This document shows positions 1 to 47,024 of a stretch of 47,024 nt of DNA, piece after piece. The notes under the pieces were generated by a model. It made no database searches. It saw only the letters and a list, made by a program, of their open reading frames with translations, and was not told where the DNA came from. Position 1 is the stretch's first letter. Each line of letters opens with the position of its first letter. The position numbers and the translations under genes are program-made. The DNA comes from Verrucomicrobiota bacterium. Its GTDB lineage: Bacteria > Verrucomicrobiota > Verrucomicrobiia > Opitutales > Opitutaceae. Where the stretch lies: assembly GCA_026398065.1 (NCBI GenBank), contig JAPLTR010000688.1, positions 1-47,024 of the forward strand, in the 5' to 3' direction.

Positions 1-1
1 C

Positions 2-622
2 GGCCTTTACTCGGCCGGCGTGTTTTACAAGGATATCAAGGGCTTCTACTACGACTCCACCGTCCGCTTCAACACGGTGGGCGCCGACGGCTATCCCATC
101 CCGGACGTGAACGGCGCGCTCACCTTCTCCCGTCCGGAAAACGCCCTCGGCGCGGTCAACTACGGGGTCGAGCTCATCGCCCGCCAGAAGCTCTCCTTCC
201 TCCCGAGACCCCTCGACGGTTTCGCCGTCTCGCTTTCGTCCACCTTCACCGAGAGCGACGGCAAGTACCCCGGCCGCCTCGCCGAGAAGCTGCCGACGTA
301 TGGCTTTTCCGACTACATCTTTTACGGGGCCCTCGAGTACACCTACGGCAAGTTCCGCGCGCAGCTCAGCTACCGCTACCGCTCCGACTACCTCGAGGGT
401 CTCGATGCCGACAACACGTTCGACGACTACTTCGGCGCGTACGAGGCGGTGGAGTGGGAGTCCAGTTACCAGGTCGCGAAGAACCTCCGGGTGTTCTTCA
501 ATGTGAACAATCTCAGCAACGAGCCGCAGGTCTCGTATCAGGGGTACAAACACACCGACAACCCCGAGGACGTCACTTCCTACGGCCGCCGCGCGATCGT
601 CGGCGTGTCGCTGCGTTTCTGA
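2..622 (+). CDS. TonB-dependent receptor, C-terminal part (5' end outside window)
   Basis: This is the last ~206 residues of an outer-membrane beta-barrel receptor; the reading frame is open from base 2 and the plug domain lies outside the window. It shows alternating aromatic/polar strands such as FRAQLSYRYRSDYLEG, a typical late-barrel segment (NLRVFFNVNNLSNEPQVSY), and a terminal strand ending in VGVSLRF with a C-terminal Phe, the usual outer-membrane insertion signal. Such receptors import siderophores, cobalamin or glycans using TonB energy. The substrate cannot be told from the barrel end, and nothing downstream suggests one. Family assignment is secure; the specificity is unknown. Confidence 0.85.
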   Translation, partial: GLYSAGVFYKDIKGFYYDSTVRFNTVGADGYPIPDVNGALTFSRPENALGAVNYGVELIARQKLSFLPRPLDGFAVSLSSTFTESDGKYPGRLAEKLPTYGFSDYIFYGALEYTYGKFRAQLSYRYRSDYLEGLDADNTFDDYFGAYEAVEWESSYQVAKNLRVFFNVNNLSNEPQVSYQGYKHTDNPEDVTSYGRRAIVGVSLRF

Positions 623-761
623 ACTCCGGCCTGGTCTTCGGGCCGCGTTGGCTTCATCCGCGACGGACTGGCTTACGCTGAGTGCGCTATGACAAAGTAA
701 GGGCGCGAGGGCGGGGCCGACGCCTTGACGCGATCCGTGGGTTCGCGCAGCCTGCCGCCGC

Positions 762-1475
762 GTGAACCCCAAGCTGGAATCGGTCCTGAACGAAACCGTG
801 GCAGCGCTGAAGGCGGGCCTCGGCGACAACCTCTATTCGTGCTGCCTCTATGGCAGCGCCGTGCGGGGCAACGCCATCGACGGCGTCTCGGACCTCAATC
901 TGCTGATCGTCCTGAACCAGTCGGACAGCGCCGCCCATCAGGCGGTGGCTGGCGCATTGGAGGGGCGGCCTCAAATCGACCCCTTCGTGCTGGGTCGCCG
1001 GGGGTTTGAGCGCAGCGCCCGGGCGTTCGCGCCGAAGTTCGCCAGCATCCGGCGAAACCATCGCGTGCTCCATGGCGCCGATCCTTTGGCCAACTTGAAA
1101 GTGGACGAGGCGCTGGAGCGCTTTCTCTGCGAACAGGCGCTGCGCAACCTGCGCCTCCGCCTGGTGTACGCCTTCATCACGCGGCACCAGCAGAAGGCCT
1201 ACGACCGTTTCGTGGTGCGCAATGTCACGGCGATATTCGTGCAGGTTTCCGAGGTCCTGCGCCTTCATGGCACCGCGATCCCGACGGATTTCGCCGCGCG
1301 CATCCCCATTTTCGAGCAGGAATTCAAGGTCGATGGCCAGATACTGCGCGACCTGCTGGCGCTCCGCCGCGAACCCCGCCGGTTTTCAGACCCACAGGCG
1401 ATCGCCGAGCACGCCCGCCTGTTTCCTGTGGTGGACGTGGTGCTGCAGTGGATCGAACAACACTGGGGAGCGTGA
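762..1475 (+). CDS. nucleotidyltransferase-like protein with Pol-beta fold motif
   Basis: A 237-aa protein from a GTG start. Residues 29-50 carry the signature of a minimal nucleotidyltransferase (LYGSAVRGN, then SDLNLLIVL): G31-S32 followed by D44-x-N46. Classical members have D-x-D, so the second metal-binding acid is Asn here. The C-terminal two thirds look alpha-helical (residues ~100-237) and may be a substrate-binding helical bundle. Family members transfer nucleotides to small molecules or proteins; no substrate can be inferred. The gene ends 19 nt before the small membrane-protein gene and may be co-transcribed with the DUF692 unit, although this is not proven. It could be catalytically weakened. 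Confidence 0.7.
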   Translation: MNPKLESVLNETVAALKAGLGDNLYSCCLYGSAVRGNAIDGVSDLNLLIVLNQSDSAAHQAVAGALEGRPQIDPFVLGRRGFERSARAFAPKFASIRRNHRVLHGADPLANLKVDEALERFLCEQALRNLRLRLVYAFITRHQQKAYDRFVVRNVTAIFVQVSEVLRLHGTAIPTDFAARIPIFEQEFKVDGQILRDLLALRREPRRFSDPQAIAEHARLFPVVDVVLQWIEQHWGA

Positions 1476-1494
1476 CGACCCTCTGGAACGACTC

Positions 1495-1935
1495 ATGACT
1501 GACCTTGCGCCAGCTCCGGTGATCGCGGCGAGCGATGGCGGGTTTGATTTTCTGCACACGATCAAGGGTCCCGAGTTTCTCGCGATTTATTTTGGCTGGT
1601 TCCTCGTGACCTTTGTGACGGTCATGGTCCTTCGATCGCGAGGACATGATACTCCACAGGTCAGCCTCTACGGGTTCTTCGCGTTTGAGTCGCTGGCCGT
1701 CGTGCGCATCGTCGCCGGCTCCGCTCACGGCCTACACAACTGGGGGTTTCTGATCGCAACGATGATTTTCGGCGGGCTGTTCTTCATCCTCCGGGCCAAA
1801 CACTTTGAAGGCGGTGGCTCAGGTCCGGACTCCCCTGACTTCGGGGGGTCCAGTTCCAGTTGCAGCAGTGGTGGTGGAGGGGGAGGCTGTGGTGGTGGCG
1901 GCGGGTGCGGCGGCTGTGGCGGAGGAGGCGATTAA
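1495..1935 (+). CDS. small membrane protein with Cys/Gly-rich C-terminal tail (TIGR04222-like)
   Basis: A 146-aa protein from ATG 1495; the frame stays open upstream, but that part overlaps the preceding gene out of frame. Residues 25-47 form a first transmembrane helix beginning GPEFLAIYFGW; further hydrophobic segments lie at ~59-76 and ~84-99. After a short charged linker (RAKHFE) the tail is almost only Gly, Ser and Cys, with Cys at 123, 132, 138 and 141 in GGCGG settings, ending GGGGD. From memory, membrane proteins with a GP-x-FL start and a Gly/Cys tail next to DUF692 genes are classed as TIGR04222. The stop overlaps the DUF692 start (TAATG), implying translational coupling. Inference: the tail cysteines are the target of the DUF692 enzyme. 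Confidence 0.75.
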   Translation: MTDLAPAPVIAASDGGFDFLHTIKGPEFLAIYFGWFLVTFVTVMVLRSRGHDTPQVSLYGFFAFESLAVVRIVAGSAHGLHNWGFLIATMIFGGLFFILRAKHFEGGGSGPDSPDFGGSSSSCSSGGGGGGCGGGGGCGGCGGGGD

Positions 1936-2726
1936 TGAATGTGGGGCTCGGATACCGCCGGGAATTATCTGGGTGGATCGAAACGCGACCGCGCGGCGTC
2001 GATTGTCTGGAAATCACCGCAGAGCACTTCGGTGAACATGCCGGGGAGCATCTCGCCCAGCTCGGACGGCGCTACCGGCTCTTCGTGCACGGACTCGGGC
2101 TAAGCCTCGGGACCCCCGGGCCAATGGACGCCGTGCGGGTGGAGCATTTCGCCAGCGTGGTCCGCATGGCGAATCCGGCGTGGATCAGCGAGCACGTCGC
2201 CTTCACCCGCACAGCCGAGGTCGATCTCGGTCACCTCAATCCCGTGCCACTCACCCGCGAGTCCCTCCGGGTTCTCGCCGACAATGCGCGTCGGGTGGCT
2301 GATCACTGCGGCAAACCGATGCTGCTGGAAAACATCACGTCACATCTAAAACTGGAGGGGGAGTTGTCCGAGACCGACTTTCTGAACGAACTCTGCGTGC
2401 GCGCCGACTGCGGCCTGCTCCTCGACGTCACCAATCTCTTCATCAACAGCCGCAATCATGGCTTCGACCCGGTCGCCTGGCTCCACGAGATCGAACCGAG
2501 TCGCATTCGACAGCTTCACCTCGTCGGCTACTCGCGTCAGGGCGACCGCTACACCGACAGCCACGCGAAGCCGATCCAGGACGACCTGATCGAACTCGCC
2601 ACCGCCGTCGTACGCCATGCGCCGGTGGAGGCGATCATCCTGGAGCGCGATGAAGACATTCCGGAAAGCAACGCCGACCTGGAGGTGGAAATTGCCAAAC
2701 TCGAGCGCATCGCCGGACGCCGTTGA
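1935..2726 (+). CDS. DUF692 family protein, MNIO-type (MbnB/TglH-like) iron enzyme
   Basis: A 263-aa protein whose ATG overlaps the preceding stop. It has the complete DUF692 pattern: LGYRRELSGWI at the N-terminus, HGLGLSLG at 52-59, SEHVAF around H87, LGHLNPVP, LLENITSHL with E132, LLLDVTNLFINSRNHGFDP at 161-179, QLHLVGYS with H195, DSH at 208-210 and ILERD with E237. His, Glu and Asp at these places match the metal ligands of the TIM-barrel MNIO enzymes MbnB and TglH, which use a multinuclear non-heme iron site to remodel cysteines in ribosomal peptides. The family is certain. The reaction here is not known; the coupled Cys/Gly membrane protein is the natural candidate substrate. Confidence 0.92.
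   Translation: MNVGLGYRRELSGWIETRPRGVDCLEITAEHFGEHAGEHLAQLGRRYRLFVHGLGLSLGTPGPMDAVRVEHFASVVRMANPAWISEHVAFTRTAEVDLGHLNPVPLTRESLRVLADNARRVADHCGKPMLLENITSHLKLEGELSETDFLNELCVRADCGLLLDVTNLFINSRNHGFDPVAWLHEIEPSRIRQLHLVGYSRQGDRYTDSHAKPIQDDLIELATAVVRHAPVEAIILERDEDIPESNADLEVEIAKLERIAGRR
2681..2694 (+). promoter_or_regulatory. ribosome binding site that fixes a TTG start
   Basis: GGAGG at 2681-2685 sits six bases before TTG 2692, inside the 3' end of the DUF692 gene. It is the best Shine-Dalgarno match near the start of the third gene and argues for the unusual TTG start rather than ATG 2650, which would give an extra Arg/Trp-rich stretch with no sign of coding character. Confidence 0.6.
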
Positions 2727-3240
2727 TCTCATCACGGCACTGGGTCGGCTCCTGCGGAGCGGTCACTTGCGCGACGCATTTGCCGTCCACGCAGAGGCGG
2801 TGGCGGCCGAGATGAACGTGCGCACCGGCGACCGGGACTCTTTCCTCCAACTGATACCGGCCGACCTGGAATTTCAGGCCACCATTCTCCTCCGCAAGCG
2901 CTTCGAGTTGGTGAAGCGTGCGCTTCCGCGGACGTGTCGTGACCTCGGGGAGCAAGCGTGGCCGGAATTTCAACGCTATGCTCGAGCGTGCTGGCCATCG
3001 GGAGCAAGGGTCATCGCGCAGGACGCGCTCGGGTTTTGCGCTCACCTCCATCCGGCGCGGAACGGGGTCGTGTGCCCGCTGGAGCGCCAGCGGGCACGAT
3101 TCGTGAGTGAATCAAACCGCTTCGCCATTCGTTATGTGCGGACGCCACGGATGACGGGAACCGTCCGCGGCGCCTTGCACGTGTTTGTCCGCCACAGCCC
3201 GTCCCGCTGGCACGAGTGGCTGTTGTACGTCGGTGTCTGA
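2692..3240 (+). CDS. SCO6045-like protein, probable partner of the DUF692 enzyme
   Basis: A 182-aa soluble protein from TTG 2692, overlapping the DUF692 gene by 35 nt. Residues ~10-115 are helical and have the pattern of proteins I recall beside DUF692/TIGR04222 genes (SCO6045-type): LLRSGHLRDAFAVHAEAV, then LQLIPADLEFQATILLRKRF, then LGEQAWPEFQRYARACWP. Residues ~120-182 are basic and beta-rich (RQRARFVSESNRFAIRYV, RGALHVFVR). Other MNIO enzymes also work with a helical partner (MbnC, DUF2063 proteins), so a role in presenting the substrate is plausible but inferred. The gene converges on glpK with only 19 nt between the two stops. Confidence 0.65.
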   Translation: MPNSSASPDAVDLITALGRLLRSGHLRDAFAVHAEAVAAEMNVRTGDRDSFLQLIPADLEFQATILLRKRFELVKRALPRTCRDLGEQAWPEFQRYARACWPSGARVIAQDALGFCAHLHPARNGVVCPLERQRARFVSESNRFAIRYVRTPRMTGTVRGALHVFVRHSPSRWHEWLLYVGV

Positions 3241-3259
3241 CCGCGCGCGAGGCGCGGGA

Positions 3260-4747
<1,488 letters not shown>

Positions 4748-4756
4748 GGGGCGGGG

Positions 4757-5485
4757 TTATCGAATGCAGCAGTTGAAGAACACGGCGCCGAGCACACCGC
4801 CGATGATGGGGCCCACGACCGGCACCCATGCGTAGCTCCAATCGCTGGAGCCCTTGCCGGCGATGGGCAGCAGGGCGTGCGCGAGACGCGGTCCGAGGTC
4901 GCGGGCGGGATTGATCGCGTAGCCGGTCGGGCCACCGAGCGAGAGGCCGATCGCCCAGACGAGCAGACCGACGAGGAAGGGGGCGAAGCCCTTGTCGAAA
5001 CCGCTGTTCGCCACGAGATTTTCGGGGCGCAGGATCGCGAGCACGCCGCCCACCAGCACCACCGTGCCGATGATCTCGGTGATGAGATTCGCCATCGGCC
5101 GGCGGATCGCGGGGCCGGTGCTGAAGACCGCCAGCTTGCCAGCCTGGTCTTCGGTCGCGGCCCAATGCGGCAGATAGGCGAGCCACACCACCACGGCGCC
5201 GAGGAAGGCTCCGATCATCTGGGCGGCGATGTAGACCGGCACCTGCGCCCAGGAGAACTTGCCGATGGTCGCGAGGCCGATTGTTACCGCGGGATTGAGA
5301 TGGGCGCCGCTGGCCGCATTGGCGAGATAGACGCCGACGACGACGGCCATCGCCCACCCGGTGGTGATGACGATCCAGCCACTGTTCTGGCCCTTGGTTT
5401 TATTGAGGACGACATTGGCGACGACACCGTCGCCAAGAATGATCAGGAACATCGTGCCGATAAGCTCGGCGGCAAAAGCAGACAT
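4757..5485 (-). CDS. glpF: aquaglyceroporin / glycerol uptake facilitator
   Basis: A 242-aa MIP-family channel with six hydrophobic helices and both half-helix selectivity loops: GAHLNPAVT (residues ~60-68) and GYAINPARDLGPR (~187-199). The Asp after the second NPAR is the usual marker of glycerol-conducting members rather than strict water channels. It allows passive entry of glycerol across the inner membrane, and the following glpK traps it as glycerol 3-phosphate. The N-terminus is short, starting MSAFAAELIGT at ATG 5485, with a GC-rich hairpin about 27 nt upstream. No glpR-type regulator or glpD is present in the window. Confidence 0.95.
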   Translation of the reverse strand: MSAFAAELIGTMFLIILGDGVVANVVLNKTKGQNSGWIVITTGWAMAVVVGVYLANAASGAHLNPAVTIGLATIGKFSWAQVPVYIAAQMIGAFLGAVVVWLAYLPHWAATEDQAGKLAVFSTGPAIRRPMANLITEIIGTVVLVGGVLAILRPENLVANSGFDKGFAPFLVGLLVWAIGLSLGGPTGYAINPARDLGPRLAHALLPIAGKGSSDWSYAWVPVVGPIIGGVLGAVFFNCCIR

Positions 5486-5511
5486 GGCAGGGGTGGGGAG
5501 GAGGGGTTGAG

Positions 5512-5546
5512 CTGAAACCCGCGGCGCCTTCGCCGCGCAGCTTCAG
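5512..5546 (-). promoter_or_regulatory. hairpin in the glpF leader
   Basis: Seen directly: CTGAA (5512-5516) pairs with TTCAG (5542-5546), and CGCGGCG (5520-5526) pairs with CGCCGCG (5531-5537) around a four-base loop. It lies between the stop of the upstream gene and the glpF start. No T-run follows on the minus strand, so it is not a classical terminator. A role as leader RNA element or processing site is inference only. Confidence 0.4.
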
Positions 5547-5563
5547 GCAAGCAACCCCGGCCG

Positions 5564-5589
5564 AAAAAATCCAGCGTCCAATCGCTCGG
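5564..5589 (-). terminator. probable intrinsic terminator after the kinase-like gene
   Basis: Read on the minus strand, an imperfect stem (CC-AGCG pairing with CGCT-GG around ATTGGA) is followed by a run of six T (the A run at 5564-5569 on the plus strand). It lies 27 nt past the stop of the upstream minus-strand gene and would separate that gene from glpFK. The stem is short, so confidence is moderate. Confidence 0.45.
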
Positions 5590-5615
5590 CCGCGCACGAA
5601 TATCTACCCGGAAAT

Positions 5616-6701
5616 TTACTCGGGCACGAGCTCGGGAACGATCGGCCGCCCGGTTTCACGGCGGATCGACTCGAGGTTTTCGCGGATGAGCGCGCCCATC
5701 GACTCGCAGCGCAGGTAGTCCCTGCGGCCATAGTGGTCGGCGAGACCCTCGCGAAGCTGGTGGACCTTCTCAATCGGCGCGATGGGGTCCCGCGCCATGT
5801 CGTGCAGCAGCAGGCCGAGACGCTCGGAAGCGAGCTGGGCGCGCTGGAGCATGAGCGTCTGCTCCTCGCGCTGATATTGGTGGGCCGTCTCGGGCCGCAG
5901 GTGCTTGGTGCAAAACATCGCAAACGAGGCGTTCTCCTTGAAGAACTGCGGGAGGTAAAAATTCTTCCGGCCATTGTAGCTCTGCTGGTCGAAATCCATG
6001 GCGCGGATGCGCACCTGCCAGTCGTCGAAGTCGGGGGTGAGCAGGACGACAAAGTTGTACGAACGCATGTCCCCCAGCAGGCGGACAAAGCAGCGCTCGT
6101 TGAATTTCACGAGTTCCTTGGCGACGCGGATCGGGCGCAGCTCCTTGTGATGGAGCCACCGATCGATAAAGATGTCGCCGGGAATGCCGACGACGTGCTC
6201 CTCGACGAGCGTCGTGTCATCCGTGATGAAGTTGAGCCGGTTCGGGGAGAGCAGGTGCTCCAGTTCCAGCCCATAGACGCGGGAGGCGTCGGCCTTCTTC
6301 ACGTAAAAATAGTCCTGGTTGTCGTTGTACGCATTGACGATCCGGATGCGAAACGGCGTGGAGTTGCCGAAGGTGCAGAAATCCACGCGGTCAACGTAGA
6401 GATGCTTCACCACCGAGAAATCGCCGTCGACCTTGAGCAAGGCGTAAACCTGCTTCAGCGCCTCGTTCAACGCAGGCATCTCCGTGTTGTCGTAGATGAC
6501 GGTGTCCCAGAGCGTGGGTTTGCCGCGCTCGTCGGTGAGCGGGATCACCTCCTGAAAGGCCCGGAGCCGTGCATAGGTCACCGGGAGCAGCCGCTCCCGC
6601 CGGTAGCGGCGGAGATAGCCCCGGAGATCCGGGCTGATCGGATAGCTGGGTTTGCGCTGGGTGGGAGCGGGTTCGGGATACGCCATCGCGTCGTCGGCCA
6701 T
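5616..6701 (-). CDS. unrecognised protein with kinase-like (protein kinase/APH fold) motif order
   Basis: A 361-aa soluble protein from ATG 6701; the frame stays open further upstream, but that part is antisense to the CAP-domain gene. I do not recognise the family by name. The motif order resembles a protein-kinase/phosphotransferase fold: YFYVKKADASR (K135/K136, ATP-lysine position), VEEHVVGIPGD (167-176, hinge-like), LLGDMRSYNFVV (D211 and N216, catalytic-loop-like GDxxxxN) and IRAMDFDQQSYNG (D236-x-D238, metal-binding position). No signal peptide or membrane helix. The C-terminal ~90 residues are helical and polar. It is divergent from the CAP gene, 54 nt apart. The kinase-like fold is my inference from motif spacing and needs a structure model. 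Confidence 0.6.
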   Translation of the reverse strand: MADDAMAYPEPAPTQRKPSYPISPDLRGYLRRYRRERLLPVTYARLRAFQEVIPLTDERGKPTLWDTVIYDNTEMPALNEALKQVYALLKVDGDFSVVKHLYVDRVDFCTFGNSTPFRIRIVNAYNDNQDYFYVKKADASRVYGLELEHLLSPNRLNFITDDTTLVEEHVVGIPGDIFIDRWLHHKELRPIRVAKELVKFNERCFVRLLGDMRSYNFVVLLTPDFDDWQVRIRAMDFDQQSYNGRKNFYLPQFFKENASFAMFCTKHLRPETAHQYQREEQTLMLQRAQLASERLGLLLHDMARDPIAPIEKVHQLREGLADHYGRRDYLRCESMGALIRENLESIRRETGRPIVPELVPE

Positions 6702-6755
6702 GGCGGCGAAGGTGAGTCGCGGCGCGGCCGGAGGCAATGCTGCGCACCGGCCGAA

Positions 6756-7388
6756 ATGCGTTTGCCGGCCGGACGAATCAGGGCTTTGGTGCGCGGCGTG
6801 AAGCTCGCGCATCTCCTCCCCGGATTGCTGGCGTCCGCCACGGTGTCGCAGCCGGTCGTCGGGCACTCGGAGGAGACAACTCCAGCGCGCATGCGCTTCG
6901 TCACCGAGAAACGCGAACCGAGCGGACTGGCGGAGCGGTTTACACCGGAGCAGTTCGCGGCGGCGCTGCTGGCCGAGACGAACCGGGTGCGGGTCGCGCA
7001 TGGACGGCGGCCCCTCACGCCCCTCCCTGCGCTGCAGGCGGCTGCCGACGACCAGGCCCGGATGCTCGCGCTGAGCGGGCGTTGCGAACATTTCTCGCCG
7101 CTCGCGGGACAGCACACCCCGTTGGAGCGCGCGCAACGCCACGGCCTCGACCGCGGACGTATTGGCGAAAATGTTCTCGCGATGAGCCTCCGGCTGCTTG
7201 ACGACGCACCGCCCTCGTGCGCATCGGTCGCCGCCGATGCCGTCGTCCAATGGATGAATTCACCGGGGCACCGCGCCAACCTGCTCAATCGCGATTTCAC
7301 CCACTTTGGCGGTGCCGTGCAGCTCGCGCCCCCGCTGGGCGCCAGCGCCGAGCGGATCTACGGGGTGCAGGTCTTTGCGGGACCGTAG
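6756..7388 (+). CDS. secreted CAP-domain (SCP/PR-1-like) protein
   Basis: From ATG 6756 this is a 210-aa protein with a basic n-region and a hydrophobic stretch LAHLLPGLLASATVSQ, a plausible signal peptide. GTG 6789 or GTG 6798 would give shorter, equally good leaders. The CAP domain covers residues ~70-208: LLAETNRVRVAHGRRPL, HFSPLAGQHTPLERA, the GENVLA motif and WMNSPGHRANLLNRDF with the conserved His. Bacterial CAP proteins are extracytoplasmic; their biochemical roles are mostly unsettled. It ends 18 nt before the convergent kinase gene and is divergent from the kinase-like gene. Confidence 0.85.
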   Translation: MRLPAGRIRALVRGVKLAHLLPGLLASATVSQPVVGHSEETTPARMRFVTEKREPSGLAERFTPEQFAAALLAETNRVRVAHGRRPLTPLPALQAAADDQARMLALSGRCEHFSPLAGQHTPLERAQRHGLDRGRIGENVLAMSLRLLDDAPPSCASVAADAVVQWMNSPGHRANLLNRDFTHFGGAVQLAPPLGASAERIYGVQVFAGP

Positions 7389-7406
7389 CGGTCGCCGGGC
7401 GCGACG

Positions 7407-8470
<1,064 letters not shown>

Positions 8471-8474
<4 letters not shown>

Positions 8475-11400
8475 GGTTTGGGGGAGTCCGGGAGGTAGCG
8501 GGCGACGAATTGGCGGATGGCCTTCATCTTAAAACGCGCGGCCAGATCCAGCACACTCTGGGCGAACGGGCCATATTTTGGGTCGAGGGCCACCAGCGCG
8601 GCGGCGCGCGCGCGGATCCCCACGACGTCGCCCTTGGCGGCAAGATCGTAGAGCGCGACGGCCTCGGCCGGGGGCGGGGCGTGGAGCGCGAGCGGAAAGG
8701 GTGTGCGGGTCTCCTCGGTGTCAGCGATGTGCCAGGCGAGTCCGAGGGCACGCTCGACCGCGGTCCAAAGTTCCTCCTCGCGGAAGGGCTTCGCGAGAAA
8801 CGCATCGCAACCGGCGGCAAAACACTCGTTGCGATCGAGGTCGTACGCGCTCGCGGAAACAGCGATGATCTTCACCCTGGCACCGTCCGGGCTCGCGCGC
8901 AGGCGCCTCGTAGCCTCAAGGCCGTCGATGCCGCCGGGCAGGCGGAGGTCCATCAACACAAGGTCGGGGTGAAATTTCGCGGTCTCGGTAAGCGATCCCT
9001 CGCCGGTGTCCGTCTCAGCGAGCTGAAAGCCTAGTGGGGCGAGCATGTTGACCATGACCGAGCGGTTCGTGGCGTTATCGTCGACGATCAGGATGCGGCG
9101 GCGCGGTCCCTCATAGCCGAGGATGCGGCGCGGGCTGTCGCTGGGAGCCGGCGCCCCCGCAACGCTGGCGACTGGCAACACGACGTCGCACCAAAACCGG
9201 CTGCCCCACCCGGGCTTGCTCTCGACGCGGAGTCGGCCACCCATGCGCTCGACGAGGCTGCGGCTGATCGCGAGGCCGAGCCCGGTGCCCGTGGCGGAGG
9301 CGGCCTGATTTTTACCCACCTGGGTGAAGGGTTCGAAAAGCCGTCCGATGTCTTCCTCGGAGATGCCGGGGCCGGTATCGCTGACGGAAAAACGGATCGC
9401 CTCACCCTCGGCGCGCTGCACGGAGAAGACGACCCCGCCGGCCGCGGTGAACTTCACGGCGTTCGAGACGAGGTTGAACACGATCTGCCTGAGCCGCTGC
9501 TCGTCGCCGCGCACCCAGCGGGGGAGATCGGACGCGACGGCGGTTTCGAAGAGGATGTTTTTTTCCCGCGCACGCGGAGTGAAAACGCGCTCCACCCCCG
9601 CGGCAAACCCGGGCAGGTCGAAATCGGCCGGGTGCAGCTCGATCCGGCCGGCCTCGATTTTCGAAAGGTCGAGCACGTCGTTGATGAGGGCGAGCAGGTG
9701 GTCGGCGGACTCGTGGATGACGCGGACGCCCTCGCGTTGCTTCTCCGAGAGAGCGCTGTCGCGGCGCAGAATCTGGGTGTAGCCGAGGATGCCGTTGAGC
9801 GGCGTCCGCAGTTCGTGCGAGACGCTGGCGAGGAAGTAGCTCTTCGCGCGGCTCGCGGCGTCGGCGGCCTCCTTGGCCTCGCGGAGCGCCCGGGCGGCCT
9901 CGCGCTGCTGCGTGACGTCGGTGGCCACGCCCTCGAAATGGTCGATGTCCCCGCGGGCGTCGCGCACGACGCGGACGGACTCGGAAATCCAGATCGTGCT
10001 GCGGTCGCGACGGTAGATTTCCGAGACGAAATCGGCCACCTCGTCGCTGTCCTGGATCAGCGCGAAGAAGTCGTTCCGGCGGGTTGGCTGCACGTAGATC
10101 TGGTGCGTGATGTCGTTGACGGCGTAAAGCAGGTCCGGGACGGAGGCGTAGCCGAGGATGCGGGCGAGCGCCGGGTTGGCGCTGAGGAAGCGTCCTTCGG
10201 GCGAGGTCACGTAGAGGCCCTCGACGGCGTTCTCGAAGATCGATCGGTAGCGCTGCTCGGCCCGCGCGAGGGCGTCCTCGGCCTGGCGGCGCTGGACCGC
10301 CACGGCGGTCTGCTCCGCCACGAAGTTGAGCAGGCGGAGGTCTTCCTCACCGTAGGCGTCGGCCCGCGTGTAGTCCTGCAGGGCGATGACGCCGAGGGTG
10401 CGGCCCCCGACGATCAGCGGCGCACCGAGCCGTTGGGCGGCAGGCTGCTCAAGCGGCTGATAGTGGCCGCGGGCCCGCAGGAGCGCGGGCAGCTCGGCCG
10501 CGGTGGCCAGCAGCGGGCGCCCGGTCTGCAGGATGTATTCGGTAAAACCGTTGCCGGGCTGGCGCGCCGGTGGAGGCGGGACGTGCTCGTCGACGAAATA
10601 GGGGAAGGACAGCTCCCGCCCGTCGGGGCTGAGGAGGGCGACGTAGAAATTCTTCGCCGACATCAGGCCGTCGACGATGCGGTGGACCTCGGCGAACAGC
10701 ACCCCGAGGTCGCCGCCCGCGAGCACGGTGCGGGAAATCTGGAAAGTCGCGCTCTGCACCTGGTCGCGGCGGCGGCGCTCGGTGATGTCGATCGCGACGG
10801 TGAGCAGGCAGGGCTCGCCGCCGAGTTCAACGATGTCGGCGTTGACGAGGAGCGTGGTGATGCGACCGTCCTTGGCGCGAAAGTCAGCCTGAAGATCCCG
10901 CACATATCCGCGGGCGTCGATCTGGACGTTGAACTCCGCCCGCTGGTGCTCGTGCATCCACAGGTCGATCTCGGCGGTGGTGCGACCGAGGACCTCGTCG
11001 CGCGTGTAACCGCAGCTGCGGGTAAAGGCGGGATTGACCTCGAGGAATTTGCGGTCGGCCACGCGGTTGAGCGACATGAGCGCGGGACTCGAGTGAAAGC
11101 TCTTCTCGAAATAGGAACGCGACTCGCGCTGCGCCGCCTCGACCTGCTGCCGGTGCACGGCGGCGGCGGTCTGGTCGGCGACGAACATCAGCAGCTGGAG
11201 GTCGGCGTCGGAGTAGGCGTTGGCGTTGTGGTAGTCCTGCACGGCGATGACGCCGATTGCCCGGCCCTCCGTCATCAGCGGTGCGCCGAGCCAGAGCGCC
11301 GCAGGTCGACCGGTGGGTTTGTAGCTCCGGTCAGTGCCCAAGATGACCGTGAGCTCGTCCGCGGTGGTGCGGAGGGGCTTGGCGGTGTTGATGACGTATT

Positions 11401-13366
11401 CGGTGAGACCGGCCCCCGGTTTGCGGGTGGCGGCGGGCGTCGAAAACTCGTCCGCATAGTACGGGAATGTCAGCAGCGAGCGGTCGGGCGTGAGGAGGGC
11501 GACGTAGAAGTTTTTCGCCGGCATCAGCCCGCCGATGATGCGGTGGAGTTCCGCGAAGAGGGTCGTGAGATCGCCGCCCGCGAGCACGGCCTGCGAAATA
11601 GCGTAGGTGGCGGTTTGCACCCGCTCGCGGCGGCGGCGGTCGCTGATGTCGATGCCGACGCTGAGCACGCTGGGCGTGCCACCGAGTTCGAGTACGTCGG
11701 CGTTGATCAGGAAGGTGGCGGTCACGCCGTCCTTGGCGCGAAAGTCGGCCTCGAGGTCCCGCACCGCACCGCGTTCGCGAATGTCACGGAGGAACGAGTC
11801 GCGCTGCACCTCGTTGACCCAGAGCTTGATCTGCTCCGGGGTGCGGCCGATGACCTCCTCGCGGGTGTATTCGCAGGCGCGGAGGAAAGCAGGATTCGCC
11901 TCGGTGATCACGCGGTCCGCCACGCGGTTGATCACCATCAGCGCCGGGCTGGAGTGAAAACTTTTCTCGAAGTACGTGCGTGCTTCGCGCTGCGCCGTCT
12001 CGACCTGCTGCCGGTGGACGGCGGCGGCGGTCTGGTCGGCGACGAACAGCAGCAGGCGTTTGTCCTCCTCGGTGTAGGCCGCGGGATTGTGGTAGTCTTG
12101 GACGACGATCGCGCCGATGCCGCGCCCCTCGAACATCAGCGGCGCCCCCATCCATTGCGCGCACGGGCTGCCGCCCGGGGTGTAGTCGCCGCGGGCCCTG
12201 AGGCGGGCGACCACCTCGTCGTCGGTCGCCAGCAGGGCTTCACCGGTGTCGATCACGAACTCGGTCACGCCGTTGCGGGGCTGGCGCGGCGCCGGATGCG
12301 CGATCGTCTCGTCGACAAAATAGGGGAAGGATAGGAGCGAGCGGTCGGCGCTGAGGACGGCGACGTAGAAATTTTTCGCCGGCATGAGCCCGCTGATGAT
12401 GCGATGGACTTTGCCGAGCAGTGTCGGGAGATCGTCGCCGCTGAGGACGGCCTGCGAGATGTTGTAGATGCCGGCCTGCACCTGTTCGCGGCGGCGGCGT
12501 TCCGTGACCTCGATGCCGACGGTGAGCATGCAGGGCTCGCCGCCGAGTTCGATCACATCGGCGTTGAGCAGGAGCGTCCGGACGAAACCGGTGCGGCTCC
12601 GGAACTGCGCTTCCAGGTCCCGGATCGCCCCGGCGGTCCGCAGGCGGCGGATGAATTCGTCGCGCTGCTCGGCGTGGAGCCAGAGGCCCAGCTTGAGCGT
12701 GGTGCTCCCGATGACCTCCTCGCGGGTGTAGCCGGAGCCGCTCAGGAACGCGGGATTGGCCTCGATGATCGTGCCGTCGGAGGCGCGCGCGATCGACATG
12801 AGCGCGGGGCTCGAATGGAAGCTCTTCGCGAAGTACGACTGGGATTCACGCTGGCTGGCGGCCCCGGCGGCGAGCGCGGCATTGGCCCGGGCGAGTTCGG
12901 CGGTCCGCTCGTCCACGAGACGTGCAAGGTCGCGCTGGAGCGCGAGGAGCTCCCCTTCGGTTTGCTTGCGCGCGGAGATATCGCGGAGATGGGCGGTGAA
13001 GATCGGCGGGCCGTCGGTGGCGATCCGCGTGATGGCCAGCTCGACGGGAAATTCGGTGCCGTCGGCGCGCATCGCGGTGATCTCGATCCGGTGGCCGAGC
13101 ATCCGCGGGGCGCCGCCCCCGAGGACGCGTGCCATACCCGCCCGGTGCCCCTCGCGCATCGCGGGCGGCACGATGAGGTCGCTCATCTCGCGACCGAGAA
13201 CTTCCGCGCGCGTGTAGCCGAAAGTCCGCTCCGCGGCGGGGTTGAAATCGATGAACCGTCCCGCGTGGTCGACCGTGACGATGCAGTCGAGCGCAACTTC
13301 CAGAATGCCGGCGAGGTGCGCTTGGAGGCGCGACTGGGCGGCAGGGAGAGAGTCGTCAGGCGGCAT
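8471..13366 (-). CDS. giant hybrid sensor histidine kinase with triplicated PAS-GAF module
   Basis: A 1631-aa soluble kinase. Order: PAS (~15-135), coiled coil (~137-175), three successive PAS-GAF modules (~175-461, 462-748, 749-1035), another PAS (~1045-1165), HisKA with H1184 in SVSHELRTPLNG, HATPase_c (NLVSNAVKF, SDTGPGIS, GTGLGLAIS), a receiver with D1473 in LVLMDLRLPGG, and a ~95-residue helical tail. The modules repeat every 287 codons exactly; each starts with KSFHSSPALM and each GAF contains LMxAKNFYVALL. No transmembrane segment, so the ligands are cytoplasmic (redox, gas or small molecule). It follows the globin and the one-helix peptide on the same strand, which would suit oxygen or nitric oxide sensing, but no heme-binding PAS signature could be assigned. 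Confidence 0.93.
10262..12844 (-). repeat. three tandem 861-bp PAS-GAF coding repeats
   Basis: Units at 12844-11984, 11983-11123 and 11122-10262. The same Met codon (in SSPALM) lies at 12797-12799, 11936-11938 and 11075-11077, exactly 861 bp apart each time. Protein similarity between units is obvious throughout (QRDxF/RAEF, ADFRAKDG, ITERRRR, VHRQQVE), while many third codon positions differ. This is an old intragenic triplication with no net indel, not a recent assembly duplication. Confidence 0.85.
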
Positions 13367-13415
13367 CGGGAGCGGTGGAAAGAGGGAAGGGGAGGCGGGG
13401 GAGGAAAACGGGACG

Positions 13416-13447
13416 CGCCGCCCAGCGCAAGGGGGCGCTGGGCGGCG
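13416..13447 (-). terminator. 13-bp perfect hairpin between the globin unit and the hybrid kinase
   Basis: CGCCGCCCAGCGC (13416-13428) and GCGCTGGGCGGCG (13435-13447) are perfect reverse complements around a six-base loop. On the minus strand only a short T4 follows, some bases away, so it is either a weak terminator after the globin/peptide transcript or a leader structure 50 nt ahead of the kinase start. Confidence 0.45.
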
Positions 13448-13519
13448 GTTAAACCCGACGACTGACGGAAATGGGGACGGGTACGAATCAGCGGAGACCG
13501 GGAACCGCCGCCGGCGTGC

Positions 13520-13624
13520 TCAACGCGAGACCGCGTACAACGCGACAGCCGAGGCGAGGATCACGAGGATCGCGAGGGCGGCCGTCCAGGCGGGCATGGG
13601 GTAGTCTTGATGCAGCGAGGGCAT
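13520..13624 (-). CDS. one-helix membrane micropeptide (34 aa), tentative
   Basis: Minus-strand frame of 35 codons starting MPSLHQDYPMPAWTAALA and ending with Arg before TGA. Residues ~12-32 are a continuous hydrophobic helix (WTAALAILVILASAVALYAV). A second in-frame ATG at 13597 would give 25 aa. No clear Shine-Dalgarno, but the neighbouring globin and 109-aa genes lack one too. It lies 51 nt after the globin gene and 153 nt before the hybrid kinase, on the same strand. Single-helix peptides of this size often accompany respiratory or membrane complexes; no such function is claimed here. The hydrophobic run in an otherwise gene-free gap is the main support. Confidence 0.4.
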   Translation of the reverse strand: MPSLHQDYPMPAWTAALAILVILASAVALYAVSR

Positions 13625-13675
13625 GGGCGAACGGGAGTTAGAGGTTCGACGAGGCACGGGAACGGACGGACGGGA

Positions 13676-14101
13676 TCACGCAGCGGCGGTCTGGGCCGAG
13701 CGCGCAGCGTCGATCATGGTGTTGGCGAGCAGCGTGTAGGTGGCGGTCCAGGCGGCTTTCACGGCGGGCGTGAAATCGGCGCCGAGACCTTTTTCGAGGG
13801 TCCACAGGAGCGCGGCTCCCACCGTGGCGTAGTGGTCCTCGGTCACCCCATAGCCGGCGTGGCGCGCACCGAGCTGGCGCACGGCGGGGACGATGGTGTC
13901 GAGGCGCTCGAGCGCGCCCACGGCGGTCGCGATCATCGCCATGAGCTTGCGGCCCTGCTCGTGCATGTCGCCGCGGAAGAGCGCACGAAGCGAGGGATCG
14001 AGCTCGAAGAGGCGGGCGTAGAAGAGGGACGCGGCCTGGTCGGCGATGGGGACGATCTTGCGGAAAGAATCTTTGACGAGAGTGATGTCGGAGGGAGTCA
14101 T
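13676..14101 (-). CDS. single-domain bacterial hemoglobin (Vgb/flavohemoglobin-type globin)
   Basis: A 141-aa globin without a reductase domain. Proximal heme ligand H81 lies in LGARHAGYGV; the distal position is Gln (Q49 in HEQGRKLM), with F42 at CD1, as in Vitreoscilla hemoglobin and the flavohemoglobin head. The C-terminal helix keeps the VGAALLWTLEKGLG pattern. Such globins bind O2 and NO and help respiration at low oxygen or NO detoxification with a separate reductase. It lies between a small membrane protein (48 nt upstream) and the micropeptide, ahead of the hybrid kinase. ATG 14101 gives the usual N-terminus; no good SD is visible. The cydAB genes ~10 kb away fit a low-oxygen lifestyle. 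Confidence 0.93.
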   Translation of the reverse strand: MTPSDITLVKDSFRKIVPIADQAASLFYARLFELDPSLRALFRGDMHEQGRKLMAMIATAVGALERLDTIVPAVRQLGARHAGYGVTEDHYATVGAALLWTLEKGLGADFTPAVKAAWTATYTLLANTMIDAARSAQTAAA

Positions 14102-14149
14102 GGGCGAGGAGGGATGGAGGGTGGAGGGGCGGAAAAGGGCGGACAGCCA

Positions 14150-14479
14150 TCAGGCGGCGAGGCGGTTGCGCTCGCGGAGGCGGTGGATGATCGGGCGGAT
14201 CTCGATGCCCCGGGGCTCCGTGGGGAGCGTGAGGGGCAGCGGACGGAACTGCGCCCGGGCGCGCAGCACCCGCTGGCGGGCGGGGGTCGGAAGCGCCTTT
14301 GTCGAGCGCGCGTAGTCGCTGACGACGATGACGGCGAAGCCGGCGGTGAAGAGCACCGAGGCGACGACTTCGAAGCGGAGCGGAAGCGCGATGCCCGTGG
14401 CGAGGGAGGCGAGGAAGGCCGAGAGATGGAACGTGGTCATGGGAGGAAGGAGGTCGAGGTGGTTGGTTGAGGCGGTCAT
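14150..14479 (-). CDS. small membrane protein upstream of globin, unknown function
   Basis: A 109-aa protein from ATG 14479, or 96 aa from the in-frame ATG 14440 (MTTFHLSAFL), which would begin directly at the first hydrophobic helix. Two likely membrane helices: ~residues 17-33 and ~38-56 (FEVVASVLFTAGFAVIVV). The rest is basic and Pro-rich (residues 60-109, RARAQFRPLPLTLP). I do not recognise a family. It heads the minus-strand globin unit and is divergent from the LuxR-type response regulator, with 126 nt between their starts. Confidence 0.55.
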   Translation of the reverse strand: MTASTNHLDLLPPMTTFHLSAFLASLATGIALPLRFEVVASVLFTAGFAVIVVSDYARSTKALPTPARQRVLRARAQFRPLPLTLPTEPRGIEIRPIIHRLRERNRLAA

Positions 14480-14605
14480 GATGCCACGAAATGCCGCGGC
14501 GCGGTATGGGCCGGACGGGGGTGGGCCGAACGGCCCACTCGCCGGCCTGCCGCGCCTGCGGCGGGCGCTTTACTTCCCGCGGGCGCAACGGCAGCGTCCC
14601 GGGCT

Positions 14606-15232
14606 GTGAAACGAATTCTGGTGATCGACGACGAAGCGAAGATTCGCACGCACACGGCGGAGCTGCTGCGCCTCGAGGGCTTCGAGGTCACCGAGGCCCG
14701 CAACGGCCGCGAAGGCGCCGACAAGGCCCGCGCCACCCCGCCCGACCTCATCGTGTGCGACATCACCATGCCCGAGATGAACGGCCACCGCGTGCTCGAA
14801 ACGCTCCGCGCCGACCCCCGCACCGCGCACGTGCCCTTCGTGTTCCTCACCGGCTGGGGCGAACAGGAGGACCTCCGCACCGGCATGAACCTCGGCGCCG
14901 ACGATTACCTCGTGAAGCCCGTGGTGCCCGACGAGCTGATCGCCTCCGTGCGCGCGCGCCTGCGCCGCGCCGAACTCGCCGCCGCCGCCGCACCGAAGCG
15001 TCCCGCCGGCGAAGCCACCCCGGCCCAGCTCGAACCGCTCGGGCTCACGCCGCGCGAGGCGGAAGTGCTGTTCTGGGTCGCGCGGGGCAAGACCAACGAT
15101 GAGATCGCGACCGTCCTCGGCATCGGCCTGACGACGGTGAAGAAACACCTGGAGAGCACGTACGCGAAGCTCGGGGTCGAAAATCGCACGACTGCCGCGG
15201 CGATGGCCCTGGAGCGGATGGCGGGCGCCTGA
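14606..15232 (+). CDS. NarL/FixJ-type response regulator (REC-LuxR HTH)
   Basis: A 208-aa regulator from GTG 14606. The receiver spans residues 1-120: IDDE acidic pair (8-10), phospho-acceptor D52 in LIVCDITMPEMNG, FLTGW, VKPV. A short Ala-rich linker leads to a LuxR HTH (~145-205) with LTPREAEVLFWVARGKTN and LGIGLTTVKKHLESTY AKLGV-type helices. It binds DNA as a phospho-activated dimer. No cognate kinase is adjacent on its strand, but the two minus-strand kinases and the globin unit are divergent from it, so it may be the output of that phosphorelay (inference). Confidence 0.93.
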   Translation: MKRILVIDDEAKIRTHTAELLRLEGFEVTEARNGREGADKARATPPDLIVCDITMPEMNGHRVLETLRADPRTAHVPFVFLTGWGEQEDLRTGMNLGADDYLVKPVVPDELIASVRARLRRAELAAAAAPKRPAGEATPAQLEPLGLTPREAEVLFWVARGKTNDEIATVLGIGLTTVKKHLESTYAKLGVENRTTAAAMALERMAGA

Positions 15233-15253
15233 GCCGCATCCGGTTTCGCCCGG

Positions 15254-15586
15254 CTACCGGGCGAACGAATCGGCGTGCTTCGCGAACTGTTTTTCGAGGC
15301 TGCCGCACACCAGCTCGCAGAGCTTGAAGATTGAGGGGTCGGAAATGGTGTAAAACACCTGCAGCCCTTCCTTCCGCCGCGAGAGGATGTGCGCCTGCGT
15401 CAGCGTCTGCAGGTGACGCGAGATGTTGGCCTGCGTGCCGCCGGTCTGCGCAACGAGGGCGTTGACGTTCATCTCGCCCGCGAACAGCGCCTGCAGCAGG
15501 CGCAGCCGCATCGGCTCCGCGAGCACGGCGAAACGCCGGGCCACGTGTTCCAGGGCTGCATCGGAGAGGGGGGCTTGCTTGGCCAT
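15254..15586 (-). CDS. ArsR-family winged-helix repressor of the sulfur/RND operon
   Basis: From ATG 15586 it is 110 aa; an in-frame ATG at 15613 would add nine residues, but the promoter proposed here would place transcription start right at that codon. The winged helix is intact: VLAEPMRLRLLQALFAGEMN, TGGTQANISRHLQTLTQAHI and the wing RRKEGLQVFYTISD. The metal-type CxC motif of ArsR/CadC helix 3 is missing. Cysteines occur only near the C-terminus, C90 and C94 (KLCELVCGSL). Persulfide sensors BigR/SqrR use one Cys in helix 2 and one in helix 5; only the latter region has candidates here. It is divergent from the operon and probably represses both directions. Confidence 0.88.
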   Translation of the reverse strand: MAKQAPLSDAALEHVARRFAVLAEPMRLRLLQALFAGEMNVNALVAQTGGTQANISRHLQTLTQAHILSRRKEGLQVFYTISDPSIFKLCELVCGSLEKQFAKHADSFAR

Positions 15587-15606
15587 CGCAGGTACGGAAC
15601 AGGGGC

Positions 15607-15636
15607 TTGACATAATTTCAACTATATGCGTATATG
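15607..15636 (+). promoter_or_regulatory. sigma70-type promoter for the DUF2892-RND-rhodanese-YeeE operon
   Basis: A perfect -35 TTGACA at 15607-15612 is followed, 18 bp later, by TATATG at 15631-15636 as -10. It points to the 15672 gene, giving a leader of ~30 nt. The -10 lies inside the inverted repeat at 15623-15644, so a bound repressor would block it. Confidence 0.6.
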
Positions 15637-15650
15637 CTCATATAAATCAA
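15621..15650 (-). promoter_or_regulatory. face-to-face promoter for the arsR-type gene
   Basis: Minus strand: -35 TTGATT (15650-15645), 18-bp spacer, -10 TATAGT (15626-15621). Predicted transcription begins near 15613, which favours ATG 15586 as translation start. It overlaps the plus-strand promoter almost completely. Confidence 0.5.
15623..15644. promoter_or_regulatory. AT-rich inverted repeat, probable ArsR-type operator
   Basis: TATATG (15623-15628) and CATATA (15639-15644) are inverted copies separated by 10 bp, with a further TATATG at 15631-15636 between them. In a very GC-rich genome this AT-rich palindrome stands out. Position over both -10 regions fits an autoregulated divergent operator. 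Confidence 0.6.
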
Positions 15651-15671
15651 GCCTGCCGTGATTCCGCCCCC

Positions 15672-15902
15672 ATGAAAATCGAATCCCTCATCCGCCTCCT
15701 CGCCGGTGTCGTCACCCTCGTCGGCGTGGCCCTGACGCACTTCGTCAGCCCCTGGTGGCTGCTCCTCCCCACGTTCGTCGGCCTCAACCTCATCCAGTCC
15801 GTCTTCACCGGCTTCTGCCCGCCCAGCCTGATCCTCCGCCAGCTCGGCTGGCTCGGCGACGACGGCATCATCCACTGGGGCGGCCGGAAGCCCCAGCGCT
15901 GA
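15672..15902 (+). CDS. DUF2892 (YgaP-type transmembrane) protein
   Basis: A 76-aa membrane protein from ATG 15672 with two helices (~7-24 and ~28-47) and the family motif around FTGFCPPSLILRQLG (C49). DUF2892 is the membrane anchor that in E. coli YgaP is fused to rhodanese and is frequent in sulfur-trafficking operons under ArsR-type control. Here it is the first gene after the operator, with a separate rhodanese four genes downstream. A second DUF2892 gene closes the operon. Its molecular role is unknown. Confidence 0.85.
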   Translation: MKIESLIRLLAGVVTLVGVALTHFVSPWWLLLPTFVGLNLIQSVFTGFCPPSLILRQLGWLGDDGIIHWGGRKPQR

Positions 15903-15912
15903 CCCTCCCGCC

Positions 15913-16938
15913 GTGAATCTCCGCTTCCTCCTGATTCTCTCCTCGGCGGTGTCGCTGTGGGCCGGTTGCTCCCGCCATGAGCGGCCCGCCGCGGGCGAAG
16001 TGCTGCCCGCGATCCGCGTTCGGACGGCCGCTGTGCAACGCGAAACGCTTCCGCTCGCCGTCGAAACCACGGGAACCGTCCGCGCCGTGGAGCGCGCCGC
16101 CATCGCCGCCAAGGTGTCGGGCACGATTTCAAGCCTGCCACTGGTCCTCGGCCAGCAGGTGAGGGCGGGCGAGGTCCTCCTCACCATCTCCGCCGCAGAA
16201 CTGACCGCCCGGGTCGCGCAGGTCCGGGCTGAGATCGCCCAGGTCGAGCGCGAGCTCGCCCGCGAGCGCACGCTGTTCTCCACCGGGGCCGGCCCCGCCG
16301 ATGCGGTCAAAACCCTCGAGGATCGCCTTGCCCTCGCCACCGCGGCGATGCGCGAAGCCGAGACGATGGTGGCGTATACGAGCGTGCGGGCGCCATTCGC
16401 GGGGACCGTCACCCGAAAATACGTCGAGGCCGGCGACTATGCCTCGCCCGGTGCTCCGCTGCTGCAGCTCGACGGCCGCAGCCGTTTCGAAATCGAGGTG
16501 GGTATCCCCGAGTCTCTCGCCGCCGGGCTCACCGTCGGCACCGCGCTGGAGGTCGAGCCCGGCCCGGGTCCGGCCCGCGTCAGTGCCCCGATCGCGGAGC
16601 TCTCCTCGGCCGCCGACTCCGCCGCCCGGACGATCACCGCCAAACTCGCCGTCCCCACCGGCACCTCCGTGCGCGCCGGGCAGTTTGTCCGGGTCTTTCT
16701 CCCGGGCGCACCGGTGACGGTCCTACTCATCCCGGGAAATGCCGTCTCCCTGTTCGGTCAGATGGAACGCGTGTTCGTCGTCGGCGAAAGGGACCGCGCC
16801 TCGCTCCGGTTGGTAAAAACCGGCGCCACCCACGGTAACCGCGTGGAAATCCTCTCCGGCCTTGAGCCGACCGATCGCGTCGTCCTCGACCCGTCCACGA
16901 CGCTCCGTGACGGTCAGCCGCTTACCCTTGCCCCGTGA
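15913..16938 (+). CDS. RND efflux periplasmic adaptor (membrane fusion protein)
   Basis: A 341-aa HlyD/AcrA-type adaptor from GTG 15913. The leader ([19 protein letters not shown]) ends at C19 in a weak lipobox, so a lipoprotein is likely. It has lipoyl halves ([37 protein letters not shown]), a helical hairpin (~90-145) and beta-barrel/membrane-proximal domains to ~335. It links the inner-membrane pump to an outer-membrane channel. Its stop overlaps the start of the RND gene (GTGA), so the two are coupled. No TolC-type channel is in the operon; one must be supplied elsewhere. Confidence 0.92.
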
Positions 16939-19900
16939 CCCCGTCCGCCGATACCTCCTCACCCGGACCGGCCTCGCGTCCCGGTTTCGCCGGCCGGCTC
17001 GCGGGCACGTTTGCCCAGTCGAAGCTCACCCCCATCGCCGTCCTTGCCTCGGTACTGCTCGGGCTCTTCGCCGTGCTGATGCTGCCGCGGGAGGAGGAGC
17101 CGCAGATCAAAGTGCCGATGGTGGACGTGCTCGTCGGCATGCCCGGCGCGACCGCCCGCGAGGTGGAAAACCGCGTCACGCGCCCCATGGAGAAACTGCT
17201 CTGGGAAATCCCGGGCGTCGAATACCTCTATTCCACGTCGAGTCCCGCCGCCGCGCTCGTGATCGTGCGCTTCAAGGTCGGCACCGACATCGAGGGCGCG
17301 CTCGTCCGCCTCAACCAGAAGCTCCAGGCCAATTTCGACCGCATCCCTGCGGGTGTCACCCCTCCGCTCGTCAAGCCCCGCACCATCGACGACGTGCCCG
17401 TCCTCGCGCTGACCCTGCACAGCGCGAAACACGACCACCTGACCTTGCGCCGGCTCGCGGCGCAGGTCGATGATGCGATCAAATCCATTCCGCAGGTCGC
17501 CGAGACCACGCTCATCGGCGGCACGCGCCGCGCCGTGCGTGTCGCCCTCGACCCCGCCGCTCTCGCCGCCCGCCATCTCGGCGTCAGCGACCTCATCCCC
17601 ATGCTCCAGCAGGCCAACCGGCCGACGCACGCCGGCTCGCGGCCGTTTGCCAACACGGAGCTCCTCCTCGAGACCGGGCGTTTCCTGGGCGACGCCGCGG
17701 ACATCGGCGCAGTCGTCGTCGGAGTGTGGGCGGATCGTCCTGTGTACCTGAGGGACGTGGCCGTCATCTCCGACACCGCCGAGGAGCCGGCCAACTACGT
17801 GCTCCACGGCGACACCCGCTCCACCGAACTCGAGGCCGCGGTCACCCTGAGCGTTGCCAAGCGCCCCGGCGCCAACGCCATCGACGTGGTGAACACCGTC
17901 CTCGCCAAGGTCGCGGCCCTGCGCGGCTCGCTGCTCCCGGCCGACGTCACCGTCACGGTCACGCGCGACTACGGGCACACCGCCGCCGAGAAGAGCAACG
18001 AGCTGCTGCTGCACATGGGCATCGCGGTGTTCGGCGTCGCGATCTTGATCCTCCTGTTCCTCGGCTGGCGGGAATCGCTGGTCGTCCTGCTCGCGATCCC
18101 CACCACGCTCGCGCTCACCCTGCTCGTGTTCTACCTTTACGGATACACGCTCAACCGCATCACGCTGTTCGCGCTGATCTTCTCGATCGGCATCCTCGTG
18201 GACGACGCGATCGTCGTCGTCGAAAACATCGTCCGCCACACCCGACTGCCGGGATCGTCGGCGAAGCCGCTCTCCCGGATCGCGCTCGAGGCGGTCGACG
18301 AGGTCGGCAATCCCACCATCCTCGCCACGTGGGCCGTGATCGCCGCGATCCTGCCCATGGCATTCGTCGGCGGCCTGATGGGGCCCTACATGCGGCCGAT
18401 CCCGATCGGCTCGACCGCCGCGATGCTGTTCTCCATCGCCATCGCGTTCACGATCACCCCGTGGGCCGCCATCCGGGTCCTTCGCCGCCACGCCCCCGCG
18501 CCCGGCAGCGACGCCACCGATCCCGACCATGCGCCGAAGGACTGGTTCACGCGCCTCTACCACCGCGTGATGGAACCGCTGCTCGACCGGCCGCGCTGGC
18601 GCTGGACGTTCCTCGCGACGATCGCGCTCCTGCTGCTCGGCGCGGCGGCCTTTGTGCTCACCGGCGCGGTCACGATCAAGATGCTGCCGTTCGACAACAA
18701 GTCGGAGTTCCAGATCGTCCTCAACACGCCGGAGGGCACCACGCTCGAACAGACGACCCGCATCGCCCGCGAAATGGCCGAGGCCGTCCGCACCGCGCCC
18801 GAGGTCCGCGACTTTCAGATCTACGCGGGGACGGCCGCCCCGTTCAATTTCAACGGCCTCGTCCGCCACTCCTATCTCCGCCGTGGGCCCAACGTCGCTG
18901 ACATCCAGGTCAACCTCGTGGAGAAGGGTGCCCGTTCCGACCAGAGCCACGCCATCGCCAAACGCCTGCGCCCGCTCGTGACCGCCGTGGCGAAAAAATA
19001 CGGCGCCGCCGTGGCCGTCGCCGAGGTCCCGCCCGGTCCGCCCGTCCTCCAATCCATCGTCGCCGAAATCTACGGGCCCGACGAGGCGCAGCGCCTCGCG
19101 CTCGCCCGCGAAGTCCGCGGGATCATGGAACGCACGCCGGGCGTCGTGGACATCGATTGGTACGTCGAGGACGAGCAGCCGAAGGTCCGCTTCGTCGTCG
19201 ACCGCGCCAAGGCGGTACTGCACGGCGTGAGCGAGGCCGCCATCGCCCGCACCCTCGCGCTCGCGGCGCAGGGCTCGGCGGTCGATCTGCTTCACGTGGT
19301 CAACGAGCGCGAGGATGTGCCGATCGTGTTCGAGCTCGCCGCGGCGCAACGCTCCCAACCCGAGGCGCTGCTGGCCCTCCGGGTCCGGGCCGACCTTCCG
19401 CCCGCCACGTACGATTTCTCCGCCCCGCTCGTGCCGTTGTCCGAGTTGGTTCGCATCGAGCGTACGCTGGGCGAGCGGAACCTTTACCGCAAAAATCTGA
19501 AGCCCGTCACCTACGTCACCGCCGACGTCGCGGGCGCGGTGGAGAGCCCGGCCTACGCGATGTTCGGCATCGACCGCGCCATCCGCGCACTCGACGCCCG
19601 TCGCTTCGGCGCGACGGACGCGTCGCTGCCCATCTACCACCTCAACGTTCCCCTCGACGACCAGTCGCCCGCCCTGAAATGGGACGGCGAGTGGCACATC
19701 ACGCTCGAGGTGTTTCGCGACCTCGGCCTCGCGTTCGCCGCCGTCCTCGTGCTGATCGCGATGCTGATGGTCGGCTGGTTCAAGAGCTACACGACGCCCC
19801 TCGTCGTCATGGCCGCGATCCCGTTTTCGCTCATCGGGATCCTGCCCGCCCATTGGGCCCTCGGGGCGTTTTTCACCGCGACCTCGATGATCGGCTTCAT

Positions 19901-20204
19901 GGCCGGCGCCGGCATCGTCGTGCGCAATTCGATCATCCTCGTCGATTTCATCGAACTGCGCCGCGCCCATGGCCTGCCGTTGCGCGACGCGGTGATCGAG
20001 GCCGGCGCGGTGCGTTTCCGCCCCATGCTGCTCACCGCGCTTGCGGTGGTGGTCGGGGCGAGCGTCATCCTCGCCGACCCGATTTTCCAGGGCCTCGCGA
20101 TCAGCCTCATGTTTGGCGAGGTCGCCTCCCTCCTCATCAGCCGCATGGCGGTGCCGGTCCTCTACTACATGACCAACCGCCGCGGTGAACTCACACCGTC
20201 ATGA
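16935..20204 (+). CDS. RND-family efflux transporter (AcrB/MexF-like)
   Basis: A 1089-aa inner-membrane pump from a GTG overlapping the adaptor stop. It has twelve hydrophobic segments in two halves with large periplasmic loops after TM1 and TM7. TM4 carries the proton-relay pair D423-D424 in [13 protein letters not shown]. The first periplasmic loop contains the porter signatures [14 protein letters not shown] and QLNQKLQ-like [15 protein letters not shown]-terminal ~20 residues are Pro/Ser-rich and cytosolic. It exports hydrophobic or toxic compounds by proton exchange; placement between DUF2892 and rhodanese genes suggests a sulfur-related cargo, an inference without direct support. Confidence 0.93.
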
Positions 20205-20578
20205 ACCTCCTGAAGTTCTTCAAAGCCATGCTCACCTCCGTACCCCGTCTTGCCCCCCACGATTGCGCCGCCCGGGTCCGTTCCGGCGACGCCCTCCTCG
20301 TCGATGTCCGCGAGCCCGCCGAATGGGCCGAGGGCGTCGCCCAGCAGGCCACGCTCCTCTCGCTCGCCGACCTCAATGGCACCCGGACCGACTGGAAGCC
20401 GTTCCTCGCCGCCAACGCCGGGCGCGAGATTCTGCTCTATTGCGCGGTCGGGGGCCGGGCCGGCCTCGCCGCCCGCGTGCTCGCCGCCGAGGGCTTTCGC
20501 GTCGCCAACACCGGGGGCCTCAGCGACTGGGCCGCGTCAGGCTGGCCCATCGTCAAACCCGCCGCCACCGGGAACTAA
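20201..20578 (+). CDS. single-domain rhodanese (sulfurtransferase)
   Basis: A 125-aa protein starting four nt before the pump stop (ATGA). The domain spans ~15-118 with [13 protein letters not shown] and the active-site loop beginning at C81 ([10 protein letters not shown]), the persulfide-carrying Cys, followed by [11 protein letters not shown]. The N-terminus is slightly hydrophobic ([11 protein letters not shown]) but too weak for a clear signal peptide. Rhodaneses move sulfane sulfur from thiosulfate or persulfides. Neighbours DUF2892 and YeeE/YedE support sulfur handling. Confidence 0.92.
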
Positions 20579-20592
20579 ATACCCGCCCCGCC

Positions 20593-21150
20593 ATGTCGCC
20601 TTCCTCGGCCCCCTCCCTTTCGTTTCTGCGTCGCCCGCGCTGGAATCCCTATGTCGTCGGTGCCGCCATCGGCGTGCTTAGCTGGATCGTCTTCGCCGTT
20701 GTCGACAAACCGCTCGGCGTCACGACCTCGCTCACCGGACTCGCTGGTGCCTGCGCCGCCCCGTTCGTCGGGGCCGACACCGTGGCGGCCAACGCCTATT
20801 TCAAACAGCACGTCTTCAAGTGGGACTACGGCATGCTCTTCCTCGGCGGCATCGCGCTCGGTGGTTTCCTTTCCGCCTTGGCCTCCGGCAGCTTTCGCGC
20901 CGAAACCGTGCCCTCGGTCTGGCGCGAACGGTTCGGGCCCTCCGCCCCGAAACGGTTTTTCGCCGCCTTCCTCGGCGGATTGCTCGCCATGTTCGGCGCG
21001 CGCCTGGCCGACGGCTGCACCAGCGGCAACGGCATCAGCGGCAGTCTCCAGCTCGCGGTGGGCGGCTGGACATTTTTCCTGACGCTCTTCGCCTTCGGCA
21101 TCCTCACCAGCCTCGTGCTCTTCGGCCGTGGTCGCACCGTAAAAAACTAA
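20593..21150 (+). CDS. YeeE/YedE family transporter, first half (PmpA/TsuA-like)
   Basis: A 185-aa membrane protein from ATG 20593, 14 nt after the rhodanese stop. It has about five hydrophobic helices and the conserved LADGCTSGNGISG motif with C142. YeeE/TsuA-type proteins take up thiosulfate, passing it along conserved cysteines; in many bacteria the channel is split into two proteins encoded side by side. This is the half with the GCTSGNG motif; the partner follows after 13 nt. The N-terminal region (PRWNPYVVGAAIGVLSW) is typical of the longer half. Confidence 0.9.
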   Translation: MSPSSAPSLSFLRRPRWNPYVVGAAIGVLSWIVFAVVDKPLGVTTSLTGLAGACAAPFVGADTVAANAYFKQHVFKWDYGMLFLGGIALGGFLSALASGSFRAETVPSVWRERFGPSAPKRFFAAFLGGLLAMFGARLADGCTSGNGISGSLQLAVGGWTFFLTLFAFGILTSLVLFGRGRTVKN

Positions 21151-21163
21151 CCTCCGCCCGACC

Positions 21164-21751
21164 ATGCATTTTCTCGCTGTCACGCCTCCCGTTACCGGTT
21201 CCGCCGCCCTGGTCGCCGCCATTTTGCTCGGCGCCCTCTTCGGCGTGCTGCTTCACCGGGGCGGGGTCGCCAACTACAACGTCATCGTGAACCAGTTTCG
21301 GTTCCGCGACTTCACCGTCCTGAAGATCATGCTGACCGCGATCATCGTCGGTGGGGTGGGCGTGCTCGCGCTCAACTCCGCGGGCCTCGCCAACTACCAC
21401 ATCAAGGCCGCCAACCTGCTCGGCATCGTCCTCGGCGCGGCCATTTTCGGCGTTGGCATGGTGATCTATGGCTATTGCCCGGGCACCGCCATCGCCGCTG
21501 CCGCTGCCGGGAGTGTCCACGCCATCGTCGGTCTCCTCGGCCTGCTGGTCGGAGGGACGCTTTAGGCGTTCAGCTTTCCGTGGATCGCCCAGCACGTCCT
21601 GCCCGTGGCGGCCCTCGGACAAGTCCGCCTGCCCGACGTCACCGGCGTCCCGGCCGTCGCGTGGTTCGCCGCGCTGATCGCGATCGCGGTCACCGTTTTT
21701 TACTTCATCGAGCGCGCCGAACGCCGCGCCACTGCTCTTTCCGCGTCATAA
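21164..21751 (+). pseudogene. YeeE/YedE family transporter, second half, interrupted by an in-frame TAG
   Basis: ATG 21164 opens a frame of 133 codons with the motif IYGYCPGTAIAAA (C105) and stops at TAG 21563-21565. Directly after it the same frame continues for 61 further codons to TAA 21749-21751, reading AFSFPWIAQHVLPVAALGQ, then a hydrophobic helix (PAVAWFAALIAIAVTVFYF) and a basic end. The combined 194 residues match the expected full half-transporter, and the position often holds Tyr, so TAC/TAT to TAG is one substitution. The product may be cut short by one helix, or the stop may be read through or a sequencing error. Next gene begins 19 nt after TAA. Confidence 0.75.
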
Positions 21752-21770
21752 CCCCCACCGCCCACCCGCC

Positions 21771-21968
21771 ATGAAAACCAACGTCGGCACCCTCGACCGC
21801 ATCGTCCGCACCCTCCTCGGCCTCGCCATCCTCGGCGCCGGCTACTATTTCAAGAACTGGCTCGGTCTCCTCGGGATCATCCCGATCCTCACTGCCATCG
21901 TCGGCGTCTGCCCGGCCTACGTGCCCTTTGGCCTCAGCACCTGCCCGCGACCCGTGGATAAAAAATAG
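21771..21968 (+). CDS. DUF2892 (YgaP-type transmembrane) protein
   Basis: A 65-aa membrane protein from ATG 21771 beginning MKTNVGTLDRIVRTLLGLA, the classic DUF2892 start, with two helices and the conserved VGVCPAYVPFGLSTC end (C47, C58). It is the last gene of the ArsR-controlled unit. It differs from the first DUF2892 copy in carrying two cysteines in a CPAYxPxGxxTC pattern as in YgaP. Function beyond association with sulfur enzymes is unknown. Confidence 0.9.
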   Translation: MKTNVGTLDRIVRTLLGLAILGAGYYFKNWLGLLGIIPILTAIVGVCPAYVPFGLSTCPRPVDKK

Positions 21969-22078
21969 GATCTCGCTCAGATCGCTCGTGCGACCGCCGG
22001 GCCAACGTCCACTGGCGAGTCCTCCGACGAGACGCGGTCCGGACTTGAAGCGCCCACGCGCCCTCGGCAGACAGGGGC

Positions 22079-23485
22079 ATGCGTTTTCGCGGACTGCACC
22101 ACCTCGGCGTCGGGGGGCTTTTGATCTGGAATGCGCTGGTGACGTGCGCCGCCGATGCCCCGGTTTCGCCGACCGCAGCGGTACACGTCGTCTTGCCTCC
22201 GGACGAATTGGCCAGGCTGCAGCGCGAGGCGACCGCTGGCTCGGTGGATGCGCAACTCGAACTCGCTCTCGCGTACGATGCGGGGACGGCCGGAAAAAGG
22301 GATCAGGTCGAGGCCGCCCAATGGTATGAACGTGCGGCCGCCCAAAATGTGGGCGTCGCCCATCTGCGTCTGGGAATGTTGCAAGAGGCCGGGACGGGCT
22401 TGCAGCAGGACTATGTGGCCGCGCGCGTCCACTACGAAAAGGCGGTCGCCGCCGGCGTGCCCGAGGCGAATCTCCGGCTCGGGATTCTCTATTTGGAGGG
22501 CTGGGGCGCGGCCCGCGATCCGGCGCTCGCGGTCGCGACCATCGAAAAAGCCGCCGAGGCCGGTTATCGGCCCGCCCAGAGCGTCCTGTCCGACATGTAT
22601 GCGGGCGGGGTGGGCGTGAAGCGCGATCCCGTCAAGGCCGTGGCCTGGGCGGAGCGGATGGCCAGGCAGAAGGACCCCGAGGGAGAGATCCGCCTCGGAG
22701 TGTTGGCGCTCGGGGTGCAAGGCCTGAAGGAAGACCGGCAACTGGCCCGGGAATGGTTTCAGCTCTCGGCCCAGCAGGAATACTCCGATGGCATGCTGGC
22801 GATGGCCGCCACCTTTCTGCGTCCGGACCGGACCCCCGAGGACGCGAAGCTCGGGGTCCGCTGGCTCGAACTGGCCGTCGACAACGGCAACTCGGCGGCC
22901 GCGTTCTATCTTGGAGCCCAACTGGCCTTCGCCGCCGGCAACCCGCCCGATCAAGCGACAGAAGTCCGCATCCGGGAACTGCTGGAGCAATCCGCCAGGG
23001 CGGGAGAGTCCTCCGCCGACGAGGTGCTTGAACTGGCAAAGGACGGATCGACGTGGCAGGAGGCGTTCCGTCACGTGCTCACCGTGCCCTATGAACGGCG
23101 ATACGTGCAGCGCGCCCAGACCAGCGGAGTGCCGCTCGCGACGGGGCGTGCCGGGGACTCCATGCCGGTGGTCGTGAAGATCGTGCGTCCCATCTATCCG
23201 CGGGCGCTTCGTCTCACCCACACCACGGGCGAGGTGCTTGTCGATTTTGTGGTCGATGTCACGGGAAGGGTGCGCAACCCCTTTGTCGTGCGCAGCGCGC
23301 ATGAGGCTTTTTCCGACCATGCTCTCGTCGCGGTGCGGCAGTGGGTTTTCGTGCCCGGGATCAAGGATGGACACCTGGCCGCCTATCACATGCAGGTTCC
23401 GGTCGTGTTCGAATTCTCGGAGGTAAACGACGCCCGGGCCAAGCGTTCGAAGCGGACGCCGGCGGTCGGAGCAGGGGAGAGATGA
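22079..23485 (+). CDS. Sel1-repeat protein with C-terminal TonB-like domain
   Basis: A 468-aa exported protein: signal peptide ~1-25 (LGVGGLLIWNALVTCAADA), then ~7 Sel1-like repeats (~45-320) of the form A..WYERAAAQ..GVAHLRLG...EAGTG, and a C-terminal TonB domain (~365-455) with IVRPIYPRALRLTHTTGEVL, VVDVTGRVRNPFVVRSAH and AVRQWVFVPGIKDG. Sel1 arrays bind proteins; a TonB C-domain normally contacts outer-membrane receptors, but here there is no N-terminal anchor helix beyond the cleavable signal, so energy transduction is doubtful. Similar fusions are common in Opitutaceae, as I recall. No clear operon partner; 110 nt after the sulfur operon. Confidence 0.8.
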   Translation: MRFRGLHHLGVGGLLIWNALVTCAADAPVSPTAAVHVVLPPDELARLQREATAGSVDAQLELALAYDAGTAGKRDQVEAAQWYERAAAQNVGVAHLRLGMLQEAGTGLQQDYVAARVHYEKAVAAGVPEANLRLGILYLEGWGAARDPALAVATIEKAAEAGYRPAQSVLSDMYAGGVGVKRDPVKAVAWAERMARQKDPEGEIRLGVLALGVQGLKEDRQLAREWFQLSAQQEYSDGMLAMAATFLRPDRTPEDAKLGVRWLELAVDNGNSAAAFYLGAQLAFAAGNPPDQATEVRIRELLEQSARAGESSADEVLELAKDGSTWQEAFRHVLTVPYERRYVQRAQTSGVPLATGRAGDSMPVVVKIVRPIYPRALRLTHTTGEVLVDFVVDVTGRVRNPFVVRSAHEAFSDHALVAVRQWVFVPGIKDGHLAAYHMQVPVVFEFSEVNDARAKRSKRTPAVGAGER

Positions 23486-23514
23486 CGGGCGGATGGGGTG
23501 TTCACCGCCCGTCA
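23483..23514 (+). other. 10-bp perfect hairpin overlapping a stop codon
   Basis: TGACGGGCGG (23483-23492) pairs with CCGCCCGTCA (23505-23514) around a 12-base loop; the left arm begins with the TGA stop of the Sel1/TonB gene. No T-run follows, so it is not a classical terminator; it may protect the 3' end or act with Rho. Confidence 0.4.
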
Positions 23515-23603
23515 AGTAGTTCGACGCTCAGGGTGAATCAGCCCACGTTGATTCCACGACCGCGATTTGGCCCGCGGTATCTTGCGGTCAACCTCTTCGC
23601 CTC

Positions 23604-24983
23604 ATGGACGTGCTCTTCCTCTCGCGGCTGCAGTTCGCCTTCACCATTGCGTTCCACTACATCTACCCGCCGCTGAGCATCGGGCTGGGCCTCCTGCTGG
23701 TCATCAACGAGGGGCTCTGGCTCAAGACGAAGAACCCCCTCCACCACCAGATGGCGCGCTTCTGGACGCGGGTCTTTGCGCTCACCTTCGCCATCGGGGT
23801 CGCCACCGGGATCGTGATGGAGTTCGAGTTTGGCACCAACTGGGCGACCTACTCGCGCTACGTCGGCGACGTCTTCGGCAGCGCGCTCGCCGCCGAGGGC
23901 ATCTTTGCATTCTTCCTCGAATCAGGATTTCTCGCGGTGCTGCTCTTCGGCTGGGACAAGGTCGGCCCGAAGGTGCATTTCTTCGCGACCTGCATGGTGG
24001 CGCTCGGCGCGCACTTCAGCGCCATCTGGATCATCGTCGCGAATTCGTGGATGCAGACGCCCGCGGGCTTCCACATTGTCGGCGAGGGCCTCAAGGCGCG
24101 AGCCGAGATCACGGATTTTTGGGCGATGGTCTTCAACCCGTCGTCGATGGATCGCCTCAGCCACACGGTGGTCGGTGCCTGGCAGGCCGGCGCGTGGCTC
24201 ATGGTGAGCATCGGCGCGTGGTACCTGTTGAAGAAGCAGCACCGCGCCTTCGCCCTCACCTCGATGAAGCTCGGCCTCGCGCTCTCGCTCGTCGCCTCCA
24301 CGCTCACGCTGGTCACGGGCGACCGCAGCGCGTCGGGCGTCGCGCGCAACCAGCCCTCGAAGTTCGCCGCGCTGGAGGGCCATTGGGAAACCGGCCCGCG
24401 GGCCCCGTTGCACGTGGTCGGCTGGGTCGACGAGAAAACCGAGACGACGCACGGCATCGCGATCCCGGGTCTTTTGAGCTGGCTCGCTCACGGCGACACC
24501 GCGGCGCCGGTCACCGGCCTTCGCGACATCCCGAAGGACGAGCGCCCGCCCGTGAATTTCACCTTTCAGCTCTTCCACCTTATGGTCGGGATCGGCTTCG
24601 CCCTGATCGGCCTCGCCCTCTGGGCCGCGTGGGCGCTCTGGCGCGGCAAACTGGAAAACTCCCGCGCGCTCCTATGGCTGCTCGTCATCTCGGTCCTCGG
24701 CCCGCAAATCGCCAACCAGGCCGGCTGGTGGGCCGCCGAGGTCGGCCGCCAGCCGTGGATCGTGTACAAGCTCCTCCGCACCTCGCAGGGTCTCTCCGCC
24801 GTCGTCTCGGCCAACCAGGTCCTCTCCTCGCTGATCATGTTCACCTTCGTTTACCTGCTGCTGTTCGCCGCCTTCGTTTTCCTGTTGAACGAAAAGATCC
24901 AGCACGGCCCCGACGCCGCCGATCTTCAGCCCACGGGCAAGCTCGCCCTCGGCTTCAAGCCCGCGAAAGGAGACGCGTTGTGA
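23604..24983 (+). CDS. cydA: cytochrome bd-type quinol oxidase subunit I
   Basis: A 459-aa subunit with about nine membrane helices. Heme ligands and proton-path residues are present: H18 (IAFHYIYPPLSIG), E98 and E106 (LAAEGIFAFFLESGF), H187 (RLSHTVVGAWQAG) and the GRQPW motif near the C-terminus. The length and the compact loop after ~250 point to a short Q-loop type. With CydB it oxidises quinol and reduces O2 to water at low oxygen without pumping protons. The ATG fits the family start (MDVLFLSRLQFAFT). It overlaps cydB by 4 nt. No cydX-like peptide or cydDC assembly genes were seen nearby. Confidence 0.97.
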   Translation: MDVLFLSRLQFAFTIAFHYIYPPLSIGLGLLLVINEGLWLKTKNPLHHQMARFWTRVFALTFAIGVATGIVMEFEFGTNWATYSRYVGDVFGSALAAEGIFAFFLESGFLAVLLFGWDKVGPKVHFFATCMVALGAHFSAIWIIVANSWMQTPAGFHIVGEGLKARAEITDFWAMVFNPSSMDRLSHTVVGAWQAGAWLMVSIGAWYLLKKQHRAFALTSMKLGLALSLVASTLTLVTGDRSASGVARNQPSKFAALEGHWETGPRAPLHVVGWVDEKTETTHGIAIPGLLSWLAHGDTAAPVTGLRDIPKDERPPVNFTFQLFHLMVGIGFALIGLALWAAWALWRGKLENSRALLWLLVISVLGPQIANQAGWWAAEVGRQPWIVYKLLRTSQGLSAVVSANQVLSSLIMFTFVYLLLFAAFVFLLNEKIQHGPDAADLQPTGKLALGFKPAKGDAL

Positions 24984-26014
24984 GCTTCGGCGGCCTCGAT
25001 CTCAACACCGTGTGGTTTGCCCTCGTGGGCGTGCTGTTCACGGGCTACGTGATCCTCGACGGCTTTGACCTCGGCGTCGGCGTGCTCCACCTCTGGGTCG
25101 CGAGGAAGGACGAGGAGCGCCGCGTCTTTCTCAACGCCATCGGCCCAGTCTGGGACGGCAACGAGGTCTGGCTCGTCACCGGGGGCGGCGCGCTCTTCGC
25201 GGCGTTTCCCGACGTCTATGCGACCGTGTTCTCCGGCTTCTACCTCGCGTTCATGGCCCTGCTTTGCGCGCTGATCTTCCGCGCCGTCGCCATCGAGTTT
25301 CGCAGCAAGCATCCCTCGCCCCGCTGGCGCGCGTTTTGGGACTGCGGTTTCGCCTTCGGCAGCCTCGGCTCCACCCTCCTCATCGGCATCGCGATGGGCA
25401 ACATCGCGTGGGGCGTTCCGCTCGACGAACGCGGCGAGTTTGCCGGCACGTTCTTCGGTCTCCTCCATCCTTATGCGCTGCTCATGGGCGTGACCACGGT
25501 CGCGCTCTTCGCGATGCACGGTGCGATCTACCTCGTGCTCAAAACCGAGGGCGAGCTCCAGGCCCGCCTCCGCGCCCGTGTCAACCCGCTCATCATCGCC
25601 TTCATCCTCTGCTACGTGCTGCTCACGCTCGCCACGCTGCTCTACGTGCCGCACGTCACCGAGGCGTTCCGGCGCGAGCCGTGGTTCTTCGCCCTCGTCA
25701 TCCCCGTCGTGCTGGCGATCGCCAACATCCCGCGCGAGGTCAACCGCGGGCGCGAGTTCTTCGCGTTTCTCTCCTCCTGCGCCGCGATGGCCGGCCTCAT
25801 GGCGATCTTCGGGGTCGGCAACTATCCCTACCTTGTCTACAGCCATCCGCTCGCCGGGCACAGCCTCACCGCGTTCAACGCCGCGTCTTCACAGAAGACC
25901 CTCGGCATCATGCTCACCATCGCGCTCATCGGCATCCCGGTCGTCCTCGCCTACAGCGTGAGCATCTACTGGATCTTCCGTGGCAAGGTGCGCATCGACA
26001 AAATGAGCTACTGA
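24980..26014 (+). CDS. cydB: cytochrome bd-type quinol oxidase subunit II
   Basis: A 344-aa subunit from GTG 24980, overlapping the cydA stop (GTGA) with AAAGGAG eight bases before it. Family motifs: LNTVWFALVGVLFTGYVILD, GFDLGVGVL, IGPVWDGNEVWLV and FGLLHPYALLMGVTT, with eight or more membrane helices. The frame continues upstream through cydA antisense-free sequence, but that part is a shadow frame of cydA. It forms the heterodimer with CydA. The C-terminus ends RGKVRIDKMSY. No terminator is evident in the 108-nt gap that follows. Confidence 0.96.
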   Translation: MSFGGLDLNTVWFALVGVLFTGYVILDGFDLGVGVLHLWVARKDEERRVFLNAIGPVWDGNEVWLVTGGGALFAAFPDVYATVFSGFYLAFMALLCALIFRAVAIEFRSKHPSPRWRAFWDCGFAFGSLGSTLLIGIAMGNIAWGVPLDERGEFAGTFFGLLHPYALLMGVTTVALFAMHGAIYLVLKTEGELQARLRARVNPLIIAFILCYVLLTLATLLYVPHVTEAFRREPWFFALVIPVVLAIANIPREVNRGREFFAFLSSCAAMAGLMAIFGVGNYPYLVYSHPLAGHSLTAFNAASSQKTLGIMLTIALIGIPVVLAYSVSIYWIFRGKVRIDKMSY

Positions 26015-26122
26015 CGGCGTCGGTGGGCGGGGTGTACCGATGCCGGGTCGGCATGGGCGCACCAACAACACGGCATTGGGAAGTCCGCCCTATCTGGGTT
26101 AGGTTGTGACCATTTCGTCCCA

Positions 26123-29100
26123 ATGCCTCCCATCGCAGTCCCGCCCTTCCCGCTCCCTTCTTATCCGCAGGATTCCGTCTGCCCTCCCACGCACCTCCTC
26201 GGCCCGGCTGGGACTGCGCCCGGGATTTTCGGGAAATCACCCACTGGCGTTCGTCGCGCCCACCGCATTCGTTCGCAACTGCTGTCGTTCGTCGCGAACC
26301 GCCGGAAAACGGCGTCCTTTCTCCGCGCGTTTCCGGTGATCGCACTCCTGATGCTGAGCGCCGGAGCGCAACCGCCCTCGGGCTATGCGGTCAGCCTGCT
26401 CGCCGGGCGGCCGGGATTGGTGAGCGTCGACGGCCAGGGCCGGACGGCCAGCTTCACGACTCCGAGCAGCGTGGCGGTGGACGCCGCCGGCAACGTTTTC
26501 GTAGCCGACACCACCAACCAAACCATCCGCAAAATCACGGCGTCCGGTGCGGTCAGCACCTTTGCCGGGCTGGGCGGACAACCGGGCGCCACCGACGGCA
26601 CGGGTAGCGCGGCCCGCTTCAATTCTCCCCGCGGCGTGGCGGTCGACGACGCCGGCAACGTCTATGTGGCCGATGCGAACAATCACACCATCCGCAAGAT
26701 CACGCCCGCCGGGGCCGTGAGCACGCTGGCCGGACAGGCGGGCGCGGCGGGGAGCACGGATGGGGACGGAGCGGCGGCGCGGTTCAACCGTCCCACGGGC
26801 GTGGCGGCCTACCCCGATGGCACGGTCTTTGTGGCGGACATGCAAAACCACCTGATCCGCCAAATCACCCCGGCGGGGAGAGTCACCACGTTCGCCGGGA
26901 TCGCGGGTGTCCGCGGCCACACGAACGGCACCGTCAACGACGCGCTCTTCACCCTGCCCATGCACGTCGCGGTTTTCCACGGCAATGTCTACGTGACGGG
27001 CCGCGAATCCGAGGCGGTCCGCTGGATCTCGCCCACGGGACAGGTCACGACCATCGCCGGTCAGGCCGATCTCTCCGGTTCGGACGATGGTCTGCTGGGT
27101 GCCGCCCGTTTCAACGGTCCCGCTGGCCTCGCCGTGGATCGGGACGGCAATGTCTTCGTGGCCGACAGCTTCAACGACACGATCCGCCGGATCACTTCGA
27201 CCGGCACGGTCACCACGACTCCAATCGGTCTTGTCACGACCGTGGCGGGGCAGGTGCACGTCGGGGGTTCGGCCGACGGCACCGGCACCCAGGCCCTGTT
27301 CAACACGCCCTATTCCGTGGCGGTGGATGCCGCCGGCAACGTCTTCGTCGCCGACCTCGGCAATGCCACGATCCGGAAGATCGCGCCCTCCGGCGCGGTC
27401 ACGACGTTCGCCGGTGAAGCCAGCGCCGGCGCGGTCGACGGTCCCGGCCGCGCCGCCCGCTTCAACTACCCCAACGGCGTGGCCGTGGATCTGGCTGGCA
27501 ATGCCTACGTGGCGGACACCCTCAACAACACCATTCGCAAGATCACACCGGCCGGCGTCGTGACCACGTTGGCTGGAGCCGCCGGCCAATTCGGGAACGA
27601 CGACGGCACGGGCGTCGCGGCGCGCTTCGACTTTCCCCTCGGCATCGCCGTCGACCGTATCGGTAATGTTTATACCACCTCCAATTCGGCGGCCGTGCGA
27701 AAGATCACCCCGGCCGGCGTCGTGACGACCCTCGCCGGCCAGGCCGCCACGTTTGGCGACACCGACGGCCCCGGCACCACCGCCCGGTTCGCGTTCCCCA
27801 ACGGGCTCGCGGTCGCGACCGATGGCACGGTCTATGTCGCCGATCAGGAAAACTCCACCATCCGGAAGATCACGCCTGCCGGCGTGGTGAGCACGCTGGC
27901 GGGGGCCTCCAACCAGCGGGGCGGCACCGACGGCCGGGGCGGCGCGGCGCGCTTTGTCCAGCCGGCTGGGCTGGCGATCGATCCCGCGGGGAATCTCTAC
28001 GTGTCCGACCGCGGCGACTTCACGGTGCGCAAGGTGACCCCGGCGGGCGACGTGACGACTCTCGCGGGCCAACATGGCGTCGCCGGCACGGCGGACGGCA
28101 CGGGCACCGCCGCGCGCTTCGCCTTTGCCGGCGGCATCGCGATCGACCGGCAGGGCACGCTCTTTGTGGCCGACGCCAACAATCGGATCCGCCAGATCAC
28201 CCCGGCGGGCGTGGTCACCACGATCGTGGCCGACCCCGGTGCCGGTGGCAGCGAACTTCCCCAGCCCGACCTGGCCAAGAACATCGCAACGGACCTCGCC
28301 GGCAATCTCTACGTCACGGATAGCACGAGCAACACGGTCCGCAAAGCCGTCTCAACGACGCGACTGGTGAATCTCTCCGTGCGCACCCGCGTCGGCACCG
28401 ACGACCAGACGCCCATCCTGGGATTTGTCCTCTCGGACGGCAGTCCCAAGCCCCTGCTGGTCCGCGGAGTCGGACCGACGTTGGCGACGCTCGGCGTGGC
28501 GGGCGCGACGGCCGACCCGCAACTGAGCCTCGTCGACCAAAAGGCGAGTCTCGTCGAGCAAAACGACAATTGGGGTGGCACGGCGCAGTTGAGCGACGCC
28601 TTTCGCAAGGTCGGAGCTTTTCCCTTGGAAAACGGCTCCAAGGACGCGGCCTTGTTGTCGACGCTGGTGCCCGGACTGTATTCAGCGCGCGTCACCGCCG
28701 CGGGTACCGGTGGCGGCGTGACGTTGATGGAGGCTTACGACGCCGATCCGTCCGGCACGAGTCGGTTGACCAACGCGTCGATCCGAGCCTTCTCCGGTCT
28801 TGCGGACAACACCCTGATTGCTGGCTTCGTCCTTTCGGGCTCGGTGCCGAAGACCCTGCTGATCCGGGCCGCGGGCCCGTCATTGGCCAGGCTGGGTCTC
28901 GGCGCTTCCGGTCTGCTGAGCGATCCGAAACTCACGCTCTTCCGCGGCTCCACGAGCCTCGACGAAAACGACAACTGGGGCGGTACGGTCGAGCTCAAGG
29001 CCGCGAGCCGCACCGTTGGCGCCTTCGACCTCGATTCTGACGCGAGCAAGGACGCCGCGCTGCTGGTGACCCTTCCCCCCGGAGTCTATACCGCGCAGGT

Positions 29101-29158
29101 CACGGGCGCGAACGCCGGGGTCGGCGTGGCGTTGATCGAGATCTACGAACTGCCTTGA
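26123..29158 (+). CDS. secreted NHL-repeat protein with two C-terminal Opitutaceae-type modules
   Basis: A 1011-aa protein with 12 NHL repeats (~92-745) of the form P-x-GVAVDxxGNVYVADxxN and TIRKITPAGVVTTLAG, enough for two six-bladed propellers. Two copies of a ~125-residue module follow (~747-872 and ~880-1011): each has RLxNxSxR, LLxRxxGPxLAxLG, LxExDNWGG, GAFxLxxxSKDAAL and LPPGxYTAQVTG. The same module ends the Ig protein at 35981-40660. From ATG 26123 the hydrophobic signal segment (FLRAFPVIALLMLSAGA) begins only at residue ~66, an unusually long, basic lead; no better start codon exists except GTG 26336, which leaves too short a signal. NHL propellers bind proteins, glycans or RNA; the ligand is unknown. 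Confidence 0.85.
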   Translation: MPPIAVPPFPLPSYPQDSVCPPTHLLGPAGTAPGIFGKSPTGVRRAHRIRSQLLSFVANRRKTASFLRAFPVIALLMLSAGAQPPSGYAVSLLAGRPGLVSVDGQGRTASFTTPSSVAVDAAGNVFVADTTNQTIRKITASGAVSTFAGLGGQPGATDGTGSAARFNSPRGVAVDDAGNVYVADANNHTIRKITPAGAVSTLAGQAGAAGSTDGDGAAARFNRPTGVAAYPDGTVFVADMQNHLIRQITPAGRVTTFAGIAGVRGHTNGTVNDALFTLPMHVAVFHGNVYVTGRESEAVRWISPTGQVTTIAGQADLSGSDDGLLGAARFNGPAGLAVDRDGNVFVADSFNDTIRRITSTGTVTTTPIGLVTTVAGQVHVGGSADGTGTQALFNTPYSVAVDAAGNVFVADLGNATIRKIAPSGAVTTFAGEASAGAVDGPGRAARFNYPNGVAVDLAGNAYVADTLNNTIRKITPAGVVTTLAGAAGQFGNDDGTGVAARFDFPLGIAVDRIGNVYTTSNSAAVRKITPAGVVTTLAGQAATFGDTDGPGTTARFAFPNGLAVATDGTVYVADQENSTIRKITPAGVVSTLAGASNQRGGTDGRGGAARFVQPAGLAIDPAGNLYVSDRGDFTVRKVTPAGDVTTLAGQHGVAGTADGTGTAARFAFAGGIAIDRQGTLFVADANNRIRQITPAGVVTTIVADPGAGGSELPQPDLAKNIATDLAGNLYVTDSTSNTVRKAVSTTRLVNLSVRTRVGTDDQTPILGFVLSDGSPKPLLVRGVGPTLATLGVAGATADPQLSLVDQKASLVEQNDNWGGTAQLSDAFRKVGAFPLENGSKDAALLSTLVPGLYSARVTAAGTGGGVTLMEAYDADPSGTSRLTNASIRAFSGLADNTLIAGFVLSGSVPKTLLIRAAGPSLARLGLGASGLLSDPKLTLFRGSTSLDENDNWGGTVELKAASRTVGAFDLDSDASKDAALLVTLPPGVYTAQVTGANAGVGVALIEIYELP

Positions 29159-29254
29159 GCACGCTTGGGCGCCCGCGGACCGGTCATCCGCCCCGCAGTG
29201 GGGAACGGCTTTTCCTTTGCGCCCGTCACCCCGTTTGGGGAGCCTTAGGCTCCT

Positions 29255-30907
29255 GTGCTTCAGCCCGCCGAAAATTCCAACATCGCGCGTCATCTTGCCC
29301 TCATGGCGGCTGCGCACCCGACGCGCGCCGCGCTGAAGATCCCCCGCGGCCGCACCGCCGCCGGTGACATCGACTACCTCTCGCTCACATTTGCCGAGCT
29401 CGACGCCGAAGTCTCGGCGTGGTGCGCCCGCCTCACCTCCGCCGGCCTCGCGCGCGGCGACCGCACCCTCCTGATGGTGCGCCAGGGGCTCCCGCTGATC
29501 GCCTCCGCCTTCGCGCTTTTCCGCCTCGGAGCGGTGCCCGTGGTCATCGATCCCGGCATGGGGTTGAAGAGCTTTCTCAACTGCGTCGCCCGCTCCCGCC
29601 CCACCGCCCTAGTGGGCATCCCGCTCGCGCAACTCCTCAGCCACCTCTTCCGTCCGACCTTCCGCTCGGTCAAGATTCGCGTGCGTGCCAGCGGCTCCCT
29701 CACCGCCCGCCTCACGCGCGCCGGCTCCCAGCCTTTGGCGATCGGCTCTCAGCCCGCCGCCGCCGCGGCCACCGACCTCGCCGCCATTCTCTTCACGTCC
29801 GGCTCCACCGGTGCCCCGAAGGGCGTGTGCTACGAGCACGGCATGTTCGAGGCCCAGGTTCGCCTCATCCGCGAGACCTACGGCATCGCTCCCGGCGAAA
29901 TCGATCTCCCGCTCCTCCCCATCTTCGCCCTGTTCAATCCCGCCCTCGGCATGACAACCATCGTGCCCGAGATCGACCCGCGTCGTCCCGCGGACGTCGA
30001 CCCCGCAAAGATCGTCCAGGCCATCGTGCAGGAAAAGGTCACCTCCTCCTTCGGGTCCCCAACCCTGTGGAGCAAAATCGGCGAGCACTGCCGCACCCAA
30101 AATCTCACCCTGCCTTCACTGCGCCGCGTGCTCAGTGCCGGCGCACCGGTGCCCGCCGCGCTCTGGAAAAATTCCCGCGGGTTTCTCCCTTCGGGCGAGC
30201 TCCACAGTCCGTACGGCGCCACCGAATCGCTGCCGGTTGCCAGTGTGTCCGCCTCCGAGATCGACCTCGCCTCCACCCGGGGTGCCTGTGTCGGCCGTCC
30301 CATCCCGGGCATCGACGTCCGCATCGTCGCGGTCACCGACACCCCGATCGCCCGCCTCACCGACACCCGCGAGCTTCCCCGCGGCGAAATCGGCGAGATC
30401 ATCGTCCGCGGCCCAGTCGTCACCAAAACTTACGACACCCTGCCCGAGGCCACCGCCCTTGCGAAAATCCCCGACGGCCCGTCCGCCGTCTGGCACCGCA
30501 TGGGTGACTGCGGCTACCTCGACGAAGCCGGACGCCTCTGGTTCTGCGGGCGCAAGGCCGAGCGCGTCGAAACCGCGTCGGGCACACTTTACACCGAGCC
30601 CTGCGAACAGGTTTTCCGCACCCATCCCCGCGTCGCCCGCTGCGCGCTGGTCGGCCTGGGCGAACGCGGCCAGCAGCGCCCGGCGCTGATCGTCGAGGCC
30701 GACATCACCGAGTCCGACGAGGCCCGCCCCTTCGCCCGCGAGCTCCGCGCTCTCGCGTTGGAACACCCCCACACCGCGTCCATCAAACTCTTCTACTTCC
30801 ACCCGAAGTTCCCGGTCGACGTCCGCCACAACGCGAAAATCCATCGCCTCACTCTCGCCCAGTGGGCGCTTTCCGCCAAGGGCTACGAGTCCGACCCGAA
30901 ACGCTAG
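29255..30907 (+). CDS. oleC: OleC-type beta-lactone synthetase (acyl-AMP ligase family)
   Basis: A 550-aa ANL-superfamily enzyme from GTG 29255. Motifs: ATP loop LFTSGSTGAPKGVCYEHG, SPYGATESLPVAS, and GDCGYLDEAGRLWFCGRKAE. The pattern PIFALFNPALGMTTIVPEID and the end FPVDVRHNAKIHRLTLAQWA are those of OleC rather than acyl-CoA ligases. OleC turns the beta-hydroxy acid made by OleD into a cis-beta-lactone, which OleB decarboxylates to a long-chain olefin; OleA makes the initial beta-keto acid. Only OleC and OleD are in the window; no thiolase (OleA) or alpha/beta hydrolase (OleB) lies next to them. Confidence 0.93.
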   Translation: MLQPAENSNIARHLALMAAAHPTRAALKIPRGRTAAGDIDYLSLTFAELDAEVSAWCARLTSAGLARGDRTLLMVRQGLPLIASAFALFRLGAVPVVIDPGMGLKSFLNCVARSRPTALVGIPLAQLLSHLFRPTFRSVKIRVRASGSLTARLTRAGSQPLAIGSQPAAAAATDLAAILFTSGSTGAPKGVCYEHGMFEAQVRLIRETYGIAPGEIDLPLLPIFALFNPALGMTTIVPEIDPRRPADVDPAKIVQAIVQEKVTSSFGSPTLWSKIGEHCRTQNLTLPSLRRVLSAGAPVPAALWKNSRGFLPSGELHSPYGATESLPVASVSASEIDLASTRGACVGRPIPGIDVRIVAVTDTPIARLTDTRELPRGEIGEIIVRGPVVTKTYDTLPEATALAKIPDGPSAVWHRMGDCGYLDEAGRLWFCGRKAERVETASGTLYTEPCEQVFRTHPRVARCALVGLGERGQQRPALIVEADITESDEARPFARELRALALEHPHTASIKLFYFHPKFPVDVRHNAKIHRLTLAQWALSAKGYESDPKR

Positions 30908-30979
30908 GCACACGATTTCCCGACCCATCACCCGGTTTCGACGTTCGCCTTCGCACCCATTTCAACGGCACTCTCCTCT

Positions 30980-31021
30980 GGTTTTCCTCCGGTTTCGTGT
31001 GTTTGGTGTGCTTCGTGGTTC
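30980..31021. repeat. copy of a CACGAA/CACCAAA-type dispersed intergenic repeat
   Basis: The stretch reads GGTTTTCCTCCGGTTTCGTG then TGTTTGGTGTGCTTCGTGGTT; on the other strand it is a run of CACGAAR/CACCAAAC words. A related copy lies at 34531-34610. It covers the beginning of the oleD gene, whose likely GTG start is taken from the repeat itself. From memory, similar low-complexity words are common between genes in Verrucomicrobiota. Confidence 0.5.
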
Positions 31022-32049
31022 CTTCCACTGACATTTCTTCTGCGCCCGTCCTCGTCACTGGCGGCACCGGCTTCCTCGGCCGCCGCCTCGTCGAGCGACT
31101 CCTCGCCGCCGGCCGGCCGGTGACCGTGCTCGCGCGCCGCTCCGATCCCGCGCTGGCCGCCCGCGGGGTCCGCTTGGTCACCGCCTCGCTCGACGATTCC
31201 GCCGCCGTCAGCGCCGCGTGCGCCGGCCACGAAACCGTCTTCCACACCGCCGCCAAGGTCGGCGTCTGGGGCCGTTACGACGATTTTTTCCGCACCAACG
31301 TTTTGGGCACCCGCGCGATCCTCGCGGGTTGCCGCGCACATGGCGTCGCGCGCCTCGTTTACACCTCGACCCCGAGCGTCGTGTACAACGGCCGCTCCCT
31401 CGCCAACGCCGACGAATCCCTCCCGCTCACGACTGACTGCCCGAGCCCGTACCCGCTCACCAAGGCTCTCGCCGAGCGCGAGGTCCTCGCCGCCAGTTCC
31501 CCGGCCCTGCGCACCGCGGCCCTCCGCCCGCACCTGATCTGGGGCGTGGGTGATCCGCACCTCGTTCCGCGGGTCCTCGCGCGCGCGCGCACCGGCCGCC
31601 TCCGCATCGTCGGCGACGGCACGAACCGCGTCGACATGGTCCACGTCGAAAACGCCGTCGACGCCCACCTCCTCGCGGAGCGCGCGCTCGCCGGTTCCCC
31701 CTCCGCCGCCGCGGGCCAGGCCTACTTCGTCACCAACGGCGAGCCCGTCGCCCTCTGGGCTTGGATCAACGCCCTCCTCACCGCCCTCGGCGAGCCGCCC
31801 GTCACGCGCCGCCTCTCGCTCTCCACCGCCTCCGCGATCGGCGCCGTCTGCGAAACGCTCTGGCGCACGCTCCCGCTCCGCGGCGAACCGCCGATGACGC
31901 GCTTCATCGCCGCCGAACTCGCCAAGGACCACTGGTTCAACCTCGCCGCCGCGCGCCGCGACCTCGGCTACGAGCCGCGCATCACCATGGCCGCCGGCAC
32001 CGCCGAACTCGTCGCCTCCCTCCGCGCCTCCCGCGCTTCCTCCTCGTGA
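31015..32049 (+). CDS. oleD: OleD-type NAD(P)-dependent beta-keto acid reductase
   Basis: A ~344-aa extended SDR enzyme. GTG 31015 (VVPSTDISSAPVLV) is the most probable start; GTG 30997 is also in frame. The nucleotide-binding loop VTGGTGFLGRRLVERLL is at ~13-29, the active-site segment has Ser/Thr (YTSTPSVVY) and Y-x3-K in YPLTKALAE. The VFHTAAKVGVWG signature is typical of OleD. It reduces the 2-alkyl-3-keto acid formed by OleA to the 3-hydroxy acid, the substrate of OleC just upstream. The gap of 107 nt contains the dispersed repeat. The stop overlaps the next gene (GTGA). Confidence 0.92.
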   Translation: MVPSTDISSAPVLVTGGTGFLGRRLVERLLAAGRPVTVLARRSDPALAARGVRLVTASLDDSAAVSAACAGHETVFHTAAKVGVWGRYDDFFRTNVLGTRAILAGCRAHGVARLVYTSTPSVVYNGRSLANADESLPLTTDCPSPYPLTKALAEREVLAASSPALRTAALRPHLIWGVGDPHLVPRVLARARTGRLRIVGDGTNRVDMVHVENAVDAHLLAERALAGSPSAAAGQAYFVTNGEPVALWAWINALLTALGEPPVTRRLSLSTASAIGAVCETLWRTLPLRGEPPMTRFIAAELAKDHWFNLAAARRDLGYEPRITMAAGTAELVASLRASRASSS

Positions 32050-32570
32050 CCCCCCGCCAAATTCTCCCGCCTGCGCTCGCGATGTCCGCGATCGTGTTGC
32101 TCTCGAACATCCTCGTGCAGTTCCCCGTCAACGCCTGGCTCACCTGGGGCGCGTTTTCGTATCCGGTCGCGTATTTCGTGACCGATGTCTGCAACCGCAC
32201 GTCCGGGCCGGCCGCCGCCCGCCGCGTCGCCTGGGTCGGCTTCGCCGTCGGCCTCCTCCTCTCCGTGGTGTTCGCCCCGTTGCGCGTGGCCGTCGCCTCC
32301 GGCACCGCGTTCATCGTCTCCCAGCTCCTCGACGTCGCCGTGTTCAACCGCCTCCGCCAGCAGTCGTGGTGGAAGGCCCCGCTCTTCGGCTCCGCCGCCG
32401 CCTCGGTCGTCGACACCTCGATCTTCTTCGGCGTCGCCTTTGCCGGCACCTCTGTCCCCTGGCTACCGCTCGCCGCCGGCGACCTCGGTGTGAAGCTCGC
32501 CATGGCCCTCCTGCTGCTCCCACCCTATCGCGTGCTCGTGGGCCGCCTCACCGCGCCGTCGGCCCGCTGA
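32046..32570 (+). CDS. VUT/YhhQ-family queuosine-precursor transporter-like protein
   Basis: A 174-aa membrane protein from GTG 32046, overlapping the oleD stop by 4 nt. Five to six hydrophobic helices and the family pattern: LLSNILVQFPVNAWLTWGAF, SYPVAYFVTDVCNRTSG and FIVSQLLDVAVFNRLRQQSW with D/N residues in helices. YhhQ imports queuosine precursors (preQ0/preQ1) in E. coli. No queuosine genes are nearby; coupling to oleD seems incidental or reflects operon accretion. Shorter than E. coli YhhQ (221 aa) but internally complete. Confidence 0.85.
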   Translation: MTPRQILPPALAMSAIVLLSNILVQFPVNAWLTWGAFSYPVAYFVTDVCNRTSGPAAARRVAWVGFAVGLLLSVVFAPLRVAVASGTAFIVSQLLDVAVFNRLRQQSWWKAPLFGSAAASVVDTSIFFGVAFAGTSVPWLPLAAGDLGVKLAMALLLLPPYRVLVGRLTAPSAR

Positions 32571-32790
32571 CACCGGCCCGGCCACTCGGTCGAGCGGTCG
32601 CGCTTAGCGTTCGAACCCCTACCTTCCGGGCATCCTCACGCCGCGTTTCCGGGAAGCGGGCCATGTCGAACCCGCATGGATCGTCTGACCACACGGCATT
32701 GGCCGGGTGAGGTGGTTATTGATAGTATTTTGCATCTAGCGGCGCTCACCGGAAGGCTCCCGCCTCCCGGCGCCGCAGGAAAACTCCACC

Positions 32791-33621
32791 ATGATCCTGA
32801 CCGAACCCATCAATCCCAACCAAGCGCTCTGGGAAAAAGGCGACTTCACCCGCATCGCCTCGACCATGCGCGAAAGCGGCGAGGCCCTCGTCGCGCGCCT
32901 CGGCATCCAGCCCGGCATGCAGGTGCTCGACCTCGGCTGCGGCGACGGCACCACGGCCCTGCCCGCGGCGAAACTCGGCGCCCAGGTCACGGGCGTCGAC
33001 CTCGCCCGCAACCTCGTCGAGGCGGGCAACCGCCGCGCCCGCGCCCAAGGCCTCGAGCACTGCATCTTTCACGACGGCGATGCGACCGACCTGCGGATGC
33101 TGTCCGACCGGACGTTCGACCTCACGTTGAGCATCTTTGGCGCGATGTTTGCCCCCCGGCCGTTGCAGGTCGCCCGCGAGATGGTCCGCGTGACCCGGCC
33201 CGGCGGACGCATCGTCATGGGCAATTGGATACCCAACGACCCCACCCTCGTGGCGCAGATCCTGAGGATCTGCTCCGCCCACACCCCGCCTCCGCCGGAG
33301 GGCTTCGTCAGCCCGATGCTGTGGGGCATCGAGCAAAACGCGGTCAAGCGGTTCGGCGCCGCGGGCATTCCTCCCGCCCGGATCACCTGCGTCCGCGACA
33401 CCTTCACGTTTCGCCACCTCGGCACCCCCGCCAGCTTCGTGCAGGAATTCCGCCGCTACTACGGGCCGACGATGAACGCCTTCGAGGCGGCCGAGAAAGA
33501 CGGGCGAGGGGAGGTCTTGCGCCGGGAGCTGGAGGATCTCTTCTGGCGTCAGAACGTGAGTCTCGTCTGTGACGTCACCCTGATCCCGGCCACCTTCCTG
33601 CGCGTGACCGTGGACGTCTGA
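32791..33621 (+). CDS. class I SAM-dependent methyltransferase
   Basis: A 276-aa Rossmann-fold methyltransferase. Motif I VLDLGCGDGTTALPA (~49-63), motif II VTGVDLARNLVEAG, acidic FHDGDATDL, motif IV FDLTLSIFGAMFAPRP and motif post-I VRVTRPGGRIVMGNW. The C-terminal half (~140-276) is a substrate cap. Close to the UbiE/MenG-like and small-molecule methyltransferases, substrate not known. The 220-nt upstream gap contains a locally AT-rich stretch (32713-32738) that may hold a promoter, but no clean -35/-10 pair. Converges with the TrmH-family gene, 91 nt apart. Confidence 0.9.
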   Translation: MILTEPINPNQALWEKGDFTRIASTMRESGEALVARLGIQPGMQVLDLGCGDGTTALPAAKLGAQVTGVDLARNLVEAGNRRARAQGLEHCIFHDGDATDLRMLSDRTFDLTLSIFGAMFAPRPLQVAREMVRVTRPGGRIVMGNWIPNDPTLVAQILRICSAHTPPPPEGFVSPMLWGIEQNAVKRFGAAGIPPARITCVRDTFTFRHLGTPASFVQEFRRYYGPTMNAFEAAEKDGRGEVLRRELEDLFWRQNVSLVCDVTLIPATFLRVTVDV

Positions 33622-33712
33622 AGAATCGCCTCGGCCCTCGCCCGGCTGCCCCCCAGGGCCGCCGGGCCTCCCTCCGCCACCGGGGCCGGGCTCTTCGCTT
33701 GGTGCCTGTCGC

Positions 33713-34522
33713 CTACCGCGGATTCGCCCGCTGCCGCACCGCTTCAAACAGCGTGATGATCGTCGCCATCGCGACATTCAGCGAGTCCGCCTGCCCCGCC
33801 ATCGGGATGCGCACCGGCACATCGCAGTTCTCCAGCCAGAACTGGCTCAGTCCGTACTGTTCGCTCCCCATCACCACCGCGAGCGATCCGCGCAGGCCGA
33901 CGTCCGAGTAAATCTTCTCCGCCGCCGGCGTCGTCGCCACCATGCGCACGCCTTTTTCCTTGAGCCACGCGTGCACCCGCGTGCTCTCCTCGACCACCAG
34001 CGGCACGGAAAACAGCACGCCCGTCGAGGCGCGCACGACGTTCGGGTTGAAAATATCCGTCACCGGGTCGCACACGATCACCGCGTCGCATCCCGCCGCG
34101 TCCGCGCTCCGCAGGATGGTCCCGAGATTCCCCGGCTTCTCGATCGCCTCCACCACGAGGTAAAACGGATGCTCCTTCGCCGGCAGGTCGGCCAGCGCCC
34201 GCCGCCACTGCGGCGCCACCGCCAGCAGCCCGTCCGGGCGCTCGCGATAGGCCACCTTGGCAAAGGCGTCCTTCGTCAGCTCAAACACCTGCGCCCCCGC
34301 CGTCCGGGCCTGCTCGATCAGCGCCGGCTCGTTCTCGCCCAGGAACCACTCCGGGGAAAAATAGATCTCCGCCAGCGCGACCTGCTTCTCCAGCGCCCGG
34401 CGGATCTCGCGGTAGCCCTCCACCAAAAACACCCCCGCCTCGTCGCGGGGACGTCGGTCGCGCAGCTTCACGAGCTGTTTCACGCGGGGATTCTGGAGAC
34501 TGGTGATTTTTTCGGCAAACAT
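33713..34522 (-). CDS. TrmH/SpoU-family RNA 2'-O-methyltransferase
   Basis: A 269-aa SPOUT enzyme from ATG 34522. The N-terminal substrate-binding domain (~1-105) has ITSLQNPRVKQLVKLRDRR and GVFLVEGYREIRRAL. The SPOUT core shows motif 1 VEAIEKPGNLGTILRSADA, motif 2 VMGSEQYGLS and motif 3 IPMAGQADSLNVAMA, the knotted SAM site. It 2'-O-methylates a ribose in rRNA or tRNA; the exact position cannot be stated. The frame stays open far upstream but that is antisense to the RlmD-like gene. The two RNA methyltransferase genes are divergent around the palindromic repeat at 34531-34610. Confidence 0.92.
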   Translation of the reverse strand: MFAEKITSLQNPRVKQLVKLRDRRPRDEAGVFLVEGYREIRRALEKQVALAEIYFSPEWFLGENEPALIEQARTAGAQVFELTKDAFAKVAYRERPDGLLAVAPQWRRALADLPAKEHPFYLVVEAIEKPGNLGTILRSADAAGCDAVIVCDPVTDIFNPNVVRASTGVLFSVPLVVEESTRVHAWLKEKGVRMVATTPAAEKIYSDVGLRGSLAVVMGSEQYGLSQFWLENCDVPVRIPMAGQADSLNVAMATIITLFEAVRQRANPR

Positions 34523-34530
34523 GGGTCGCG

Positions 34531-34610
34531 ACCACCCAACACATGAAACCGCCGAAAGAAAATCCTCTTCGTTTCGTCTGATTTCCCGTGTTTGGTGGGG
34601 TTTGTGGGCA
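34531..34610. repeat. imperfect inverted pair of the dispersed CACCAAA/CATGAAA repeat
   Basis: The left half (34531-34561) reads ACCACCCAACACATGAAACC and the right half (34569-34609) reads as its approximate reverse complement (CCCGTGTTTGGTGGGGTTTG). The halves flank a short centre. This lies between the divergent TrmH-like and RlmD-like genes and supplies the probable start codon of the latter. Confidence 0.5.
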
Positions 34611-35878
34611 AAAACAAAAAATTCCAGGACGTCCCGTTCGCCTATCACCAGGAGATCGAACTCGAGATCACGACCCTCACCAACCTCGGCTCCGGCCTCG
34701 GGCGCGTCGTGCTGCCGGGCGAAACCGAGGCGAAGTGGGTTGTCATGGTCCCGTTCACCCTGCCCGGCGAACGCGTGCGCGTGCGCGTCTTCCGCAACCA
34801 GAAGAATTTTTCCGAGGCCGACCTCGTCGAGGTGCTCACGCCCTCGCCCCACCGCATCCCCGCCACCTGCCCGCTCTTCGCCCGCTGCGGCGGCTGCCAG
34901 TACCAGCACCTTGCCTACGCCGAGCAGCTTCTCTGGAAACAGCGCCAGGTCGCCGAGCTCCTCCGGCACATGGCCGGCATCGACTTCCCCGTTTCCCCCG
35001 TCGTGCCGTCGCCCCGCGAATTCGGCTACCGCTCGAAGATCACGCCGCACTTCAATCCCCCGCGCGACCCCGCCACGCCGCCGCCCATCGGCTTTCTCCG
35101 CCAGGGCACCCGGTTCGACATCGTCGATGTCCCGCGCTGCCCGATCGCGACCGACGCGATCAACGCCAAGCTCCCCGAGGTCCGGGCCCGCGTCCACGCC
35201 CGCGCCGCCGCCGGCGAGTACGAGCGCTCCTCCACGCTCCTCCTCCGCGAGGCCAGCGGCCAGGTCACGACCGACTACGATGCGATCATCACCGAGACGG
35301 TCGGCGACCTGAAGCTTCGCTTCCTCGCCCGCGACTTCTTCCAGAACAACCCCTTCATCCTCCCCGCCTTCACCGGCTACGTCCGCGCCCAGGCCGCCGC
35401 CAGCGGCGCCCGCTACCTCGTCGACGCCTATTGCGGCAGCGGGCTCTTTGCCCTCACCGCCGCCCCGGCCTTCGAGCGCGTCGCCGGCATCGAACTCAGC
35501 GAATCCTCCATCCGCTTCGCCCGCGAAAACGCCGCCGCCAACGGCCTCGCCAACGCCACCTTCCAGGCCGGCGACGCCGCCCAGATCTTCGCCGGCCTGC
35601 CCGCCCTCGCCACGCCGGAGACCCCCGGGGCCTTCGCCGCCGCCGACACCGCCGTCATCATCGACCCGCCGCGCAAGGGCTGTGACGAAAATTTCCTCGC
35701 CCAGCTCTTCGCCTACGGCCCCCGCGCCGTCGTGTATGTTTCGTGCGACCCCGCGACCCAGATGCGCGACCTGAAGAGCTTCCTCGCCGCCGGCTACACC
35801 CTCACCGCCGCCCAGCCCTTCGACCTCTTCCCCCAGACCCGCCACCTCGAGTGCGTGCTCACACTGCGGCGTGGGTGA
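34604..35878 (+). CDS. RlmD/TrmA-family RNA (uracil-5-)-methyltransferase
   Basis: About 424 aa. GTG 34604 (GKNKKFQDVPFAYHQ) is the preferred start; TTG 34592 and GTG 34595 lie in the repeat. Order: TRAM domain (~14-75, EIELEITTLTNLGSGLGRVV), iron-sulfur Cys set ATCPLFARCGGCQYQHL with a fourth Cys in DVPRCPIAT, SAM-binding VDAYCGSGLFALTAA, DPPRKGCDE and the catalytic VSCDPATQMRDL Cys. These enzymes make m5U in 23S rRNA (RlmC/RlmD) or tRNA (TrmA); the 4Fe-4S cysteines favour the RlmD/RumA side. No damage seen. Confidence 0.9.
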   Translation: MGKNKKFQDVPFAYHQEIELEITTLTNLGSGLGRVVLPGETEAKWVVMVPFTLPGERVRVRVFRNQKNFSEADLVEVLTPSPHRIPATCPLFARCGGCQYQHLAYAEQLLWKQRQVAELLRHMAGIDFPVSPVVPSPREFGYRSKITPHFNPPRDPATPPPIGFLRQGTRFDIVDVPRCPIATDAINAKLPEVRARVHARAAAGEYERSSTLLLREASGQVTTDYDAIITETVGDLKLRFLARDFFQNNPFILPAFTGYVRAQAAASGARYLVDAYCGSGLFALTAAPAFERVAGIELSESSIRFARENAAANGLANATFQAGDAAQIFAGLPALATPETPGAFAAADTAVIIDPPRKGCDENFLAQLFAYGPRAVVYVSCDPATQMRDLKSFLAAGYTLTAAQPFDLFPQTRHLECVLTLRRG

Positions 35879-35980
35879 TCAGCGACCACATTCTCTACTC
35901 CACCCTAGCAGGTTAGGTGCGTTCTTCGATAAGCCACGCCCGCCGCTTGTGGTCATTCCTTTCACGACGAATTATCAGCT

Positions 35981-38900
35981 ATGTTTCACCGCTTGAGCCG
36001 ATTGGGTCTTGGGTTCCTATTCGTGGTGCTGTCGTGCGCCCTCCATGCCCAAACAGGCTCCGTCGACCCCGAGCGAGCCACACCGGTCAATGAAGGAGGT
36101 GGCTCAATGCCTCCGGTTATCTCTTCGTTTTCCCCATTCGACGTTTCGTCCATCCTAGGCGCATCGGCGACGTTTTCACCCAGTATCAACAGTGGCTCCC
36201 CCCCTTTTACCTTTCAGTGGGTGAAAAATGGCGTGGTGATTCCCGGGGCGACCGGCGGTCTGCTCCAATTGGTCAATCTCACGTCGGCCGACGCGGGCAA
36301 ATACTCCTGCATCGTGACCAATATTGCGGGAAGCGCCACCAGCCGCGAAGCCACCCTGACCGTAAGCCCGCCGACACCAATTGTCTTTATTTCACAGCCC
36401 CAAAGCCAGACCCTCTTTTCGGGCCAGACCCTCAGTCTATCGGTTTCGCCAACCGGCAGTCCGCCCATTGCCTTTCAATGGAGGAGAAATGGTACTGCCA
36501 TCGCGGGGGCAACGGACGGCTTTTTCTCGATCGGCTCCCTGGTGCCCGCCGACTCTGGCAGTTACTCTGTTGTTGCCACGAATCCTGCGGGCTCAGTCAT
36601 CAGCACTACGGCCGTCATCACGGTCAGCCCGCCCGTCGCGCCCACGATTGTTCGACAACCGGAAGATAGGAATGTCGACTACGGCAGTTCATTCTCAATC
36701 AGCGTTGCAGTCGGCGGCTCGCCACCCTTCGCCTTTGACTGGAAAAAAGACGGGATCGCGGTCAGTGGGGGCGACACCGCCGGTTCAACCCCCTCAAGCA
36801 ATTACGTATTCAATGCTGCGACACCGGCTCGGAATGGAGTCTACACCGTCACTGTGACCAACGCGGCCGGTTCGGTTACCAGTAGAGATGCGATCATCGT
36901 CGTCGCTGCGGCTACCCCACCCAAGATCACCTCGCAACCTTCCGCCCGTCAGGTCACGGTCGGCTTGGGCACCGCCTTCTATGTCGGATATTCCGGTACT
37001 AGCGATCGACCCTTCACCTTCCAATGGTCCAAGAATGGCGTGCCCATCGTCGGCGCCACCTCCGATGGCTACGTCATCGATGCCGTCCGCGACAACGATG
37101 CAGGCTCTTACTCTGTGGTCATCTCCGGCTCGGGCGGCAGCGTGACGAGCGCCTCCGCCAGACTTACCGTGGTTCCGGCGGTGCCGCCGAGCGTGAAATT
37201 TTGGCCTTTGGACACGGCCGCGACGCTCGGTCAGATGGTCAATTTTGGAGTTAACGATATCCGGGGCTCACCACCTCTTGCGATCCAGTGGTACAAGGAC
37301 GGGCTATTGATCGCCGAAGCGACCGGTGCCCACCTCAACTTTCAAAAGGTCGCCGAAACTGATTTGGGCATCTATACCTCTGTGATCTCGAACTCCGCCG
37401 GTGTCATCGCCTCGCCTCCGATTTCCCTGTCTGCACCACGTCCGTCGCCCTGGATCGCAGCCACCCAGTTCGACAACGCCGTCTACTTCCTCGCCGCCTC
37501 GCCGAGTCGCATCGAACGCTATGATCTCACCGCGGATCGTTGGCTTCCCACCGTGATCCTCGGCGGTACGCAGGCGCCCACAGCCTTCCTTCCCGTGGCC
37601 GAGGGGGTTTACGTCGCATATGGCCGGACCCTCGTACGTCGCAGCTCCGACCTCAGCAAGGAAACCTCCGTCGCCGATTCCGCTTCGGACATCACCGTCC
37701 TCTATGCCCTCGATGATTTTCTTTATTTCAACACCATCCTTCCCGCCGTAAACGGGACGGCCCCCGTCCTAAAATCGATTCGTCGAAGCAACCTCGCACC
37801 CGGGCCCGACAACGAACTCCTCTCCCGTCAACCAGCCCTCGCTCCCCGAACCCGTCGTGTATTCGGTTCTGAGGACAGATATAACGGCGTAAGCCCCCGT
37901 ATCGCCACGATCGGCCTCGACGGCCGCCATACCGCCGCCGACCTCACGAAAGTCGCTTACTCGAACTTTCCTTCCTCCAGTCGCCTCTATGTTTTTCCAT
38001 CCGAAGAGTATCTCGCAAACGGCGCCGGCAGCCTTTTCCACACTTCGGACTTTTCCTACGCGGGATCAATCGGTGTCGATCTGAACGATCTCACCTTCCT
38101 CGGCGACGGCACACCAGTGGTTTTGCGCGACCGCGTCCTCCGGCTCCTCGGGGCTCCCGGTTTCCTTGAATCGCGCCACGCCGACCTGCCCTTTGTCGGG
38201 GTACGCGCCTTCGCGACCGCTTCGGGGGTGGTTGTCTTCGGCTCCCAAGCGGCATCGGGCGATGCCTTCCGTGTGGCGAAGGTCCCCCTTGCGTCCTTCC
38301 TCCCCGCCTCCGGCGCGGCTTCTTCGGTGACGCCCACCGACCGCTTTTCGGTCGACGGAGTTTTCGAGGGTGCGGATGGCGTTGTAGGTATCTTTAGTCG
38401 TAGTCGGCAAGCGCTGCTGCGCTGGTCATCCGCTACGCAAGGCTATCTCCCGTCCATCCCGTTGCGCGGACAACCTACCTTCGTTACTCAAACCCCCTCC
38501 TCCACCCGTATCCTCCTTCTTTACGGCGATGGCACGTTGACCGAGGTTCCGTTGCGCACCGCCTTCACCCCGGAGCACATCATCGCCACTGTTGGCAGCC
38601 GACTTATCGCCGTCACCGATCTCAACGACATGGTTCTGCTCGACCTTCACAACTATGCCGACAGCGGTGTTTTTCGCTTCGTCATAGGGGCGCAAGTTCA
38701 GACCCTTCCGAATCCCAACTGGGGTGGCACCTTTAACGCCGGTGCGGCCTGGTTACCGGCGTCGCGACGGCTCTTCACCTACTCCGCCGGCGGCATTGGC
38801 TCCCTGAAGTTTGAGACTATCCCGGCCTCAGGGGAACTGCCCGGCCGGTATGACCCAACTGCGGGACCCACGGTGAACGCCCCCGCACCTTTGCGTTTCA

Positions 38901-40660
38901 ACTCCGAAGGCACGCTCTTCGCGGCCGGCAACGGTCGCGTGTTCACCACAAATCTCGCCCCGGCTGGTGTCCTGGGCTACGACTTCCTCGATGCCGCCTG
39001 GCTCGCCAATTGTCTTTTGACCCTCAGCGCCGCCACCGATGGTGGCATCGAAATTCAGCGCTGGGATCGCCTGAACTACCTCCGATCCGGCACTCTCACA
39101 CTGCCCGGCATTCCTCAAAGGATTCTGCGTGTTTCGGAGACTCAGGCGCTCGTGGTCTCACTGATCCAAGGCTTCCTTTCCTACACGTTGGTTAATTTCG
39201 ATCTCAGCCTCGCGACACCGCTCGGCGTCCCCAGCCGCGGCGGCGTATACTCCGGAGCATTCGGTCCCGCAGGTGCGGATGGCGTTTTCTCGCTCTACAT
39301 CCGGCCGGATCGCACCGGCGTTTTCCTGATCCAGTTCGCGCATTCCGCCGACGCGCTCCTTTCGACGGATGTTGTCCTCGGTACCGATGGTTTGTTCGTC
39401 ACCACGGCCCACGCCCTCGACGGCAGTACAAGCCGCGTCACTGCCGGAATAATTTCCTCCGCCGGCGGTTTTACGGGCACCATCCCCTCGCTCAACCTTT
39501 CCTTCAACGGCACCAAAGCCGCCGGCACTGCCGCATCCGCCGGTTTTTATTCAGCCTCCGCCCTCAATGGCAATACAGGTGAGGCCTATGTCATCGTAGG
39601 GGAGGATGGACGCGCCCTTTTCGTCGCCCGAGCCTCGTCCAAGAGCGATGGCGGAACGGCTTCGGTAGGCAACGATGGCAAATTCAACCTCATCACGCCG
39701 GCTGGCACAAAAATCAGTGGTATGCTCAACGTCGCCGCCGGCGATCTCGTCGCTACCACCGACTCCGGCGCCCTTTCCGGCTCAGCGTTTGCCGGCCTGC
39801 GCGACAATGTGATCCGCACCGACCGTCTCGCCAATATCTCCACCCGCGGCCGCGCCGGCCCGGGCGACGATGTCATGATCGCCGGCTTCGTCCTCACCGG
39901 CACCGCCCCCCGTCCCGTGCTGGTCCGGGCGATCGGACCCACCCTCGGTGGGTTCGGCGTCCCGGGCACGCTCGCCGACCCCCGCCTCGAACTTTACCGG
40001 GGCTCGACCAAACTTTCCGAAAACGACAACTGGTCCTCTGCCAACGATCTCGTCGCCACCACCGCCCGCCTCGGCGGCTTTGCCCTCGCCGCCGGCAGCG
40101 CCGATGCCGCCCTCCTTCTCACCCTCGACCCCGGCGCGTACTCCGCCCAGGTCAGCGGGCCCGGCGGCTCCGTCGGCAACGCCCTCGTCGAGGTCTACGA
40201 TGCCGGCACCACGCCTTCGCCGGGTACTGCCGCCCCACGGCTCGTCAATATCGCGACCCGCGGTCGTCTCGCCTCAGCCGACGACACCCTCATCGCCGGC
40301 ATTGTTATCACGGGCAATGCCCCCAAACGCCTCCTCGTCCGCGCCATCGGTCCCGGCCTCGCCGCCTTCGGGGTCACCGGCACCCTCGTCGACCCGGTGC
40401 TCACTCTCACCGGCCCCACGGCCTCGGGCCCCGGCACCCTAGCCGCCAACGACGACTGGGCCTCTCCTGCCACCGGCGGCCCCACCGCCGCCGAAATCGC
40501 CGCCGCCAGTGTCGCCACCGGCGCTTTCGCGCTGCCAAACGGCAGCAAGGACGCCTGCCTCCTCCTCACGCTCGCTCCCGGCAACTACACCGCCCAGGTC
40601 ACCGGCAAAAACAACGGCACCGGCGTCGCCCTCATCGAGGTTTACGAGGTCAACAACTAG
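35981..40660 (+). CDS. large secreted Ig-domain protein with two C-terminal Opitutaceae-type modules
   Basis: A 1559-aa exported protein; signal peptide ~1-24 (LGLGFLFVVLSCALHA). Five Ig-like domains (~45-490), each with PPxxFQWxKNGxxIxGAT, then L...DAGxYSxVxTNxAGS. Residues ~490-1080 are beta-rich without clear repeats (possible propeller), ~1085-1280 a region with GVYSGAFGPAGADGVFSLYI, then two copies of the ~125-residue module (~1283-1408, ~1420-1556) that also ends the NHL protein: RLVNIATRGR, LIAGxVxTGxAPKxLLVRAIGP, LxxNDxW, LLLTLxPGxYxAQV. Likely a cell-surface adhesin or glycan-binding protein; ligand unknown. Base composition of the first ~400 codons is lower in GC than neighbours. 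Confidence 0.85.
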   Translation: MFHRLSRLGLGFLFVVLSCALHAQTGSVDPERATPVNEGGGSMPPVISSFSPFDVSSILGASATFSPSINSGSPPFTFQWVKNGVVIPGATGGLLQLVNLTSADAGKYSCIVTNIAGSATSREATLTVSPPTPIVFISQPQSQTLFSGQTLSLSVSPTGSPPIAFQWRRNGTAIAGATDGFFSIGSLVPADSGSYSVVATNPAGSVISTTAVITVSPPVAPTIVRQPEDRNVDYGSSFSISVAVGGSPPFAFDWKKDGIAVSGGDTAGSTPSSNYVFNAATPARNGVYTVTVTNAAGSVTSRDAIIVVAAATPPKITSQPSARQVTVGLGTAFYVGYSGTSDRPFTFQWSKNGVPIVGATSDGYVIDAVRDNDAGSYSVVISGSGGSVTSASARLTVVPAVPPSVKFWPLDTAATLGQMVNFGVNDIRGSPPLAIQWYKDGLLIAEATGAHLNFQKVAETDLGIYTSVISNSAGVIASPPISLSAPRPSPWIAATQFDNAVYFLAASPSRIERYDLTADRWLPTVILGGTQAPTAFLPVAEGVYVAYGRTLVRRSSDLSKETSVADSASDITVLYALDDFLYFNTILPAVNGTAPVLKSIRRSNLAPGPDNELLSRQPALAPRTRRVFGSEDRYNGVSPRIATIGLDGRHTAADLTKVAYSNFPSSSRLYVFPSEEYLANGAGSLFHTSDFSYAGSIGVDLNDLTFLGDGTPVVLRDRVLRLLGAPGFLESRHADLPFVGVRAFATASGVVVFGSQAASGDAFRVAKVPLASFLPASGAASSVTPTDRFSVDGVFEGADGVVGIFSRSRQALLRWSSATQGYLPSIPLRGQPTFVTQTPSSTRILLLYGDGTLTEVPLRTAFTPEHIIATVGSRLIAVTDLNDMVLLDLHNYADSGVFRFVIGAQVQTLPNPNWGGTFNAGAAWLPASRRLFTYSAGGIGSLKFETIPASGELPGRYDPTAGPTVNAPAPLRFNSEGTLFAAGNGRVFTTNLAPAGVLGYDFLDAAWLANCLLTLSAATDGGIEIQRWDRLNYLRSGTLTLPGIPQRILRVSETQALVVSLIQGFLSYTLVNFDLSLATPLGVPSRGGVYSGAFGPAGADGVFSLYIRPDRTGVFLIQFAHSADALLSTDVVLGTDGLFVTTAHALDGSTSRVTAGIISSAGGFTGTIPSLNLSFNGTKAAGTAASAGFYSASALNGNTGEAYVIVGEDGRALFVARASSKSDGGTASVGNDGKFNLITPAGTKISGMLNVAAGDLVATTDSGALSGSAFAGLRDNVIRTDRLANISTRGRAGPGDDVMIAGFVLTGTAPRPVLVRAIGPTLGGFGVPGTLADPRLELYRGSTKLSENDNWSSANDLVATTARLGGFALAAGSADAALLLTLDPGAYSAQVSGPGGSVGNALVEVYDAGTTPSPGTAAPRLVNIATRGRLASADDTLIAGIVITGNAPKRLLVRAIGPGLAAFGVTGTLVDPVLTLTGPTASGPGTLAANDDWASPATGGPTAAEIAAASVATGAFALPNGSKDACLLLTLAPGNYTAQVTGKNNGTGVALIEVYEVNN

Positions 40661-40819
40661 CCGTCTGTTCAGCCAGGCCGACCGCGCCCTCTTGCGCTGT
40701 TGCCCGCGGGGGTGAGGGATTTTCCCTCCCGGCCCCGGCCCGGTGGCACCGGTGGTCGAAGCCAGGTCCGGGGCGAGGGGGCGCTTACGGCCACGTCGTC
40801 TCTCCGTGAGACTTCAGGC

Positions 40820-40847
40820 TTGATTTTGTATAAAAAAAGAATATGAT
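40820..40847 (+). promoter_or_regulatory. possible sigma70-type promoter in AT-rich island
   Basis: TTGATT (40820-40825), 16-bp spacer, TATGAT (40842-40847). It is the only AT-rich patch in the spacer and points to the propeller/phosphoesterase gene, though ~450 nt ahead of its start, which would leave a long leader containing the phased repeat. Confidence 0.35.
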
Positions 40848-40968
40848 TGTTTCTAAAATCAATCCCAACCTCCCTTGAACTCAGGTCGACCCATGGATCA
40901 AAACCGGGGCGCTCCAAGGCGGAGCATCGCCGCGTTTCACCCCCGCCCCGCCGCGCACCCCGCGCCGG

Positions 40969-41018
40969 ATCAAGGCTCATCAAGGGAAATCAAGGGATTT
41001 CAAGGCAAATCAAGGCAA
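40969..41018 (+). repeat. five 10-bp-phased ATCAAGG direct repeats
   Basis: Units start at 40969, 40979, 40989, 40999 and 41009; each is ATCAAGG (fourth unit TTCAAGG) plus three variable bases. The period is exactly 10 bp, close to one helical turn, so equivalent bases face the same side of the DNA. It lies in non-coding sequence upstream of the 41301 gene. Confidence 0.75.
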
Positions 41019-41300
41019 CGCCGGGCCGCTCGACGGCCACGAGGCCGTCCGCCGACCACTGGCAGCGGAACGACGAAAGGGCAGGGCGGGCTGCACTCGC
41101 GATAAATCCGACCCAATCCAACCCCCTCAAAGCCCACCCGCTCCTCGTCCCTCCACCGCAAAAAGGTACCTGCCGCTCGGCTGGGGGCTTTAACCCAGTT
41201 GATCGCCCGCGACGCGGCCGTCTTTCCTGGCCGACACCCGATCTTCACACCCTCCCCGAGAAACGCCTACCCGCCGCGAACGTCTTTTCCATTCCGCTCC

Positions 41301-43820
41301 ATGAAACCCTCGCGCCCGTCCTTTACCCTCCGGTTCACCGCCGCCCTCGCTTTCGCCTCCTTCGTTCCGTTCGCTCTCGCGGCGGCGACACCCACGACCC
41401 GTGGCCCCGAGGAGGATGTCAACAGCCCCGCGCTCCGCGAGCGCACCGGCCTCACTCCGGGCGCCAACCTCCTCTTCAACGGCTGGGGCGTCACCCCCGC
41501 CGGCCGGCCTGTCCCCATCAGCGACATGGCCCTCAAAATGATCGTGTCGCCCGACAAGAAGATGCTCGTCGCCGTCAGCGGCGGGTTTAGCGACACCGGG
41601 CTCACCCTCTTCGATCTCGCCACCCAGAAGGTGGCGCAGTTCCTCCCGCTGAAGGAATCCTGGAACGGCGTCGTCTTCACCCGTGACGGCGGGCGCATTT
41701 TGGTTTCCGGCGGCGACACCGGCCTCGTGCATGTCTTCACCTATGCCGACGGCAAGGCGACCCCGGCTCCCGCCGTGAAACCCGGCGGGCCGGACACCGA
41801 CCTCGTCTTTCTCGCTGGTCTCGCCGTTCACCCCTCGACGGGTAAAATCTATGTCTGCAACGAGGCCAACCACGAGGTCTGGGTCCTCAATCCCGACACC
41901 CTTGTGCGCGAAGCCACCATCCCGACCGGCCAGCATCCGCACTCCTGCCTCGTCGGCGCCGACCGGAAGCACCTCTACGTCACCAACTGGGGCAGCCGCG
42001 CGGTCACGGTGATCGACACCGCGACCAACCGCCGAGTCCGCGACATCACCGTGGGTATCCGCCCCAACGATCTGGCCCTCGCCCCCGACGGCCGCCTCTT
42101 CGTCGCCTGCTCCGGCGACAACACCGTGCACGTGATCAACACCGGCAAGCTCGAGGTCGCCGGTGAGCCCGCCAGCCCAGCCCGCCGCCTTTGGGAGGGC
42201 ACCCGCGAGATCATTTCCACCTCGCTTTATCCGCAGTCGCTCGAGGGCAGCACGCCCGACGGCCTCGCCGTGTCGCCCGATGGCCGCACCCTGTTCGTCG
42301 CCAACGCCGACAACAACAACGTGATGGTCGTCGATATCTCCAACCGCGTCACCGAGGAGGCGAAGGACCGCGGCGACACCATCTCGCTCGTCAACGGCTT
42401 CATCCCCGTCGGCTGGTATCCCACCGCCGTCGCCGTCAGCCCCGACAATCAGACGCTGTTCGTCGCCAACGGCAAAGGCCTCCAGTCGCGCGCCAATTTC
42501 CCCGCCAAGACCAGCGACCCTCGCACGCCCCACAAGTCGCCGCCCTTCGACTACATCGCCCGCACCTTCGAGGGCTCGATCTCGGCCATCGCTCGGCCGG
42601 ACACGAAACAGATGGTCGCCTACACGGAGCAGGTCCGGAAAAACTCCCCCTACACGCCCGCCTGGCTCACCCGCGCCCCGATCGCCAGCCAGAGCGTCAT
42701 CCCCGCCAAGGTTGGCGACCCGTGCCCGATCAAGTACGTCCTCTACATCATCAAGGAAAACCGCACCTACGACCAGGTGTTTGGCGACATGAAGGACGCG
42801 AAGGGCGCCCCGCTCGGCAATGGCGACCCGCACCTCGCCATCTTCGGCGAAAAAATCACGCCCAACCAGCACCAACTCGCCCGCGACTACGTGCTCTTCG
42901 ATAACCTCTATTCCAACAGCGAGGTCAGCGTCGACGGCCACAGTTGGTGCGACGCAGCGATCGCGACCGACTTCAACCAGCGCTCCTGGATCATCAGCTA
43001 TTCGAAGCACGGGAAACTCGCCGGCAACGAGGAGATGGAAACCCCCGCCAACGGCTACCTCTGGGACCTCTGCCGCCGCCATGGCGTCACCTACAAGAAC
43101 TACGGCGAGGGCGCCCAGCGCGTCCCCTCCGCCAACCGCGGCCAGTGGGGCAACCGCCGCCAGATGCGCGACATGGACAAGGTCGATTTCTGGATCAAGG
43201 ACCTGCAGGACGCCGAGCGGACCGGCGTCCTCCCACGCTTCACGATCATGTCGCTCGGCGAAAACCACACCAGCGGCACCGCCCCCGGCGCCTTCACGCC
43301 CAACGCCGCCGTCGCCAGCAACGACCTCGGCCTCGCGAAGATCGTCGCCGCCGCCAGCCGGAGCAAATTCTGGCCCGAGATGGCGATCTTCGTCATCGAG
43401 GACGACACCCAGAACGGCCCCGACCACGTGGACGCCCACCGCACCGCCGGCCTCGTGCTGAGTCCGTATGTGAAGCGCGGATACGTGGACTCCACCCTCT
43501 ATACCACGGCGAGCATGATCCGCACGATGGAGCTGATCCTCGGGCTGCCCCCGCTCACCCAGTACGACGCCGCGGCCACCCCCATGTTCAACGCCTTCCA
43601 GCGCGAGCCCGTCCTCACACCCTACGCCGTGATCCAGCCGGACGTGGACCTGCAGGCCAAGAACACCCGCCGATCCGTCTTCTGGCAGGAGTCCTCCCGG
43701 ATGAACTTCACGGAATACGACCGCGCCCCCGAGGACGAATTGAACCGCATCCTCTGGGTCGTCGCAAAGGGAGACGAACCGTACCCGACCCCGATCCACC
43801 GCGCACTTTTCACCAAGTGA
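41301..43820 (+). CDS. secreted propeller-phosphoesterase fusion protein
   Basis: An 839-aa protein from ATG 41301 with signal peptide ~1-28 (TAALAFASFVPFALAAA). Residues ~45-420 form a YVTN/YncE-type propeller: DLATQKVAQFLPL, IYVCNEANHEVWVLNPD, LYVTNWGSRAVTVIDTATN, LFVANADNNNVMVVDIS. Residues ~475-835 are a phosphoesterase of the alkaline-phosphatase/phospholipase C type: YIIKENRTYDQVFGDM with the nucleophile-region Thr, VSVDGHSW, MSLGENHTSG, FVIEDDTQNGPDHVDAHRT and the metal-binding His/Asp. Such fusions are widespread in Verrucomicrobiota and Acidobacteriota (recalled). It would hydrolyse phosphoesters outside the cytoplasm; substrate unknown. Long leader with the phased repeat. Confidence 0.88.
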   Translation: MKPSRPSFTLRFTAALAFASFVPFALAAATPTTRGPEEDVNSPALRERTGLTPGANLLFNGWGVTPAGRPVPISDMALKMIVSPDKKMLVAVSGGFSDTGLTLFDLATQKVAQFLPLKESWNGVVFTRDGGRILVSGGDTGLVHVFTYADGKATPAPAVKPGGPDTDLVFLAGLAVHPSTGKIYVCNEANHEVWVLNPDTLVREATIPTGQHPHSCLVGADRKHLYVTNWGSRAVTVIDTATNRRVRDITVGIRPNDLALAPDGRLFVACSGDNTVHVINTGKLEVAGEPASPARRLWEGTREIISTSLYPQSLEGSTPDGLAVSPDGRTLFVANADNNNVMVVDISNRVTEEAKDRGDTISLVNGFIPVGWYPTAVAVSPDNQTLFVANGKGLQSRANFPAKTSDPRTPHKSPPFDYIARTFEGSISAIARPDTKQMVAYTEQVRKNSPYTPAWLTRAPIASQSVIPAKVGDPCPIKYVLYIIKENRTYDQVFGDMKDAKGAPLGNGDPHLAIFGEKITPNQHQLARDYVLFDNLYSNSEVSVDGHSWCDAAIATDFNQRSWIISYSKHGKLAGNEEMETPANGYLWDLCRRHGVTYKNYGEGAQRVPSANRGQWGNRRQMRDMDKVDFWIKDLQDAERTGVLPRFTIMSLGENHTSGTAPGAFTPNAAVASNDLGLAKIVAAASRSKFWPEMAIFVIEDDTQNGPDHVDAHRTAGLVLSPYVKRGYVDSTLYTTASMIRTMELILGLPPLTQYDAAATPMFNAFQREPVLTPYAVIQPDVDLQAKNTRRSVFWQESSRMNFTEYDRAPEDELNRILWVVAKGDEPYPTPIHRALFTK

Positions 43821-44010
43821 ATGGCCGGGGCGTTTTCTGGACACTCACCGCGAGATTCCCGTTTCTTCCGGCTCTGACACAACCCGTTGGCCGACTGAGA
43901 GAAAATCATCGGCAGAGTGTAAGGGATCCCGAAATCGCGTCGGAAAACCTTACGTAACCAACTGGAAATCAGTGGGTGTAGGCTACTTAGAATTGAGATG
44001 CGTAATGTCC

Positions 44011-44033
44011 AAGATGTTTGTATAAAACATCTT
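44011..44033. promoter_or_regulatory. perfect 9-bp inverted repeat, possible operator
   Basis: AAGATGTTT (44011-44019) and AAACATCTT (44025-44033) around GTATA. No T-run follows, so a DNA-binding site for a dimeric regulator is more likely than a terminator. It is 19 bp upstream of the sigma54-like -24 element and 98 bp before the start codon. Confidence 0.5.
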
Positions 44034-44051
44034 AGGAAATCGCTCGGGCTG

Positions 44052-44067
44052 TGGCACAGCGAGCGCT
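44052..44067 (+). promoter_or_regulatory. possible sigma54 (-24/-12) promoter
   Basis: A perfect -24 half TGGCAC (44052-44057) is followed by AGCGA and GCGCT; the -12 GC is correctly spaced, but the preceding TT of the consensus is missing. PEP-CTERM genes in some proteobacteria are driven by sigma54 with PrsK/PrsR, which makes the match worth noting. Confidence 0.35.
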
Positions 44068-44130
44068 AACTGATTGGCGTTCAGCGAAGTCCCCTCAGCA
44101 ACCAACCACACAGCCAGCGTCCTACCCCCC

Positions 44131-44775
44131 ATGAAACTAACCGGCTCAGCTCTCCTCACCCGCGCCTTGGCGCTCGCATCGCTCTTCGCGATCGTCTCGG
44201 CCGCGCAAGCGGCTATCATCGACTTCACCGGCGGCTCCGTTAGCGGCGCCTACGCCAATCACTACGAAGAAAACGGATTTCAGGTCGACGTGACCGGCGC
44301 CTCCGGCGCGTTCTTCGGCGACTACTATGGCGTTGGCAACAACGTCATCCACGCGCACTGGGCCACGGGCCCCTACGGGAATGTCACCGAGATCAAGATC
44401 TCCAAGATCGGTGGCGGCACGTTCGATCTCAACTATTTCATCCTCACCTCCAACACCGACACCGGTGGCGGTCCGGCCTCCGGCAACGAACGGGCTTGGA
44501 TCAAGAACAACAACGGCAACGACCAACTCTTGCCCGTCGAAAACTGGGGCTTTCCGGCCACGCAGATCTTCCTGGGCTCGAACTACGACGGCATCACCTC
44601 GTTCTCCTTCTACGTCACCAATATGGTGGATTGCTTCGGCATGGACGAATTCTACATCGACCAGGCCGCGCCTCCCGGAGGCCCCTCCGTCCCCGACTCG
44701 GCCACGACCGCCGGTCTCCTTGGTTTCGCCATGGTCGGTATGGTTGCGGCCCGTCGCAAGCTGAGCCGCCGTTAA
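44131..44775 (+). CDS. VPDSG-CTERM-type exported protein (exosortase substrate)
   Basis: A 214-aa protein: signal peptide 1-27 (ALALASLFAIVSAAQA), an unrecognised ~155-residue beta-rich domain with many aromatic/Gly residues (FFGDYYGVGNNVIHAHWATG), then at ~187-214 the sorting tail: VPDSATTAGLLG, a hydrophobic helix (FAMVGMVAA) and a basic end (RRKLSRR). This is the verrucomicrobial variant (VPDSG-CTERM) of PEP-CTERM, processed by exosortase. No exosortase lies in the window. The gene is monocistronic: long control region before it and strong terminator after it. Confidence 0.88.
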   Translation: MKLTGSALLTRALALASLFAIVSAAQAAIIDFTGGSVSGAYANHYEENGFQVDVTGASGAFFGDYYGVGNNVIHAHWATGPYGNVTEIKISKIGGGTFDLNYFILTSNTDTGGGPASGNERAWIKNNNGNDQLLPVENWGFPATQIFLGSNYDGITSFSFYVTNMVDCFGMDEFYIDQAAPPGGPSVPDSATTAGLLGFAMVGMVAARRKLSRR

Positions 44776-44816
44776 TTCCAAACGGCCCTGGGTTCGTCCA
44801 GGCTTGGATTTCCCGA

Positions 44817-44851
44817 CCGGGAGCCGATGAAAATCGGCTCCCGGTTTTTTT
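44817..44851 (+). terminator. strong intrinsic terminator
   Basis: CCGGGAGCCGAT (44817-44828) pairs perfectly with ATCGGCTCCCGG (44833-44844) around a GAAA tetraloop, followed by seven T. It ends the VPDSG-type transcript, 41 nt after the stop. It is the clearest intrinsic terminator in the window. Confidence 0.92.
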
Positions 44852-44866
44852 GTGCCGGCCCTCCCG

Positions 44867-45660
44867 TCAACGGGCCTGGCGCCAGCGCCCGGCCAGCCCA
44901 CTGCCGCTGACGGCCAGGATGGCGGCGGCCAGCTGTATCAGTTGGAGGGTCGACAGTGTGAGGACCAGCCTGGCCAGCACCGCATCGACCTTGTGCAGCG
45001 AGAGCAGGCTCGCCAGTGAAACGCCCGCGTAGATACCCAGCCCCAGCCAGACGGCCCGATGGGCCGCATCCCGTTGCCGGATCCAAACGGCTGCCACCGC
45101 GGCCACGGCCGCGACCAGTACCAGCGTGGTCACAAAGACCTGAATACCGAGTCGGTCGGCATACCACCGGTGGCTGATCGCCCACGCCCGGGCCGCATCA
45201 CCGACCACGCGTTCGACCGGCAGGGCCTCCCAGACCGGCCCGATCCAGCGCTCGCCACCGGAATGTAGTCGCTCGTGGCCGCTTCGACCCGGTTGTTCCA
45301 ACCGGCGGTCGGCCCCGCATAGACGATCGCCCGCACATACCCCAGCTCATCCTGGGCCGGCACCTCCAGGCGAAAAGTCAGTGGCGCCCCCGGTGCGCCA
45401 ATCCGCTGCGCGGGGCTCCCGCTGAGCATCCCGCGGCTCTCGCGCCGCGTCGTCGACCAGTGCAGATCTGCCGTCACTGTGGCAGGCGTGGCCGCATTCG
45501 GGATGACTCGCACAATCAGGGGCTGTCCGGCCGTCGCCACCCGCGGGACCTCCACGGTCAGCCACGGAGCCGTGTCCTTCGGCCGGCTCAGCCAATACCC
45601 CACAAGCGCACCCAGGCCCAGCAGGGCCAGCAAGAGCGTAAGTTTTCGGGTTTGGGTCAT
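44867..45660 (-). pseudogene. membrane protein gene split by a frameshift
   Basis: Two overlapping minus-strand frames complement each other. The first (from ATG 45660) gives an N-terminal helix (LTLLLALLGLGALVGYWL) and a beta-rich domain ending NRVEAATSDYIPV, after which it turns Arg/Ser-rich and stops at 45130. The second, in the -1 frame, becomes sensible at SGGERWIGPVWEALPVERVV and continues with three membrane helices to the stop at 44867. Joining them near 45255-45265 gives ~264 residues: anchor helix, periplasmic domain, three helices. A single missing base would explain it. I do not recognise the family. It could be a decayed gene, a sequencing error or, less likely, programmed frameshifting. 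Confidence 0.65.
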
Positions 45661-45809
45661 GCGGATCGCGGGCGCCTGGCCATGCTTGCGGCGATTCAGC
45701 GCAGGGAAAGGTGCGGTGTCAAAATTCCCCCGCCGTCAGCCAATGCGGTCGCAGCACCCGCACGCAAAACATCCTTTTGCCGCAGGTCCCGCCATGCCAC
45801 GGTCGTTCC

Positions 45810-46586
45810 ATGCAGCTCAACCTCACCGGGCAAACCGTCGCTGTCATCGGCTCGTCCAACGGCATCGGTCGCGCCGTGGCCGCGGGATTCCTGGCCGAAG
45901 GTTGTCACGTGCGAGGGTTCGACCGCGTGGCCCCGTCAGATCTCACCGGACCCGACCCGATCGCTACCACCCTCGGCGACGTCACGGCCTTCGCTGAGGT
46001 CAAGGCCTTCGCCGCCACATTTCCCTCCGTCGATCACGTGGTGTTCACGGTCGGCGTCGGTTCGGGCAAGTTCGGGTTTCCCTTCTGGAATCTCGACCCC
46101 GCCGACTGGGCGCGTGTCCTCGACATCAACCTCATCGGCGCCGTCAATGTCGCCCATGCGTTCGCCCCCGCGCTCATCGCGCGCGGCGGCGGCTCGTTCC
46201 TGGTCTTCGTCTCCGTCGCGGGACAGATCGGTTCCCAGAGCGACCCGCCCTACAGCGCCGCCAAGGCCGGCCTCATCAACTTCATGCAGTGTGCCGCCAA
46301 GGACTTCGCGCCGCACGGCGTCCGCGCCAACGCCATCTCCCCGGGCATGGTGCAGACCGCCCTCAACCAGTCCGTGTGGGCCGCCGCCCAAAACCTGCTC
46401 CCCGCCGACCAACGCCGCTCCTACGCCGACTGGGCCGGGGAAAAGATCCGCAAGATCGCCCCGCTCGGCCGCTGGCAGACTCCCGCGGAGTTCGCCGCGC
46501 TCGCCACCTTCCTCGCCTCCGACCACGCGAAGAACATCACCGGCCAGACCCTCAACGTCGACGGTGGTCAGGTCATGCACTCCTAG
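45810..46586 (+). CDS. SDR-family oxidoreductase
   Basis: A 258-aa classical short-chain dehydrogenase from ATG 45810. The cofactor loop is VIGSSNGIGRAVAAGFL (G-x3-G-x-G at 14-20), with D38 in GFDRVA favouring NAD. Catalytic Ser lies in FVFVSVAGQIG and Y-x3-K in YSAAKAGLINF; the C-terminal end NITGQTLNVDGGQVMHS is standard. The usual NNAG is altered to FTVGVGSG around residue 88-95. It probably oxidises a sugar acid or polyol; the DenD-like gene 26 nt downstream suggests a shared sugar-acid pathway. Confidence 0.92.
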   Translation: MQLNLTGQTVAVIGSSNGIGRAVAAGFLAEGCHVRGFDRVAPSDLTGPDPIATTLGDVTAFAEVKAFAATFPSVDHVVFTVGVGSGKFGFPFWNLDPADWARVLDINLIGAVNVAHAFAPALIARGGGSFLVFVSVAGQIGSQSDPPYSAAKAGLINFMQCAAKDFAPHGVRANAISPGMVQTALNQSVWAAAQNLLPADQRRSYADWAGEKIRKIAPLGRWQTPAEFAALATFLASDHAKNITGQTLNVDGGQVMHS

Positions 46587-46612
46587 GCGTTCCCTTCCTT
46601 TCTTCCTACCCC

Positions 46613-47024
46613 ATGAAAGTCATCATCACTGGCGGCGGCGGTTTCCTTGGCTCGCAGCTCTGCCAGAAACTCCTCGCCCGCGGCGAACTTACCGGCCCCT
46701 CCGGCTCACCCGAGCGCATCGCGCAGATCGTTCTCCTTGACGCCGTGTTTCACCGGCCCGCCACCGATCCGCGCGTGCAACAGGTCGGCGGCGACATCGG
46801 CGACCGCGCCACCGTCCTGCAGGCCGTCGGCACCGAAGCCGCCACCGCGATCTTCCACCTCGCCTCGATGGTCAGCGGCGAGTGCGAGGAGCGCTTCGAC
46901 GACGCCCTCCGCGTCAATCTCGACGGCGGGCGCAACGTCTTCGAAGCCGCGCGGGCCGTTCCCGGCCGTCCGCGCGTGGTGTTTGCCAGCAGCATTGCCT
47001 GCTACGGCGGCGAGGCCATGCAGG
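46613..47024 (+). CDS. NAD-dependent epimerase/dehydrogenase, DenD-like (3' end outside window)
   Basis: The first ~137 residues of an extended SDR from ATG 46613. It begins MKVIITGGGGFLGSQLCQKL with the G-x2-G-x2-G loop, then LARGELTGPSG and IVLLDAVF, the pattern I associate with D-erythronate dehydrogenase (DenD); later VGGDIGDRATVLQAV, FHLASMVSGECEERFDDALR and VVFASSIACYGG. DenD oxidises D-erythronate to the 2-oxo acid in C4 sugar-acid degradation. The catalytic Tyr-Lys part is beyond the window, and a nucleotide-sugar epimerase cannot be excluded. Confidence 0.85.
   Translation, partial: MKVIITGGGGFLGSQLCQKLLARGELTGPSGSPERIAQIVLLDAVFHRPATDPRVQQVGGDIGDRATVLQAVGTEAATAIFHLASMVSGECEERFDDALRVNLDGGRNVFEAARAVPGRPRVVFASSIACYGGEAMQ

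Follow-up and report, generated by a model that had tools for sequence, protein, structure and literature searches.

Why a 640-bp spacer between two called genes (40661-41300) should carry five copies of one short motif, each exactly 10 bp from the next, is the question raised by a 47,024-nucleotide contig of a Verrucomicrobiota bacterium (Opitutaceae), the whole of which we call the window. A preliminary description had taken the exact phasing for the pattern of a cooperative binding site or of curved-DNA-like phasing, placed between a low-GC promoter-like island and a propeller/phosphoesterase gene and not explained by coding. We lean somewhat towards a different answer: the array would be one copy of a dispersed decamer module that lies mostly inside an amplified, lineage-specific, promoter-headed and probably translated orphan element.

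The array in its spacer

The spacer and the promoter-like island upstream of the array (about 40819-40864) are both present as first described. The units needed a small correction. TCAAGG starts at 40970, 40980, 40990, 41000 and 41010, so the exact 10-bp phasing stands, but the fourth unit reads TTCAAGG and only four are exact ATCAAGG; the array is therefore five TCAAGG rather than five ATCAAGG (40969-41018: ATCAAGGCTC ATCAAGGGAA ATCAAGGGAT TTCAAGGCAA ATCAAGGCAA). Tandem Repeats Finder reported the same interval independently, with period 10 and 5.0 copies. On the + strand of the whole window, this is the sole hexamer with at least four copies at a fixed step of 7-30 bp, and the expectation for five in register from base composition is about 4e-15 per strand. 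Further downstream, a second trio (TCCGAC at 41107, TCCAAC at 41117 and TCAAAG at 41127) runs in the same orientation. The features of the spacer are collected in Table 1.

Table 1. Features of the array spacer, in window coordinates
Feature	Positions	Strand	Basis
Promoter-like head: TTGATT 40820-40825, 16 bp, TATGAT 40842-40847	40820..40850	+	head model R1
ATG frame, 70 codons through the array, beginning MDQNRGAPRRSIAAFHPRP; candidate short member of the orphan family	40893..41105	+	sequence
Type B array, five decamers with TCAAGG core	40969..41018	+	sequence, Tandem Repeats Finder
Type A array, three related units AATCCGACCC, AATCCAACCC, CCTCAAAGCC	41105..41134	+	sequence

Dispersal, structure and setting of the decamer arrays

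The array is dispersed through its own genome, not local to the window. The preliminary description had suggested that other phased arrays be sought there, and TCAAGG-N4-TCAAGG-N4-TCAAGG gave 52 exact matches, forming 26 arrays on 21 contigs of a draft assembly (1004 contigs, 89.5% complete, 5% contamination); the reversed control pattern gave none in this genome. When both gaps were left free between 0 and 14, 60 TCAAGG triplets were found in the same genome and 55 of them kept the 10-bp register: 52 with gaps 4/4 and three with one unit skipped, the other five being out of register. The exact pattern is rare elsewhere. It occurs in just two other genomes among the 57 searched (own included), in none of the eight congeners, and in one other genome of a phylum sample of 387, again counting its own. 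A sister unit, ATCCGA at 10 bp, had 154 matches in the same genome and two in one relative, with at most one mismatch. The wider decamer family of the window unit includes AATCCGACCA and GATCAAGGTG. Scanning named species genomes returned at least 109 stretches with 10-bp arrays; among the matches listed, several Verrucomicrobia MAGs hold several arrays each, with different spacers, and many others are single runs whose spacers are identical or nearly so.

Other short-period repeats were met along the way. In a Verrucomicrobia subdivision 3 MAG (CAITTG), most TTCAAGGTGA arrays lead directly into an A/T-rich tract, which is a layout of its own (L112, L129, L130, L143, L149, L150, L180). Viral contigs L218, L225, L226 and L231 hold TCAAGGTGAA arrays at 10 bp in repeated blocks. 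A weaker second period, of 9 bp, is present in the intergenic DNA of the loci fetched from the own genome; 25 of its 27 matches are without decamer cores and possibly reflect CACGGAACA-type runs.

Two types of array make up the family in its own genome. Type A reads AAATCCGACC-AAATCCGAGT-AAATCCGACC-AGATCAAGGT-GGATCAAGGT-AGATCAAGC, and type B, to which the five-unit window array belongs, is built of TCAAGG units separated by spacers like CAAA or CATT. In both, conservation starts and stops at the array edges, with no conserved ends outside the array among 39 non-redundant type A and 14 type B copies. Between TCAAGG cores 20 bp apart (56 cases, at loci partly picked by the pattern itself), a single base accounts for 93-100% at each of the six core columns in the middle unit, and for 36-79% at the spacer columns. 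Arrays recur about every 150-350 bp within a region, and in some cases they are tandem copies with a spacing of 171, 186 or 312 bp.

The 10-bp phasing, together with AAAT or ATTT in many spacers, might suggest phased tracts of intrinsically curved DNA. In a single wedge model the window array is instead predicted to curve by 0.15 deg/bp. When the unit columns are permuted the mean is 0.84, and 97% of such versions curve at least as much as the array itself; the corresponding figures are 0.47 against 0.68 for type B and 0.67 against 0.70 for type A. As the predicted curvature is below the permuted null, the earlier suggestion of curved-DNA-like phasing is not supported, and we regard curvature as hardly credible here.

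Conventional genes offer little guidance to where arrays fall. All 145 arrays in 51 loci lie outside called genes (codon model trained on the own genome), a share that is valid for array-selected loci only, since nearly all of these were chosen for their arrays. Where both neighbours are known (101 arrays), their strands relative to the array are same/same in 27, opposite/opposite in 38 and mixed in 18 and 18, and we saw no relation of strand or position to the flanking conventional genes. An operator array for a local regulator is not supported by these counts: there is no consistent place or strand relative to genes. The arrays themselves have a single polarity, none of the 50 array-bearing loci having arrays on both strands. 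Two paralogues of the window propeller/phosphoesterase gene do lie near array clusters in the same genome (G000:C965, loci L056 and L257; G000:C863, locus L256), which may be coincidence.

The congeners were compared at the window locus. Blocks 33728-35866 and 41426-43818 are 5.56 kb apart in the window and 228 bp apart in G002, so the window has about 5.3 kb extra, which includes an Ig-domain gene and the array spacer. G008 and G004 have the junction of G002, and all three are without the array spacer and also without the upstream Ig-domain gene; G006 matches the downstream side only. The idea of a site private to the propeller/phosphoesterase gene is thus not sustained: the unit recurs in many regions without a strand relation to flanking genes, and the spacer is absent from three congeners. 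Against a 0.8-Mb sample of G002, the neighbours were adjacent at none of six array gaps and at 11 of 30 other gaps, numbers too small to be read further. As a separate observation, the genes flanking the Ig-domain giant gene (35981-40660) and those flanking a VPDSG-CTERM gene (44131-44775) are adjacent in G002, so these two genes look like lineage-specific insertions.

How much remains of a protein-binding site? The better conservation of core than of spacer fits what recognition by a protein would require, and one may imagine a putative multimeric DNA-binding protein, a nucleoid-associated or global regulator, contacting one helical face per decamer while any reading frames are incidental. 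The strict register (55/60 triplets), the conserved core with variable spacers and the end of conservation at the array edges would all suit such a protein; the lack of relation to conventional genes in strand or position and a depletion of stops in the ATG frame described below, which extends outside the arrays, would not be expected of it. We consider this unlikely. From the cooperative-binding pattern first proposed, the exact phasing and the 6-bp core better conserved than the 4-bp spacer survive, and privacy to the neighbouring gene does not.

A promoter-like head and the frame behind it

The regions around the arrays share a feature on their upstream side. Of the 29 regions whose two flanking genes are known, 27, the window being one of them, have their GC minimum on the upstream side of the arrays; one of these 27 minima (L035) is a run of N, with a head still visible nearer the array. 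A GC filter for the upstream island was passed by 36 of 50 array clusters, and the other 14 failed partly because a contig end cuts the region. Aligning 28 of the islands gave a common head with consensus TGTTCTTTTAATCAACTTTATnGTTGATTTATAnTnnAAAAAnGnGCAT and a dyad, ATCAAC-N6-GTTGAT. It was on finding this head that our initial non-coding reading of the regions changed.

The head model found 79 matches in its own genome, made up of 68 distinct heads and 11 antisense dyad matches; 40 of the 68 are outside the 28 copies used to build it, and at least 68 heads exist because 138 of the 231 candidates were scored. It had no match in eight congeners, and among 29 other genomes it had weak matches in eight (best E 0.0034). 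Heads and arrays are linked. Among 20 held-out heads, all from contigs previously unfetched, 15 are followed on the same strand, within 1.5 kb, by an array of at least three units, and three of the remaining five have just 67, 130 and 290 bp to the contig end. Run on 244 kb of strand from own contigs that had not been selected, and on 1.6 Mb of strand of G002, the same array detector found nothing.

Downstream of the head an ATG could be matched in 45 of 55 copies (window copy excluded), often opening a frame with MNTDR or MNPDR. Over codons 10-160 of these 45 copies, stops number 30 in the ATG frame and 97 and 84 in the other two. The ATG frame is stop-free in 33 copies, against 9 and 10, and none of 20,000 frame-randomised sets had as few stops. 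Outside the arrays the counts are 23 against 47 and 56 (P 0.003); since the copies are related and the events not independent, such P values are rough. The depletion is gone over codons 160-300 (70, 93 and 55). The common (G/A)AGTAAATCC contains a TAA, which is in frame at one of 31 first occurrences and at three of 56 overall. Two open array phases are both in use (17 and 13), so the encoded peptide is not fixed; the frame is therefore being held open by something even as the array phase, and hence the peptide, varies.

What such frames would encode has little of an ordinary gene product. The N-terminal stretches (up to 150 residues) are strongly basic, with a median pI of 11.8 over 39 ORFs, and a protein profile detects N-terminal resemblance among the family ORFs, yet with two array phases in use. 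Host-like codon usage is absent from the family frames. Differences at codon positions 1, 2 and 3 number 225, 223 and 273 in five copies, without a clear third-position excess. The frames of several copies extend into the neighbouring gene, and those of type B copies L029 and L036 are short (46 and 13 codons). Searches of Pfam and NCBIfam with 10 ORFs gave nothing above the curated cut-off; the best scores, both for L100, were far below it (E 0.074 and 0.0054, respectively), and the L100 ORF had no match in plasmids and phages. When the protein profile was run on 120 genomes of the bacterial family, its own included, with up to 25 candidates scored per genome, strong matches were confined to the own genome, and weak, stop-bearing ones came from three genomes of one other genus.

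These features bear on whether the element is translated at all. Head and arrays could be transcribed or transposed without a protein product, as a non-coding RNA or a non-coding mobile repeat. DNA-level conservation in two frames, the foreign codon usage and the lack of a clear third-position excess agree with that, as does the lack of an orthologous protein in the 119 other family genomes, apart from the stop-bearing matches in three. The scarcity of stops in the ATG frame and the avoidance of in-frame TAA run counter to it, and no Rfam family (nor any tRNA) was matched in the window; we judge it rather improbable. The earlier statement that the array is not explained by coding needs dividing accordingly: the 10-bp period is indeed not a codon period, but in most start-bearing family copies the array lies in a stop-depleted ATG frame.

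The position of the arrays, often 90-240 bp past the ATG, also brings to mind a contingency locus, in which a non-triplet tandem unit of 10 bp near the frame start would switch a gene on and off by slippage. Mean identity of the 4-bp spacers is 1.87 of 4 for adjacent ones, 2.0 within the same array and 2.06 between arrays. Recent slippage is not visible, because adjacent spacers are no more alike than those of different arrays, and we deem such switching very unlikely.

The head and frame of the window copy are recognisable only faintly. Its head corresponds to the right half of the family head, within the AT-rich island, and lacks the left half of the dyad. Head model R1 matches nowhere better in the whole window, although this match is weak (6.2 bits, E 0.54); it lies on the correct strand and upstream of the array. 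The ATG frame ends with a stop codon at 41103-41105, and another frame (40847-41590) likewise runs open across the array; 70 open codons are unremarkable in GC-rich DNA. An N-terminal profile puts the window ORF 12th among 825 ranked stretches and is too weak to place it. Taking array, island, polarity and frame together, we infer that the window copy is a short, divergent member of the element family and a candidate for coding.

We hypothesize the following for the headed, probably translated element. A typical copy would run from an AT-rich promoter-like head with its dyad, through an ATG, into a basic, low-complexity frame, very roughly 130-250 codons long, in which decamer arrays come up every 150-350 bp or so. 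The head would drive transcription and the frame downstream of it would be translated; the arrays would be DNA-level repeat modules retained where the frame stays open, and the 10-bp spacing would be a mere repeat unit length. On this reading the array would not bend the DNA, and present evidence does not make it an operator for the gene that follows. A fuller version can be put forward tentatively, as possible: an amplified gene element, with some 70 or more copies in one genome that have a dyad-bearing promoter in common and each encode a basic orphan protein that changes fast. The 10-bp unit would be conserved as DNA while selection would only keep the used frame free of stops. The repeat would then be DNA signal and coding module at once, and the copies may form a regulon under one regulator.

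Comparison with known repeat systems and implications

We recognised no description of these elements among open-licence papers, but several systems resemble them in part. According to PMC4679880, marine Beggiatoaceae have 169 sets of two to six copies of a TAACTGA heptamer as direct repeats, many of them immediately ahead of a start codon, which led to the proposal of a link to translation. The likeness is in the very many short, intergenic direct-repeat sets of one lineage. However, the TAACTGA unit is 7 bp long and ours 10 bp with a variable 4-bp spacer, and our arrays lie past a conserved head, mostly after the ATG, and irrespective of the strand of conventional genes.

Rickettsia palindromic elements (PMC10969869) and enterobacterial RU elements (PMC2759123) are, in the accounts available from those sources, dispersed sequences of about 100-170 bp that carry or keep an open frame, many of them inside host genes. 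Many dispersed copies (68 heads) with an open frame (45 copies) are common ground. Unlike them, the present elements have their own promoter-like head and sit between conventional genes (145/145 arrays at the array-selected loci outside called genes), and their only dyad is the short one in the head, without palindromic or inverted-repeat ends. Bacterial satellites and minisatellites, as far as PMC6749651 was consulted, are likewise tandem repeats scattered through a genome; here the spacers vary from unit to unit and the copies stand in a polarised composite element.

Closer to home, CACGGA-type arrays occur in 24 of 56 relatives, including all eight congeners (G000-G011, G021, G030, G036 and others; loci fetched L338-L357). 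They share the 10-bp period, 4-bp spacers ending in A and a location mostly outside called genes. At 20 fetched loci they often have an inverted copy or follow TTTAAC, without a head, and the head model found nothing in the eight congeners that bear them. In G030 and at some G004 loci the inverted pairs are tens of bp apart, often 3' of TTTAAC, and resemble hairpin elements near gene ends. We considered the CACGGAT arrays of relatives as possible starts of the element and set this aside, as they look like a separate class. None of the systems compared, as far as the material seen from them goes, joins a 10-bp unit, such a head and an open orphan frame.

Ordinary gene calling would class the regions of these elements as long spacers. 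If they are untranslated, the polarised layout of head plus array still defines a repeat family well enough for its spread to be traced. If they are expressed, one uncultured bacterium has a family of co-regulated orphans that is missing from its congeners and is built of repeats whose 10-bp period clashes with the codon period, and the birth of genes from repeats, under a double constraint of DNA and frame, would become testable within one genome.
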